Shown: positions 1 through 64,000 of the stretch, one piece after another
How positions within the stretch are numbered: the first letter of the stretch is position 1
How the letters are laid out: each line of letters starts with the position of its first letter
Assembly (NCBI GenBank): GCA_946411385.1
Contig: CAMKDV010000002.1
Span: forward strand, 1-64,000
Direction of reading: 5' to 3'
Origin: an uncultured Bacteroidales bacterium
GTDB taxonomy: Bacteria; Bacteroidota; Bacteroidia; Bacteroidales; Paludibacteraceae
DNA: 64,000 nt
Translations under genes and position numbers: made by a program
Notes under the pieces: model-generated
Seen by the model: only the letters and a program-made list of their open reading frames with translations
What the model was told of the DNA's origin: nothing
The model's database searches: none

Positions 1-94
1 ATGTATAATTAACAAAAAAAATTAATTTTTGTGTCTACTTTTTGCATTTAGTACAATTAGTTAGTCGATTTTATGCAGTTTAGAATTGCATAAT

Positions 95-145
95 TTGCAA
101 AATAAGACGTTTTTTGTGGTGCAAAATTGCAAAATAAGACGTTTT
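95..145 (+). repeat. Direct repeat TTGCAAAATAAGACGTTTT x2 (95-113, 127-145) upstream of the ATPase promoter
   Basis: Two identical 19-nt copies at a 32-nt offset; a partial inverted copy (gacgttttatttgcaa) follows at about 169-184. Confidence 0.85.
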
Positions 146-178
146 GAACAAGATTTTTTTGTAATTTTTGACGTTTTA

Positions 179-210
179 TTTGCAAATGTCATTTATTTTT
201 CGTACCTTTG
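179..210 (+). promoter_or_regulatory. Bacteroidetes-type promoter (TTTG-N20-TAccTTTG)
   Basis: TTTG at 179-182 and TACCTTTG at 203-210, 24-nt start-to-start spacing, 26 nt before the ATG at 236. Confidence 0.75.
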
Positions 211-235
211 CAGCGGATTATTAAATTACTTCATT

Positions 236-1516
236 ATGCGGAACTTGGAAATAATCTTGTCCGACCAGCGTCAGGAACTTCTTAATACGGATTGTTCGGC
301 TTTATTGAGTCGTAAAGAAGAAAAGCAAATAGACCTGAATAGCAAGTTGGCACAGGTGGTCATCGGCGTACGCCGTAGCGGAAAGTCCATGCTTTGCCAG
401 AAGGTACTCCTTGAAAGCAAGGTCAAGTTCGCTTATGTCAATTTTGACGATGAGAACTTGGCGGACATTCAAGTATCCGAGTTGAACGACATCATCGAGA
501 CGCTTTATCGTATCTACGGCGATTATACCCATTTGTTCATAGATGAGGTTCAAAACGCTCCACGCTGGCCACTATTCGTCAACCGTTTGTTGCGTCAAGG
601 CTTGCACTTGATACTGACCGGAAGTAACGCAAATCTTTTGAGCGATGAACTGATAACGCATTTAACCGGCAGATACAACGAGATACGCCTGTTCCCATTC
701 TCCTTTGAAGAGTTTTGCCGCATCAAGAATGTGGATATGCATGGACAGCACACCAAAGCTATCGGCTTGCGCGGGCACGCGCTGAACGAATATCTGAAAG
801 ACGGCGGTTTTCCGGAAACGATGGATGATTCTCTGGACAAAACGGCCTATACCAAGACCTTGCTTGATACGATCATTAAGAAGGATATATGCAAGCGTTA
901 TAAAGTGCGTTATCCGGCTTCGTTGCGCCAAGTGGCAGATACGGTTATCGACAATTTCTGTCAGGAGATCAATTTTGAAAACATCCGAGAGACGTACGCT
1001 ATCCATTCTGTTCAAACGGTAAAGAACTATGTGTCGTATCTGAACACCGCTTACCTTGCGCGCATACTGCACAAGTACTCTTTCAAGAGTGTGGAGCGGC
1101 AGTCCAATCAGAAAGCATACATCATCGACAATGCTTTTTTGAGCAATAGGGACAATGCTTTGCAACCCGAAAATTTAGGCTGGCGATTGGAAAATACCGT
1201 AGCTATAGAGTTACTGCGTCGGCAGGTATATGCAGATGAACAACTATATTTCTTGCGCGAAAGTAATCGTTATGCGGTAGATTTTGTGCGTACTCAAGCA
1301 AATAAGGTTCAGGAACTGATACAAGTCACTTACGATTTCAGTAGCCCGTCTGTCAAATTGTTCAATCGTGAAGTCGGCGGACTGACTAAGTCTTCCCAAA
1401 TAACCCATTGCGACAACTTGACCTTGATCGTAATGTATGGAGAAACGGGAATCATTGAGCACAACGGCAAGAAGATACGCGTTGTCAGTGCCGCCGAATG
1501 GCTGATAAATCAATAA
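236..1516 (+). CDS. AAA-family ATPase, DUF4143-type
   Basis: Walker A GVRRSGKSML, Walker B LFIDEV, LTGSNA and LTGRY motifs. ORF track start at 86 is a TTG upstream of the promoter; ATG at 236 is preferred. Confidence 0.85.
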   Translation: MRNLEIILSDQRQELLNTDCSALLSRKEEKQIDLNSKLAQVVIGVRRSGKSMLCQKVLLESKVKFAYVNFDDENLADIQVSELNDIIETLYRIYGDYTHLFIDEVQNAPRWPLFVNRLLRQGLHLILTGSNANLLSDELITHLTGRYNEIRLFPFSFEEFCRIKNVDMHGQHTKAIGLRGHALNEYLKDGGFPETMDDSLDKTAYTKTLLDTIIKKDICKRYKVRYPASLRQVADTVIDNFCQEINFENIRETYAIHSVQTVKNYVSYLNTAYLARILHKYSFKSVERQSNQKAYIIDNAFLSNRDNALQPENLGWRLENTVAIELLRRQVYADEQLYFLRESNRYAVDFVRTQANKVQELIQVTYDFSSPSVKLFNREVGGLTKSSQITHCDNLTLIVMYGETGIIEHNGKKIRVVSAAEWLINQ

Positions 1517-1524
1517 ATGTATAG

Positions 1525-1635
1525 ATTCACAAATATTGTGGCAAAAATCATAATTTCGTAGAAAACCTCTTAGGGAAATACTCTAAAAAGTTACTTGACG
1601 AAGCAGAGATTGGTCTCATGGGATTTAATGAATAA
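1525..1635 (+). pseudogene. Possible C-terminal remnant of a truncated gene
   Basis: Open frame without start: IHKYCGKNHNFVENLLGKYSKKLLDEAEIGLMGFNE*; protein-like composition, not assigned to a family. Confidence 0.25.
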
Positions 1636-1641
1636 GACAGC

Positions 1642-1870
1642 GGACATAAAAAGCACAGGCAAACGAAGCTCATAGATAAGATAAAGTCGACAACTTCTCA
1701 GCAAAGCCCCATTCGCCCATGCTTAAGCATGAACAACAGGGACATATTCTTTTGCTGAATTGAAGTTGTCGACTTTTATCTATGAAATAATATGCCTGTC
1801 TGCGCTATGCGCTAATTATGTCCTCCTGTTTAACGTCTAAGATGCTGACGTCGCTTTCTGACAGAAAGCA
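1642..1870. repeat. Long nested imperfect inverted repeat (structured RNA or MITE-like element)
   Basis: Arms 1671-1705 and 1750-1784 (catagata(ag)aaagtcgacaacttc...), outer arms acaggca/tgcctgt and ggacata/tatgtcc, central palindrome CATGCTTAAGCATG (1718-1731), adjacent hairpin GCTTTCTG-A-CAGAAAGC (1853-1869). Confidence 0.75.
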
Positions 1871-2035
1871 TTTGCAAAGTTACTACATTTTTTTGAATTA
1901 TGCAAGTTATTCGTTCTTTTTATAATGAAATTTGACATAAAAATTGAATAATTGTATCTCTAATATTCACCTATTAGGGGAACGGATAAGTATCAACGCA
2001 CGCAATAATAGTCTTGCCTTCATAACTTTAATATG

Positions 2036-3067
2036 TCATAGTTTCTTTAATTCCTCCATTATTCTAAATGTATCTCTGAGGGATGTAAGGTCACTTTGTA
2101 CATTTTCTTTTATTCCCTCAACTGCATTTGCAAAGGCTTGAATCTCATTGTAAAAGCCTTGTGTATATATCTGGTTATTTACAAGTGTAGGTAAGAAATT
2201 GTTGCGTTGTGATAGAAATTCTACTATCTTATTATGATGTCGGATTTTCTCCATGGGGACGCCCAAAAATACTAATGGTTTGCGTTCATATGTGAGCGTA
2301 TCCATTTGTGACAGACAGTAGATTCCGGAATGTGTAGATACTTTTAGAAATTCTTCAGCACTTTCCCACGTGTATACTGTAGAAAGTTCCATAGTACCTA
2401 TGATTTGTGGATGTCTGAGCATAATAAGATATGAAGTAGGAGCAACCTTTTGGCATGTTATGATTTCCGGCTTTCCAAAAAGATAGCATACAAGGTCAAT
2501 GGGATGAATGTACAGGTCAAAAACGGCACCCCCTTCTGGATATGCACCGATTGTATAATGCAAGTCATAATTTATAAGACATTCATTTTGTATTCGCTTT
2601 TTTAAAAGTTGAACGGCAGGTGCATAGCGTTTCTGCATGCCAACGATTGCGACGGGCGAATGGTACGTTTGCTTGTGTTCTATAAGTCTGTCAAGTTCCT
2701 GTATAGAAAAGCAAGGCGGTTTTTCTACAAAGAGTGAGTTGCCACTTTGTAATACTCGCTTTGCGATAGCAAACTGAGAAACAGGTGAAGTGGATACGAA
2801 TATACCTTTGATAGTATCATCCATTAATATCTCATCAATAGAAGTGGTCGCTTTACTATTCGGGAACTTTTTCTCAATCAGTTTGGCCTTTCTTTCCGAG
2901 GTAACACAGATATATTTTATCGGAATCTGTAAATATTGAACGACAGGATATAAGTTAGACAGCGAATGTTGCCCCATGCCCACAAAGGCATATTGGCATT
3001 CATATGTCCGAGCAAGGTATTGCTCCGTGCGGAAGCGTTTGTATCTATCAATTAATTGTTGTATCAT
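2036..3067 (-). CDS. Gfo/Idh/MocA family oxidoreductase
   Basis: Protein YAFVGMGQHSLSNLYPV...FVEKPP...; start at 3067 overlaps the upstream stop by ATGA. Confidence 0.8.
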   Translation of the reverse strand: MIQQLIDRYKRFRTEQYLARTYECQYAFVGMGQHSLSNLYPVVQYLQIPIKYICVTSERKAKLIEKKFPNSKATTSIDEILMDDTIKGIFVSTSPVSQFAIAKRVLQSGNSLFVEKPPCFSIQELDRLIEHKQTYHSPVAIVGMQKRYAPAVQLLKKRIQNECLINYDLHYTIGAYPEGGAVFDLYIHPIDLVCYLFGKPEIITCQKVAPTSYLIMLRHPQIIGTMELSTVYTWESAEEFLKVSTHSGIYCLSQMDTLTYERKPLVFLGVPMEKIRHHNKIVEFLSQRNNFLPTLVNNQIYTQGFYNEIQAFANAVEGIKENVQSDLTSLRDTFRIMEELKKL

Positions 3068-4125
3068 TGTATTGCTTTTAAGTATCTGTAATAGGTCTGT
3101 TTCGGGTTTTCTGTCCATTGATACGGACCATAGAATTTTTCAATAACCCATTTGGGGAACAACCGTTCAAGATTGCGCATAAGAATGATGTCGTACTTAC
3201 GATGAAAGTTTATCCAACATCCATTGCAGTGTTTTGAATACCGACATTGTGTCTGGCAAGAAGTTGCGCTATTGAAAATCTCGTCCAATGAATTCTGATG
3301 AATGTTACCGAGCATAACGTCAAGATTTTGACAAAGAGGAACATCTCCATTGCTATGTATTACGAGACTACTCATAATACTTTGGCAACGCAACTTTAGA
3401 TTGCCGTTTCGCCATTGGTCATAAAGAGCCACAAAGTCGTAGTTTTCTTGTGTGTCATGAATGTTTTGCGGGATATGCCCGATAAAGTCTGTTGCGGATA
3501 GTAATTCGCTCGTCGTGTCAAAGAAAGCCATAGTGCCGTAAATCCCGATGCGTACGTCAATCTTGTATTTCTTTGCAATTTCAATCACAAATGCCATATC
3601 GTTGAAGCTATTCCACGGCGAGAGGCAAAACATCAGCGACAAAGGCACCTCGTTTCGTAAGGTTTCTATAACTTCAATAACATAATCATATCCGTCGCGT
3701 CCTCGCATATACTTATATGTTTCCCGTCCACCGTCCAGGGAAACATACAGATGCCTTGGATGATATTTCCTAACGGCTTCGATAACCAGATGCGGAGCAA
3801 GGCAATTGGACAAGAGCGTGTAATTTGGATGGTTTGCTTGAAGCCATGCCATTATTTCATAGGCTTGTGGGTGCAAGACGAATTCACCACCTTCTAAGCC
3901 AATGGTTGTTCGTGAGGTGACACATTGGCTCTGCACAATCCGCTGAATATCTTCTAATGCAAGATGTTTTACCGGTCTTTTCTGCCAAATATTACAATGT
4001 TTGCATTTGGATTGACATGCCGTAGTGGCATAAATCATTAGTTGCGACAAACGCTTGTGACGCGGTCGCATATTGTTGTTCACATATAAAAGCCCATTGT
4101 AGGCATAATCAATAATTGAGTACAT
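3064..4125 (-). CDS. Radical SAM/SPASM domain protein
   Basis: CQSKCKHCNIW (CxxxCxxC) and C-terminal Cys-rich CQTQCRYSKHCNGCW. ORF track start (4161, TTG) lies in the promoter box; ATG at 4125 preferred. Confidence 0.85.
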   Translation of the reverse strand: MYSIIDYAYNGLLYVNNNMRPRHKRLSQLMIYATTACQSKCKHCNIWQKRPVKHLALEDIQRIVQSQCVTSRTTIGLEGGEFVLHPQAYEIMAWLQANHPNYTLLSNCLAPHLVIEAVRKYHPRHLYVSLDGGRETYKYMRGRDGYDYVIEVIETLRNEVPLSLMFCLSPWNSFNDMAFVIEIAKKYKIDVRIGIYGTMAFFDTTSELLSATDFIGHIPQNIHDTQENYDFVALYDQWRNGNLKLRCQSIMSSLVIHSNGDVPLCQNLDVMLGNIHQNSLDEIFNSATSCQTQCRYSKHCNGCWINFHRKYDIILMRNLERLFPKWVIEKFYGPYQWTENPKQTYYRYLKAIQ

Positions 4126-4148
4126 AAAAAAATCGTTGCAGTTTCTAC

Positions 4149-4180
4149 TTATATAGTACAAAACTGCAACGAAGGACTGC
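4149..4180 (-). promoter_or_regulatory. Bipartite box GCAGTC-N15-GTACTATATAA upstream of radical SAM gene
   Basis: Plus strand ttatatagtac-N15-gactgc; same motif and spacing at 4749-4780 and 6476-6507. Confidence 0.8.
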
Positions 4181-4193
4181 GTGAAGATGAAAG

Positions 4194-4718
4194 TTATTTC
4201 TTTAGTTTTCCTTTACTTTCCAAATATGTTGTAAATAATTCCCATTGTGAAGCATTTTTCTGCTGATTAACTTTTACTGCATCCGAATCAAGGTATTGGA
4301 GAGGGTAGCTGTCATAGAGATAATATTTTCCGTCTATATTTGTAGATTCTTGATTGCCGTAACATAGCACAAGATTGTCATAGATGCGGTTATCCCATAA
4401 GCCGACAAAACTGCTGACCACAAACAAGTTGCTATCATCCAAGTAGAATTCTATTTCATTGAAAGGCTGTAGACGCTTGTATAAAGGTACAGACATGTTT
4501 CTGAATATGATTTCCCGTGTGTCCACATCGAACCATTCAATGTCTGCTTCTGAGAACAGGACTTCATGGTTGGTGTTTGTGCCAGAATGAGAAATACCAC
4601 ATGCGTAAAGTGGGGCTTTGTGGAATTTTTCTACTTCTTTGTCTTGGCTGCAAGCTGTCATGGTAATGCTGGTAATGGCTATCGCCATCATCCATGCGAG
4701 GATTTTGTTTTGTTTCAT
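4194..4718 (-). CDS. Small secreted lipoprotein-like protein, unknown function
   Basis: Signal peptide MKQNKILAWMMAIAITSITMTACSQ with lipobox-like TAC; no recognised domain. Confidence 0.6.
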   Translation of the reverse strand: MKQNKILAWMMAIAITSITMTACSQDKEVEKFHKAPLYACGISHSGTNTNHEVLFSEADIEWFDVDTREIIFRNMSVPLYKRLQPFNEIEFYLDDSNLFVVSSFVGLWDNRIYDNLVLCYGNQESTNIDGKYYLYDSYPLQYLDSDAVKVNQQKNASQWELFTTYLESKGKLKK

Positions 4719-4748
4719 GTCTTTTAATAGTTAAAAGTGTCTCTTTAT

Positions 4749-4780
4749 TTATATAGTACTAAAAACATTAAAAAGACTGC
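4749..4780 (-). promoter_or_regulatory. Bipartite box GCAGTC-N15-GTACTATATAA upstream of lipoprotein gene
   Basis: Plus strand ttatatagtac-N15-gactgc, 5 nt from the end of the sigma-barrel gene. Confidence 0.8.
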
Positions 4781-4784
4781 ATGA

Positions 4785-6455
4785 CTACCATGTGAATCTT
4801 ACTCCTAATGGTATAGTAAAATCAAATGGGCGTTCTGTCCGATATGTCTCAATACCTTTTGTCAAGGGCGCGTAATAATTTATATTGGGCTCCAGATATA
4901 GTGTCATATGCGGTATTACTTCATATTGAACACCTGCCCCGATACCCACAGACAACATCCACGGAGCATTGATAACAGGCTCTGTAATCGACGATTGTTC
5001 AATATCAGCATAAGGTCCTCCATATATATAATTTGTAGTCATACTACCGCCTATAGGCATATCCAGTTGTAAACCTCCGGAAGCATAGAGATTCCAATGC
5101 GTGCCGCCGGTTAATTTGTAACTGAATCTCAATGGTATTCCTAAATAGTGCAATTTCTGTGAACGCTTAATGAGAGTGTTCTCATTTCCGCTTTCGTAGT
5201 TGGATCTCAATAAGGAATAGCTGAGACCTGTGGATAGTGACCATCTGCTGTTTAATTGTCTGCTTAGTGATATTTGTACTGTAATAGGCATGGAATGGTG
5301 TTTCTTCTCTGTCAGTGAATCCATTGGATGGTAGGAATTAAATATGGCTACTCTACGCATGTTTTGTGCATTAACTGAATCCATCATATCAACATTATTA
5401 TTTACGTATTCCATATATTCGCCCCAATTATACAATCTCGCGGATGGAGCACCGGCAACAGACGAAGAAGGTATGGTCATATAGTTGTCTGTGCGATTAA
5501 TATCCGGCAATGCTGTAACGGAATATGCTAATGCTAAATGCCAGTTATGCTTTCTTTGTGTCTTGATTATATTTATTGCATCATTCGTGGTATAATTATC
5601 CTTAGGAACACGTCTGTCTATATGTACTGAAGGTATAGTATCGATTGACTTTTGATTAGCTGTAATTGGCGAAAGCGTATCTATGTTATGCAGCGAATCT
5701 GAATTATGCACTATCAGGGCAGATAATGTGTCTTCGTTTATCGGAATATATTCTTGCGCGATTGCCTTTTCTTGATATTCTGTTGTATGCAATATCCAAG
5801 TGTTCGTTGTATCATTGTCATGTTTTTCTTCATTGCCGGCAATAATTGTTTCTTTAATGTCATTGTCTCCTTTTTTGAGCAATAATATAGGTAGTTGAAT
5901 TAATAGTAATAGAAGCAATACCCAATATTGCTGCATCATTTTACGGAGCATCTGCTTGGCACGCGTAAGTTGTGAGGAAGACGAATGCGGTTCTATACCA
6001 AGCATAGCCGCAATTTCTTTGTGGGTAAGACCCTCAAAAACGGAAAGATTGAAAACTTGCTTATACCCTTCAGGAAGTTTGTCAATTAGTTTTATCACTT
6101 CTGGTAGTGGAATACCCCTTACATCTGTTGCCCCTTCTTCAATAGGTGGAATTTCAAGTTCGTTGATTTCTTCAAGGGATATTGTAGGTAAGACTTCTGC
6201 GTAATCATTACATTTCAATGCTACGTTTCTTACTATGGATATCATCCACGCTTCTGCCTTACTGTCCTCGCGCAATGAATCAAGAGATGTAAATATAATA
6301 ACGAATGCGTCATGTAGTGCATCGTTAACCATATCTTCATTACTGATATACCGCCGGCATACACTCCTCAATCGTGGAGCGTATGACTTGTATAGTTCAC
6401 CAAGGGCATCCTCTTCTCCCTTCCTACATCGTTCTATCAGTGTTTCTATTCCCAT
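4785..6455 (-). CDS. Sigma-70/ECF-like factor fused to inner-membrane helix, linker and outer-membrane beta-barrel domain
   Basis: Sigma2-like ELYKSYAPRLRSVCRRY..DALHDAFVIIF; sigma4-like KQVFNLSVFEGLTHKEIAAMLGI..SSSQLTRAKQMLRK; helix YWVLLLLLLIQLPILLL; C-terminal alternating strands (GIPLRFSYKLTGGTHWNLYASGGLQLDMP...TIPLGVRFTW). ATG at 6455 (the 6464 start is GTG). Confidence 0.85.
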   Translation of the reverse strand: MGIETLIERCRKGEEDALGELYKSYAPRLRSVCRRYISNEDMVNDALHDAFVIIFTSLDSLREDSKAEAWMISIVRNVALKCNDYAEVLPTISLEEINELEIPPIEEGATDVRGIPLPEVIKLIDKLPEGYKQVFNLSVFEGLTHKEIAAMLGIEPHSSSSQLTRAKQMLRKMMQQYWVLLLLLLIQLPILLLKKGDNDIKETIIAGNEEKHDNDTTNTWILHTTEYQEKAIAQEYIPINEDTLSALIVHNSDSLHNIDTLSPITANQKSIDTIPSVHIDRRVPKDNYTTNDAINIIKTQRKHNWHLALAYSVTALPDINRTDNYMTIPSSSVAGAPSARLYNWGEYMEYVNNNVDMMDSVNAQNMRRVAIFNSYHPMDSLTEKKHHSMPITVQISLSRQLNSRWSLSTGLSYSLLRSNYESGNENTLIKRSQKLHYLGIPLRFSYKLTGGTHWNLYASGGLQLDMPIGGSMTTNYIYGGPYADIEQSSITEPVINAPWMLSVGIGAGVQYEVIPHMTLYLEPNINYYAPLTKGIETYRTERPFDFTIPLGVRFTW

Positions 6456-6475
6456 AATGGGCACTATGTCTCTAA

Positions 6476-6507
6476 TTATATTGTACTAATTATTTGGAAA
6501 AGACTGC
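6476..6507 (-). promoter_or_regulatory. Bipartite box GCAGTC-N15-GTACAATATAA upstream of sigma-barrel gene
   Basis: Plus strand ttatattgtac-N15-gactgc; matches the two downstream units. Confidence 0.8.
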
Positions 6508-6539
6508 ATGTCATAATAATTTTTTCATTTTTTTGCCCA

Positions 6540-6570
6540 CAAAGGTACAATATTTTTTGAAATATACAAA
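6540..6570 (-). promoter_or_regulatory. Probable primary-sigma promoter (TTTG..TAccTTTG) upstream of sigma-barrel gene
   Basis: Minus-strand TACCTTTG (6547-6540) with TTTG at 6570-6567; spacing 23 rather than 24. Confidence 0.5.
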
Positions 6571-6640
6571 TAATCTTTTGATTAATTTGCGTGTGCGTTC
6601 AATTCATGAAACGTACCTCACCGAAAAATAGCATAAAAAG

Positions 6641-6660
6641 AGTGCCCTCATTCGGGCACT
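6641..6660. terminator. Rho-independent terminator of the Detocs-like operon
   Basis: AGTGCCC-N6-GGGCACT flanked by A/T tracts, about 80 nt past the dtcC stop. Confidence 0.75.
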
Positions 6661-6739
6661 ACTTTTGCAGAAATGCATACAATCGTTATTGTTATACGCG
6701 TATATATCAGATATTGCGTTTGCTATAAAAAAGATATGT

Positions 6740-7984
6740 CTACAACATCTCTCTTATAAATTCATATAAAAAGACCCCACTACTATAACTGCATGTTTTA
6801 TGATGGTCGTCTTTCTTTTTTATATTTGCAAAATCAGAAACAGCTTTAATCCAAAGAGCTTTCTTATCTAGAGTGTGAGCTGTTGTATATAAAGCAAATC
6901 CTTCCATATCTAATGCTTGCAGTTTTCTCTCGTCTTTTTTTAATTTGTCGATAAAAGAGGATGATGTTACTACAAATGGCCCACATACCGTCTTTGAAAT
7001 ATATGCGGATACATTGTCCTTTTCTTCTTTTAAATTTGCGTCATGTATAGTATTGTTTATGGTTCTCATGTGTTCAGGATCTGATATGAAATCTGATACC
7101 AATGATATTAATTGTCGAGAAGCGGGAATCTGGTTCATTTCTTTAAGGAATTGTAAGTCTCCATTTTCCGACTCTGAAATTTTACCAGATGCATAGTCGT
7201 GTATGGCATCTGCTATGATAATATCATCCAATGATACAACTCCATTATCTATTCCGGCAGTAATACCTGTCATAAAAATTTTGTCTACGTTAAAACGGTT
7301 GTACAAAGTTGAAGCTAATACGGACGTAGTGCATATACCAGGTTTATTTGCGCACGCAGCAATAATCCGATAATCTTTAAGATGGCTTGTTGTAATTGTT
7401 GTGGTCTTAAAAACAAAAGGAAGTCCATTTACATGTTTTGTGTCCCATTGAGAACCGGCAAAAGCTTTTAGCATTTGACTGAATTCTTCAGAAAGAGCAC
7501 AAATAATCCCAATATCATATTTATCACGATTAAATATAGATGCTTCAAGATCTTTTTTCATTTGCCCTAATTGACAAACTTTATCTTTTAATTGATTCTT
7601 CCAATCATTATTTTTACGAGAATAGAACAAAAGATACCATAATTTATCTTTGAATTCCTTTTGTTGTTCAGAAAACTCGCCTTCATATTCTGTCAAACCA
7701 ATTATTTGAGTTGGTTTTTTGATGCTTTGATTAATGTATATTTCTTCCATTAATTCAACACCTCCACGATGATTTATTTCCTGATCCTGGTCATTCTTAT
7801 GTTCTGGAAGAACCATGTCAAGAATGAGCAAATCATATGTTTTCATTTGCAGTTTTTCTCTACCATCTACTAAACAATCTGCTTCATCAATAGATATTTC
7901 TCCCGTGGTGAATAGGGGCTGAATGACAGCCTTTAATGATTCCCTTTTTTCTTGGACATCATCAAGTATAAGTATTGTTATCAT
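6740..7984 (-). CDS. dtcC: Response-regulator receiver fused to nucleoside-phosphorylase-like effector (DtcC-like, Detocs)
   Basis: Receiver ILILDDVQEKRE..LLILDMVLPE; PNP-like YDIGIICALSEEFSQML..DKIFMTGITAGID..IIADAIHDY..ALDMEGFALY. ATG at 7984 overlaps dtcB stop (ATGA). Confidence 0.85.
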   Translation of the reverse strand: MITILILDDVQEKRESLKAVIQPLFTTGEISIDEADCLVDGREKLQMKTYDLLILDMVLPEHKNDQDQEINHRGGVELMEEIYINQSIKKPTQIIGLTEYEGEFSEQQKEFKDKLWYLLFYSRKNNDWKNQLKDKVCQLGQMKKDLEASIFNRDKYDIGIICALSEEFSQMLKAFAGSQWDTKHVNGLPFVFKTTTITTSHLKDYRIIAACANKPGICTTSVLASTLYNRFNVDKIFMTGITAGIDNGVVSLDDIIIADAIHDYASGKISESENGDLQFLKEMNQIPASRQLISLVSDFISDPEHMRTINNTIHDANLKEEKDNVSAYISKTVCGPFVVTSSSFIDKLKKDERKLQALDMEGFALYTTAHTLDKKALWIKAVSDFANIKKKDDHHKTCSYSSGVFLYEFIREML

Positions 7985-8430
7985 AAGATTATTTTTTGAA
8001 TTTGTTTTTTTAGTTCGTTTTTCCAATCGTTTTTCTGCGAAGAATAATAAATATAAGATTTGTAATTTTGAGGATAGTTCTCTTTTAACTCAATATCAAA
8101 TGCTTCTAATTGTTTGCGTCCAAATACGTTGTACATCGTGACAATAATAACAGGTGTTGTTATTTGGCGAAGAAACATCCCTTCGAGTATATATTGTCCC
8201 GCTGAGGGTTCTGGTAATCCACCACTAACATCAGTGTTTAAGTCGTACGTAGACATTGACATATCCAAAAGTATAAGTGCGTATTCACTTCCATGTTCAA
8301 AAATTTCTTCTTGTGCAGAATTATATGATGTGCGGTGATTAACTTGAAAATCAGGAAATTCTGACTTTAGAAAAGCAAGTATATTATTTGCTTTTTCTTC
8401 GTAATCTTCAATTAATAGTATTCTATTCAT
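7981..8430 (-). CDS. dtcB: Stand-alone response-regulator receiver (DtcB-like)
   Basis: MNRILLIEDYEEKANN..ALILLDMSMS; C-terminal KNDWKNELK resembles KNNDWKNQLK of the dtcC receiver. Confidence 0.8.
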   Translation of the reverse strand: MNRILLIEDYEEKANNILAFLKSEFPDFQVNHRTSYNSAQEEIFEHGSEYALILLDMSMSTYDLNTDVSGGLPEPSAGQYILEGMFLRQITTPVIIVTMYNVFGRKQLEAFDIELKENYPQNYKSYIYYSSQKNDWKNELKKQIQKIIL

Positions 8431-11400
8431 TAACTAGCATGTCTTTTATGTTAAACAATATTTCGACAATGCATTTTCCTTCTTTTGCTGTTATCGAAAA
8501 AGTATTTTTTGTGTTACCAAAGTCATATTTTACTATAGTCATTGCTTTCACTAATCCACTTCCTCCTTCTTGTTGCAATCGTTCTATATCATTCAATTTT
8601 GCCTCAAAGGAACGATTTAATTCATTCTCATCTATATTTTGGGGTAACTCGTTTATTAATGAAATTTCCATAAGATCATTATTAACCATTTTCCCGTTTA
8701 TAGTGAAAACTCTATCATTTGAGCATTTACCATATCGAAGCATATTCGTAAGGAATATAAAAAACAAATCAAAGAAGGAAGAACTATATTCGGAACGTAT
8801 TTGACATGGCAATGGGGCAATATTAATCTTTAAGTGTCCCTGTTTGTCTGGGTAATACCGAGCGGCTTGTTCCATAGTCATTCTGATATGACTTTCTATA
8901 TCAAAATCCTCAAACTTTGTTTCTTGTCTATGAAACCAGTTTTCCACTTTAGTAAGTTTACTAGTTAGATCAGCACGTGCATTATTCACAGCAGTTTTTA
9001 AATCGGCAGACAATGTGTCGTGTCCTTCTATAGAATCAATGCTTTGCTCTAATGTCTGTATGTGGTTGAAGATGGCGGGTTTTAAATCGTCTGCGATTCT
9101 ATTTCGAACAACTTCTAACCGGCTCTCAGTAATCTCCCAGAGAAAGTCTATTACACCTTTACAAAAAGCGTTCTTTTCAGATGTTTTAGCTTCAATGTCA
9201 AGTAAGCGTTCACACAAGACTTTTTTATCAATTGTATAATCGAATTCACCCTTAATGTCATCTTCCTCGTCAACATGTATCTGAATAACCGTATCTTTGA
9301 ATGATGCAATGAGGTTGTCAATATTGTTTGAGAATAGAGACTGTGCCTTATATAAGTAGTTGTTGATTTTAGAATCTAAAGAATATACACTTGACCAATA
9401 TCCTGACGGTACATATTGTTTACCTGATAGATTCAAAATCAGATTCAATCTTTCAAGGTCAGATCTAAGTTCACCTTCAAATACACCATGTCTTATGCGA
9501 GTGCTCAAATAAGTGCCTAGACCAAATCTACTTTTTAAAAATGCATACCTAATAGCATTAAATATTTGTAAGGCAACTTCTTCTATTGCATTGTTAGAAT
9601 ATGTCGCAATATCATCTATTATATCAGATGCATTATTTTGAGAAAAATCGGCTCCATTAACTAATACAAAAACTCGATTACTTTTCGCTAAAGCAGCTTG
9701 TTTGATAAATCTTTCATATAAATCATCAAGTTTGCAAAGTTCATATTTCATGATAGCATCTTCGTTAACAAAAATCTTACTATCATCCAGTTTCTTCATG
9801 CCGCGATATGCAACAATCTCGTGCATAAGTTCCGTACATATATCTGTATACATATGTTTTTCCGGATAGCAACTTTTCAAGTAACTTGCTATTTTAATTT
9901 TCTCATCAAGCACTTCAACCGTACTTTTCAATTTATAATGATGATAGAGAAGGTCATCTATTACTAACAGATTTAGAAATAATTCTACTTTTTGTGGATT
10001 TTTCCTTTTGAATTTCGTAAGCAAATCAGATGGGTATGTGGCATTTTCATATTTACAATAACTTTCCAATACGAATTGCTTTTGAGGGTAATTCTCCGCA
10101 TTGAGGAAAATGAATATTAAGAAATCAATGTCATTTTTCAAACCTTCATACCGGGAATTCTTTATGTCAATCATGAATTGCTTAGTGTTTACTTTCGAAA
10201 CGAAAGCCTTATTTTCGATATACTTATCAACATAGAAACGAATAGCATTCTGTCGATATGTGACATCCATTTTTGAATACGCTTTAAAAGTGTATTCTAC
10301 GGCAGTCTGAACAGTAGGTATATATTCTGCGTTATTTGTAATAATGGAGTTCCATAATTTTAATGAATTTTCATACTCGCCATTCTCAAATGTTATCTTA
10401 GCATTGTCGACCTCGCGAATATACGCAACGACATTCGGCTCTTCTGTTGTTAATTTTTCAACTCTTCTTTTTTGGTAACTGATCACAATAGAAGTCTTAT
10501 CATTATTTAGCCCCCAATCTAAATAAGATAATTTATTCTCTTTATCATCATATGCCGTTGTAAAAAGAGGGTCGTAACATGTCATGTTGGATAGATGAAG
10601 CCATTTATGCTGTTCCCACTTTTTCTCTTCTTTAATGAAATAATCTAATCCAGATGCAAAGTTTAATCCATATAAATTTTTGCTGCGTTGGTATAGCAGA
10701 TCCAAATATGGGGCATTATCTTGTTCCGTCATTATGGCAAAAACCAGTTTTGACACTTCATTTAAAACAGAACCGGATTTTTGTGTTATGGATTTGTATC
10801 CCTTATTTTCAAATAGTAAGGATCTGCAATATAACTTCACGACATCAAAATGTGAAGGATTCTTTGAGAGATAATTTTGACAACCTTTAATAACCTCATC
10901 GTAAGCTCCTGTATAATAATTATCTAATATGGAAATGAATGATTTGTCAAAATATGTTTTAGGAATATTATTATTTGAAGTAAGTAAAATATATGGTAGC
11001 CAACACCTATCAGATGTCATCCTATAAAGGGTAGATGCAAAATGACTCACGATGTCTTTTTTATCATAATCTTTTATTATATATGATCTTAACACGTAAG
11101 ACATTAATATATATCTATCAATTACAGAATTAAGGCTTTCCATAATCAGTGTAACAGATAGGTCTTCAATATTGTAATTTTGATAATAATTTAGACGAAA
11201 TAGGTAGTAACTATATCTATCCGTTTGGAATTCAGTTCTATTCTTTTTATAGCGAGAATATAATTCTGTGTCGTATTCGTATGGCGCAACAGAGCGTTGG
11301 CTTCTCGAAAATAATTTTGAAAGCACAATAGGTACAAATCCTCTTTTTAAATTCTGATGCTTTGAATTGAACTCACTAATAATATTTATTCCTTTAGAGA

Positions 11401-11905
11401 GATCGTCTTGAAGGCCGGCTATCGTTAACTTCATTTCATAATACCACACAGTGTACCCTATTGTTAGCAATGAGTTATCTAATAATGATTCTGCAGCTGA
11501 GTAATTTCCCAAAAGAATATTATTCTCTATTTCTTCACGAAGAGACACAAACGATTTCAAAATTTTCTTATATTTCCGCAATCCTTGTATAACCCAATTG
11601 ATTTCTAAATCAATGGATTGTGGTTTGTAAAAAAAACGATTCTGTCCGGTTCCTAACTCTACTGCGTTCTGAGGTGTCATGTTGCCCCATATAACATTAG
11701 AAAGAAGTGGATATCGATCACATAATTCTCGTAATGATGAATTGATTAATTTATTGTCACCACTATACTTTAAGCTATATGCGACCTCAGCCCATTTCTT
11801 TTTTTCTCCCTTCATGGAAAGGAAGGCATCAATCACTTGATATTTTTTCATACCAGCCTTTATTATGGGTACTCCTCGTTGTGGTATGGAACATTTATTT
11901 TGCAT
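8423..11905 (-). CDS. dtcA: Large sensor with C-terminal GHKL/HATPase-like domain (DtcA-like)
   Basis: 1160 aa; helical repeat-like N-terminus; C-terminal LFFIFLTNMLRYG (N-box-like) and EGGSGLVKAMTIVKYDFG (G-box-like); overlaps dtcB by 8 nt. Confidence 0.75.
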   Translation of the reverse strand: MQNKCSIPQRGVPIIKAGMKKYQVIDAFLSMKGEKKKWAEVAYSLKYSGDNKLINSSLRELCDRYPLLSNVIWGNMTPQNAVELGTGQNRFFYKPQSIDLEINWVIQGLRKYKKILKSFVSLREEIENNILLGNYSAAESLLDNSLLTIGYTVWYYEMKLTIAGLQDDLSKGINIISEFNSKHQNLKRGFVPIVLSKLFSRSQRSVAPYEYDTELYSRYKKNRTEFQTDRYSYYLFRLNYYQNYNIEDLSVTLIMESLNSVIDRYILMSYVLRSYIIKDYDKKDIVSHFASTLYRMTSDRCWLPYILLTSNNNIPKTYFDKSFISILDNYYTGAYDEVIKGCQNYLSKNPSHFDVVKLYCRSLLFENKGYKSITQKSGSVLNEVSKLVFAIMTEQDNAPYLDLLYQRSKNLYGLNFASGLDYFIKEEKKWEQHKWLHLSNMTCYDPLFTTAYDDKENKLSYLDWGLNNDKTSIVISYQKRRVEKLTTEEPNVVAYIREVDNAKITFENGEYENSLKLWNSIITNNAEYIPTVQTAVEYTFKAYSKMDVTYRQNAIRFYVDKYIENKAFVSKVNTKQFMIDIKNSRYEGLKNDIDFLIFIFLNAENYPQKQFVLESYCKYENATYPSDLLTKFKRKNPQKVELFLNLLVIDDLLYHHYKLKSTVEVLDEKIKIASYLKSCYPEKHMYTDICTELMHEIVAYRGMKKLDDSKIFVNEDAIMKYELCKLDDLYERFIKQAALAKSNRVFVLVNGADFSQNNASDIIDDIATYSNNAIEEVALQIFNAIRYAFLKSRFGLGTYLSTRIRHGVFEGELRSDLERLNLILNLSGKQYVPSGYWSSVYSLDSKINNYLYKAQSLFSNNIDNLIASFKDTVIQIHVDEEDDIKGEFDYTIDKKVLCERLLDIEAKTSEKNAFCKGVIDFLWEITESRLEVVRNRIADDLKPAIFNHIQTLEQSIDSIEGHDTLSADLKTAVNNARADLTSKLTKVENWFHRQETKFEDFDIESHIRMTMEQAARYYPDKQGHLKINIAPLPCQIRSEYSSSFFDLFFIFLTNMLRYGKCSNDRVFTINGKMVNNDLMEISLINELPQNIDENELNRSFEAKLNDIERLQQEGGSGLVKAMTIVKYDFGNTKNTFSITAKEGKCIVEILFNIKDMLVNE

Positions 11906-11993
11906 ATGGTATATGATATTAATATAGTGTAAATCTATTTGAACGCATCAATTGGAAGCACAGCTTATATAATTATTGACATATAGAATGTCT

Positions 11994-12692
11994 TTACATT
12001 AGCATGTTTTGTGCTTTTGCTATCGAATCTTCTTTCTCTTTAGCTTTACGTTTTTCTGCTGTTGTGATCGTCCCTTTTATGGAGTGTATTATACGATGAA
12101 CAGTAGTAATAGATTCTTTATACTCAGTCCTTTGTTTCTTCTTGCCTGCGAGAAGCCTACTGGCTCTATCATACGCGTCTTGTAGGAAAGCCATCAAAAC
12201 ATCAAACATATCATCAGATACGTGCTTCGATTTGGAATCGTATACGACTCCATAAGGCTTTAGATGCTCGTTTATCTTTTCAGCATAATCAGTACGTGAC
12301 ATTGCCCCGCCTTGGTGGTCATCGAAATGCAAAATGAACCAATATTCAAATGCTTGGTTTGAATATGCTACTTTATATTTTAGTGATACGGCAAGTTGAA
12401 TTGCCTCTTCAAAATCCTTATTATCATCTTTGTCAAAGACAACCCATATTTCATCAAATTTCTTAAGTTTTTTACGTTTCAACTCATGTGTCTTAATACT
12501 CTCAACTTTTTGTACCAAGGCAGTTGTGCTCAAACCTGTACCTACGGGCACGATAGTGATACCTGGAATGTGAAACTTGTCAAAATAATCCACCTCTGTA
12601 TTCTTCCCTTCGCAGACGACTAGCATCGTCTTTTGTAAAGGTGTTTTGCCTGCCGCTTTCGTCAATACTGGCTCCGTTTTAAAGTCATTCAT
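11994..12692 (-). CDS. RloB-family protein (AbiLii-like)
   Basis: MLVVCEGKNTEVDYFDKF..VVFDKDDN..YSNQAFEYWFILHFDDH; typical RloB signature. Confidence 0.8.
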   Translation of the reverse strand: MNDFKTEPVLTKAAGKTPLQKTMLVVCEGKNTEVDYFDKFHIPGITIVPVGTGLSTTALVQKVESIKTHELKRKKLKKFDEIWVVFDKDDNKDFEEAIQLAVSLKYKVAYSNQAFEYWFILHFDDHQGGAMSRTDYAEKINEHLKPYGVVYDSKSKHVSDDMFDVLMAFLQDAYDRASRLLAGKKKQRTEYKESITTVHRIIHSIKGTITTAEKRKAKEKEDSIAKAQNMLM

Positions 12693-12704
12693 ATCGTAAC
12701 CTGT

Positions 12705-13973
12705 TTATTTATTAATGTTGGAACCTAATTTCTCTAGGTAGGGAACTCCTCCAAAGCGTCCTTCGCGATAGAGTCTCCCAACTTTTGCCGTTTCTCTTAG
12801 ACTGAATTCTGAAATAGGAATTAAAGTTGCTTCTCCGTAACGGTCTTTCATAACAATAAAGATTTGGTCACGTCTAAACAAATCTGCCTCATCTATAAGA
12901 CTAATATTATGAGTGTTAATAATGAGTTGGGAATTATGAACATTAACCCTTTCGTCTTGAAACAATGATATAAGAGCCCTAACCAAATCATAATGTAATC
13001 CATTGTCAATCTCGTCAATCCACAGAACAGAACCGGTTTCCAAAGCATTGATAATAGGTCCAGCAAGAGATAGGAAACGATAGGTACCATATGACTCATC
13101 TTTTTCTAGACTTAATTTAGCATATCCGGCAGGTAAATGGCGCTTGTCGTATCGTTTATGAGAAATGCTTATTCCTGATACAATCGGACCATTAATGGCA
13201 TCTTCTGGAAGCATTCTTTTTATTTCGTCAGGCAATTCATCAGTGGAAATCTCATTAGGGGTAACATCAAATATCCCCAAATCTGCAGAGCGCAAAAATT
13301 CAATCATCTTTGCTTTCATTTTAGGTAATTCCAGTGCATTAAGAATGCGAGGTGCCATTGTGTTCAAAGAGGCAGATATGATATTATTCCGTCTAAACCA
13401 ATTAAGGATATTAAGTGAAAGTTCATCATTCCAAAGGGATAAGGAAGAAATGATAAGCGAATTTGCTCTAAACATCTTTGCTTCTTCCAAGTTCTTAATA
13501 ATTTTGGAGTTAATGTATTTTTCATTGTAATATACAGAAGGACCTCCCTCGAATTCCAGCACTTTAATCTCTTTACTCCTTTTGCGGAAAAGCCATTCAG
13601 CAATGATGCGTTCACTATTCAACTCAAAACCATATCGATACTGAATGTCATCCATCAGAAAGACAACCTCAAAAACGCTTGATAGGTCTGCACTATATGT
13701 ATCAAGCAAGAAGGGAGCATAACTCTTTTGCCAATTGTTCGATTGTGTATCCGCAGATGTCAAGACTATTTCACGCATGAAATTAAATGCTTGAAATAAT
13801 TTGGTTTTTCCACTGGCATTTGCGCCATATACAGCAGCTGTTCGCAACAGAGCATATTGGGGAACCTGTATTAGATTCTCCATTTTTTCTCTATAGTAGT
13901 TGGATGCTACCATATTAATCACAGTTTCGTTCTTGAAACATTTGTAATTGTTGAATCTGAATTGAATTAACAT
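12705..13973 (-). CDS. RloA-like AAA ATPase (AbiLi-like)
   Basis: IQFRFNNYKCFKNET..AAVYGANASGKTKLF..SVLWIDEIDNGLHYDLV..LIINTHNISLID. ATG at 13973; ORF track start lies upstream of the promoter. Confidence 0.8.
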   Translation of the reverse strand: MLIQFRFNNYKCFKNETVINMVASNYYREKMENLIQVPQYALLRTAAVYGANASGKTKLFQAFNFMREIVLTSADTQSNNWQKSYAPFLLDTYSADLSSVFEVVFLMDDIQYRYGFELNSERIIAEWLFRKRSKEIKVLEFEGGPSVYYNEKYINSKIIKNLEEAKMFRANSLIISSLSLWNDELSLNILNWFRRNNIISASLNTMAPRILNALELPKMKAKMIEFLRSADLGIFDVTPNEISTDELPDEIKRMLPEDAINGPIVSGISISHKRYDKRHLPAGYAKLSLEKDESYGTYRFLSLAGPIINALETGSVLWIDEIDNGLHYDLVRALISLFQDERVNVHNSQLIINTHNISLIDEADLFRRDQIFIVMKDRYGEATLIPISEFSLRETAKVGRLYREGRFGGVPYLEKLGSNINK

Positions 13974-14022
13974 AGTGTCGTATATTTTGTCCCCAATGGG
14001 ATATGTTTTTCTAAAATTTGTG

Positions 14023-14054
14023 CAAAGATAACACTTTTTTTTGATAAAAACAAA
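14023..14054 (-). promoter_or_regulatory. Promoter for the RloA/RloB (possibly also dtc) genes
   Basis: Minus TATCTTTG (14030-14023) with TTTG at 14054-14051, spacing 24. Confidence 0.75.
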
Positions 14055-14179
14055 TTTTTTGCAAAAAAAATGCAAAAAAGTTTATTTTGCTCGGATTTGG
14101 CAAAATAATCGAATACCTTTGCATCTCTCAAGAATCCTGTCGAAGTCGCATTCTTCATCCATGTTAAGATTTCTTTTTT

Positions 14180-14274
14180 GCGAACGGTCATGACGGACAT
14201 GCCGGAGACCAAATTTGCGAATGGTCAAGGCAGACATGCGATGGTCAAGTATGCGAACGGACAAACGGACATGC
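14180..14274 (+). repeat. Three degenerate tandem repeats of about 23 nt, period 36-37
   Basis: GCGAACGGTCATGACGGACATGC (14180-14202), GCGAATGGTCAAGGCAGACATGC (14217-14239), GCGAACGGACAAACGGACATGC (14253-14274). Confidence 0.75.
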
Positions 14275-14364
14275 GATGATCAGGGTGGGGGCGTAGGTTC
14301 GCGTTCGGCTACGCGGTCGCACAGATTACGTATACGCAATAGAAGCGACGCGTGCCTCCGCTCT

Positions 14365-14389
14365 CCCCAAAAATCGCAGATTTTCGGGG
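14365..14389. repeat. Hairpin CCCCAAAAATC-GCA-GATTTTCGGGG
   Basis: 11-bp arms with one G-T wobble. Confidence 0.6.
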
Positions 14390-14490
14390 GCCCCACAAGA
14401 CGCGAGGCATGTATATGCAACAAAGAAGCCTCAAGGATTTCTTTAAGACTTCTCTTCCTACTCACCTTATGGGGCTCTTTGTTTATGCAA

Positions 14491-14525
14491 TCTCCCCTGC
14501 GAATCTTAATGAAACGCAGGGGAGA
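14491..14525. terminator. Strong hairpin, terminator-like
   Basis: Perfect 11-bp arms TCTCCCCTGCG / CGCAGGGGAGA with 13-nt loop; followed on + by GTTAAAAGTTTTTTG. Confidence 0.5.
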
Positions 14526-14565
14526 GTAGTCTCGTTAAAAGTTTTTTGTGTTAAATGCCAACAAA

Positions 14566-16935
14566 TCATTTTGAGCCACTCAAAATACCGCTTTCGGTAT
14601 CTTCATTGTCAATGCGTTTCCAACCTTCGCGGTGCTTGGTTCCAAAGTCCAGATTAACATTGAAATTGAGCATCAGCACTTGGCGGTAGTTCTGCATAAC
14701 GGCGGTATTGGCAGTCGGGGCAAGTGCGGACAAGTCTTTTACAACCGTTGTGGAGCCGTGCGGAGAGAAAGGATTAACCATCATAATACCAAAGCCGAAA
14801 TGATCAGAATTATAGTTGATGCCTATATCATGCGTCAACTCGCCAATGGTCAGTGTTTCGCCCCACAAATTATGTTGTGCCGTAACTACATCAGCATAGA
14901 ACCGCCAACCTTTCAGCAGATAGAAAATGCCGCCACGCACACCGTAATTGATATGCTCATGGTTGTAAGACACCCCATTCGACAGGTTTGTCTCTGGGGA
15001 CCCCGTGGTTTTGCCTTGGCTGACCATATATTTGACGAACGGCGTGACATTGAACATCAGTTTGTTATCAAGCAGTTTGACCTGCAAACTCGATGAAACA
15101 TTCAATTTGTGAAATCCGCGTTGATTGTCATACGTGCGGATGGCGTACGCAGAGCCGTCTATGATTTCCTCGTATGTCTCTTCCATTATGGGCTTGTGAT
15201 CATAGCTGTAGTTAGTCCAAATGTTGATATTGACATGCTTGGACTGCCACGAAAATTCCATTTCATTCGACACATACATGACGGATTTCAGGTTGGGGTT
15301 GCCTCGCCGCATTTGGTACTTGTCAATCTGTTGCGTAATATTGGACAACTGGGACAAAGAGGGTTGATAGCCGGACACGTAGCCTTTGTATTTCCAAAAC
15401 CAACCTTTACCGAAATCGTAACTCATGGTCAACTGCGGTCGTGCAATCCATGTGCTTTGCATTTGTCCGCCTTGCTCAATAAGGGTGTGCATGGCTCCTA
15501 TACCTACCACATACGAAAATTTATTTACCCTGTGCCGCATCTCCGCAAAAGCGTATGTTTCTCCTGTGGTCATGTTAACGGTTGCCTCGGTGCTTCCCAA
15601 ATAGGTGTTTTTCACCCATTGTTGGTTATGCCTTGCACCTATAGTCAGCATGATATTCTCCCATTCCTTTTCATAGATTGCCTCGCCGATGAGTGACCAT
15701 TTGTCACCTCTCACAGACGAAATCACATCGGTCGTATCTGTCGCAACGGAGCCGAAAAGCGGTGTTTGCAGAAATCGGCGGTCGCTGTGGGTGTTAATGT
15801 ACGTGCCGACCACATCAAAATACAAGTGTTGCTTGTGCGGCAGGTTGTGCTGATAATAGATGTCCAATGAGGGCGACTGACTGCTGCTTTTGTCGTGATC
15901 GTGTATCTCAAATGAATCCGTTGGCTGGTACAGACGGCTGTCGCGGTCGGATGCTCCGTAAGGTGTATATGCCATATTATCACGCAAGCGGATGTTCAGC
16001 ATATTCTTATCCCCGTTTGTCCAGTTGTAATTCAATGAGATGTTTATGGGATAGGTCTTATAGCGTGTCGGTTCTCCTACTTCGTTGTTCTCAATCTTTC
16101 CCGCACTGAAATTATAGGTCTCATTATTGGTGCGCGTCCAATAAATATCATATGGCGAGTATGACACAATAGCCTGTAAGGAAGATTTATTGAAATGCAC
16201 TTTGCCCGCCATGTAATAATTTCCTATTCCCGGCAGGGTCAAGCCGTTTGTGCCTGCAAGCATGAGACTGCCGCCTGTGTCGCGGTGTTTGACGATATAA
16301 TCCACCACAGCCGCCACGCCGTTGTATCGCACGCCCGGTTGGTCGTGGTATTCAACGCGGATAATATCTTTCGGATTGATGGCTTTTACATCTGCTGTAC
16401 TTGCCTCGATACCGTTGATACGCAGTTGCACGCTCTCGTCAGAAAGAGTTTTGACGGAGTTGTCAATCGGGCTAATCACGATACGCGGAATTTGTAAGTT
16501 CTGTAGCAGAGAAACGCCATCCGACGAAGCCTGTGTCTGCTCCTTTGACGGCAATAAAATTTGCCTGTCCACCTTCTGAATAATGGCTTGACTTTCCACG
16601 ACCACCTCACCCAGTTCCGTTGCGCTTTCTTGCATGAGGATGTCGCCGATGTGGGTATTGTCGTTTATGGTCAACGCCATACGGATTGTTTCATAACCGA
16701 TATAGGAAAGTTCCAAGATGTAATCACCATTTCCGGCATCAATGGTGAATTTGCCGCTGTTGTCTGTCGTGGTTCCGGCTATCTGCACCGTGTCCTGCAT
16801 CAGCAAGACGGTTGCGCCGATGATGGCTGACTTGTCGTTTGCATCTTTGATACGACCGGATATTTTGGCATTGTTCGCCATTGCGGTCATTGCTACACAG
16901 AGCATTGCTGCGAGACATAGAATTTTTCCTTTCAT
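14566..16935 (-). CDS. Outer-membrane TonB-dependent-receptor-like beta-barrel with carboxypeptidase-like regulatory N-domain
   Basis: Signal peptide; AKISGRIKDANDKSAIIGATVLL..DNSGKFTI; plug VQLRINGIEASTADVKAINPKDIIRVEYHDQPGVRY; barrel strands to the end. Confidence 0.85.
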   Translation of the reverse strand: MKGKILCLAAMLCVAMTAMANNAKISGRIKDANDKSAIIGATVLLMQDTVQIAGTTTDNSGKFTIDAGNGDYILELSYIGYETIRMALTINDNTHIGDILMQESATELGEVVVESQAIIQKVDRQILLPSKEQTQASSDGVSLLQNLQIPRIVISPIDNSVKTLSDESVQLRINGIEASTADVKAINPKDIIRVEYHDQPGVRYNGVAAVVDYIVKHRDTGGSLMLAGTNGLTLPGIGNYYMAGKVHFNKSSLQAIVSYSPYDIYWTRTNNETYNFSAGKIENNEVGEPTRYKTYPINISLNYNWTNGDKNMLNIRLRDNMAYTPYGASDRDSRLYQPTDSFEIHDHDKSSSQSPSLDIYYQHNLPHKQHLYFDVVGTYINTHSDRRFLQTPLFGSVATDTTDVISSVRGDKWSLIGEAIYEKEWENIMLTIGARHNQQWVKNTYLGSTEATVNMTTGETYAFAEMRHRVNKFSYVVGIGAMHTLIEQGGQMQSTWIARPQLTMSYDFGKGWFWKYKGYVSGYQPSLSQLSNITQQIDKYQMRRGNPNLKSVMYVSNEMEFSWQSKHVNINIWTNYSYDHKPIMEETYEEIIDGSAYAIRTYDNQRGFHKLNVSSSLQVKLLDNKLMFNVTPFVKYMVSQGKTTGSPETNLSNGVSYNHEHINYGVRGGIFYLLKGWRFYADVVTAQHNLWGETLTIGELTHDIGINYNSDHFGFGIMMVNPFSPHGSTTVVKDLSALAPTANTAVMQNYRQVLMLNFNVNLDFGTKHREGWKRIDNEDTESGILSGSK

Positions 16936-16974
16936 ACAAGTTTGTTATTTGTTAGTTAGTTGTCAGAGTTGCGC

Positions 16975-17013
16975 CTCTATATGTAATACGACTGACGCGG
17001 CTTTTTCTTACAA
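16975..17013 (-). promoter_or_regulatory. ECF-type promoter TTGTAAG-N15-TCGTATTACATATAGAG (TonB-type barrel gene)
   Basis: 17-nt core identical to 21029-21045, same 15-nt spacer to TTGTAAG. Confidence 0.8.
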
Positions 17014-17078
17014 AAATTTGCCTAAACACAGCAAAAGCCAAACAAAACGTACTTTCTTGAACGAAACTTGCCCGAAAA

Positions 17079-17110
17079 CTTGCATATATCAGAAAAAAGC
17101 AGTAACTTTG
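17079..17110 (+). promoter_or_regulatory. Promoter for ATPase 17174
   Basis: TAACTTTG at 17103-17110 with upstream CTTG at 17079. Confidence 0.55.
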
Positions 17111-17173
17111 CAGCCGATTACTGACGAGATTTATAAAAACTTATATTTTTCGTCAGTAGAAAAAGAGAATACT

Positions 17174-18379
17174 ATGATAAATCGAGAATCCTATTTGTCG
17201 CAACTCATCAAATTGCGTGATCAAGACCTGATTAAAGTTGTAACCGGCATCCGTCGTTGCGGTAAATCAACATTACTGATGGCGTTCAGACAATATCTGT
17301 ATGATAACGGCGTACAGAAAGACGCTGTGTTGTCGCTTAATTTTGAGGAACGAGAGAATGCCCGCTTCACAACATGGGAAGAAGTGTATGACTACATTAT
17401 TAGCCAGTTGCCTGATACTCCCAAGCGCTATGTGTTCCTGGATGAAGTGCAGCTTTTACCGCATTTCGAGAAACTGGTGGATGCACTCTTTGTAAAGAAG
17501 AATGTGGATTTGTATATCACAGGCTCTAATGCCTATATGCTCTCCAGCGATTTGAGCACTTTGCTTTCCGGACGTTATATCAACATCCGTTTGCACCCAT
17601 TCTCGTTTGCCGAGTATGTAGCTTCTTTTCCCGATGAGCATGATAATAGTAGGCTGTTTCGCCAATATATGAACACCTCGTGCTTCCCGGAAGCGGTCAA
17701 TCTGTCCCGTACAGCGCCGGAGATGGTAAACGCCTACCTGCAATCCGTATATGATACGGTGGTGGTCAAAGATATTGTTCAGCGGAACAAGTTGCGAAAG
17801 TTTGACACACTGCAGCGTGTCATCAATTTTCTGTATGACAGTATAGGTAGCGTGGTGTCGCCGAATAATATTGCCGATACGATGAACCGTACTTCCGGAC
17901 AGCAGTTGTCGCATAATACCGTACTAAAATATCTCCGTTATTTCTCGGAGTCCTATTTGATATATCCTGTTCGGTTATATAATATAAAAGGCAAACGCTT
18001 GTTGGCAAGCAATTACAAGTATTATGCGGTGGATCTCGGTTTCCGCAATCTACTGCAAACAAATGCGCCGACCATTGATTTGGGGCACAAGTTGGAAAAT
18101 GTGGTGTATTTTGAACTTTTGAGGCGAGGCGGCGAAGTATATGCCGGCAGGACAGACACCGGAGAAGTGGACTTCGTGGTCATGAAACACAACGGAGAGC
18201 GCGAGTATTATCAAGTAGCTTATACCGCTAATGACGAAAATACACTAAAACGAGAATTTTCGTCATTAAGGAAGATCAAAGATGCATACCCGAAATATCT
18301 TTTGACGATGGATTTTGATAGTGCGAACATAGACGGCATCCGCAAAATCAATGTGATAGACTGGATGCTGGGCAGATAA
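17174..18379 (+). CDS. AAA-family ATPase, DUF4143-type
   Basis: VVTGIRRCGKSTLL (Walker A), YVFLDEVQLL (Walker B), LYITGSNAYMLSSDLSTLLSGRY; ATG at 17174 downstream of promoter. Confidence 0.85.
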   Translation: MINRESYLSQLIKLRDQDLIKVVTGIRRCGKSTLLMAFRQYLYDNGVQKDAVLSLNFEERENARFTTWEEVYDYIISQLPDTPKRYVFLDEVQLLPHFEKLVDALFVKKNVDLYITGSNAYMLSSDLSTLLSGRYINIRLHPFSFAEYVASFPDEHDNSRLFRQYMNTSCFPEAVNLSRTAPEMVNAYLQSVYDTVVVKDIVQRNKLRKFDTLQRVINFLYDSIGSVVSPNNIADTMNRTSGQQLSHNTVLKYLRYFSESYLIYPVRLYNIKGKRLLASNYKYYAVDLGFRNLLQTNAPTIDLGHKLENVVYFELLRRGGEVYAGRTDTGEVDFVVMKHNGEREYYQVAYTANDENTLKREFSSLRKIKDAYPKYLLTMDFDSANIDGIRKINVIDWMLGR

Positions 18380-18428
18380 AAGAAAGAGAGTTTTGCGTAC
18401 AAATGTGCAGTAAGTATTATAAAATATT

Positions 18429-19133
18429 ATGAGGATATTAATTATTGGGGCTAGTTCCGGCATCGGCAGAGAGCTCGCCATTCAGTATGCGATTAAAGGA
18501 AATGAAGTTATTGCGATTGCACGTCGCAAGCCATTACTTCACGAACTTTCTCAAATTTCGCCAAACATACGAATAGCACAATGTGACATATCAAACATTG
18601 CAGAAACAGATGTTATACTTTCTGCGATTTTTAAAGAAACAGTTGATTTGGTTATTTTATGTTCCGGAATAGGCGATATTAACCTCAAACTTGATTTTAC
18701 ATTAGAGAAACAAACAATAGATGTTAATATTTTAGGATGGACATTTTGTGTTGATACAATATATACAAAGTTTGAGAAGCAGGCATATGGACATCTTGTA
18801 ATACTAAGTTCGTGTGGAGGCCTTCGAGGCGAGCCTATGGCTCCTTCATATTCTGCTTCTAAAGCATATCAAATTAATTATACAGAAGCATTATGTAAAA
18901 AAGCCTATAAAAGCAAGTTGCCGATTCACATAACTGATATTAGACCAGGATTGGTTAATACTCGAATGGCGAAAGGTAGTGGTTTGTTTTGGGTTATGCC
19001 AACTGAAAAGGTGGCAATGCAAATTATGAACGCAATATCCAAGAAAAGGAAGGTCTCTATTGTAACAAAGCGATGGAGAATTATACATCGGATATTGCGG
19101 TATATTCCGCGTTCATGGTATGTACGGTTATAA
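18429..19133 (+). CDS. Short-chain dehydrogenase/reductase
   Basis: ILIIGASSGIGRELAIQYA, SxxS..YSASKAY active-site pattern. Confidence 0.85.
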   Translation: MRILIIGASSGIGRELAIQYAIKGNEVIAIARRKPLLHELSQISPNIRIAQCDISNIAETDVILSAIFKETVDLVILCSGIGDINLKLDFTLEKQTIDVNILGWTFCVDTIYTKFEKQAYGHLVILSSCGGLRGEPMAPSYSASKAYQINYTEALCKKAYKSKLPIHITDIRPGLVNTRMAKGSGLFWVMPTEKVAMQIMNAISKKRKVSIVTKRWRIIHRILRYIPRSWYVRL

Positions 19134-19465
19134 TGAAGGTGTGAATGACTGAATCTGTGATTATCGGGCAACCATTTGGCTGTCCGCTAACTTTTCTTAA
19201 TAATCGTCATCTTTTCTGCTTACCTGCAGCAGACGAGCGACATTCGCGACGGATATGGGACGATAGAGACTTGAAATAAGCTACCTATAATAACCGAAAA
19301 TCTTAATAATCGGACACTTTGGGAGGCACATGGTATTTGTCTGATTTCGTAGGGTAAAGGACATAGAGCAACCGTTCCACATACAATGGTATGAAGAAAT
19401 TTGGTGAAAAACTTTGATAGCCGCAGAACGGTTGCTACAAAGCCTTCTCTATGGAAAAGAGCAGA

Positions 19466-19900
19466 TTATTTGTCTTTGAGCAAGATTACCACCGAGCAAT
19501 CTTCCTCACTGATGTTACAGATGATGAACTCCGTATTTGAAGACAGAAATATCGCGTCATCATTGCTGTTGGAGTGCGACTCCATAAGGATTTCGTAGTC
19601 TTTTTCCTTCGATAGTTTCTGAATATCTTTGGAGAGTAGTTGTTTCTTGTCACCTTCAGCAGTAATGATGATCATTCGATTGAAATTGGCGAACTTTTCA
19701 AGATCGGTGCCTTTTGTGTTGATGCTATCAAAAACAACTTGTCCTGCCGTTGCCAAAGACAAACCGGCACTGAACATGGCTTTGTTGATGCAAACATATT
19801 CTACGCCTTCCATCTTGGCGTACTTTTCAAATATCTTATTTTGGGCTTGTGCAGCGATGCCGCAAAGGGCGATGACTGCTACTAAAAGAATTCGTTTCAT
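19466..19900 (-). CDS. DUF4252 family secreted protein
   Basis: Signal peptide MKRILLVAVIALCGIAAQAQ; typical DUF4252 length; downstream of ECF/anti-sigma. Confidence 0.7.
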   Translation of the reverse strand: MKRILLVAVIALCGIAAQAQNKIFEKYAKMEGVEYVCINKAMFSAGLSLATAGQVVFDSINTKGTDLEKFANFNRMIIITAEGDKKQLLSKDIQKLSKEKDYEILMESHSNSNDDAIFLSSNTEFIICNISEEDCSVVILLKDK

Positions 19901-19912
19901 AATTTCTACTAT

Positions 19913-20482
19913 TTATTGGTTAATATACGGTTGAATTTTGCCTAATGTCTCATTGATGTCGTTCACTTGCTCGGTTGCAATCATCGTTGAGCGCAAGAAC
20001 GGAGCCGTTGAACGATTGATGATGTCATTGGCATACAAAATGGCATCAGCAGCTTCTTCAGGAGTGGCGCATGTGTCGTGGAATGGGTCAGTTGTGTATG
20101 TTCGTTGATGAATTAACACACCGCCGCCTATTGCGAGAAGAATAGCCACCGTTGCCGCTACACGATATAACATCTTCGGCGGTGTCTTAAAACGGTAAAT
20201 CACGCCTTTGCGTTGTTGGCTAACATGCGTAAGCGGTTGGATGTCCGACTTACCGAGATTGTTGACAAAAGCGGTAATCTCATCTGCTATGTCTTGTGGC
20301 ATCTCTTGTTCGGATGTCTGCGCAAGCAATAGGAGGAGTTGCTTGTCTTGCTGCAAATCTCCGGGAACATCCTCACGACGGAAGAAATCAGCCAGTTGCC
20401 GTTCTTCTTCCGGTGTCGTTTGTCCCTCATAGAAACGAGAGAGAAGCGATTTAATTTGTTCTATGGTCATGTTGTATGTCAT
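19913..20482 (-). CDS. Putative anti-sigma factor (single TM)
   Basis: MTIEQIKSLLSRFYEGQTTPEEERQLADFF..., TM LYRVAATVAILLAIGGGVLI; overlaps the sigma gene. Confidence 0.65.
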   Translation of the reverse strand: MTYNMTIEQIKSLLSRFYEGQTTPEEERQLADFFRREDVPGDLQQDKQLLLLLAQTSEQEMPQDIADEITAFVNNLGKSDIQPLTHVSQQRKGVIYRFKTPPKMLYRVAATVAILLAIGGGVLIHQRTYTTDPFHDTCATPEEAADAILYANDIINRSTAPFLRSTMIATEQVNDINETLGKIQPYINQ

Positions 20483-20964
20483 AGTTTTGCAGTCAGTTCT
20501 TTTAATGATTTCCTTGCTCTTGATAGCAAGGTATAAATGTTTTCGCGGCTAAAATGGGTCAGTTCTTGTATTTGTTCAATCTCTAATCCGTCAATCGTGC
20601 GTAAACGTAGCACTAATTGTTGGTCGCGAGGTAGTTTGTCAATGAGTTGGATTACTGCGTTAAGGTCACTTGCCGCGTCAATTTGATTTTCGGTGCTGTG
20701 GTCTAAGAGCGTCTCAAGGGTTTCGTCATCCGCTTGTGTACTTCGGGATTTGAAACGGTCAAGGCAGTTGTTTCGCACCATTGTTAAAACAAACGGAAGT
20801 GGTGACTTGTCCGGCTCTATGGCGTCACGCTTGTTCCATAGTTCCGCGTACACATCTTGCACGCAGTCACGCGCCTCGTCACGGTTACGGAGCAGGTTGT
20901 ATGCCAGTGCATACATCTTTCCGCTGAACGGCAAATATATTTGCGTGAACCTTTCTTGCGTCAT
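20479..20964 (-). CDS. ECF sigma-70 RNA polymerase sigma factor
   Basis: FTQIYLPFSGKMYALAYNLLRNRDEARDCVQDVYAELW; LPRDQQLVLRLRTIDGLEIEQIQELTHFSRENIYTLLSRARKSL. Confidence 0.9.
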   Translation of the reverse strand: MTQERFTQIYLPFSGKMYALAYNLLRNRDEARDCVQDVYAELWNKRDAIEPDKSPLPFVLTMVRNNCLDRFKSRSTQADDETLETLLDHSTENQIDAASDLNAVIQLIDKLPRDQQLVLRLRTIDGLEIEQIQELTHFSRENIYTLLSRARKSLKELTAKL

Positions 20965-21028
20965 TAGTTTTCTATCACACTATTTTTCTCTTCATATCTC
21001 GTACCATTGCGATCTCTTTTGCATGGCT

Positions 21029-21067
21029 CTCTATATGTAATACGATTGAAACGCCAAAATCTTACAA
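21029..21067 (-). promoter_or_regulatory. ECF-type promoter TTGTAAG-N15-TCGTATTACATATAGAG (sigma operon)
   Basis: Identical core and spacing to 16975-17013. Confidence 0.8.
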
Positions 21068-21460
21068 TAAAGATGCATTTTTCCCAAAAAAAGTACAAAA
21101 ATACAACAACTATTCGAGATCTGTGTCAAGAGACTCTTTCTATACTGCTCATAGAGAAGGCGACAATCGAAGAAAACCTCAACCTAGCAGCCGAAAAATT
21201 ATCGAACATATCACACACACTACTGTGCCTACTGCTAATGTTCTGTAATATAGGCGATTACTGGCAGCGTGGCGATTACGTTTTTCGGCAAAAATTGCAG
21301 AAAATTATGTTTCCAGAAGGCGTAAGTTTTGATAAGAATACAGGCGATTATCGAACATCTTCCACGAATCCTGTCGGCGAGTTAATCGCGTGTATTGTAG
21401 CGACTTACGCCGATAGGCAAACAAAAAGTGACTGCGATTTTACTCATCAGTCACTTGATG

Positions 21461-21533
21461 TCGAGAAGAGGCGACTCGAACGCCCGACCCCCACGTCCCG
21501 AACGTGGTGCGCTACCAACTGCGCTACTTCTCG
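21461..21533 (-). tRNA. tRNA-Pro (anticodon CGG)
   Basis: Acceptor CGAGAAG/CTTCTCG, anticodon stem CCACG-TTCGGGA-CGTGG, T-loop GTTCGAGTC; CCA not encoded. Confidence 0.9.
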
Positions 21534-21696
21534 AAATTTTCGGAATCCGAAAATTTCTCGGAATCGCTTGGCAGTACGTTTATTTCTGGGTCGTAAAGCA
21601 GGGAACCCCTCCCTCCTTTACTTCCGAAATAAATCTTCTGCCTTCACGAATTCTCGATTTTCTTCGGAATCCCTTGCTTTTTTCGCAAAGCGGATG

Positions 21697-21728
21697 CAAA
21701 GGTAGCACTTTTTCTGCAAATATGCAAA
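21697..21728 (-). promoter_or_regulatory. Promoter for tRNA-Pro
   Basis: Minus TACCTTTG (21704-21697), TTTG at 21728-21725, spacing 24. Confidence 0.7.
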
Positions 21729-21857
21729 TAAATGAGCATCAGAGAGTGAAAAATAAAGCAAAAATATGCTTTTTTGTATACTGGAATAGCCATTTTCACT
21801 ATTGAAGACTCAAATTTTGCGAAAAAACAAGCATTTTTGAAAAAAAATCGTCATCCG

Positions 21858-21889
21858 TTTGCAAATATCAGATTTTTTTATTATCTTTG
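21858..21889 (+). promoter_or_regulatory. Promoter for MMPL transporter gene
   Basis: TTTG 21858-21861 and TATCTTTG 21882-21889, spacing 24. Confidence 0.75.
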
Positions 21890-21915
21890 CATCTGCAATT
21901 TGTGCGGTATTACTT

Positions 21916-24900
21916 TTGAGAAGACTATATCACTACATATTCTTTGCAGTAACGCTGGCATTGTCGGTGGTATGCGGCATAATGATGTTCCACGTGAACG
22001 TGAATGCCGACCTGACGAAGTACCTGCCTGACGACTCGCAGATGAAACGCGGCATAGAGATCATCTATGACGAGTTCGGTTCGTCGCAGATGTCGGGCGC
22101 GGACGTACACGTGATGTTTGAGGGTGTACGCGCGAAAGAGGTGCCAGGCATCCGGTCGCTGATGGAATCCTATCCCGACGTGCGCAGCGTAAGTTATCGC
22201 TATAGCACCGACAGCACCCACACCGTATTCGACCTGGACGTGCCCAAAGCCGTAGACCAGAAAGCGCTGGGCAAGCAGATTAGCAACCGCTTTGGTGGCA
22301 ACTGCGTGGTAGAGACCAGTCAGGACGGCGCCACACCGCCGCTATCGGTGATGATCTTCGCTGCTATACTGATTATGGTGGTGCTGTTTGTGATGGCACA
22401 GTCGTGGTTTGAGCCGGTAGTGATACTACTAACCGCAGGTCTGGCCATCGTGCTGAACATGGGCACGAACGCCTTGCTGCCCTCCGTATCGATCACGACG
22501 AACTTCATCGGTTCCATCCTACAGGCAGTACTATCGCTTGACTACTGCATTGTGCTGCTCAACCGCTATCGTCAGGAGCAAGACGACCGTACCGATCGCC
22601 AGACAGCCGGCATAGCGGCTAACAAAGCCATCAAGAAAGCGGCTCCGTCGATCCTCTCGTCCGCCTTGACGACCGTGGTAGGACTGCTGATGTTGTGCTT
22701 CATGCGCCTGAAGATCGGTGCAGATATGGGCATCGTACTCGCCAAAGGTGTGGTATGTTCGCTCATCTGTACCTTCACCGCCATGCCGGCACTGATGCTT
22801 CTGTTCAGGCGGACAATCAACCACACCGCCAAGAAAGCCTACGTGCCTCCCACCGACGGCTTGGCACGCTTCGTGGCACGCCACAAACTGCCGATGGCTA
22901 TAGCCGCCATCCTACTGTTCGGCGCATCATGGTACTTCAGCCGGCAGACGACGATCTTCTTCTCTGCCGGACAAGAGTCGCAGATAGAGAAAGTGTTCCC
23001 GTCGCCCAACCCCTTCGTGCTGGTATATGATACACAGGACGAAGATTCCGTCTATGCCCTGGCTGACTCGCTGGAGGCGCAAGCCGGCATACAGACCGTC
23101 ATATCCTATCCCACCCTGATGCGCCGTCCGCTCACACCGGCTGAGATGTCCGAACATATACGCTCGCTGCTGACTGATTTCAAAGATTTTCTGCCGGAAG
23201 GCACGACAGTACCGCCCGAGGCACTGGATATGCTCAGTGCCGAGCCTGTGGCTATGCTCTACTACATGCACTACCGCAGCGATGAGAGCCCCAAGGAGCT
23301 CAGTTTCCCAGACCTGGCACGATTCCTGCATACCCACGTAGCGCAGAACCCGATGTTTGCCTCGTATCTGGACAAAGATATGCGCAAACAGATCGCCGAC
23401 CTCCAATCGATGCTGGACGTGACGCCCCCTGCTCCTGCAGAGGAAGAAGTACCGGTAGCCGAGACACCTGCCACCGAACCGGTAGCAGAGCCCGTAGCCG
23501 ACACTACCGCCCCCGAGCATCCCGACACCTCGAACGCCACTCTCATAGCCGACAGCGCAGAGGAAAGCAGCGTGCAGGACACCACCGCCGAGGTAGACCT
23601 TGCCGCTGACAGCACCACCGAAACCATCGCAGAAGAGCCCAAACCACAGGAGCCGGACAAGATAGCCCTGATCCCGTTCGTGGAAAAACTGAACGCCCTA
23701 CAGACTACCGCTACCACCGTAGAGATGCACAAGCTGACCGATACATTGGCCATCCGTCTGCCGATGTCCGTCAACGAGATGTCCGTATTCATAGGTTCCA
23801 CACCTATCCAGACCAGCCTCGTCTTCGGCTACGCGCCTAACAAGAAAAAGATGTCGCCGCTGGAATACGTACACCTGCTTGTGGACGACCTGTTCAAGCG
23901 TCCGGGATTGGCGGGCATGATCAACGCCGAACAGCGCACACAGCTCACGCAACGCACCGAGCTGATGGATATGGCTAACCGCAACGCATCGCTCAGTCCT
24001 GCTGAACTGAACGGCGTGCTACATGCTTTCGGCGTGACGAACTTCACCGATGACATGCTGATGGCTATCGCCCATCCGAAGACCGACGAGCACGAAGAAG
24101 AGATCGACCATGAGATGGAGCCGTTCATAGAGCCTGTAGTAGCCGTACTGCCGCCATGGGAGCGGAAAGATACCATCGTGCCGGAAGTGCTGCCGCAGGT
24201 AGAGGAAAAGCCGCAGCCGGCCGTGCATCATCCATCGCGCGAAGATATGCAGGCGGAACTGTTCATGGAACTGGTGTTCGGCGGACATACCTACACGCCG
24301 GAGAAGATGGCAGCCAAGCTGGCACGGCTGATGAAGCTGTCACAAGTGAAGTCAAATCCCGTGACGCCGGCACAGATGTCGCTGCTATACGACTATTACG
24401 GCTTCGTCCACAGCCCGGGCTGCGACACACTGCACATGGGATTTGAGCAGCTTGTATGTTACCTGTGCGATACGCTCATCAACGATGCGCGCCTGGCTCA
24501 GATGCTGCCCGACAGCATTCGCGACCAAGCCTCTACAGTCAAGACGCAATTAAACGACGGTCTGGGTCAGCTTCGCAAACCCGACCACTCGCTGCTGGTA
24601 GCATTGTCGACGCTGCCGAAAGAGTCACCGGAGACCTACGATTTTGTAGACAAACTGACAACCATGGCTGACGCCTGCATGCCTCATGAGCATTACTACA
24701 TAGGCGAATCGGTGATGTACGCCGAGATGCGCGCAGGCTTCGACCACGAGATGAATGTCGTAACCATCCTCACCATCCTGGCTATCTTCCTGATCGTGGC
24801 TATCACCTTCAAGTCGGTAATCGTACCGACGATACTTGTCATCACGGTGATGACCGCCGTGTTCGTCAATGTGGTGGCGTCGGGCGTTGTGACCGGACAA

Positions 24901-25263
24901 ATGCTCTATCTGGCTTATCTGGTGGTACAAGCCATCCTGATGGGTGCGACCATCGACTATGGCATCCTGTTTGCCAACTACTACCGCGAGAACCGCAAGA
25001 AGATGCTACAGGTGGATGCCGTATGTGTAGCCTATCGCAACTCACTGCGCACCATCCTGACCTCCGGACTGATCATGGTGGTAGGTCCGGGAGCCATGGC
25101 GCTGTTTGTGGATGACGTGATGATCAAGAACATCGTAGGTTGCATCGCCGTAGGTGCTTTCGTAGCCATCGTGCTCACGCTGACTGTACTACCCGCCGTG
25201 CTTGTCGCATTGGACAGGATGGTGGTGTACGGCAAAAAGAACCGCTACACCGGAGAGGAGTAG
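21916..25263 (+). CDS. MMPL/RND-superfamily transporter
   Basis: Two transmembrane bundles with repeated RND-like helices; start placed at TTG 21916 because the ORF track start (TTG 21859) is inside the promoter. Confidence 0.8.
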   Translation: MRRLYHYIFFAVTLALSVVCGIMMFHVNVNADLTKYLPDDSQMKRGIEIIYDEFGSSQMSGADVHVMFEGVRAKEVPGIRSLMESYPDVRSVSYRYSTDSTHTVFDLDVPKAVDQKALGKQISNRFGGNCVVETSQDGATPPLSVMIFAAILIMVVLFVMAQSWFEPVVILLTAGLAIVLNMGTNALLPSVSITTNFIGSILQAVLSLDYCIVLLNRYRQEQDDRTDRQTAGIAANKAIKKAAPSILSSALTTVVGLLMLCFMRLKIGADMGIVLAKGVVCSLICTFTAMPALMLLFRRTINHTAKKAYVPPTDGLARFVARHKLPMAIAAILLFGASWYFSRQTTIFFSAGQESQIEKVFPSPNPFVLVYDTQDEDSVYALADSLEAQAGIQTVISYPTLMRRPLTPAEMSEHIRSLLTDFKDFLPEGTTVPPEALDMLSAEPVAMLYYMHYRSDESPKELSFPDLARFLHTHVAQNPMFASYLDKDMRKQIADLQSMLDVTPPAPAEEEVPVAETPATEPVAEPVADTTAPEHPDTSNATLIADSAEESSVQDTTAEVDLAADSTTETIAEEPKPQEPDKIALIPFVEKLNALQTTATTVEMHKLTDTLAIRLPMSVNEMSVFIGSTPIQTSLVFGYAPNKKKMSPLEYVHLLVDDLFKRPGLAGMINAEQRTQLTQRTELMDMANRNASLSPAELNGVLHAFGVTNFTDDMLMAIAHPKTDEHEEEIDHEMEPFIEPVVAVLPPWERKDTIVPEVLPQVEEKPQPAVHHPSREDMQAELFMELVFGGHTYTPEKMAAKLARLMKLSQVKSNPVTPAQMSLLYDYYGFVHSPGCDTLHMGFEQLVCYLCDTLINDARLAQMLPDSIRDQASTVKTQLNDGLGQLRKPDHSLLVALSTLPKESPETYDFVDKLTTMADACMPHEHYYIGESVMYAEMRAGFDHEMNVVTILTILAIFLIVAITFKSVIVPTILVITVMTAVFVNVVASGVVTGQMLYLAYLVVQAILMGATIDYGILFANYYRENRKKMLQVDAVCVAYRNSLRTILTSGLIMVVGPGAMALFVDDVMIKNIVGCIAVGAFVAIVLTLTVLPAVLVALDRMVVYGKKNRYTGEE

Positions 25264-25310
25264 CGGTTAAAGATGTGGCTGCCGCCACAATATTGTTTCT
25301 TCGAAAAAAC

Positions 25311-26027
25311 TTACTTATCCATGCCGTTGATGACGGCTTGACGGAGCTGCTCGATAGCTGCCGGTACATCTTCGTCGGCAAGCGTAGATATGTCGATAGG
25401 CTCGCCTATATGCATGTGAACGGGATGGTAGTTGGCATGGAACTCATGTTTGTTCATCACCTCGTAGCAGCCCGAGAGCGAGATCGGAACGATAGGCAGC
25501 TTGAGGTCAAGCGCTATCTGGAGCGCACCGCGCTTGAACTTGCCTACCTCACCGTTCTCCGAGCGTGTACCTTCCGGGAAGATCACCGTACAAACGCCGT
25601 CGTGCAATACGCTCTCCGCTTCACGCAACGCCTGCAAAGCTGCAGCCGAGTTGCCGCGCTTGACGAAGATATGTCCCGCTGCCTTGCACGCCGAACCTAC
25701 AAACGGCATACGCCTCAGCTCCGCTTTCATCAGCCATTTGAAGATGACAGGCAACCAGCCGTAGATAAGGAACACATCCGCCATCGACTGGTGGTTAGCC
25801 ACAAACACGTACGACGTGTGGCTGTCGATATGCTCCGTGCCGGTCACTTTCACCGGCAAGAACAGCAGATAGTAGAACGAGCGAGACCAAAACGCCTGAA
25901 TGGCGTGCAGCCACCAACTGTTGCGCCAGTGTTGGAAGATAAGCGTCGTTACGGCTGTCAGGATAGTCAGCAGCGTGTAAAGCGGCAAAGCAATCAGGTA
26001 TTGCCAGATATAATAGAATATTTTCAT
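25311..26027 (-). CDS. plsC: 1-acyl-sn-glycerol-3-phosphate acyltransferase
   Basis: VANHQSMADVFLI (HX4D-like) and FPEGTRSENGEVGKFKRGA. Confidence 0.9.
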   Translation of the reverse strand: MKIFYYIWQYLIALPLYTLLTILTAVTTLIFQHWRNSWWLHAIQAFWSRSFYYLLFLPVKVTGTEHIDSHTSYVFVANHQSMADVFLIYGWLPVIFKWLMKAELRRMPFVGSACKAAGHIFVKRGNSAAALQALREAESVLHDGVCTVIFPEGTRSENGEVGKFKRGALQIALDLKLPIVPISLSGCYEVMNKHEFHANYHPVHMHIGEPIDISTLADEDVPAAIEQLRQAVINGMDK

Positions 26028-26043
26028 GTGTGGTATGGATTAT

Positions 26044-26144
26044 ATCAGCCAAGCATGGCTGATGGCTCTTACATGGTATATTTCTTAGCCCTAAAGGGCA
26101 CGATTTATACCATTTAGGGCAAAGCAGTTGCCCTAAATGGTATA
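26044..26144. repeat. Cluster of three perfect hairpins
   Basis: ATCAGCCA-AGCA-TGGCTGAT (26044-26063), GCCCT-AA-AGGGC (26088-26099), TATACCATTTAGGGCA-N7-TGCCCTAAATGGTATA (26106-26144, 16-bp arms). Confidence 0.85.
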
Positions 26145-27134
26145 CTTCATCATGAATCCGCGGTAAAGGGCACAAATACGGCGGATCTCATCCCAGTTCT
26201 CTTCGGACAGTTTGGTTCCGATAACCTCCACCACGCGTCCGGCGGCAATAGTGCCAATCTCGCCACACTTGCGGATGTCGAAACCGTCAGCCAATGCGTG
26301 AAGGAAACCACCTGCATACAGGTCACCCGCACCGGTAGAATCGGTACACGATGTGGTGATGGCGCCTATATGATGGCGCTGCTCACCCTGCTGCACGTAC
26401 GACCCGCGCTTACCTACTTTCACGACGGCTATATCCACCTCGTTGGCAATCTTTGCCACCGATTCCTCGGGATTGAGGTGGGTGTAGGCAAAACTCTCGT
26501 CCTCGTTGGCAAACACGATATCCACATACTGACGGATCAGTTCCTTAAGGAAACAATGGTTCTCGTTGACCACGTTGTACGAAGCCAGATCCAGACTGAC
26601 CATACATCCCGCCTCTTTCGCCAGACGAATAGCTTTCTCTATCAGTTCGTGGTTCTGCACCATGTAGCCCTCGATATGGAAGATGTCGAAGCCGATGAAC
26701 GCCTCCTTGTTGATATCATCGGCATTCATCTGCGATGAAGCGCCCAGATAGGTGGCAAATGTGCGCTCGCCATCGGGCGTGATCAGCACGATGGAGCAGC
26801 CTGACAAAAGCTGCGTATCGGTCAGCAGCAACGGTTTGACGCCGCTCTTCACCAGGTCGTCGCGGTAGAACTCGCCCACCTCATCCGCACCGATCTTACC
26901 GATGAAAGCCGCCTTGCCGCCCAACGCTGCGATGGTAGCAATCGTATTGGCAGCCGAACCACCTGCCACCATGTGCTTGCGCACAGATGCAAAACGCGAC
27001 TGGATAACGCTGGCTTGTTCCATCGTGATAAGGTTCATGCTACCTTTGGGCAAACCCAGCTCACGCAAATCGTCCTCAGACACCTGCATCAGGATATCCG
27101 TAAGTGCATTTCCTAAACCAATAATCCGTTTCAT
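26133..27134 (-). CDS. PfkB-family carbohydrate/adenosine kinase
   Basis: GNALTDILMQV..GGSAANTIATIAALGG..TDSTGAGDLYAGGF. Confidence 0.85.
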   Translation of the reverse strand: MKRIIGLGNALTDILMQVSEDDLRELGLPKGSMNLITMEQASVIQSRFASVRKHMVAGGSAANTIATIAALGGKAAFIGKIGADEVGEFYRDDLVKSGVKPLLLTDTQLLSGCSIVLITPDGERTFATYLGASSQMNADDINKEAFIGFDIFHIEGYMVQNHELIEKAIRLAKEAGCMVSLDLASYNVVNENHCFLKELIRQYVDIVFANEDESFAYTHLNPEESVAKIANEVDIAVVKVGKRGSYVQQGEQRHHIGAITTSCTDSTGAGDLYAGGFLHALADGFDIRKCGEIGTIAAGRVVEVIGTKLSEENWDEIRRICALYRGFMMKYTI

Positions 27135-27186
27135 ATATTAAAATATGTTATTTTTTTTACATTTTCTTCACTTTTTAGCCAAAATA

Positions 27187-27218
27187 TTTGCAAATATCAA
27201 AAAAATGTTGTACCTTTG
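27187..27218 (+). promoter_or_regulatory. Promoter for tRNA-Asn
   Basis: TTTG 27187, TACCTTTG 27211-27218, spacing 24. Confidence 0.75.
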
Positions 27219-27240
27219 CATCCGCTTTTTTGGCGTAATT

Positions 27241-27314
27241 GCTTCCTTAGCTCAGTCGGTTAGAGCATCTGACTGTTAATCAGGGGGTCCTAGGTTCAAG
27301 TCCTAGAGGGAGCG
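27241..27314 (+). tRNA. tRNA-Asn (anticodon GTT)
   Basis: Acceptor GCTTCCT/AGGGAGC, loop CTGTTAA, T-arm CTAGGTTCAAGTCCTAG; CCA not encoded. Confidence 0.92.
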
Positions 27315-28221
27315 CAGAGCAGGTCACATGACCTGCTTTTTGTTTGATTGTCAGTCGTGTACGTGTACCGAAGATGAGCGGAGCATTCTCATCGATATGT
27401 CCTGCCGGAAAATCGAACAGCACCGGATACTCTTTATCCTCCACAATGCGCGCAATACTTTCATAAAGCGTCTGCCCCATCTCCACATCATCCTCGCAAT
27501 CGGCAAAGCGCCCTACTATCAATCCGTTGATATTATCAAACACGCCACATAGCCTCAACTGGTGAAGCATCCTGTCCAATTTGTACTGCGGTTCGCCCAC
27601 ATCTTCCAGGAAAAGGATTGTCCTGCCCCTGCGCCTTGAGCGCTGCGCAATGGTCCGGCAGAGGTCGTAGGGCGTACCAATCAATCCGCACAGCACCGCC
27701 ATGTTGCCTCCCAGCAGCAATCCTTCCGCCTCGCCGTCGCGGTTCATCTGATCCACACCCAGCGTGTACGACAGCCGCTTGCCCTCCATCGCGCTGCGCA
27801 TAATCTCCAGGATAGCACTATCCTCGTCCAAGCGCGCTATGGGCTTGCACATGATGCCGTGCACCGACGGCGCTCCGTACATCGCCAGCAACAGATGCAG
27901 CTCTGTGATATCGGAAAAGCCCCATACCGGTGCACCATTGTAGCCTTTGGCGCGAACGCCTTGGTCAATACGATCGATAATCTGCTGCAAGCCATAACCT
28001 CCGCGCGTGCAGAGCACAAGACCCACATGCGGATCGGTCAGCGCATCCACGGCATCGGCAGTGCGCTCGTCGGGCGTACCCGCAAAGCGTCCCCATTTGC
28101 CTAAGGCGTGCGGAGCTATCTCCACCGCATAGCCGTACGCGCGCAAACGCTCGGCTGCCGCCAGCGTGAACTGCGCATCCAAGGCTCCCGCGGGAGATAT
28201 TATCCTGATTGATTTATTCAT
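27280..28221 (-). CDS. LD-carboxypeptidase (peptidase S66)
   Basis: IRIISPAGALD..LVLCTRGGYGLQQII..PVWGFSDITELHLLL; ATG at 28221 preferred; 3' end runs antisense through tRNA-Asn. Confidence 0.85.
   Translation of the reverse strand: MNKSIRIISPAGALDAQFTLAAAERLRAYGYAVEIAPHALGKWGRFAGTPDERTADAVDALTDPHVGLVLCTRGGYGLQQIIDRIDQGVRAKGYNGAPVWGFSDITELHLLLAMYGAPSVHGIMCKPIARLDEDSAILEIMRSAMEGKRLSYTLGVDQMNRDGEAEGLLLGGNMAVLCGLIGTPYDLCRTIAQRSRRRGRTILFLEDVGEPQYKLDRMLHQLRLCGVFDNINGLIVGRFADCEDDVEMGQTLYESIARIVEDKEYPVLFDFPAGHIDENAPLIFGTRTRLTIKQKAGHVTCSALPLGLEPRTP
27318..27341 (+). terminator. Rho-independent terminator after tRNA-Asn
   Basis: AGCAGGTCACATGACCTGCT followed by TTTT. Confidence 0.75.
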
Positions 28222-29269
28222 TGTTGCATTTGTTGCTTGTTGTTGCCGGCATGTTGGCAGCACGGTAGAGCTGCACGGAGTTGAACGCGTTCTGCCAGAT
28301 GATGTACGCCGCTGCTCCTATAGCCGACAAGGGATTGAGGAACGCATGGCACATCCATATACCCAAGGTAGTGTTCTTCTGCCCGAAAGCTTGTCCGGCA
28401 GTAATGCGGCTCACGCCACTCATCGTGGTAGGCACGGCAGCAGGGTTGATCACCACATCCTTATATTCCTTACCCTTGCTCGGTGCGGGATGGCGGTAAC
28501 CGATGCGCTGACCGAGTTTGTATTGCCCCAGGCAGGCTATCAGCGATCCTACGAGCAGCACGACCAAGGTATACCAGCGATAACTATCGTGCAGCAGCGT
28601 GTAGGTGATGTCGCCCATCAGGATAACCAGCGTACCTGCCCACAGGTAGAACGGCACCTGAGCCCATCCCAGCGGCAGGACAAACCGCTTGTCGCTACCG
28701 TGCCGCATCTGCCATCCGTCGTAGCCCAACCTGAGCAGCCATGCCGCTACGAAAGGCAGCAGCAATAGCGGCGCTATGCGCCTGAGGATCACCAGCATCT
28801 CTGCCATGAACGACATCTGTCCCTCCGGATGTACCAGCGGGAAGAATGCCGGCACGATGATGGCGGTGGCGATATTGCTCAGCAGGGTGAAGGTCGTCAG
28901 GTTCTGTATGCTGCCTCCCAGTTTGCCGGCGATGATAGGCGCCGCCGTAGCGGTAGGCATGATAAAGCACACCATCAGTCCCTGACTGATCACCATGTTG
29001 TCCGGTTCGGGCACTCCCAGCCGCCGGCAACACCACGCGCTACCGTAGAACACGACCAGCGTCAGCAGCATCTGCATGCCCAGCACCAGCCAATGCCACG
29101 AGTGCAAGCGCAGATCGAGCGGATTGACCTTGCAGAACGTGAAGAACAGCATCAGGCCTATCATCGGCGGCAAGACAGGCGTCAGATGGCGAAACAACGG
29201 ATAGCCCGCTGCACCCATCACCATCGATAGCGCCAAGGCGTACTTGTCTATGAACTGCCTGATAGTCAT
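28214..29269 (-). CDS. Bile acid:sodium symporter-like membrane transporter
   Basis: Multi-TM; GLMVCFIMPTATAAPIIAGKLGGS. Confidence 0.65.
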   Translation of the reverse strand: MTIRQFIDKYALALSMVMGAAGYPLFRHLTPVLPPMIGLMLFFTFCKVNPLDLRLHSWHWLVLGMQMLLTLVVFYGSAWCCRRLGVPEPDNMVISQGLMVCFIMPTATAAPIIAGKLGGSIQNLTTFTLLSNIATAIIVPAFFPLVHPEGQMSFMAEMLVILRRIAPLLLLPFVAAWLLRLGYDGWQMRHGSDKRFVLPLGWAQVPFYLWAGTLVILMGDITYTLLHDSYRWYTLVVLLVGSLIACLGQYKLGQRIGYRHPAPSKGKEYKDVVINPAAVPTTMSGVSRITAGQAFGQKNTTLGIWMCHAFLNPLSAIGAAAYIIWQNAFNSVQLYRAANMPATTSNKCNNE

Positions 29270-30225
29270 CCGTACTGCTCAACGATTGCGTCCATTATAT
29301 GAAAGACCTCTTCTTTCGTTTCAGCCCTCAGCAGGGCTATGCGTGTCTGCCGGAAATCCGGCAAGCCTTTTAGTATGGGGCTGGCGGCAAAATGACGGCG
29401 GCTGTGTACTATGCCTTTGCGCTCGTCGCCTACCCATTCGATGCTGCGGTTGACGTGCTCCTTGAGTACATCCATACACCATTGCATCGGGCGCTCTATC
29501 GCGGGCTGGCCGTCCAGGGAGCGGCTTATATCCTCGAATATCCACGGACATCCGAACGTAGCCCTGCCTATCATCACGGCATCCACGCCATACAGCTCGA
29601 AGCACTCTTTTGCCCGTTGGGGTGTGGTGATATCTCCGTTGCCTATGACGGGTATGTGCATCCTCGGATTACGCTTCACTTCGCCTATGAGCGACCAATC
29701 GGCATCACCTTTATACATCTGTGCGCGCGTACGCCCGTGGATGGCTATCTCGCTGATGCCGCAGTCCTGAAGGGCTTCCGCCAGGTCTACAATAATCTTG
29801 TTCTCCTCGTCCCATCCCAGACGCGTCTTTACCGTGACGGGTGTATGCACGGCATTGACTACGGCACGCGTTATTTCCAGCATCTTCGGCACGTCGCGCA
29901 ACAGTCCGGCGCCTGCACCTTTGCCTGCCACTTTCTTGACCGGGCAGCCGAAATTGATATCGATGATGTCGGGCTTCGCCTGCTCCACGATACGCGCGGC
30001 ATCCGCCATCGAGCACGGATCTTTGCCGTAGATCTGTATGGCTACCGGTCGCTCGGCATCATCAATGCGCAGCTTGCGCATCGAGGACGCCACATCGCGC
30101 ACAATGGCATCGGCATTGACAAACTCGGTATATACCCTATCCGCTCCGAACCGCTTGCACAACAGGCGAAAAGCGGGATCGGTAACATCCTCCATCGGAG
30201 CCAGATATAAAGGGTACTTGTTCAT
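29266..30225 (-). CDS. dusB: tRNA-dihydrouridine synthase
   Basis: YLAPMEDVTDPAFRLLCKRFGAD..DINFGCPVKKVAGKGAGAGLL. Confidence 0.9.
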   Translation of the reverse strand: MNKYPLYLAPMEDVTDPAFRLLCKRFGADRVYTEFVNADAIVRDVASSMRKLRIDDAERPVAIQIYGKDPCSMADAARIVEQAKPDIIDINFGCPVKKVAGKGAGAGLLRDVPKMLEITRAVVNAVHTPVTVKTRLGWDEENKIIVDLAEALQDCGISEIAIHGRTRAQMYKGDADWSLIGEVKRNPRMHIPVIGNGDITTPQRAKECFELYGVDAVMIGRATFGCPWIFEDISRSLDGQPAIERPMQWCMDVLKEHVNRSIEWVGDERKGIVHSRRHFAASPILKGLPDFRQTRIALLRAETKEEVFHIMDAIVEQYG

Positions 30226-30663
30226 CTATTCTTCTTTCGGTGCGGGAAGCCAGGTCTGGTTGCGCCCCAGAACGCCCATCTTGTCGAGTGAGCCGCGAAG
30301 CACCAGTTTGCCGTCTTTCAGGTAAATCTTTCCGTAGTAGAACTTCCCGTTGTTCGGGTCGAGCACTTTTCCTCCGCGCAGTTCGCCCTTCTCCATGTGC
30401 ATGCCACGGATGATGACGAGTCCGAGGATCGGGGCGTTCTTGTCTTCGTCCACACATTTCACGCAAACGAGATCATCACCGCCTACCAACATCTTATGTA
30501 TCTTGCCGTAGTACAAGCCATCCGCACCCTGGTAGATACGCACGATGGAGAAGTTCTGTCCCGTTTCGTCATCCACGGTCATCCAGTCGCCTACGATAGT
30601 CTGCTGCGCATAGATGCCGGCATTGAGGCACAAGCCAAAAAGTATAAAAAGTATCTTTTTCAT
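30226..30663 (-). CDS. DUF2147 family protein
   Basis: Signal peptide; TIVGDWMTVDDETGQNFSIVRIYQ... Confidence 0.75.
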   Translation of the reverse strand: MKKILFILFGLCLNAGIYAQQTIVGDWMTVDDETGQNFSIVRIYQGADGLYYGKIHKMLVGGDDLVCVKCVDEDKNAPILGLVIIRGMHMEKGELRGGKVLDPNNGKFYYGKIYLKDGKLVLRGSLDKMGVLGRNQTWLPAPKEE

Positions 30664-32958
30664 TTATTTAACGATATATTCAAGTTGTGCAGGCAGATCA
30701 TCGGACGAGGTACCGATACAGATGTCGTACGTGCCTTTATCCGTTACCCAAGCGTGCTGCTCTGCATCGAAATAGCGGAACATCTCGTCGGTGAGCTGCA
30801 GGCTTATCTCTTTGCTCTCGCCGGGCTTGAGTTCCACTTTGGCGAAGGCTTTCAACTCTTTCTTCGGACGAACCGCGTTCGACTTGCGCGGCGCTACATA
30901 CAGCTGCACCACCTGCTTGCCTGCCACCTTGCCGGTATTCTCGATGGTCACCTTCACATTCCGGCCGTCCAACGCTGCCTTCGTGATGCGGAAAGTGGTA
31001 TAGCTCAATCCGTGACCAAAGGCAAACAACGGTTTGTGCTTGGGCGGATTGATGGTATATTCGCGTCCGTCAGAGGTATACTTGATCGGCTTTTTCGTGC
31101 CGTAGAGGTCAGCATAGCGGTAGCCCACGAACAGGTCTTCCTTATATTCCACCTCATTGTTGATGCCGGGATAAGCGGCAGCACCGTACTGGTGCGAGGG
31201 ATAATCCTCCAGCGTGGGGAAGATGGTGAACGGCAGGTGTCCGGACGGGTTGACGCTGCCAAACAGAATGTCTGCCAGGGCGTTGCCGGTCTCCGATCCG
31301 TTGAACCAAGCATGTATCAAGGCGGGCGTCTGTGCGAGCCATGGCATCGCATAGGCGTTACCGCTCAGGATAACTACTGCCAGATTCTTGTTAGCAGCAG
31401 CCAGCGAGCTGATCAGTTCGTCCTGACCATAAGGCAAACCGTATTGCAGACGGTCGCAGCCCTCAGCATCTTGATGGTCGGCTTTGTTCAATCCGCCGAT
31501 GAACAGCACCACATCCGCCTGCTTGGCAGCCGCCACAGCTTCTGCCGTCAGTTCGGCTGCCGAACGCTCGTCACGCAGGTCCTGACCGGTCGACACGCCG
31601 TTGTACTCTCCGCCAATATCGCCCACATAGCCGCGCACATACGTAACGCTCATGTGATTTTCGTTGGCGCGACGGGTGATGCCTGCCAGCGGTGAGATCT
31701 CATATTGCGCTTTCAGCGAACTGGATCCGCCACCCACGGTCATCTGCTTGATGGCGTTCTCGCCTACGACGAGGATAGTCTTCACCTCCTTGCTGATAGG
31801 CAGCACGGCTTGTGCCTGTTTGCCTTTGCCTACAGGATCGTTCTTCAGTAGCACGATGCCTTCGTCGGCAATCATGCGTCCTGCCAGGATATGTTCGATG
31901 GAATTGAGCGCACCAAAACCGCGGTTAGGGTTCATCGATGTGCGGAAAATCAGCCGCAGCACATTACGCACTTTGTCGTCCAGTTCTTTCGTACTGACCT
32001 CACCTTTCTTTATCTTCTCTTTGTACGGCTCTGCCAGATAGTAAGCATCGTAGGAGTTGGAGCGTCCTTCAGTCAGGCCGTCGGTCCATGAGCCGAACTC
32101 CAGATCCAGGCCGTTATGGATAGCCTCGTCGGTATTGCTCACACCGCCCCAGTCGGAGATGACGGCTCCATCGAAGCCCCATTCGCCACGCAGGATATCC
32201 ACCAGCAGACGATGGTTATGGCAGGCATATTGTCCCCAGATGCGGTTGTACGCGCCCATGATGCTCCACGCCTTGCCCTGCTTCACCGCCGCCTCGAAAG
32301 CCGGCAGATAGATCTCGTACAATGCTCTGTCGCTCAGCGTGACGTTCACCACGTGACGCCCGTCCTCCTGATTATTCAGCGCAAAATGCTTGACGCAGAC
32401 GGCTACGCCGTTGTCTTGTACGCCTTGCACATAGGGCACTACCATCGTGGCCGACAGGCAGGGATCTTCGCCCATATATTCGAAGTTGCGTCCGTTCAGC
32501 GGCGTGCGGTAGATGTTCACGCCCGGACCAAGCAGCACATTCTTGTTGCGGTAGAGCGCCTCTTCGCTTATGCTCTGACCGTAGAGCAGCGCCATCTCAG
32601 GATTCCACGTAGCAGCCAGACAGGTCAGCGTGGGGAAAGCAAAACAGCTGTCGTTGGTCCAGCCGGCTTGATCCCACTCGTCCCATTTGACTTCGGCACG
32701 GATGCCGTGAGGGCCGTCGGTGCACCACAAGCCGGGTATACCCAATCGCGCCACGCCGGGCGAAGAGAACTTGCTCTGGGCATGGATGATGGCAATCTTC
32801 TCGTCCAGATTCATCCGGCTCAGGGCATCCTCCACACGCTCCTCCAGCGGAGCATTGGGGTTAAGATAGACGGGATTCGTTTCCTTTTGAGGAATAACGG
32901 CCATTGCGGTGCAAGCGAATAGCAATACCGCAAGGATAAGCGTGCTTACTCTTTGCAT
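30664..32958 (-). CDS. Glycoside hydrolase family 3 beta-glucosidase-like
   Basis: GFDGAVISDWGG, VCVKHFALNNQE, C-terminal fn3-like; ATG at 32958. Confidence 0.9.
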   Translation of the reverse strand: MQRVSTLILAVLLFACTAMAVIPQKETNPVYLNPNAPLEERVEDALSRMNLDEKIAIIHAQSKFSSPGVARLGIPGLWCTDGPHGIRAEVKWDEWDQAGWTNDSCFAFPTLTCLAATWNPEMALLYGQSISEEALYRNKNVLLGPGVNIYRTPLNGRNFEYMGEDPCLSATMVVPYVQGVQDNGVAVCVKHFALNNQEDGRHVVNVTLSDRALYEIYLPAFEAAVKQGKAWSIMGAYNRIWGQYACHNHRLLVDILRGEWGFDGAVISDWGGVSNTDEAIHNGLDLEFGSWTDGLTEGRSNSYDAYYLAEPYKEKIKKGEVSTKELDDKVRNVLRLIFRTSMNPNRGFGALNSIEHILAGRMIADEGIVLLKNDPVGKGKQAQAVLPISKEVKTILVVGENAIKQMTVGGGSSSLKAQYEISPLAGITRRANENHMSVTYVRGYVGDIGGEYNGVSTGQDLRDERSAAELTAEAVAAAKQADVVLFIGGLNKADHQDAEGCDRLQYGLPYGQDELISSLAAANKNLAVVILSGNAYAMPWLAQTPALIHAWFNGSETGNALADILFGSVNPSGHLPFTIFPTLEDYPSHQYGAAAYPGINNEVEYKEDLFVGYRYADLYGTKKPIKYTSDGREYTINPPKHKPLFAFGHGLSYTTFRITKAALDGRNVKVTIENTGKVAGKQVVQLYVAPRKSNAVRPKKELKAFAKVELKPGESKEISLQLTDEMFRYFDAEQHAWVTDKGTYDICIGTSSDDLPAQLEYIVK

Positions 32959-32989
32959 TGTGTATAGATTTATTCGGGTTAATCCGGGT

Positions 32990-33622
32990 TTACTCCGTTT
33001 TGGTAGCCCTTCTCTCGCGCAGCTCCTGCTTGATGAACTTGACGAGCATATTGATGGCGGCATTGTTGTGTCCGCCCTGCGGGATGATCACATCCGCATA
33101 GCGCTTGCACGGCTCGATGAACTGCTGGTGCATCGGTTTCAATACGCGCTGGTAACGCTCCATCACCGCTTCTGCCGTACGACCGCGCTCTACGATATCA
33201 CGGCTGATGACGCGTATCAGACGGTCGTCGCCATCGGCATCCACAAAAATCTTCAGATCCATCTGGTCGCGCAAATCTTTGTCGCTCAGCGCCATGATAC
33301 CTTCCACTACGATGATCTCTTTCGGCTCGATGTGGATGGTCTCTTTCTGGCGCGTGCAGGTGATATAGTCGTAGATAGGCTGCTCGATGCAATGACCTTG
33401 CTTGAGCTTAGCTATATGCTGGGCGAGCAGCGGCCAATCGAAAGCGTTCGGGTGGTCGAAGTTGATGTTCTGACGCTCCTCCACAGGCACATGGCTGCTG
33501 TCCTTGTAGTACGAGTCTTGTGGGATAACTACCACTTCGCCTTTCGGCAAGCGTTCTGTTAGTTTGCGCACCACTGTTGTTTTGCCCGAGCCGGTGCCGC
33601 CCGCAATGCCAATAATGAACAT
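32990..33622 (-). CDS. udk: Uridine kinase
   Basis: IGIAGGTGSGKTTVVRKL..NFDHPNAFDWPLL. Confidence 0.92.
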   Translation of the reverse strand: MFIIGIAGGTGSGKTTVVRKLTERLPKGEVVVIPQDSYYKDSSHVPVEERQNINFDHPNAFDWPLLAQHIAKLKQGHCIEQPIYDYITCTRQKETIHIEPKEIIVVEGIMALSDKDLRDQMDLKIFVDADGDDRLIRVISRDIVERGRTAEAVMERYQRVLKPMHQQFIEPCKRYADVIIPQGGHNNAAINMLVKFIKQELRERRATKTE

Positions 33623-33696
33623 AGGATAAAGGTTATTTGTCGGCCGCTATACTTCACGACGGTCGGCGGAAGTATGCATCGCACATAAATAGACCA

Positions 33697-33728
33697 CAAA
33701 GTTACAAATTTTTTAGGAAAAATGCAAA
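33697..33728 (-). promoter_or_regulatory. Promoter for udk
   Basis: Minus TAACTTTG (33704-33697), TTTG at 33728-33725, spacing 24. Confidence 0.7.
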
Positions 33729-33805
33729 AATATCGCTATTTTCCCACTCCATTCGCGCAAAATTGACAACTCAACACAAAAATTCTACATTTTTTTGCAA
33801 AAATA

Positions 33806-33837
33806 TTTGCATATTTGAAAAAAAAGTATTATCTTTG
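33806..33837 (+). promoter_or_regulatory. Promoter upstream of tRNA-Cys
   Basis: TTTG 33806, TATCTTTG 33830-33837, spacing 24. Confidence 0.75.
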
Positions 33838-34008
33838 CATTCGCGTTTCGTTCGAACCCCTAAAATTTGGCTCCTGATACTACCAAAAAACGGGGTCCCC
33901 AACGCAAAAAAACCGCAGGTTATTTTTGTGGTGGGGAGAGCAAAGGCAAGCTGAGTTTTAATGAGCGCGTAGCGGTCAGTCAGTGCGAAGCTTTGCCGCA
34001 CGCGACCT

Positions 34009-34079
34009 GGTCGGTTGCCCGAGTGGTTAGGGACCGGTCTGCAAAACCGGGGACAGCGGTTCGAATCTGCTACCGACCT
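34009..34079 (+). tRNA. tRNA-Cys (anticodon GCA)
   Basis: Acceptor GGTCGGT/ACCGACC, anticodon arm CCGGT-CTGCAAA-ACCGG; CCA encoded at 34080-34082. Confidence 0.92.
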
Positions 34080-34083
34080 CCAG

Positions 34084-34110
34084 AAAGCCGCCAACATAGG
34101 CGGCTTTTTC
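34084..34110 (+). terminator. Terminator/attenuator hairpin between tRNA-Cys and sufB
   Basis: AAAGCCGCC-AACATA-GGCGGCTTTTT. Confidence 0.75.
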
Positions 34111-34118
34111 AGTACAAA

Positions 34119-35570
34119 ATGGAACAAGACAGCATCATACAGGACATCACCTCGCAGGACTACAAGTACGGATTCACCACCGATGTGGATACCGACATCA
34201 TCGGCACTGGTCTGAACGAGGATGTTATCCGGCTCATCTCTGCCAAAAAGAACGAGCCGGAGTGGCTGCTTGAGTTCCGATTGAAAGCCTATCGCAAATG
34301 GCTCACCATGGAGGTGCCGACCTGGGCACATCTTACTATTCCCGAGATCGACTTCCAAGCACTTTCCTACTACGCCGCTCCAAGAACCAACAGCCAAAAG
34401 CCAACGGCCAATGGCCAAACGGAAATCGATCCCGAGATATCCAAGACCTTCGACAAACTCGGCATCCCCTTGGAGGAACGGGCTGCGCTGGCGGGAAACA
34501 TGGCGGTGGATGCCGTGATGGACTCCGTTTCGGTCAAGACCACTTTCCGCGAGACGCTTGCCGAGAAAGGTATCATCTTCTGCTCCATCTCCGAAGCCGT
34601 GCGCGAGCATCCCGAACTGGTCAAGCAGTACTTGGGATCGGTCGTGCCCTATTCCGACAATTTCTATGCCGCATTGAACTCAGCCGTCTTCTCCGACGGA
34701 TCGTTCGTATACATACCCAAGGGCGTACGCTGCCCGATGGAGCTCTCCACCTATTTCCGCATCAATGCGCAGAACACCGGTCAGTTTGAGCGCACCCTGC
34801 TCATTGCCGACGAAGGTGCCTATCTGTCGTATCTGGAGGGATGCACAGCTCCTATCCGCGACGAGAACCAGCTGCACGCAGCTATCGTGGAGATCATCGT
34901 GCACAAAGATGCCGAAGTCAAATACTCCACCGTGCAGAACTGGTACCCGGGTGACAAGAACGGCAAAGGAGGCATATACAATTTCGTAACCAAACGCGGC
35001 ATCACCCACGAGAATGCGCGCCTCAGTTGGACGCAGGTGGAGACAGGCTCGGCTATCACATGGAAATATCCCTCGTGCATCCTGAAGGGCGACAACTCTT
35101 CTGCCGAGTTCTATTCCGTAGCGCTGACCAACAACTATCAGCAAGCCGATACCGGCACCAAGATGATTCATCTGGGCAGCAACACGCGCTCGCGCATCGT
35201 GAGCAAAGGTATATCCGCCGGCAAAAGCCAGAACGCCTATCGCGGACTGGTACGCGTGGCGGCCAATGCACAAAACGCCCGCAACTATTCGCAATGCGAC
35301 TCGCTGCTCATCGGCGACCAATGCGGGGCACACACTTTCCCCGTGATGAAGATAGCCAATCCTACGGCTACCGTCGAGCACGAGGCTACCACATCCAAAA
35401 TTTCCGAGGATCAACTGTTCTACTGCCAGCAACGCGGCATCAAGATGGAAGATGCCGTCGGACTGATCGTCAACGGCTACGCCAAAGAGGTTATGGACAA
35501 ACTGCCCATGGAGTTCGCCGTAGAGGCCCAAAAACTGCTGCAAGTCTCCCTCGAAGGTACCGTAGGCTAA
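34119..35570 (+). CDS. sufB: Fe-S cluster assembly protein SufB
   Basis: [45 protein letters not shown]..; ATG at 34119. Confidence 0.92.
34384..34418 (+). repeat. Five tandem heptamers NNCCCAA/NNGCCAA inside sufB
   Basis: gaaccaa-cagccaa-aagccaa-cggccaa-tggccaa. Confidence 0.85.
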
Positions 35571-35617
35571 CATCACTTCAAGCCACCGCCCGTACCTCCA
35601 ATTCGGCCACTTTCATC

Positions 35618-35762
35618 AGGGTTTTATCGAGGTTTTAACAGACTTTTATCGAGGGCATCCTAGACCTTTGCCAAGGTTTTAACAGGGTTTTGTCAGAGTT
35701 TTAACGGGGTTTATCGAGGCATTATCGGTCCATTAACGGTCCATTATCGGGTCATTAACGGG
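35618..35762 (+). repeat. Degenerate 11-12 nt tandem array
   Basis: AGGGTTTTATCG AGGTTTTAACAG ... TCCATTAACGG TCCATTATCGGG TCATTAACGGG. Confidence 0.8.
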
Positions 35763-35807
35763 AGTAATCATCTTTTATTCTCCCATTTACAGTTCTTCCA
35801 GACACAA

Positions 35808-35832
35808 ACAAAGCGCCGATGAGGCGCTTTGT
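35808..35832. terminator. Bidirectional terminator-like hairpin
   Basis: ACAAAGCGCC-GATGA-GGCGCTTTGT between convergent genes. Confidence 0.7.
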
Positions 35833-35887
35833 TGTAGGTGCAACCACCGGAGCGGAGAGTCCGCTCCGATGGATTGCGATGGATGGT

Positions 35888-38800
35888 TTATTGTACGCGC
35901 GTACCGGTTACGGTGTAAACGACGCCGTCGCGAACGATATAAACCTGACCGTTGCGGATGATCTTCTCGATCTTCGGAGCTACGAAACTGTTGTCGATAG
36001 CAGTGCCGGTACCGGTGCCGGTAACAACGAGAGCTTTCTTAGCCGGAACGATGATCTCGTTCTCGTCGGTAGGAACGCCGTAAGCAACGAGCTTGTTAGC
36101 AGTACTGTTGTTGTAGTTAGCACCGGCGGTAACAACGATGTTGCCTGCATAGTCGAAGCAGAGCGAACCCAGAGCAGCAAACTCGGTGTTGTACTTCGTC
36201 GACTTTGTCAGAGCCGGAGTAGCGTCGTTCCAGGTAACATCATAAACGAGGATATTGCCGTCACCATCAACGATAGCGAGGATATCTTCGTCACGCGAAA
36301 CAGCGCAACCGCCACCAAGCGAACCGGTCAGATCAGCAGTCTCACCTTCGGGCAGAGCAACATAGGTGCGCTCACCGTTGGTGTTGTAGAACTGCAGCGA
36401 ACGAGCGCCGGATGCATTGTTCGGTTTAGCACGTGAGCAAGAGAAGAACGCACCCTTCGATGTCGGGTTGATAACGAACATCTGAGCAGCGTTATCCAAC
36501 AGAGCGAAGGTCATGGTAGGAGCTACATTCCATGTATTGAGAACAGAGCCGTCAGACTGACCCAGCTGATATACATTCACGCCGTGAGCATACAGCGTTG
36601 CACCGGCCGTGCTTGCATCCTCGTTCATAGCGTAGAGAACGGTGTTCGCACCTTCGCCATAAACGCCTACAGCAGCGGTAGACGAACCCATAGCCGTACC
36701 TTCAGCATTGGTCCACAGACCATTGCTTGCCTGAGTACCTTGGAACAAGCAGGTAGCGGTGAGCGTAGCGGGATCCATGACGTAAACGCCGCCGTGACCA
36801 TCGCCCCAGTCGCCAATATATACGGTACCGTCAACAGCAACTGACGGACGACCCATACTTTGCCACTTGGGTTGACCTGCAAGAGTATTGGCGGTGTGAA
36901 CGGTGTAGTCCTGATTGTATACATAGATACCACCCGCACCTGAACCGGCGCGGTTAGCTACGTACATACGTCCGAAGTAGTCCGACTCGGGGCTGTTATC
37001 GATAGCGAGGTGGCACTTCATGAGGCTTTCGCCTTCAGCCAGTTTGTTAAACGAATAAACCGGAGCAGCCTTGAGCTCAACAGCCCAGGTCAGGTTCTCG
37101 CCTTCAGGAATCTCGTTGATAGCAAGCACTTTCGTATTCAGACCTGCAACAGGGTTAGCGATAGCAACACTGCCTATCTCTACACCTTCATTGTAGAATA
37201 TGAAGTTAGCCTCGGCAGGAGCGATGTTGGCGTTGAAGGTGAAGGTGTAGTTGTCACCATCGCGCTCTACGTTCAGTCCGTACGCATAGATCCGACGGTC
37301 AGCCTCGGGAGCAGCCGTAGCCTCGGCGCGTGACGAGAAGAAGACGTTATCAATGAAGTAGCCGTTGAGTGCATAGTAGTTGATCCAACCTATCTGGAAG
37401 ATCTTCGAGATGTCGAGTGCGCTATAGTCAAGCACAACGTGGTTCCACTGGTTGGCAACCAGCGCCGGAGTAGTCTTGTGGTACGGACCGTCAGCAATGT
37501 CTTTGCAAACAGGATAGATATCGATTGTACCGGCAGCCAACGGATAGATATCGAGGTGCAGATACGGATAGCCTGTAGCGTTGAACTCGCTGAACTGCCA
37601 GCCGCACATACCGGTGCCCTTAGCAGCATAGAACAGAGCGTGATCGCCCGTAGCAATCAGACCTTCCGTCTGTACGGTGGGTTCCCACCAAGCAGCGTTG
37701 TAGGTATCCACCTCAGCCGGAACGCGCGTGTAAGCGTCGGAATAGATGGACTTAACCAGCGGAGCCTGGATGGCAGGAGCGGGAGCAGCAGCCGGAGCAG
37801 CAATCGTAGTAGCCGTAACGGCAACAGGCTCAGCAGCGTTGGCGCTTTCGTCCTTGGCAATAACGGAGAAGTTGTACTCAGTAGCAGGAGTCAGACCGGC
37901 AACGGTGATAACGGCGTCAGCACCCGATGCAGCATGACCGGTAGCTACGATCAGTTCGCCTTGGAGAACGCTATAGAGGATAGCACCCGAAGCGTCAGTA
38001 GCGTTAGCCTTGATCTCTACGCTGAAGTACGAAGGATTCTGTGCGATAGCGGTAACATCAGCCGGAGCAGTCTCGTCAACAGCCGGAGCTACGGTAGTAT
38101 AGAAGTATATATTGTTCACCCAGAACGTAATCTCGCGAGCATTGTCAATCTTGATCTGATAAACGTTCGACCAGTCGGTCACGCCTTCAAACTCAGAGAG
38201 AGCAATTTCGATGCTATTCCACTGCTGACCAACGAGGTTCTTGGTAACGCCAACCTCTGCACCACCATGGATAGGCACAACGCGGAGAGATGCATCATTA
38301 GCAATCCAAACGTCAAGGTGAAGTTTCTCCATTGCGGAGCAGTTGAGAGCTGCATCACCTTCGAATGTCAGACCGAAGTAGCCAAGGTTGGTGGTAACAA
38401 ATTTCTTACCAAATTCCTCTTGGGTATATACGGTACCACTTCCCCACTCGCCATAGCCGCAATCAGCATTGTACGTAGCGGAATAAACGGCTTTTACCTG
38501 ATTAGCAGGATACTCGGGAGCAGCAGGAGCAGCCTCCGGAGCAGTCAGGGTTTCTGCAGCGGCACTGCGCTCAACCTTCAGCAAGGTAATGTACATTGTG
38601 GTGTTACCATAACGACCGAAGAAGAGCGAATCCTGATTCGATGCCAGCGTGTAGGTCTGAACTATAGGATCACCAGCCTTGGTACGACCGTTGATCGTAG
38701 AAGCGGAATCCGAACGGAACAGACGCGTTGCACCGTCAGCAGCATATACATCTACTTGAGCATATTTGGTATCATCGCTGTTATTGAATACAGCAGCTAC

Positions 38801-39901
38801 GCTGAGTACATCACCGGCTTTGAAGCCACCTTCTGCCGGCTTGATAGCAACCCACTTGCCGTCAGCATATACATACGAGCTACCAACCTTGATGCCATTA
38901 ACAGTCACCGAGTTGGTATGAATCTTAACAGTACTTTCTTCTACACCGTTTGCGCCCAAGGTTGTAACGCCTACTTTCTCTGCTGCCACAGCAGACCAGT
39001 TGTAGATAGTGGTCACAGCGGGAGCAGCGGGAGCAGCAAATGTAATGCTGTTGAGCACAGCTTCTGACCACTGCGTAGCATTCGTGAGTTTTACCTTATA
39101 ATTACCGGCTTCGGCAACTGTGATAGAACCGATTTCCTTAACACCGGTATCCCATGATTGAGCTTCAGCTACAGCACCGATTTGCGTTGCACCGTCAGCA
39201 GAGAGAAGAGCTACACCATAGGTGTGACCGTTAGGAGCGGTAAAGTCAATAGAAACGGTGTATTCGCCAGCTTCTGCAAAGCTTACATTCCATGTAGCAT
39301 ATTCGCTCGGAGCCGTGCTCGGAGCAAAAGCGATAGCATTGTTCGCTACCGAAGCACCGGAAGACAACAGAGCATAAGCTGGGGTCAGAGTACCGGGAAG
39401 TGCAACAGAAACGCCCTGATAGTCAGCCTCGAATATAACATCTCTGAGTTTCATTGCCGACCAAGCAGTAGCAGCGTGTACGCGTACCTTGTAATTACCT
39501 GCTGCCAAGTCACTCAGATCCAATGCTCCGATAGCGTATTGACCACATTGACCGGATGAGCCTTTGTAACGAATTGCCTTAACCACTTCATCAGATTGGT
39601 TGAGGAGGTCGAGTTGTACGCGCCAACTGTTCGTGTTATAAACAACCACAGCAACGTTGTACTTAATCGGTTGGATTGTTACATCCCATTCAGCATAGAG
39701 AAGGGTGTCATTGGCGCTGTCATGAGCACCCATGTCGAAGTACGTTCCAGCGTAGTCCCCTTCAGCCAATGTGAAGTCCGGCATTCCTTCGGAACGGAAA
39801 CTTACGTTAGAAACATCCAACGTAGCAGGCAGAACAACCGGATCTGCCATCATGCCCGCTGCAAAAAGGATTGCAGCGAAAAAAGAGAGAATCTTTTTCA
39901 T
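35888..39901 (-). CDS. Large secreted multi-domain protein (CBM-like/fn3-like) with short C-terminal motif
   Basis: Signal peptide MKKILSFFAAILFAAGMMA; repeated beta modules; C-terminus KIIRNGQVYIVRDGVVYTVTGTRVQ. Confidence 0.75.
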   Translation of the reverse strand: MKKILSFFAAILFAAGMMADPVVLPATLDVSNVSFRSEGMPDFTLAEGDYAGTYFDMGAHDSANDTLLYAEWDVTIQPIKYNVAVVVYNTNSWRVQLDLLNQSDEVVKAIRYKGSSGQCGQYAIGALDLSDLAAGNYKVRVHAATAWSAMKLRDVIFEADYQGVSVALPGTLTPAYALLSSGASVANNAIAFAPSTAPSEYATWNVSFAEAGEYTVSIDFTAPNGHTYGVALLSADGATQIGAVAEAQSWDTGVKEIGSITVAEAGNYKVKLTNATQWSEAVLNSITFAAPAAPAVTTIYNWSAVAAEKVGVTTLGANGVEESTVKIHTNSVTVNGIKVGSSYVYADGKWVAIKPAEGGFKAGDVLSVAAVFNNSDDTKYAQVDVYAADGATRLFRSDSASTINGRTKAGDPIVQTYTLASNQDSLFFGRYGNTTMYITLLKVERSAAAETLTAPEAAPAAPEYPANQVKAVYSATYNADCGYGEWGSGTVYTQEEFGKKFVTTNLGYFGLTFEGDAALNCSAMEKLHLDVWIANDASLRVVPIHGGAEVGVTKNLVGQQWNSIEIALSEFEGVTDWSNVYQIKIDNAREITFWVNNIYFYTTVAPAVDETAPADVTAIAQNPSYFSVEIKANATDASGAILYSVLQGELIVATGHAASGADAVITVAGLTPATEYNFSVIAKDESANAAEPVAVTATTIAAPAAAPAPAIQAPLVKSIYSDAYTRVPAEVDTYNAAWWEPTVQTEGLIATGDHALFYAAKGTGMCGWQFSEFNATGYPYLHLDIYPLAAGTIDIYPVCKDIADGPYHKTTPALVANQWNHVVLDYSALDISKIFQIGWINYYALNGYFIDNVFFSSRAEATAAPEADRRIYAYGLNVERDGDNYTFTFNANIAPAEANFIFYNEGVEIGSVAIANPVAGLNTKVLAINEIPEGENLTWAVELKAAPVYSFNKLAEGESLMKCHLAIDNSPESDYFGRMYVANRAGSGAGGIYVYNQDYTVHTANTLAGQPKWQSMGRPSVAVDGTVYIGDWGDGHGGVYVMDPATLTATCLFQGTQASNGLWTNAEGTAMGSSTAAVGVYGEGANTVLYAMNEDASTAGATLYAHGVNVYQLGQSDGSVLNTWNVAPTMTFALLDNAAQMFVINPTSKGAFFSCSRAKPNNASGARSLQFYNTNGERTYVALPEGETADLTGSLGGGCAVSRDEDILAIVDGDGNILVYDVTWNDATPALTKSTKYNTEFAALGSLCFDYAGNIVVTAGANYNNSTANKLVAYGVPTDENEIIVPAKKALVVTGTGTGTAIDNSFVAPKIEKIIRNGQVYIVRDGVVYTVTGTRVQ

Positions 39902-39964
39902 GTTATTAAAAATTGGTTAATAAATATTGGTTAGCATCTATTGTTTTTTCACAACAAAACTTTA

Positions 39965-39996
39965 CAAAGTTACAACTTTTTTTACAAAAATGCAAA
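39965..39996 (-). promoter_or_regulatory. Promoter for 35888-39901
   Basis: Minus TAACTTTG (39972-39965), TTTG at 39996-39993, spacing 24. Confidence 0.75.
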
Positions 39997-40108
39997 TTTT
40001 TTTTACAAAAAAATGGGCAACTATGGAATATTTTTGCAATTTTCGTCAAAAATAGCCATAATTGCCCACTTTTTCACTGACGTAAACGACACGACAATCG
40101 GCGTCTAC

Positions 40109-42253
40109 TTACTCGACTTTCTCGGCGAGAATATTGTAGGTCTCACCGTTGCGGCGGATAAGCACCTGACCGTTGCGGATGAACTTCACCGCATTGGTAT
40201 CGGCATTGACGTTATCCACACCCAGTGTAGCTTCGATATAGAAGTAACCGCCGAAGTCTGCCCAGTCAGGATTGCCGGCAGGGCGGAAATAGACAGTCTT
40301 CTGTCCGGAATGTGCCGCATCGACAACGTACTGCTTGCCTATACCTGCGGGATACCAGGTCTCGTCTTCGCCGGAGATACCTACTACCAGGATGCTCATG
40401 CCTGCTTCGAGCTTGGCTTCCACGGTATATTCGCCGGCAACTTCAGCGTTCTCGACGAACATATATTCGTCCATTACAGCCCACTCGGTCATCGAACCTA
40501 CCAGATAATAGGTAGGGGGTTCGGGACATTCGGCTTCCTCGATAACTACATCAAAGATCTCGATGATATCACCGGCTCCTGCAAAGCCGAAATCGAGCAC
40601 AAGTATACCGTTGCTGCCATGCTCGCCTACAACACCTGCTACGACCTCGTCATAGATGAACGTCTCACCGGCACCCAGGTTGATCGATTGGTTCTCGTAG
40701 ATAACATTGGGCGTGTTGTTGTCTTCTTGCCATTTGAGGGTAACGCCGTTGATATCGTTGTTAGCCTTGATCTTGAGCGCTACGCGGTAGCACTTGCCGT
40801 CCTCGGCAGGAATGCCTTGATACTTGACTTGGGCTTTCCACTGTGCATCTTTGTTCTGACGGATGTACACGGTAGCTTTGCCGGAAGCAGCATCGTAGAT
40901 GAGGTAAGAACTCTTTTCTTCCTGCCAATTGGCATCGCCGAACCATGTATCCCATGGTCCGCGGTCAGCAGCCTCGGCGAGGATATAACCTTCGTGCCAT
41001 CCTTCACCACCCTGGCCGTCAGGACGGAAATAGACGGTATACATGCCGGAAGCGGTAACTTGGAAGTTGTTGCCCATGCCGGAGGGATACCAATCGGTAT
41101 CGGCAATGGTGATACCATCCGACTTAACCACCTTGAACTCGTCGCCGGCAAACAGGAGCAGAGACATCATGTACTCGTCGTCGTTCTCCGGGTTCTTTGC
41201 CAGTTTGTACTCAGGAAAAGCCTGCCAATTCGTCATATTACCTACCATATAGTATTCCAATGTAGGAATCCAGCGCGGGTCACCCAGGTCAGACCCATCC
41301 GTAGCAGCACCGAAGACAGGCGAACCACTGCTGATACGCAGGTCACCATTGGCTGCATCAAGGAACAGAGGATCCTGACCGGTGATACAATTGTTCTTGG
41401 TCACGGCGCTGCGAATGCCGTAGCCTTCGTCTTTGACATAGTTGAATACCAAGCAGTTGTCAGCCTCGCCGCCTTCCATGTGGATAGCACGCAGGTTATC
41501 GGTGCTCTCAGGCATGGCGAACACGCAGTTGGACACAACGGCATCGGTGGTCTTAATCTTACCGATAGCGGCATAGTCGGTATTCATCGCCTGCACATTA
41601 TAGAACGTACAATGATCGATGCGCACCTGACCTGTGGTAGCGCGTACATCAATCACACCTGCGCTATATGCGGCGGTATTGGTCGCGATGTTGGCAAAGG
41701 TAGAATTGGTAATGATCAATGCTCCCAGCGTTGCGTACTCCAGGAAGACGCAACTCTTCATGTTGTCATGGAAATAGCAATTGTTGATCACCACCGAGTC
41801 CAACTGACGGTCGGTACGGGTATGGATGATCGAGTTGTTCTGGGTAAAGCCAAAGAACTCGCAGCCTTCGAGGAAGAGTTTCTTACCCTCCGTACCGTCG
41901 GCAGGCACGATGATATTGTCATAACTGCCCAGGTCGCTGAGGTGACCGCAGTCGAACTTGATATTGTAGAACCTGGCTACGCCACCATTCTTGAAACGGA
42001 TAGGCACCTTGGGTTGCACAATCACTTCGGCACCATCCTCCGCCATGACGGTCACATCCTTGCCATGGAAAGCAATATAATCGCTATTCGACTCCACGTA
42101 CGTACCTGCAGCCATGACGATCACATCGCCGGAGCTGGCATTGGCTACCGCCTTGCGCAATGCGTCCGTAGTGCCGGTATTGATATTGATAACATTGGCA
42201 TTCGCTACTAACGCCACCAGCATTGCAGCGAAAAGACTAAATAACTTTTTCAT
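40109..42253 (-). CDS. Secreted right-handed beta-helix protein
   Basis: Signal peptide; ALRKAVANASSGDVIVMAAGTYVE and helix repeats; C-terminus FIRNGQVLIRRNGETYNILAEKVE. Confidence 0.75.
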   Translation of the reverse strand: MKKLFSLFAAMLVALVANANVININTGTTDALRKAVANASSGDVIVMAAGTYVESNSDYIAFHGKDVTVMAEDGAEVIVQPKVPIRFKNGGVARFYNIKFDCGHLSDLGSYDNIIVPADGTEGKKLFLEGCEFFGFTQNNSIIHTRTDRQLDSVVINNCYFHDNMKSCVFLEYATLGALIITNSTFANIATNTAAYSAGVIDVRATTGQVRIDHCTFYNVQAMNTDYAAIGKIKTTDAVVSNCVFAMPESTDNLRAIHMEGGEADNCLVFNYVKDEGYGIRSAVTKNNCITGQDPLFLDAANGDLRISSGSPVFGAATDGSDLGDPRWIPTLEYYMVGNMTNWQAFPEYKLAKNPENDDEYMMSLLLFAGDEFKVVKSDGITIADTDWYPSGMGNNFQVTASGMYTVYFRPDGQGGEGWHEGYILAEAADRGPWDTWFGDANWQEEKSSYLIYDAASGKATVYIRQNKDAQWKAQVKYQGIPAEDGKCYRVALKIKANNDINGVTLKWQEDNNTPNVIYENQSINLGAGETFIYDEVVAGVVGEHGSNGILVLDFGFAGAGDIIEIFDVVIEEAECPEPPTYYLVGSMTEWAVMDEYMFVENAEVAGEYTVEAKLEAGMSILVVGISGEDETWYPAGIGKQYVVDAAHSGQKTVYFRPAGNPDWADFGGYFYIEATLGVDNVNADTNAVKFIRNGQVLIRRNGETYNILAEKVE

Positions 42254-42279
42254 ATGCTTATTTGTTATTCTTCAACTTG

Positions 42280-45200
42280 TTACTTCACTTCCTGACCGAG
42301 CATGTCATATACGCGGCCGTTCTTGAGGATAAGGATCTGTCCGTTGCGGATGAACTTCTCGCCCTCCTGCATCTGTACTTCCACATTCTCGAGACCCACG
42401 ATAGGAGCAGTATGCGGCTTGTTGCGGACAATCTTCATCGAGTTCATCAGATCAGCCGTACCGTTGGTATTGGCGATGTACGAATCGACATAGATGCCGT
42501 CGCTCTTCACGGTGAACTTGGTGAACGAAGGAGCACCGGGCTGACCGAACATGCCGGTGAACAGATCGAAGTAGTTCAATACATCATGATGGCTGCCGTC
42601 GTAGAGCAGTTCAGGATCGGTGGTGTACTTCTCCTCCATCTTCTCGCGGCTGTACGGATAATAACGCTTACGTCCGCAGGTAGCGCCGATGAAATACATC
42701 GTACCATCGTCGGTGCAATACGTACCGCCCTTGATACCCGTCATGTTGGTATTGGTATTGACAGCCACATGCGTCGTGTCGGTAACGGCACCTTCGACTA
42801 CGGTACGCGTATCGGGATTAACCGGGCCAATCACCTCGTAGCAGTGGTCGTGACCCTGGATAGCCAAGTCGATCTCGCACTCCTTGATTACGGGCAACAT
42901 GATCTCGCGGAACAGAGGTATCTCGTCGTCAACCGAGTGACCCGAACCGGAGAAGATGTTCTTGTGGGACAGCGTCACACGATACTTGGTATTAGGATGC
43001 AGAGCTATCTGCTCCTTGAACCAGTTGGTAACATCCGTGGAGAGGTAGGTAGACTTCATAGAGGTCTCACCGCTGGACGAACGCCACCAGTCTTGCAACG
43101 AATAGACGAGGAAGAGCACGTCGCCATAAACGAAACTGTAGGTGATGCCATGGAACTGCGGACGATAGGATTCGGGCACAGACATAGCAAAATCGGTATT
43201 GGTATTGAAATGGTAATCGTAGTTGAGTAGCGGGCTGTCGTCATGGTTACCGTCGGTAACTACCATCGGCATCTTCATGATGACGGGCTTGATACTTTCC
43301 TCAAACCAGCGCTCCCACTCCCATTCGGAGTTGGCGTCGGTACCCGTTTCAACAAAGTCACCGGGGAAGAGGCAGAAACGTGCATCGGGCACGGTGTTGG
43401 CGGCTGCGGTAGCGCACCACTTGGCGTTCTCGACATACTCGGCATCCTGAATATGGCTATCCGACATGTAGAGGAACGAATATTCGCCTTGTGACGCATT
43501 CTGCGTGCGGAAATGGCCAATCTTGCTCCAGTGGCCTTCATAACCTACGCGCCAACTGTAAGCAGTGCCCGGCATGAGGTTGGTAGCCATAGCCTTGTGG
43601 CTGACATAACGGAAAGCAGTCTTGGACGGCATACCCGTAGCCTTCAACAGGCCGGAAGTGGAAACAGCATAACGTAGCGGTACGGTGGTAGTAGGTTCTG
43701 CATCGAGCGTGAGCACATCTTCGCCGGCAAAATCAGCTGCGGTAGCATACGCCTTGGCTACGATCTGCACCTTGCCTTCAGTAACACCTTCGTTGGTGAA
43801 CCAAGCGAACGCCATGTTGGTACGCGGATTGCCGTTGATATTAGCCACCATGTTGTACGGCTCTTCTTTGTCAACCAACTGAAGAGCAGCATCATACATA
43901 GCTGCAAGTTTCTCGTCGATAGTAGCAATCATCTCATCGGTAGCAGAGAAACTATCGATACGGGCTGCCTCTTTGGCTACCCAGAACGGGATGAACGACG
44001 GGATGGTGTAGTCCTCAATATTAAACAGCGTATCGGCCATCAGCACCTCTACCGGATAGAGTACAGGAGGTTTGGGCGTAACAACAGCTATTACGGCATC
44101 GGTAAAGCCGCCGTCTACACTCGTGGCACGAATCGTTGTTATACCTTCGCTCACGCCGGTAATCGTACCATGGTTGTCCACCGAAGCGATAGCCGGATTG
44201 TCGCTCACCCAGTTAAGCGTACGGTTGGAAGCATTGCGCGGAGTGAAGATTACACTGACGGCTGCCATGCTCTCCACGTGCAGAGAGATGGTATCCTGAT
44301 AGATATCGAAGCCCTGCAGCGGGATAACAGGCGCATTGGGGTCATACTCGTATGCACCTACATCCGACGCCGTACCTTTCGGACGCGTAACGCCGTTGAG
44401 GTCGGTAGCGGGAGCCTTGGAGTCCAGACCTTTGTCGATAAGGAACGAACCTGCCTCAATCGACCAATCGGCTGCCTGCATCATAGCAATCTCGGCTGCG
44501 TTGGTCGGCACACCGATAAAATTGGTAGGAGCTACGAAGTGCGGACCATCTGCAGCATCGTTATCCGCATTGAGCGTGAGGCTGAGGAACGGCTCGGAGT
44601 TGAAGCCCTGGTCAGCAATATTGTTGCTGGACGGAGCACCGAGAATATAGTTAGCGGGATCGGCAAAACCTTCCTCTGCACGGTTGCCCCACATGACGGA
44701 ATTGAACGTATAACCCTCGGAGTGGATGCCGGCATACTTGGCACCATAGTTGTTGGTGAACGTACAGTTGATCACCTCACCTGCGGGGTTGTACACGCCG
44801 CCGGAGTTAGGCCAACTGTCGCCAGCCGTATTGTTGTAGAGCACACAGTTGCGGATACTACCACCACGGAGCACTACAGAAGCGTACACGCCCTGGCAAC
44901 CACGGATAATACAGTTCTCAATCACGGCACCGGTGTTGTGGATAGCACCACCCGAACTGTTGGCTGTACAAAGTTCGATGAGGCAGTTGCTGATGACGGT
45001 AGGCAAGGTCTTGTCGGCTACATCCACATAGATAGCGCCGCCTGCTGACTGCGAATGGCAGTCGCGCATGATACAGTTGTTCACCGTCATGTTGCCGCGC
45101 ATGTAGAAGGCGCTGCCCGACGACGAATACTCGGCGTGCTCCAGGATCAGACCGTCGAAGAGCAACGGGATAGTGGGTTCAGCCTCAGCCTTGACAAGGA

Positions 45201-45519
45201 TCTTGCCAAGTTCAGAACCATCCATAACGGTCTGAAAGATCTCAGGATCGCGCATACCCGAAGCGGCATCGTAGCCCCCCATGATGGATACGAACTTGCC
45301 GGTAGTGATCGTCACGCGCTCGTTGTACCTGCCGGCTGCGATGAACAGTGTGTCACCGTCGGCACACGCACTGAAACCTTTTGTGATCGTTTGTACGGCA
45401 GTGGCCCACGACAAACCGTCGTTGTTGTCATCGCCACCGGCCTGACTAACGAAATGATTAGCTGCTGACGTGCACAGCGCTGCCGTGCAAAACGTCAAAA
45501 AGAGTAAAACTTTTCTCAT
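42280..45519 (-). CDS. Secreted beta-helix + Ig-like + metallophosphoesterase protein
   Basis: N-terminal GLSWATAVQTITKGFSACADGDTLFIAAGRY; phosphoesterase GDFVETG..VVTDGNHDD..AIQGHDHCYE; C-terminus FIRNGQILILKNGRVYDMLGQEVK. Confidence 0.85.
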   Translation of the reverse strand: MRKVLLFLTFCTAALCTSAANHFVSQAGGDDNNDGLSWATAVQTITKGFSACADGDTLFIAAGRYNERVTITTGKFVSIMGGYDAASGMRDPEIFQTVMDGSELGKILVKAEAEPTIPLLFDGLILEHAEYSSSGSAFYMRGNMTVNNCIMRDCHSQSAGGAIYVDVADKTLPTVISNCLIELCTANSSGGAIHNTGAVIENCIIRGCQGVYASVVLRGGSIRNCVLYNNTAGDSWPNSGGVYNPAGEVINCTFTNNYGAKYAGIHSEGYTFNSVMWGNRAEEGFADPANYILGAPSSNNIADQGFNSEPFLSLTLNADNDAADGPHFVAPTNFIGVPTNAAEIAMMQAADWSIEAGSFLIDKGLDSKAPATDLNGVTRPKGTASDVGAYEYDPNAPVIPLQGFDIYQDTISLHVESMAAVSVIFTPRNASNRTLNWVSDNPAIASVDNHGTITGVSEGITTIRATSVDGGFTDAVIAVVTPKPPVLYPVEVLMADTLFNIEDYTIPSFIPFWVAKEAARIDSFSATDEMIATIDEKLAAMYDAALQLVDKEEPYNMVANINGNPRTNMAFAWFTNEGVTEGKVQIVAKAYATAADFAGEDVLTLDAEPTTTVPLRYAVSTSGLLKATGMPSKTAFRYVSHKAMATNLMPGTAYSWRVGYEGHWSKIGHFRTQNASQGEYSFLYMSDSHIQDAEYVENAKWCATAAANTVPDARFCLFPGDFVETGTDANSEWEWERWFEESIKPVIMKMPMVVTDGNHDDSPLLNYDYHFNTNTDFAMSVPESYRPQFHGITYSFVYGDVLFLVYSLQDWWRSSSGETSMKSTYLSTDVTNWFKEQIALHPNTKYRVTLSHKNIFSGSGHSVDDEIPLFREIMLPVIKECEIDLAIQGHDHCYEVIGPVNPDTRTVVEGAVTDTTHVAVNTNTNMTGIKGGTYCTDDGTMYFIGATCGRKRYYPYSREKMEEKYTTDPELLYDGSHHDVLNYFDLFTGMFGQPGAPSFTKFTVKSDGIYVDSYIANTNGTADLMNSMKIVRNKPHTAPIVGLENVEVQMQEGEKFIRNGQILILKNGRVYDMLGQEVK

Positions 45520-45594
45520 GATATAAGGAATGATTTAGTAATTTGCCTGTAATAGTGCATCAGCCACGACGGGCCGATGCACTGATGCCATGAG

Positions 45595-47340
45595 TCAATT
45601 GGGTACGCCATGAGGCTGGGTGCGAACCACGCGCATCGTATTGAACAGCGTAACGTTGCCCTCGTCATCATCAGCGGTGTAGGAGTTGAACTCGATGCAG
45701 TCGTCCTTCACGGTGATCTTGGTGAAGCTCGGAGCTTCGGGCTGACCGAACATACCGGTGAAGAGGTCGAAATAGTTGTTGACGTTGTGGTGCTTGTTAT
45801 CGCTAAGCTTCGACGGGTCGTCGGTATAATCGCTCTCCATGCGCTCGCGGCTATGCGGATAATAGCGCTTGTGACCGCAGGTAGCACCTATGAAATAGAA
45901 TGTACCTTCGTCGGTGCAGAACGTACCGCCCTTCTTGCCGGTCATGTTCTTGTTACGGTCAACATCCACTTCCTCCACATCGCTGATAGCACTCAGGATA
46001 GGCGTGCAGTCGTCAGGATTAACCGGACCAATCACCTCGTAGGTATGATCGTGGCCTTGCAGAGCTATATCCACCTCGCAAGCCTTCATCGTAGGCAACA
46101 TACATGCGCGGAACAACGGCGGCTCTTCGTCCGTCGAGTGGTCCGAACCCGAGAACAGGTTGAAGTGAGCCAGCGAAATGCGGTACTTGGTGTTCGGGTT
46201 CTCCGTGACTGACTTGCGGAACCAGTAGCTGATATGATCGGTGAGGTATTCCGAAGTCATGTCGGTATACTTATACGGCTCACGCCAGAAATCTTGCATC
46301 GAGAATACCAGGAAGAGCACATCACCATAGACGAAGTTATATACGATACCTTCAAACTGCGGTTTGTTGGTGATGGTATAATTGAACTCGTTGTCGGTAT
46401 TGAAGTGGTAGGTATAGTTGATGTTCGGGCTATCGTCATGGTTGCCATCGGTAACCGCCATCGGCATATTCATGATAACGGGGTTGAGCGACTCTTCGAA
46501 CCAGCGCTCCCACTCCCATTCGCTATTGTTGGCATCACCGTCCTCAACAAAGTCACCCGGGAAGACGCAGAACTTGGCTTCGGGCACCGTCTTCACGGCA
46601 GCCAACGCACAACGACGGGCTTCCTTGATGTACTGAGCGTTCATGATATGACTGTCGCTCATGTATATGAACGAATATTCGCCTTGGTTCTCATCCTCGG
46701 TGCGGAAATGACCGATAGGACTGCGATGCCCCTGGTAACCTACGCGCCACGAATATGCAGTACCGGGCGTAAGGTTGGTGGCAACAGCTTTGTGGCTCAT
46801 ATATTTGTAGCGCACACTGCCCAGGATACCTGATGCTTTCACGATGTACTGCGCTTTGCCGGTGTAGCGGAGTGCCTTGGTCTGCGTAGCCGTTGCCGGC
46901 ACGGTGATAACACCGTTGCCTGCATCAAAGTCTGCCTCGGTGGCATCCGCCTTGGCTATGATCTGCACTTCGCCCTCGGTGATGCCGTCGTTGGTAAACC
47001 AGCAGAAACCCATACGGGTGTGCGGGTCACCGTTGATGTTGGCAATCATGTTGTACGGCTCCTCTTTCGGAACGAGCTTCTCCACCCGGTCATACATCGC
47101 TTTGATGTTCGCCTCACTCGGATCGTTGGCACAGGTCTGGATGGCAATCTTGAGCATCGTATGGCTCGGAACGGTGTAGTTGTCCACGGTGTACATGGAG
47201 TCCACTTTCTCCCATTCGGTAAGCGGAACATACACATCCGTGCTGTCACCGGGCTTCTGCTCCGGATCATCATTAATAGGCTGCTTGCACGACCATAGGG
47301 TCACACTGCAAAGCATCAAAAGGAAATAAATCTTTTTCAT
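45595..47340 (-). CDS. Metallophosphoesterase lipoprotein (purple acid phosphatase-like)
   Basis: Lipobox LWSC; GDFVEDG..AVTDGNHDD..ALQGHDHTYE. Confidence 0.85.
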   Translation of the reverse strand: MKKIYFLLMLCSVTLWSCKQPINDDPEQKPGDSTDVYVPLTEWEKVDSMYTVDNYTVPSHTMLKIAIQTCANDPSEANIKAMYDRVEKLVPKEEPYNMIANINGDPHTRMGFCWFTNDGITEGEVQIIAKADATEADFDAGNGVITVPATATQTKALRYTGKAQYIVKASGILGSVRYKYMSHKAVATNLTPGTAYSWRVGYQGHRSPIGHFRTEDENQGEYSFIYMSDSHIMNAQYIKEARRCALAAVKTVPEAKFCVFPGDFVEDGDANNSEWEWERWFEESLNPVIMNMPMAVTDGNHDDSPNINYTYHFNTDNEFNYTITNKPQFEGIVYNFVYGDVLFLVFSMQDFWREPYKYTDMTSEYLTDHISYWFRKSVTENPNTKYRISLAHFNLFSGSDHSTDEEPPLFRACMLPTMKACEVDIALQGHDHTYEVIGPVNPDDCTPILSAISDVEEVDVDRNKNMTGKKGGTFCTDEGTFYFIGATCGHKRYYPHSRERMESDYTDDPSKLSDNKHHNVNNYFDLFTGMFGQPEAPSFTKITVKDDCIEFNSYTADDDEGNVTLFNTMRVVRTQPHGVPN

Positions 47341-47352
47341 TGTATTACCATT

Positions 47353-49872
47353 TTATTTTACTATTGTCATCTCGTTGTACTTCTCCGTCTTGCCGTCGGG
47401 TAACACCTTGAATGACTCGATGAGCAGGTGAGTCTTTGTGACCGTTACGCGGGTATAACTCGGCGCACCGGGCTGACCGAACATGCCGGTGAACAGGTCG
47501 AAGTAGTCGTCAATCTGATGTATATGCTTGCTTGCATCCATCTCTTCGCGTGTGAGCGGTGTGTAGCGCTTTGCGCCACAGGTAGCTCCGATGAAATAGA
47601 GCGTAGCATCGCTCACGTGGTAGGTGCCGCCTTTCTTGCCCGTGATGTTTCTGATTGGATCTACAGGCACTGACTGCTGATCGCTGATGGCTGACAGCAC
47701 CGGTTTTCTTGTATCGGGGTCTACCGGACCAATCACCTCGTACGTATGATCGTGGCCTTGCAGGATAAGGTCCATCTTGCAGTCTTTCATTACCGGCAGC
47801 ATCGTTGCCCTGAGCAGCGGCGTCTCTTTGTCACGCTGGTGGTCCGAACCCGAGAACAGGTTCTTGTGTACCAACCCTACCCGCCATGTGGCTTCGGGAT
47901 GAGCCGCCACCTGCCTTCTGAACCAGCCGCCCAAGTCGCGCTCCAGATACTCCGACGTACCGGCTTTATAATCATATTCCCCGCGCCAGAAATCCTGCTC
48001 GGAGAAAGCGATGAGTTGCAAGTCGCCGTAGGTAAAACTATAGTTGATGCCTGCAAACTGTGGACGAACTTGCGTCTCCAGATTAAACGTGGTATCCGTA
48101 TTGAAATGGTAGGTATAATTGAGCAGCGGACTGTCGTCATGATTGCCGTCGGTAGGCACCATAGGCATAGTCATGATCACGGGTTTCAATGCTTCTTCAA
48201 ACCATCGCTCCCACTCCCATTCGCTGTTGTTGTCCGTACCGGTATCCACAAAATCACCGGGGAAGACGCAAAAACGTGCGCTCTTTTCGTTATTGGCTAC
48301 AGCCTGCGCGCACAAGCGGGCTGCATCAATATATTCCTGATTCTGTATATGACTGTCGGTCATATAGATGAACGAATATTCCTCACTCTGCTCCTCAGCC
48401 GTACGGAAATGAGCAATCTTGCTCCAATGCCCCTCTTTGCCTACACGCCACGAGTAATCCGTACCGGCTTGCAGATTGGTAGCCAGCGCCTTGTGGCTCA
48501 CGTAGCGGAAAGCCGTATGCTTGTCGAGCTTGGCTTTTTTCAGAATACCCGACGTGGAGATAGCATAGTGAAGCGGCACGGTGGTGGTAGCGGTAGCGTT
48601 GACCGTCAGGACATTAGCCTTACTGAAATCCGCAGCCGTAGCATCCTTTTTAGGCAGCAACTGTACTACGCCGTCCTCTACACCCTCGTTGGTAAACCAG
48701 CAGAAAGCCATGCGCGAACGCGGATCGCCATTGATGGTGGCAACCATGTTGTACGGCTCTTCCTTGCCCATCAGCGTCGTATTGTTATCGAGCAGGAACG
48801 ATACGAAAGACGGCACGGTATAGTCTTCGGACTTGTAAGTTTTTCCGCCCGCGCTATATGCGCACGGGAACGTTAATATATCCGTCGGCAAGTCGGCTCT
48901 GGGTGAGGCAGGCGGCATCTGGGCTATGCGGTGGGTAGGAACGCCGATATTGAAATCGGCTGCAAGCATGATAGCCTCTTCCGCATCGGTGATAGGCACA
49001 CCCACGAACGTTGACGGGTCACGGAAATGTGGGCCATCGGGAGCCTCGTTATCCGTATTCAGCCACGGCTGCTCAAAGAAATGCGCTTCAAAACCCTCAT
49101 CGGCACGGCTCTTGCCGGAGATGCTCTCATCCGAGACATAGTTGCTCGGATCAACAAATCCGTACTCTGAGCGGTTGCCCCACATTGTGCAGGCATATAC
49201 CGAACTCTCAGAATGGATACCTCCGTAGCGGTCGCCATAGTTGTTGGCGATGGTGCAATGGATGAGCGTGCCGTCGAAATTCGCCACACCGCCTGCATCA
49301 GGCCAGTCGTGTCCCGTAGCCGTGCAGTTATGAATCAGACAATCCTCCAGCGTAGCACCCAGCGCCGAGGCTTCGGGCAGGTCACCTTTGATAAGCACAC
49401 CGCCGCACTGTACGCCACTGCATCCGCGTATCACGCAATGCCTGAGCGTAACCTTACCGCGCAACCAAGCTGCACCGCCACGCTGATTGTGACGGGCGTT
49501 CTGCAGCACAAAATGTGTGACGGTAGTCGGAACAGTGATATCCTTATCGCAACTGACCAGCCGAGTGCCCATTGCTGTACCGTCCAAGATGGTTTTGCCA
49601 CCGGCATGATGCTTTCCGTCGGACTCGAGCACACAGCCTCCGATAACGAGTATACCGTCCTTGAGGACGATAGCCTCGTGGTACAGACCTGCCTCAACGA
49701 ACAGGGTGTCACCGGGTTTGCAGTTGTCTATACCCAGACGGATCGACTCTTGCGCCGTTGTCCAGCTCTTGCCATCATCGCCATCATGGCCGTCCGTGCG
49801 CACATACCACGTAGCAGCCGACGCATTCAGCGCCGCTGCTACAAAGCATGCTATGAAGAATATTTTTTTCAT
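47353..49872 (-). CDS. Secreted beta-helix + metallophosphoesterase protein
   Basis: GKSWTTAQESIRLGIDNCKPGDTLFVEAGLY; GDFVDTG..VPTDGNHDD..ILQGHDHTYE. Confidence 0.85.
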   Translation of the reverse strand: MKKIFFIACFVAAALNASAATWYVRTDGHDGDDGKSWTTAQESIRLGIDNCKPGDTLFVEAGLYHEAIVLKDGILVIGGCVLESDGKHHAGGKTILDGTAMGTRLVSCDKDITVPTTVTHFVLQNARHNQRGGAAWLRGKVTLRHCVIRGCSGVQCGGVLIKGDLPEASALGATLEDCLIHNCTATGHDWPDAGGVANFDGTLIHCTIANNYGDRYGGIHSESSVYACTMWGNRSEYGFVDPSNYVSDESISGKSRADEGFEAHFFEQPWLNTDNEAPDGPHFRDPSTFVGVPITDAEEAIMLAADFNIGVPTHRIAQMPPASPRADLPTDILTFPCAYSAGGKTYKSEDYTVPSFVSFLLDNNTTLMGKEEPYNMVATINGDPRSRMAFCWFTNEGVEDGVVQLLPKKDATAADFSKANVLTVNATATTTVPLHYAISTSGILKKAKLDKHTAFRYVSHKALATNLQAGTDYSWRVGKEGHWSKIAHFRTAEEQSEEYSFIYMTDSHIQNQEYIDAARLCAQAVANNEKSARFCVFPGDFVDTGTDNNSEWEWERWFEEALKPVIMTMPMVPTDGNHDDSPLLNYTYHFNTDTTFNLETQVRPQFAGINYSFTYGDLQLIAFSEQDFWRGEYDYKAGTSEYLERDLGGWFRRQVAAHPEATWRVGLVHKNLFSGSDHQRDKETPLLRATMLPVMKDCKMDLILQGHDHTYEVIGPVDPDTRKPVLSAISDQQSVPVDPIRNITGKKGGTYHVSDATLYFIGATCGAKRYTPLTREEMDASKHIHQIDDYFDLFTGMFGQPGAPSYTRVTVTKTHLLIESFKVLPDGKTEKYNEMTIVK

Positions 49873-49883
49873 TGATGCACCTT

Positions 49884-49924
49884 CGTCATATCGTCATGAC
49901 GACACGACGTCATGTCGTCATGTC
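49884..49924. repeat. TCGTCAT-rich repeat with hairpin
   Basis: ATGACGACA-N8-TGTCGTCAT (49896-49921) plus further TCGTCAT units. Confidence 0.75.
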
Positions 49925-49941
49925 TATTACCGAAACAATGA

Positions 49942-50895
49942 TTAGCTCCACCCAAAGCGTTCGCGACCGATCTTCTCCACATCCTCGCGGCAGGTGAAAG
50001 CCGTCGTACCGCCTGCTGCGGTAGTGTTCACCGCACCGGTCATGTTGCCGTACTCCTGGCATTTGTCCAGCGGGTCACCGGCTGCAAAGCGTGTGATGAA
50101 GCCCGAGTTGAACGAGTCACCTGCACCGATGCAGTCCACTACGTTCTTGTTGAGCAACGCATCCTGCTTGCGGTCAGGCATGCCTTTGCGCATGAGGATG
50201 CTGCCCTTGCTGCCGCATTTGATCACGGCGGCGTTGGTGTACGGACGAATCTCCTCAATTGCCTCCTCCAGCGTCTCTTTGCGCGTGAGGAACTTCAGCT
50301 CGGTCTCGTTCGGCATGAACACGGTAACAAGCGGCAGAACTGCTTTGTAATCCAAGTCCCACTGCTCGGCAGGATCCCACTGGCTGTCCAGCGAAACGGT
50401 CACGCCGTTCTGCTTGCACAGCTCGAGGATCTTCATCAGGTCACGCTTCACGGCGCTCTGCATGTAGATGGACGAGATATGAATATGCTTGGCGGTGGTG
50501 AACACTTCAGGATTGATGTCGTCCAGACCCATATAGTCCATCGCACCCTGATAGGTCAGGTTGGCGCGGTCCTCGTCATAGCTCATGCAGATGGTGGCAC
50601 CTGTAGCGAACTTGTCCTGACGAATCAGGTAGCAGGTATCCACACCTTTCTTCTGCAGACTGGTCTCCACCAGGTCGCCGAAGCTGTCGTTGCCTATCAT
50701 ACCGCAGAAAGCCACGCGTGCACCGAGTGCTGCTGCGTTAGCGGCGAAGATAGCCGTCGAACTGCCCAGGGTAAGTGTCATCTGCTTGGCAAACTTCTCC
50801 TTGCCCACTTCGGGAAAGCCTTCTATATTATTGAGGATCAGATCCACATTCAGTTCGCCCAAGGCGATGATATCAAAATTTTTCATTGCATTCAA
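49942..50895 (-). CDS. PfkB-family carbohydrate kinase
   Basis: FDIIALGELNVDLILNN..VDCIGAGDSFNSGF. Confidence 0.88.
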   Translation of the reverse strand: MNAMKNFDIIALGELNVDLILNNIEGFPEVGKEKFAKQMTLTLGSSTAIFAANAAALGARVAFCGMIGNDSFGDLVETSLQKKGVDTCYLIRQDKFATGATICMSYDEDRANLTYQGAMDYMGLDDINPEVFTTAKHIHISSIYMQSAVKRDLMKILELCKQNGVTVSLDSQWDPAEQWDLDYKAVLPLVTVFMPNETELKFLTRKETLEEAIEEIRPYTNAAVIKCGSKGSILMRKGMPDRKQDALLNKNVVDCIGAGDSFNSGFITRFAAGDPLDKCQEYGNMTGAVNTTAAGGTTAFTCREDVEKIGRERFGWS

Positions 50896-50901
50896 AATTA
50901 A

Positions 50902-51023
50902 ATTTACGATTTGTTCATTTACGATTTGTTCATTTAGTCATTTTATCATTTATCTCGCGTAAAAATGGCTAAATAGCCAAATGACTCAATAAATCGTAAA
51001 TGGTAAATGACCAAATGGTAAAT
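50902..51023. repeat. Degenerate 7-8 nt repeats with inverted halves
   Basis: ATTTACGATTTGTTC x2 tandem then ATTTAGTCATTTTATC...; second half AATAAATCGTAAATGGTAAATGACCAAATGGTAAATGG. Confidence 0.8.
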
Positions 51024-51027
51024 GGCT

Positions 51028-52389
51028 TTACATTTTGCTCTTGAAGAGCGCATTCATCTTGGTGTACCAGTTCTTGGGATAGTCGTGTCCCATCTCAGGG
51101 CCGAAGATGTATTCTTTGTCCGAGGCCGGCGTAGCCAGGTTGTTGAACGGCACTACGTTCGTCCGTGGCGGACAAACGCCGTCCTGCAGACCGCTGCTGG
51201 CGAGCACGGCGCACGAGATGCGCGTGGCGAGGTTCTTCGTATCGAAATACGACAGGAACGCCAGCATCTCTGCATCGGTCATCGAACCTTTGCACGCCTT
51301 GGCTGTCTCGGCTGCCAGACCGCCTATTTTCATGGCGTCGGCATAGTCGCCGAGGAATGCCACATTGGCGGCTATGGCGGAGCAGGGATAGTCGCTCAAC
51401 GCTGCACAAGCATACGTCAGCGCACCGCCTTGGCTCGAGCCTTCGGCAAACAGTCGGTTCATGTCGCTCGTCTCACGGGTAGCCATGAAGCGCACGGCTT
51501 GCACCACATCCATGAAAGCACCACGATAGTACCAGCTGTCCTTGTCGCCGAAATGGTAGGAGAACCAGTCGCCGTAGATATTCTCAGTAGCCTCTTCGAT
51601 GCCGGGGTTAGTACCTGCCGGACGGTTGTTAAGATACTGTCCGCGATGCGACAGGTAGAACTCGGCATTAGCCGACCCATTGCCCGCCGGACACTCGCAC
51701 TTGCTCTTCGAGCCTTGTGTATCGTAGCCGTAGAAGTGCATCACTACCGGATGCTTCTGTCCGTCCTGCGGTTCGCAGTAATAGCCGCGGATGAGGACGG
51801 GCTCGCCCGTCAGACCGTCAGGTATAGAGTTCATCTCCACCAGATAGACTTTTCTCTCGGCTGTACTCTTGCTCTCTATCTCCGTCAGACGGGCGTTCAT
51901 ATCCACAGCTGCCAGCTGGTCTTTGGCAGCCTGCCAGAACTGATTGAAATCAGCCTGCATGTCAGGTGCCGAAACGATGTTGAACGGATCGATGCCGAAG
52001 ATGAACGAACGGACGTTCTTTTCGTTGATAAGGCACAAAGCACGATAGAAACCCGGTTCCAGTTTGTCTGAGGTGGTCAGTACAAAATCCTGCTCGCTCT
52101 CACCGGCTACCTCCAGGCTGTCAATGATTGTTGTCAGGGCTTGCTTCGAGTCGGTGGAGATACGTATATCCGCACCCACTTTCACCTTCGCCTTGTTCGG
52201 GTTGACGATATGCACCGTTATCTGGGGCTTGCCGCTCCACACCCAGTCGTCCGTCACCAGAACGGACGATTGGATGAGCGACATATCGGCCTGTGCCGGT
52301 TCGTCCTGAGGCGTCGTGCCTTTGCAGCCTCCGCACGCCCCAAGAACAACCGCCAACAGCGCAACTATCAGAAATGATGCTTTCTTCAT
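51028..52389 (-). CDS. Acetylxylan-esterase-like alpha/beta hydrolase lipoprotein
   Basis: Lipobox VLGACGG; PVVMHFYGYDTQG; FAEGSSQGGALTYA (GxSxG). Confidence 0.78.
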   Translation of the reverse strand: MKKASFLIVALLAVVLGACGGCKGTTPQDEPAQADMSLIQSSVLVTDDWVWSGKPQITVHIVNPNKAKVKVGADIRISTDSKQALTTIIDSLEVAGESEQDFVLTTSDKLEPGFYRALCLINEKNVRSFIFGIDPFNIVSAPDMQADFNQFWQAAKDQLAAVDMNARLTEIESKSTAERKVYLVEMNSIPDGLTGEPVLIRGYYCEPQDGQKHPVVMHFYGYDTQGSKSKCECPAGNGSANAEFYLSHRGQYLNNRPAGTNPGIEEATENIYGDWFSYHFGDKDSWYYRGAFMDVVQAVRFMATRETSDMNRLFAEGSSQGGALTYACAALSDYPCSAIAANVAFLGDYADAMKIGGLAAETAKACKGSMTDAEMLAFLSYFDTKNLATRISCAVLASSGLQDGVCPPRTNVVPFNNLATPASDKEYIFGPEMGHDYPKNWYTKMNALFKSKM

Positions 52390-52391
52390 GA

Positions 52392-53627
52392 TTAGATATC
52401 CTTCATGTAGTCGTTGAGGTTCACGATGTTGAAGGCATTGTAGTACTTGTCCATGTTGTGCTCAATGCGCATCAGCACGATCTCTTCAGCCTGAATACCC
52501 AGACGCTCCAGGTTATCGTACAACATCTGACGGGCTACCAGTGCTTCCGGCTTCTGCCAGATGTAGCGGCAACCTGTCTTCACCAGCCAGAGCTGGCGAT
52601 CCTTAGTGCACTCGCTCAGATCTTTGCCAACCTCGTCGCCACGCAGCCATTTTTTCCAACGGTTCGACTCGTATACGCACTGCCAGAGTACTTGGGTCAT
52701 GTTGCTGAGCTGGGCAACTTTGCCTTCAGCATGCAGACGTTTCTCCACTTCCTCCAGTTCAGCCAGAGCGTCATACTCGTTCATAGTGAACTCCGGACCA
52801 ACGTTGGCTGCACCCATGCCTGCCTTCGGATAATCCTCGGGGTTCTCCACATCGTCGCTGTAGTGACCCTTGATGTAGCTGCCGTACGGACGAACCTTGG
52901 CGGTCAGTTCGCGGGCTACCTTCGGATCGAAGAAGGTGGTGTGCAGGTCAGTACCTACCTTACCTACGATGAAGCAAGGCCATATATCATCCAGACCTAC
53001 CTCGTGCAAACCGGCTTTCAGTCCCTCGAGGAACGTATCGAACGTCTTCTCGTCAGCCAGACCGCCGTGCACCTCTTCCGTACCAACCTCGTACGAGATA
53101 GGAGCGATGTTGTGTGCTTTGCGGAAATCCTCGGCATGTTTGATCAGTTCTACGGTACGTTTTACAACCACGTGGATATCAATGATCTCGCCCTTCGGGA
53201 GGAAGATATCCACCGTAGGATCAACGTGAATCAGGTCATAGCCTGCGAGGATGGCTGCCTCGTAGCTTTTCTTCACGCCGTTCATGGCGCGCTCGGTGTC
53301 CCAGCGCTCTACGCTCTGTACGTCTTTGAGCCACGGACCGCCGTGGTCGATAGCCACTACGTACGGGCCGGTATAGTTCACAGCCGCAGCCTCACGGGCA
53401 AGGATCTTCGTGAAGACCTCTTGCGTCATGCCGGTGTAACCGCCGTCGCAGTCCACCTGGTTGAGCGTGGTAGCGAAATAGATCGGCGAGTTGTTACGCT
53501 TGGCTGCGCGGAACGATGCTTTGATTACTGACAGGGAGTTCGGACATGCTGCAAACAGCGTCATCGGTACTCCGGTTGCTTTCTTTCTCTCCTCCATCAC
53601 GCGGAGGATGTTTTCAGTCTTTGCCAT
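52392..53627 (-). CDS. Class II tagatose-bisphosphate aldolase non-catalytic subunit (KbaZ/GatZ family)
   Basis: IYFATTLNQVDCDGGYTGMT..VVAIDHGGPWL..DLIHVDPTVD. Confidence 0.85.
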   Translation of the reverse strand: MAKTENILRVMEERKKATGVPMTLFAACPNSLSVIKASFRAAKRNNSPIYFATTLNQVDCDGGYTGMTQEVFTKILAREAAAVNYTGPYVVAIDHGGPWLKDVQSVERWDTERAMNGVKKSYEAAILAGYDLIHVDPTVDIFLPKGEIIDIHVVVKRTVELIKHAEDFRKAHNIAPISYEVGTEEVHGGLADEKTFDTFLEGLKAGLHEVGLDDIWPCFIVGKVGTDLHTTFFDPKVARELTAKVRPYGSYIKGHYSDDVENPEDYPKAGMGAANVGPEFTMNEYDALAELEEVEKRLHAEGKVAQLSNMTQVLWQCVYESNRWKKWLRGDEVGKDLSECTKDRQLWLVKTGCRYIWQKPEALVARQMLYDNLERLGIQAEEIVLMRIEHNMDKYYNAFNIVNLNDYMKDI

Positions 53628-53634
53628 AAAACTA

Positions 53635-53720
53635 TATTTACGATTTTATTACTTACGATTAACGATTTATTGACGATTGGCTATTATTGACAATTGCCGA
53701 TTGTCAAAATATTTATTCGT
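53635..53720. repeat. Degenerate ACGATT/ATTGNC word repeat with hairpin
   Basis: TTTACGATTTTATTACTTACGATTAACGATTTATTGACGATTGG; TTGACAAT-TGCCG-ATTGTCAA. Confidence 0.75.
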
Positions 53721-54831
53721 AGATTGTCACGCCTTCTACTACGCGATGGATGTTGCCACTTACCGACGGAGCGTCAGGATTCAGGCCATGAGCTTTCGAA
53801 GCATAGAAGCCGAGCAGCTGTCCTACCAGTACGTACGGTACGATGCCGTAGAAGTCGTTCTCCTTCGGGCCATAAGGCATCTTCACTACCAAGTCGGCTT
53901 TTACGCCGGGCAGTTCGGGTTTGTTGCCAGCAATCACGATGATCTGAGCCACCGGTGTGTTGTTGGCATCCACCTGCTTAACCAGGTCACGCTCGTAGCG
54001 TTGTACATCTTCCTGATCGGTCATCAGATATACCACGATCGACTTGCTGTTCACCACGGCTTTCGGTCCGTGACGGAAACCGAGGAACGAGTCGAATTTG
54101 CATACTACAGCGCCGTCGGTCAGCTCTTGGAGCTTGAGATGGCACTCTTCGGCAATACCTTTCAGCGCACCCGAACCGAGGAACACGCCACGCTCGAACG
54201 GACGGCCGGCTATCTCTTTAAGTTTCTCTTCATACTCGGCAATCACAGCCTCAGCGTTCTTGGCAGCGCACTCGATCATCTCCTCATCTTTCTCCAGACG
54301 GTCGATGCGTCCGAGCATGAGGCAGGTGAGCAACATCGTTGAGAACGAGCTGGTCATAGCCAGACTCTTGTCATCGGTCTCCTCGGGCAGCAGCAGCGGA
54401 AGGATATTGTCCTTGCCGGCAGCCTGCAATGCCAGTTTGCCGTTCTTGTTGCAGGTGATGTACACGTGAGCCACGTTCTTGCAAACCTTGTTTGCCAGGT
54501 TTACTGCAGCCACACTCTCGGGGCTGTTACCCGAACGGGCAAAACTGATAAGCAGCAGCGGACGCTCGGCATCAAGCAGATACTGAGCATGCGTAACAAT
54601 GTCGGTAGTAGGTACGGAACGTACGTTACGCCACATGCCTCTCATCACCGGGCACAAAGCATCGCCGATGAAAGCCGAAGTGCCGGCACCGGTCAGAACG
54701 ACGTCGGTGTCAGGGGTCAGGTACTTGTGCATGAAAGCACAGATCTCGTTCTTTGCTGCCAGCAGCGCACGGTACTCCTTGCGCCACATTGCCGGCTGCT
54801 GATGAATCTCGTCAAATGTGAAATTGTTCAT
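53713..54831 (-). CDS. agaS: SIS-domain sugar isomerase (AgaS-like)
   Basis: VVLTGAGTSAFIGDAL..SFARSGNSPESVAAV..FDSFLGFRHGPKAVV. Confidence 0.82.
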   Translation of the reverse strand: MNNFTFDEIHQQPAMWRKEYRALLAAKNEICAFMHKYLTPDTDVVLTGAGTSAFIGDALCPVMRGMWRNVRSVPTTDIVTHAQYLLDAERPLLLISFARSGNSPESVAAVNLANKVCKNVAHVYITCNKNGKLALQAAGKDNILPLLLPEETDDKSLAMTSSFSTMLLTCLMLGRIDRLEKDEEMIECAAKNAEAVIAEYEEKLKEIAGRPFERGVFLGSGALKGIAEECHLKLQELTDGAVVCKFDSFLGFRHGPKAVVNSKSIVVYLMTDQEDVQRYERDLVKQVDANNTPVAQIIVIAGNKPELPGVKADLVVKMPYGPKENDFYGIVPYVLVGQLLGFYASKAHGLNPDAPSVSGNIHRVVEGVTIYE

Positions 54832-54970
54832 GATATAATTGTTTGTTTAGTTATTGTCTTGGTGGAGGTAGAACTATTGTCTCCGTTTTTCAATCGGGTC
54901 TGTCAATTCAGGTCAAATTGCATCCCGTTTATCCCTTTCGCGCTGCAAAATTACTACTTTTTTTTCATAT

Positions 54971-55079
54971 TTCGAAAGTATTTAATATGCTTTATGGCAT
55001 ATTTTCGAAACAACATGACATAACAATGTATATTACAAATACTTGTATATTTCATTTACCATTTCGCAACATTTCGAAA
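54971..55079. promoter_or_regulatory. Cluster of TTCGAAA boxes
   Basis: TTCGAAA at 54971, 55004 and 55073; TTCGCAA at 55063. Confidence 0.5.
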
Positions 55080-55235
55080 CAATAGCCGTTCGGCATGCAT
55101 CCGGTGTTCATATGGAACACATCGGGCTGACGGGTTTTTACCATACGTTTTCTATTGAGTTGAGACCTAAAAATCGGGGATTTTCTTTTATTCTTGCAAA
55201 TTTATGAAAAAAATACAGGTTTTCGCAAAAAAATA

Positions 55236-55267
55236 TTTGCATAAATGAAAAAAAAATTGTATCTTTG
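55236..55267 (+). promoter_or_regulatory. Promoter for 55339 gene
   Basis: TTTG 55236, TATCTTTG 55260-55267, spacing 24. Confidence 0.75.
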
Positions 55268-55338
55268 TAAGTTTTTTGGCGCGTACGCCCGTCGCGGCGC
55301 GCACTATACACGCGAAAGACAAGGAAAAACACATATCC

Positions 55339-58164
55339 ATGAAAGGAAGACGGTATATTCTACTATGTGCGCTTTGCGCCATCACTCTATGGCTGCCTGC
55401 CCGGCAGTATGAACAAGGCGAAAAGATATATGTGAACGCGGATCAAAGCAACCGCGATGGCGCCGGGAAATTCAACTGGTCGGTGGATAATGCCAACCTG
55501 TTGCTTTATGTTTGGAAACATGGCGTGACTAACAGCCAGCAATGGGTAGACCTGGTCCGCGAGAACGGCAACCTGTTCAGCGGCGACATGCCGGCGGGAA
55601 ATTTTGACCGCTGCATATTGCTGCGTAAGAACAGCATTGATAATGCGCACGACTTCAACAATGAATGGGATAGAGCCGGTGATATAACAATCACGGAAAG
55701 CGTTGACAGGAATGTACTGAACGAGTTCTGGAAGAATAGCGACGGCTCATCATGGGCGACCTACACACCGCAAACAAGCAAGATTGATCCGTTCGTTAGC
55801 GCAGAGCGTTCGGCAGGTCGAGAAGAGCATATAGCGATTTGTCCGTCTGCGTGGAACGGACCTTTCTCGCTGCGCGTGAAACTCAAAGCGGACAAATCCG
55901 ACTACGATTACGATAACGTTCAATGCCATGGCTGGTACATGTCGACGGACGGCAGCAACTGGACATCGGTAGATGCACAAGCCGGTATAGTGCGTGACGG
56001 CGAAGGCGAAAAGGCCATCATCAACAATGTGCTGCCTGCATCGGGCAATACGATATACTACTACCTGCATTCAGCCAAAACAGCAGGCAGACGATTGATC
56101 AAACTTACGACGGATGCTACGGGCTGCGAACTGGACTGCACGATTACCGCGTTTGAGGTTGCATGCTCTGAGGTGAACGCCAACGATACGACCTATACGC
56201 TGGATGGCATGGTGGCTTTCGGCGAGCCAAGCGGCAATCTGGTTATCACATGCGATGGCAAAACGACTACCATCAGCAATGCCAAAAGTCCTCAGATTTT
56301 CTCTATCGCAGGCTTGCGGGCTGCCACTACAAGCGGCAAGATGACAACTGCTACGGCTTCGTTCAGTGGCAACAATGCCTGCACCAAAACTACCACCGTA
56401 CATATCCCCAACGCTACGCAAGGCATCACCTACACCCATATAGACGTGCTCACCGGCGAGACGGCATCACTCAACCCTTCCGGCGCCAACTACACGAATG
56501 AACATAAGTGGTCTGTAGATGGCGCAGAACAAGCCACGATGCAAGGCGCACAAACATCTACCGCACACAATCAGCCTAACACAACCATCTATACCTACCG
56601 CGAGTTCAATCCGCCGGCAGGCGACATGAGCGATATGATGCGCAATGGCGGATACGACACGACAGACGTGAGCGTGTATGGCGACAAATGGCAGACATCC
56701 ACGATAAGCGATTATGAGTTTTGGGGCAAATACGAAACGACTACCCAACTCAACTTCTACACCGACACCACCGGCACAGGTTGTGTCAATCCGTACAAGC
56801 GCAACAGCAACGGTTTTGCTGTAGTGAAGAGCGCCAACAACTTTTTCTACACCTTCGCCAAGGTGCAAGCCCGCGAAAAGAACTATTTTGCTTTGTTCGA
56901 TGCCGCTTCCGACGGCCAATCAGGCAAGAAAGCCTGGAAAGCGGAAACGAAAAACAATCCTAACCTCAAATTGCAGAAAGGTACGACCTATCTGTTCTCG
57001 TTCTGGGCAGCGAACATCAACAACTACGGCGAAATGGACAATGCTGCCAAACTCCAGTTCCAGATCGAATATAACGGCAAGAAGGAGAAACTGGGCGAAG
57101 TGCTCGACCTCAACAGCGCAGAGTTCCGCAACAACCGCTGGCATCAGTGTTCCGCCACCTTCACCGCCGATGAGAATGCTACTGATGTAACCATCTCTGT
57201 GGTCAACCTCAATACCAACACCCTGAATACCGGCAACGACTTTGCGTTGGACGACATTCAGTTCCGCGCCGTGAGCAGCGCTACGCGTTCGGTGAGGATG
57301 CAACAGGTATTTGAAGTGCAGACGCATGAGCCACACATATATTCGCTCGCCGCTGACGTAAGCACGATGCCTTGCGGCGTGGCCCAATACGATGTGAAGA
57401 TAACCGTTACGTACGACAATCCGAAAGGTAAACTCGTGATAGAAGATCTGACCGATAATACGATACTACTAAGTCAGGCAATGGGTACGCCCGACTGGGA
57501 TAAAAAGAAAACGCTCGTTCACACCATTCATCTCGACACACTCTCGGAAGCCGTGCATAACTACAAAGCTTATTTCACCGACTGGACAAAAGCAGAAGCA
57601 AGCGGTTCGTCTACTGCGCCGGTCTATACCGATTGTCCACCGGAGCCGACATGCAACGATAGCGTGATGTTCCGCAAATGGGAGAATGTGATTTTCATCG
57701 ACAATCATGACAAGCGTTATGCCACTTATCAGTGGTACAAGAACGGCAAGCCTATGTCGGGAGAAACAGCGCAGCGCTATTATGCCGGTAAGGACGTCTC
57801 GTTAAAGGGCACCACCGACCGTTACCACTGCGTCATGACTTGCACCGACGGTACGACAGACGAGACATGTGCTCACCCGTTTGACAGCATCCCATCGTCA
57901 GCGGACAAAATAAATGCGCTGGACTTGCTCACGGATGGCGTAAGTATCTACCCCACCACTGTGGCAGCAGGCAAGGAAGTGACTATCCGTCTGGCATACC
58001 CGGGCATAGTACAAGCCTCGTTGCTCACCTTGACAGGACAAACAATCAATACCATACAGATACACGGCGAGAGCAGGTTTACGATGCCTGCCGAAGCAGG
58101 TATGTACCTTATCAGGCTGCAAAGCCCCGAAACACAACGCACCATAAAGATCCATGTTTACTAA
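55339..58164 (+). CDS. Large secreted surface protein with T9SS type-A-like C-terminal sorting domain
   Basis: ATG 55339 with signal peptide; C-terminus SIYPTTVAAGKEVTIRL..LLTLTGQTINTIQI..GMYLIRLQ..TIKIHVY. Confidence 0.8.
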   Translation: MKGRRYILLCALCAITLWLPARQYEQGEKIYVNADQSNRDGAGKFNWSVDNANLLLYVWKHGVTNSQQWVDLVRENGNLFSGDMPAGNFDRCILLRKNSIDNAHDFNNEWDRAGDITITESVDRNVLNEFWKNSDGSSWATYTPQTSKIDPFVSAERSAGREEHIAICPSAWNGPFSLRVKLKADKSDYDYDNVQCHGWYMSTDGSNWTSVDAQAGIVRDGEGEKAIINNVLPASGNTIYYYLHSAKTAGRRLIKLTTDATGCELDCTITAFEVACSEVNANDTTYTLDGMVAFGEPSGNLVITCDGKTTTISNAKSPQIFSIAGLRAATTSGKMTTATASFSGNNACTKTTTVHIPNATQGITYTHIDVLTGETASLNPSGANYTNEHKWSVDGAEQATMQGAQTSTAHNQPNTTIYTYREFNPPAGDMSDMMRNGGYDTTDVSVYGDKWQTSTISDYEFWGKYETTTQLNFYTDTTGTGCVNPYKRNSNGFAVVKSANNFFYTFAKVQAREKNYFALFDAASDGQSGKKAWKAETKNNPNLKLQKGTTYLFSFWAANINNYGEMDNAAKLQFQIEYNGKKEKLGEVLDLNSAEFRNNRWHQCSATFTADENATDVTISVVNLNTNTLNTGNDFALDDIQFRAVSSATRSVRMQQVFEVQTHEPHIYSLAADVSTMPCGVAQYDVKITVTYDNPKGKLVIEDLTDNTILLSQAMGTPDWDKKKTLVHTIHLDTLSEAVHNYKAYFTDWTKAEASGSSTAPVYTDCPPEPTCNDSVMFRKWENVIFIDNHDKRYATYQWYKNGKPMSGETAQRYYAGKDVSLKGTTDRYHCVMTCTDGTTDETCAHPFDSIPSSADKINALDLLTDGVSIYPTTVAAGKEVTIRLAYPGIVQASLLTLTGQTINTIQIHGESRFTMPAEAGMYLIRLQSPETQRTIKIHVY

Positions 58165-59800
58165 TCGCACCCTACTCACCTTTATCGCTTGTGCCGCCAC
58201 GCTCTGCATATCGGCACAAGAGCCTCGCACCGAACGCATGTCGGGACAAGAGCCTACCGACATCAGCCGCAGCGAGACACGTCAAGGCATCACCGGCAAC
58301 AACTCAGCCGATAGCGTCATCAGTATACGTACTTACGAGATACGCACCTATATCGACACACTGCGTACCATAACAATGCGTACGGACACTATCCGTAAAG
58401 TAGCAAACGCAGACCCGAATGACAGAAAAGGCCATTATGTGGAACTGCATGCAGGTGTCGGCTACGGTAGCGTCATGGGCTTAGGCAGCTTGGATAAAAT
58501 GCTACTGAGCCGCGAGATGAGATACTTCAACGCAAAGGCACAAGAGAGTGCCGGATTGTCGGGTGTCGTACAACTGCAATATGCATGCTTCTTCCATCCG
58601 AGCGTAGGTATAGGTATTGGTGCATGGATGGCTAATTATACGTCATACGGTACGATAGACGGGGAGTTCGTTTTACCGAGGTCGGCAAAGGTCATCGACT
58701 CCAGCGGCGAACCGTACGAGCATCATGCCACTATCAGCGATTGGCGTGAACGGCACACGCTGCATACCATTGGCGTGCCTATCAGTCTGCAATTTCAAGC
58801 ATGGGGAAAGAAACGTGGTGCTGCAGGGTTCTTTTTCGACCTGGGCATTGCATCGGCATATACGCTGCTGACGAAAGACAACCTGCTGACCAACTACCAT
58901 GTGCTCAGCGGCAACGTAGAGCATTGGGGCAGATATCCGCAATGGGCAACAGATGGTGTACCTGCACCGGAACTGCATCAACAGCATGAGTTTCAAATCG
59001 AATCGTACGCCGACAAGAAGAGCGAACTAACCATCAAGAAGTTTACTGCCACGGCATTTTTCGATATAGCCCTGCTAATACGCATGAGCCGTCATACCGA
59101 TCTGCTGCTCGGCGTATACGGTCAATACACATTCCTCGACATACAGGATGCCCGCGATCCGGAAACCGGCGATTTGCCGGAGATTGGTTGGAAAACCGAT
59201 GCATTTCCTAACCTGAATATGCCACCCTACAACGGCATGTTGGCGTCGCGGTGGATGGACAAGGACAAGAACATCATGAGCGGCAATCTGCACCCCGTAG
59301 AGGCGGGCGTGAAGATAGGTCTGCATTGGCATACGCCGTTTAAGCCCAAGCAGCGTTTCAACTATGAGCAGCACATGGACACGACAATCCAACTGGTTGA
59401 GCGTCACGACAGTATCGTCAACGAGCGTATCGAAACGCTCTCACGCGCCGAGCATATACAACGGCAATTGGACAAGTTGAACCGCATCTATTTCGCCTTC
59501 GACAGTTATGCGCTGACCGATGACACGAAGCAGTTCCTGGCTGATATTGCCGCACAACTGCAAACCATCCCGAACAAGGTAATCATCGGCGGTCATGCTT
59601 CGAAAGAAGGGACACGCCGCCATAACGAGCAACTGGCGGTTAACCGTGCGTTGGCAGTTCGCAGATACCTCATATCGCTTGGTATCGAGCCTAAGCGACT
59701 GATAGCGAAAGACTACGGTTCTACTGTGCCGAACGCCATCAACACAAACAACGATATGTCACTCGACCGCCGCGTGGAGATTATTGTGTTGGACGAATAG
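58154..59800 (+). CDS. Outer-membrane barrel-like + OmpA-C protein
   Basis: IYFAFDSYALTDDTKQFLADIAAQLQTIPNKVIIGGHASKEGTRRHNEQLAVNRALAVRRYL; overlaps previous CDS by 11 nt. Confidence 0.85.
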   Translation: MFTNRTLLTFIACAATLCISAQEPRTERMSGQEPTDISRSETRQGITGNNSADSVISIRTYEIRTYIDTLRTITMRTDTIRKVANADPNDRKGHYVELHAGVGYGSVMGLGSLDKMLLSREMRYFNAKAQESAGLSGVVQLQYACFFHPSVGIGIGAWMANYTSYGTIDGEFVLPRSAKVIDSSGEPYEHHATISDWRERHTLHTIGVPISLQFQAWGKKRGAAGFFFDLGIASAYTLLTKDNLLTNYHVLSGNVEHWGRYPQWATDGVPAPELHQQHEFQIESYADKKSELTIKKFTATAFFDIALLIRMSRHTDLLLGVYGQYTFLDIQDARDPETGDLPEIGWKTDAFPNLNMPPYNGMLASRWMDKDKNIMSGNLHPVEAGVKIGLHWHTPFKPKQRFNYEQHMDTTIQLVERHDSIVNERIETLSRAEHIQRQLDKLNRIYFAFDSYALTDDTKQFLADIAAQLQTIPNKVIIGGHASKEGTRRHNEQLAVNRALAVRRYLISLGIEPKRLIAKDYGSTVPNAINTNNDMSLDRRVEIIVLDE

Positions 59801-59923
59801 AAATCACATAAAGTATTGAAATATAAAAAAATGCGTTTGTTATTGCAGAAAAAAGCTAAAGGGATTCAAAATCACGGGATATATACTATGTATATATAGG
59901 TATGGGTAGGATACGTGATTGGT

Positions 59924-59944
59924 CCGATAATGGGCCGTTAACGG
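59924..59944 (-). repeat. Dispersed repeat copy (CCGTTAACGGCCCATTATCGG)
   Basis: 19/21 match on the minus strand to CCATTAACGGTCCATTATCGG at 35730-35750. Confidence 0.75.
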
Positions 59945-60062
59945 GCTGTTGAGGGGTAGATAAAAGGATAGGCAACCGCTGCAAAACAAGACAACAAAAA
60001 ATAGAAAACTTCACAAAAGGAAACATATAAAAGTACTCGGAAAAGTACGGATAAAAAAGAAC

Positions 60063-60093
60063 ATAAACAATACCGCAATATAAACAATACCGC
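60063..60093 (+). repeat. 14-nt direct repeat ATAAACAATACCGC x2 abutting the start codon
   Basis: 60063-60076 and 60080-60093, immediately before ATG 60095. Confidence 0.85.
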
Positions 60094-60094
60094 G

Positions 60095-63000
60095 ATGAAA
60101 CATATATTCACCATGAAATATCGTCAATGGACACTTACGGCAATAGCCTTGCTTCTTTCCGTTCTGCACGCATCTCCGCTGCGGGCAGACGCTATTACAT
60201 ATACGGGAACGGAAAAACTGTATTTTGTTAACGGGCCGGAATCTTGTGGTTGGTTTAACAACACAGGCGCAACGCTTTATGCCTATTTTTACGGCTCAAG
60301 CGGCGACGCATGGAGCGAATCATCGGCCTACGCGGGGAATATTATGGAAGTAACCGTGCCTTCCGGAACATGGTCACATGTGGTATTGACACGTACTGAT
60401 GGCGGTACAGGTTGGGATCATGTGTACGGTACGGGAGATGGGCAAAACAAGTCCTACGACATTCCTCTTTCATCCACATGGAACTATATAAGCGACTACA
60501 GACAATTCAAGCAGGGAGGCACACAATACGTAGCACATACGCTATACTTCTACAGCGGTGGCAGCAATGTGATGTATTTCAAAAAGTACCCGAACGATTG
60601 GAACACGTTCGGTAATGATTTCGGTGGACTGAACCATGTTTTTGCTTACTTTTTTGCCAAAGGATCGAATCAAAAAGTGTGGAGTTCGGAGGCTACAGAG
60701 CCTAATAGCGACGGCATACTGCAAGTGGATGTTCCAAACGGAGCATGGACACATGTGATTTTTACCCGTCAAAGCGGCACGCCCGCCAATGCAGACGATT
60801 GGAGCAAGGTGTTCTCGGAGCAAAACAACAATAAGAGTAAGGATATACCCCTCACCAGATATGCGGCATATATTCACAATTTCTGTTCGGCAAGCAGTTC
60901 CGGTGAAGGCTGGCATTGGGTATCCACATCCGAGGCGCCTACTTCTGATTTGGCAGGCTTGAACGGCGGAAATATTATTCGAGAAGATTTGAATGTATGT
61001 ACGCAGGCTTTCGACAATAATGATCCCTTATCGTTGAGTTCTCTATTGAATGCAGCAGGTACCGACTACGATTATCCGGATCCGCATGTTTGGTTCATTT
61101 GGCGAAATGAACATTGGATTCCCCAGCGCAACAACTGGGCAAATTTCTGGGTGCCGCTGGTTGATGCGGATCATTCGTACTATTTCCTTTGGACAAATGA
61201 CAATGATAGCAAAGCACGTTTCTTGCATGTTCAGAAGACAGCTTGTCCGATTAATTGCAAGATAACTTCCTTTGAGTATGTTCTGACTCCAGTGAACGTC
61301 AACGATAGTACGTTTGCTATTGAGGGTATCGTTGCATTTACCCAACAAGCCGGTGACCTCGTTATCTCATATCGGGGTTCCGAACAACGTTTCACTTCGC
61401 CGGAAAGTCCGCAAGTATTCAGTTTAAAGGGCTTGAAAGCCGAATTTGGCAGCGTAGCTGAGCGCACACACACTCTTCGTGCACAGTTTGTCGGCACAGG
61501 CGGATGGACTACAGACAGTCTGGCGGTTGCTCCGTTAGTAGAATCGGGTATCGTCGTCTATGACTCCAAAGACGACGAAGACCACTACACACCTTCACGG
61601 AAATCCTATCCGCACGATAAATCCGTTGTGCTTACACCACATGTTAGCGTAGCAGCGGCGGATAGTTTCGCATGGACCGACAAAAACGGCAGATTGTTAA
61701 AGAACGGTCATAGCGGCGATGATTGCACCTATACTATTCTTTCGGGCAGAACGGATTTGTATGATCTGACTTATGACCATGATGACTTGCTGTTCTATTA
61801 TACCGAGTTCAACAATCCCCCTGCCGTAGAAGACAATATGATGGGCAATGGCGGATACGAAACAACCACTTTAGCCGACGACAATGTATCAACAAGTCCG
61901 TATCGTTTGACAAGCGGATACAAGTATACCGGTGTGTGGGGAGGAGTAACCAGCAAGACCAACGTCTATGATAACGGATACGGAGGAGAAAACGCACTGT
62001 TCGGCGTAACTACTAACCCGAATATTTTCTGGGAACGTTTCGCACATTTAAGTCCGAAAGACGGCTCATATATGGCCGTATTTGACGGTGACTCCGGAGA
62101 ACAGATTGCATGGCAAGCATCCACATCCGATAACCCGAACCTCAAACTCAAGCAAGGAACGACCTACATGTTCTCGTTCTGGGTGGCAAACGTGAACAAC
62201 TTCGGCGAGATGGTTACGCGCGACACAAAGAACAATGCTATTTTGCAATTCAAGATCCGATACAAAGATAAAAACGACGAATGGCATGAGCGCTTCCTCG
62301 GTGAAGAGACCGACCTGAACGATGATGAGTATTTCAACAACCTGTGGCATCAGAATTCCGCTACATTTACCAGCGACTATGATGCGGATGAAGTGATCAT
62401 TTCCGTAGTAGACAAGAACTCTACCGGTATGCGTATCGGTAATGATTTCGCATTGGATGATATACGTTTCCGTGCCGTCTCGGTGCGCTCAGCTACCATT
62501 CGAGCTCGTGAACTCTTCTCGTTGGAATACAAAGAACCGCTATCCAGTCCTGTCAACCTGCGAGTAGAGTGGCTTACAACACCTGCCTGCGGTTTGGATA
62601 CTTGTACGATGCGCGTATCGTTCCGCTATCCGAACACGACGACACATAATATACTTCTCACGCTGACCGATTTAACGGAAGGCGGCTACGGTACAATCGT
62701 TTCCGGTGGATTGCTATCCAAAACACCTATTGTAGGCAACCCGGATTCAACGGATTATGTAGGCATCTTCACCTCTCGCGCAGATGACGGCAAACGCATC
62801 CCGGGAGCTATCTACAAAGCTGGTATCATCGCAGATGCCAAAACGCATAATCTGAAAGCCAAACTGACCGTATTGGACAGCAAGAGCGTTGACCACGGCG
62901 GCGAAACCACAAAAACGGCAGACGCTCCTGGTGTGCCGGCGCTGACCATAAAGAAAGCAAACATAGTGGATCCGGCTTGTGACGGAACAACGTACGGTTG

Positions 63001-64000
63001 GGATATTGATGTCGACTACACAGCTTTTACCGGCACGGAATTGAAGTTCTATATCGATGATGTAGAAAAAGCCAAACGCACAATTTCTTATAACAAAGAT
63101 TTGCAATCCATTACAGGTGTAACCATCAGCGGGTTGACAGCAGACGGCAAGCCTCACACGCTGCGTGTAGCAACCGGTCATACCTTGGACTGCGTTCCCA
63201 CAACGAAAAAAATTGCCCCGAAAGGCAACTTGCTGACGGAGTTCTATGTGGCAGCACAGCCTGTGGATTGTGATGTTACGACCTACAAACTGGAGGGACA
63301 TTGGACAGTAACCAAGCCCTCTACGAGCGTCTTTGATACGCTTATCATCAAGGAGAACGGCGTCATCATTTACAAAGATACCGTACGCGGCGCCTCTGCC
63401 GACGCCACATCCGCGACAGGATCGAAAGTCTTTGACGGCGTGTATACCATCGGTGCCGATCACAAGACTTATACTGCCTATCTTAAAGAACGCAGCGACT
63501 GCCCCGTGACCACAGCCGCAGCCTATAGTGATCCCGTCACGCCGAAGATGACATTTGACGAAGATGTAAGCTTTGAGGACATATCGTGCAACACGATGAC
63601 TTATACCCTCATTGTGCCCATCAAGTACACCAACCAGCATGGCCGGATGTGGGCATACATCGATAAAGGTTCGCCTTCGGAAATCAAGCAAGAGATAACT
63701 GATTTGGCAGGTTACAAATCCGCTACAGGTTATACAGGATATGCTGAAGACGCAAGCGAGCGCAAGACACTCGTGAAGTTCACCGGGCTGACCGGCGACT
63801 ATGCCGCACATACCGTAAGCGTGGAGTGCGATGGCGCACTATCATGTCATCTTACGGACGGAAAAGCGAAAGGATATACCGCACCAACTATTCCAACGCT
63901 GACGGTAACCTACTACAACAAACCCGATAGCGTCTTGCCGTGCAACCAAACGACCTACACGCTGAGTGGAACAATCCGTTATCGTAACTTCGACGAAAGT
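60095..64000 (+). CDS. Large secreted surface protein, paralogous to 55339-58164; truncated at window end
   Basis: Open frame from ATG (MKHIFTMKYRQWTLTAIALLLSVLHASPLRA) ending in frame ..TYTLSGTIRYRNFDES; shares NPNLKLKQGTTYMFSFWVANVNNFGEM and GNDFALDDIRFRAV with the paralog. Not in the ORF track. Confidence 0.85.
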   Translation, partial: MKHIFTMKYRQWTLTAIALLLSVLHASPLRADAITYTGTEKLYFVNGPESCGWFNNTGATLYAYFYGSSGDAWSESSAYAGNIMEVTVPSGTWSHVVLTRTDGGTGWDHVYGTGDGQNKSYDIPLSSTWNYISDYRQFKQGGTQYVAHTLYFYSGGSNVMYFKKYPNDWNTFGNDFGGLNHVFAYFFAKGSNQKVWSSEATEPNSDGILQVDVPNGAWTHVIFTRQSGTPANADDWSKVFSEQNNNKSKDIPLTRYAAYIHNFCSASSSGEGWHWVSTSEAPTSDLAGLNGGNIIREDLNVCTQAFDNNDPLSLSSLLNAAGTDYDYPDPHVWFIWRNEHWIPQRNNWANFWVPLVDADHSYYFLWTNDNDSKARFLHVQKTACPINCKITSFEYVLTPVNVNDSTFAIEGIVAFTQQAGDLVISYRGSEQRFTSPESPQVFSLKGLKAEFGSVAERTHTLRAQFVGTGGWTTDSLAVAPLVESGIVVYDSKDDEDHYTPSRKSYPHDKSVVLTPHVSVAAADSFAWTDKNGRLLKNGHSGDDCTYTILSGRTDLYDLTYDHDDLLFYYTEFNNPPAVEDNMMGNGGYETTTLADDNVSTSPYRLTSGYKYTGVWGGVTSKTNVYDNGYGGENALFGVTTNPNIFWERFAHLSPKDGSYMAVFDGDSGEQIAWQASTSDNPNLKLKQGTTYMFSFWVANVNNFGEMVTRDTKNNAILQFKIRYKDKNDEWHERFLGEETDLNDDEYFNNLWHQNSATFTSDYDADEVIISVVDKNSTGMRIGNDFALDDIRFRAVSVRSATIRARELFSLEYKEPLSSPVNLRVEWLTTPACGLDTCTMRVSFRYPNTTTHNILLTLTDLTEGGYGTIVSGGLLSKTPIVGNPDSTDYVGIFTSRADDGKRIPGAIYKAGIIADAKTHNLKAKLTVLDSKSVDHGGETTKTADAPGVPALTIKKANIVDPACDGTTYGWDIDVDYTAFTGTELKFYIDDVEKAKRTISYNKDLQSITGVTISGLTADGKPHTLRVATGHTLDCVPTTKKIAPKGNLLTEFYVAAQPVDCDVTTYKLEGHWTVTKPSTSVFDTLIIKENGVIIYKDTVRGASADATSATGSKVFDGVYTIGADHKTYTAYLKERSDCPVTTAAAYSDPVTPKMTFDEDVSFEDISCNTMTYTLIVPIKYTNQHGRMWAYIDKGSPSEIKQEITDLAGYKSATGYTGYAEDASERKTLVKFTGLTGDYAAHTVSVECDGALSCHLTDGKAKGYTAPTIPTLTVTYYNKPDSVLPCNQTTYTLSGTIRYRNFDES

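Follow-up and report, generated by a model that had tools for sequence, protein, structure and literature searches.

In Bacteroidota, Dma proteins act as anti-sigma factors that span the envelope, and the Das1/Dma1 and Das2/Dma2 systems each combine an ECF21 sigma factor with a dual membrane-spanning anti-sigma factor (PMC13088901). Dma3 of Bacteroides thetaiotaomicron (BT_2778-2779) reportedly begins with a sigma domain of its own and lacks a separate cognate sigma (PMC13088901), and BT_2778 is listed among the iron-dependent genes of an iron-deficiency stimulon (PMC10434189). The layout of Dma3-type sigmas is known; their promoter, targets and role are not known in the literature that we searched, which did not cover the founding Dma paper. 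Another fused ECF sigma is IutY, which is joined to a membrane anti-sigma and provides a model for proteolytic release (PMC8999054). Here we analyze a sigma-barrel gene of an uncultured Bacteroidales bacterium and three sequence boxes that accompany it. By comparison across relatives, the boxes form a promoter-like unit linked to this gene.

The sigma-barrel protein and its cassette

The protein is composed, in order, of an ECF sigma2-sigma4 part (residues 1-176), a membrane helix joined to it without a break (approximately 178-196), a disordered tether of approximately 100 residues (approximately 197-301) and an outer-membrane barrel (approximately 305-555). Pfam Sigma70_r2 and Sigma70_r4_2 exceed their cut-offs, as does the sigma70-ECF model, and OMP_b-brl_2 is also matched. 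The criterion for an ECF sigma, namely regions 2 and 4 and no other sigma regions, is met. In the AlphaFold model, which is of moderate quality given its mean pLDDT of 66.8, a helix at 159-196 links sigma4 to the membrane span, confidence is low at 194-301 and a barrel occupies 305-555. Structure searches return sigmaE-type sigma factors and OmpA-type barrels, and the sigma2 fold matches sigmaE bound to the -10 strand (4lup; target TM 0.83, rmsd 1.8). Two criteria of the Dma group are satisfied: a membrane helix followed by a long disordered tether and a C-terminal beta-barrel and, as in Dma3, an N-terminal sigma domain on a Dma-like chain. The criterion of an N-terminal anti-sigma domain is not met, as none was seen with Pfam or in the AlphaFold model. 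We do not class the protein as a standard Dma because sigma2-sigma4 occupies its N-terminus and runs directly into the membrane helix.

The cassette also encodes a lipoprotein, for which family and fold searches returned neither a known family nor a known fold, and a radical-SAM/SPASM protein and an oxidoreductase whose genes overlap by 4 nt (Table 1). The radical-SAM protein has generic matches only: its nearest solved relative is SkfB (E 1.5e-4), and a weak match to a viperin model spans the general radical-SAM core. The housekeeping-type pattern upstream of the sigma-barrel gene recurs in 7 of 72 relatives (0.13 expected).

Table 1. Features of the sigma-barrel cassette, with positions in the window
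Feature	Position	Strand	Basis, predicted role or remark
Terminator-like hairpin	6641..6660	minus	between the sigma unit and upstream genes
TTTG-N19-TACCTTTG	6540..6570	minus	pattern; candidate promoter of the housekeeping (-33/-7) type, for basal expression
A-tract 5' of box 1	6521..6525	minus	conserved A at -70 to -67; candidate UP-like element
Box 1, GCAGTC-N15-GTACAATATAA	6476..6507	minus	zero mismatches; predicted autoregulated promoter of the sigma-barrel gene
Sigma-barrel gene, 556 aa	4785..6455	minus	Pfam, AlphaFold model, fold matches
Box 2	4749..4780	minus	exact match; directly past the sigma-barrel stop codon; predicted lipoprotein-gene promoter
Lipoprotein gene, 174 aa	4194..4718	minus	signal ends TAC-S
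Box 3	4149..4180	minus	exact match; predicted promoter of the radical-SAM/oxidoreductase operon
Hairpin and T7, arms flanking the box-3 -10	4126..4172	minus	predicted to terminate the lipoprotein transcript; overlaps the predicted box-3 promoter
Radical-SAM/SPASM protein gene, 353 aa	3064..4125	minus	Pfam
GFO/IDH/MocA-type oxidoreductase gene, 343 aa	2036..3067	minus	Pfam, coordinates

Directly upstream of the cassette lies a defence-island-like block (6740-13973, minus strand), with matches to PDC-M60 A/B/C (PADLOC, three genes) and an AbiL-like RloB/AAA pair. This block looks inserted, since in the related genome G145 the sigma gene is directly adjoined by a counterpart of the outer-membrane gene at 14566-16935.

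Three boxes and their place beside sigma-barrel genes

The three boxes share a constant spacing of 15 nt and lie 20-30 nt from an ATG (20 nt from the end of box 1 to that of the sigma-barrel gene). We searched the window, that is the whole stretch of 64,000 nucleotides analyzed, for GCAGTC-N15-GTACWATATAA with up to 3 mismatches, and the three boxes alone were returned. Shuffled windows gave 0.25 expected matches and never reached three. Over the 2.86 Mb and 28 contigs of the genome, the boxes are the sole exact copies, and 14 further matches at 2-3 mismatches are at control level (13 with the reversed pattern). We rejected a larger regulon in this genome, as relaxed matches do not rise above the level of the control. 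The Bacteroidota housekeeping (-33/-7) promoter has the form TTTG-N19-21-TAnnTTTG, and none of the three boxes matches it. The original prediction, which had placed three minus-strand boxes with common half-sites and 15-nt spacers at the positions in Table 1 and had seen no other copy in the window, is confirmed on both counts, and the genome-wide search that it had proposed found no further exact copy. It had also described the spacers as unrelated, which held only in part: those of boxes 1 and 2 both carry CTTTT straight after GCAGTC, which judging from relatives belongs to the element (TGCAGTCTTTT), and that of box 3 forms one hairpin arm.

Within the genus, the fused gene is present in 7 of 178 genomes and a split version in one. 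The exact motif occurs in six of these seven genomes, beside the sigma-barrel gene, and in none of the other 171; the seventh has a copy with 2 mismatches. No box accompanies the split sigma of G063, even at 5 mismatches. In four of the seven fused-gene genomes (L020, L021, L049 and L050) the contig stops within the fused gene, twice at about residues 164-171. These breaks may reflect strain variation, or repeats by the sigma/membrane junction.

We compared 80 named loci, mostly from metagenome-assembled genomes of rumen or gut Prevotellaceae/Bacteroidaceae, whose sigma-barrel proteins are approximately 38-65% identical to ours, in most cases across the full length. Nearly all of them carry TGCAGTCTTTT...GGACT.TATAA approximately 52 nt 5' of the ATG and a second copy 5-6 nt past the stop codon, and many have a third copy further on. 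At up to 2 mismatches, we counted 42 boxes upstream of the sigma gene, 70 directly downstream and 43 further downstream, as compared with none elsewhere on the coding strand and three on the opposite strand. The -35 half is found upstream in 74 of the 75 loci with enough sequence, but in only 0.8% of background windows; in the sole exception (L137), the protein match begins only at residue 47. The genes behind the boxes include 53 lipoprotein homologs and 53 radical-SAM homologs, the latter mostly 70-85% identical and with 53 boxes of the hairpin type in front of them. A box directly past the sigma stop codon is present in 70 of the 80 relatives, and mostly stands before a lipoprotein homolog.

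Across the order (343 genomes), the motif was found only in this genome and in G180, plus one match with one mismatch. The G180 copy (L177) is a box 1 that matches perfectly and retains its 5' leader, with no sigma gene behind it; it is possibly what is left of a cassette that has been lost. Sigma-barrel matches at E <= 1e-36 were obtained in 40 of the 151 genomes in the family of G503. The motif occurs in 13 genomes, 11 of them among these 40; in the remaining two, the G625 box precedes a sigma-gene start and the G551 match lies inside an unrelated ORF. With the exception of G551, all strict matches in relatives fall within the cassette. Overall, boxes are kept beside sigma-barrel orthologs down to approximately 35% identity and are almost absent elsewhere, so that the prediction of conservation beside orthologs was tested and passed. 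The comparison genomes are mostly metagenome-assembled, and the locus counts are not independent because the sequences are related.

Three near-identical copies within 2.4 kb could also be the functionless relic of a recent repeat or mobile element. This explanation is all but excluded: the spacers vary inside a locus, and the half-sites and their positions are kept across proteins that are 35-65% identical.

Anatomy of the probable promoters and alternative readings

When 60 dereplicated loci are anchored at the ATG, the profile peaks at an A-tract (-70 to -67), TGCAGTCTTTT, GGAC and ATAGAGA, with up to 1.7 bits as compared with a maximum of 0.5 in shuffles. The -35 part (GCAGTCTTT) is nearly invariant and the -10 part varies by lineage (GGACT, GTACT, TATCT or CTCCT). 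Beside divergent proteins (33-37% identity) the -35 is mostly still GCAGTCTTT and the -10 has become TATCTATA or CTCCTTTTAAT. The motif as first described is thereby refined into a constant -35 part and a lineage-specific -10 part. In the proteins, sigma4 is near-invariant throughout the family, and residue 67 of the sigma2 loop (before W70) is A, V or T in the GGAC/GTAC group and F or L in the others.

In 74 of 80 loci the upstream and downstream boxes agree in -10 class, as compared with 53 on average and 63 at most under permutation; a few loci (L117, L150, L221 and L224) mix classes. The boxes of one locus usually change their -10 together, as expected if a single sigma reads them all. This concordance is supportive rather than conclusive, because independent lineage shifts are few.

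Two conserved half-sites at a fixed spacing could equally suit a conventional transcription factor, in which case the boxes would be operator or activator sites and not a -35/-10 pair. We consider this very unlikely. The element is non-palindromic, always directed at the gene and 20-30 nt from the ATG, its spacing is that of an ECF promoter, an A-tract lies upstream, and Pfam detects no DNA-binding regulator besides the sigma in the cassette.

The boxes might instead be ECF promoters read mainly by one or more separate Das-type sigmas, of which the fused sigma is merely one target. In favor of this reading, related GCAGTATTT elements precede some split sigma genes, and B. thetaiotaomicron mutants in dma1 and dma2 show raised expression of the dma3 locus, which suggests crosstalk (PMC13088901). 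Against it, within the genus the motif occurs only with the fused sigma gene, despite other ECF genes in the genomes that lack the fused sigma, and the -10 shifts along with the fused-sigma lineage. We regard the separate-sigma reading as unlikely. Exclusive reading by the fused sigma is nevertheless not proven, because a similar element accompanies some sigmas of the split Das type.

The elements in question, GCAGTATTT...TTTAT, lie approximately 60 nt upstream of the split Das-type sigma genes of L153, L157 and L172. They hint that the -35 could be common to a wider sigma family.

A third alternative is that the boxes work as RNA elements, either terminators or hairpins that mask the start codon. 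Its main support is box 3, whose spacer pairs with sequence 5' of the radical-SAM start codon in a 13-bp stem with a T7 tail (fold z-score -4.8). Among 16 distinct sequences, 96.6% of the cells of this hairpin are paired, with compensatory changes from CG to GC in six and from AU to UA in one. The spacers of boxes 1 and 2 also appear at times complementary to the start-codon region. When partners were exchanged, however, the spacers paired just as well as with their own start region (permutation P 0.22 for box 1 and 0.36 for box 2), and masking by these spacers was rejected as unsupported. Furthermore, box 3 and the hairpin are separable, since loci without the 3' arm (such as L102 and L127) keep the box, and no Rfam element is matched. 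The RNA reading is therefore very unlikely as an account of the boxes. The hairpin itself is likely, on the simplest reading and by inference from sequence alone, the terminator of the lipoprotein unit, with its 5' half doubling as the promoter spacer.

Proposed mechanism and comparison with known systems

Since matching signals accompany nearly all relatives of the sigma-barrel gene, the boxes are very probably promoters that its sigma activates, including the one of its own gene. We consider it likely that they are -35/-10 pairs read by the ECF sigma domain of the sigma-barrel protein, as originally predicted. Comparison supports the promoter reading strongly but is its only basis, with no transcript-end, binding or mutant data, so that start sites and sigma dependence are inferred. 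The accompanying prediction of autoregulation and a small local regulon fits the box positions in about 80 loci, with the same two inferences.

In the model that we propose, the boxes would drive three units: the sigma-barrel gene itself, the lipoprotein gene and the radical-SAM/SPASM and GFO/IDH/MocA operon. The operon would depend on box 3 because the hairpin is proposed to end the lipoprotein transcript. A basal amount of sigma-barrel protein would come from the housekeeping promoter and be kept at the membrane, with the sigma tethered from sigma4 through the inner-membrane helix and the disordered tether to the outer-membrane barrel. As helix, tether and barrel form a single chain, one polypeptide would bridge the distance between the outer membrane and RNA polymerase. 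The sigma domain would then be liberated in response to a signal at the barrel or the envelope, with proteolytic cleavage close to the membrane helix as the simplest route. This release has no direct support and is inferred because IutY is freed by proteolysis (PMC8999054). In the freed sigma, sigma4 would contact GCAGTC and sigma2 the lineage-specific -10, and it would activate its own gene through box 1 (positive autoregulation) and amplify the local cassette. Binding of the sigma to the boxes, the release step, the signal and the enzyme products are all inferred.

The genes behind the boxes differ among lineages. Lineages of the GGAC/GTAC type have them in front of the lipoprotein unit and the radical-SAM/oxidoreductase unit. 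In six divergent loci (L216, L218, L219, L221, L224 and L226), a GCAGTC box stands before a methyltransferase-like gene, of one type in all six, that replaces the radical-SAM unit, with the methyltransferase identity confirmed by Pfam in three, and another divergent group (L220, L222 and L223) keeps the radical-SAM/oxidoreductase pair. A bolder reading is that these loci represent Bacteroidales-wide one-protein devices, running from barrel to sigma, with a common promoter code that serves the device itself and an exchangeable cargo. In this code the -35 (GCAGTCTTT) would be invariant and the -10 would vary among lineages in step with sigma2; the cargo would be radical-SAM/oxidoreductase enzymes in some lineages and a methyltransferase in others. 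We lean slightly towards this reading. If true, it would provide the first readable regulon for Dma3-type sigmas: a searchable code that predicts their targets in any genome, offers ready reporter sites and connects a lipoprotein and enzymes of the radical-SAM or methyltransferase type with an envelope-spanning sigma. The question of how such a sigma gains access to a promoter also becomes sharper, given that its sigma4 helix enters the inner membrane and its chain terminates in the outer membrane.

The closest solved relative of the sigma part is E. coli sigmaE (1or7, E 1.1e-11), which differs from it in being soluble and in having a separate anti-sigma, RseA. The -35 of sigmaE is GGAAC, unlike GCAGTC. 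IutY (ECF243) resembles the sigma-barrel protein in the fusion of a sigma to a membrane-spanning regulatory part; however, this sigma serves in iron starvation and responds to a separate aerobactin signalling system, and an outer-membrane barrel in the same chain is not described (PMC8999054). Das1/Dma1 and Das2/Dma2 share with our locus the membrane helix, the long disordered tether and the C-terminal beta-barrel (PMC13088901), but their sigma is separate and held by an N-terminal anti-sigma domain, whereas here sigma4 meets the membrane helix directly. At the level of layout, the sigma-barrel protein is like Dma3 as described (PMC13088901): in both, a sigma domain heads an envelope-spanning chain.
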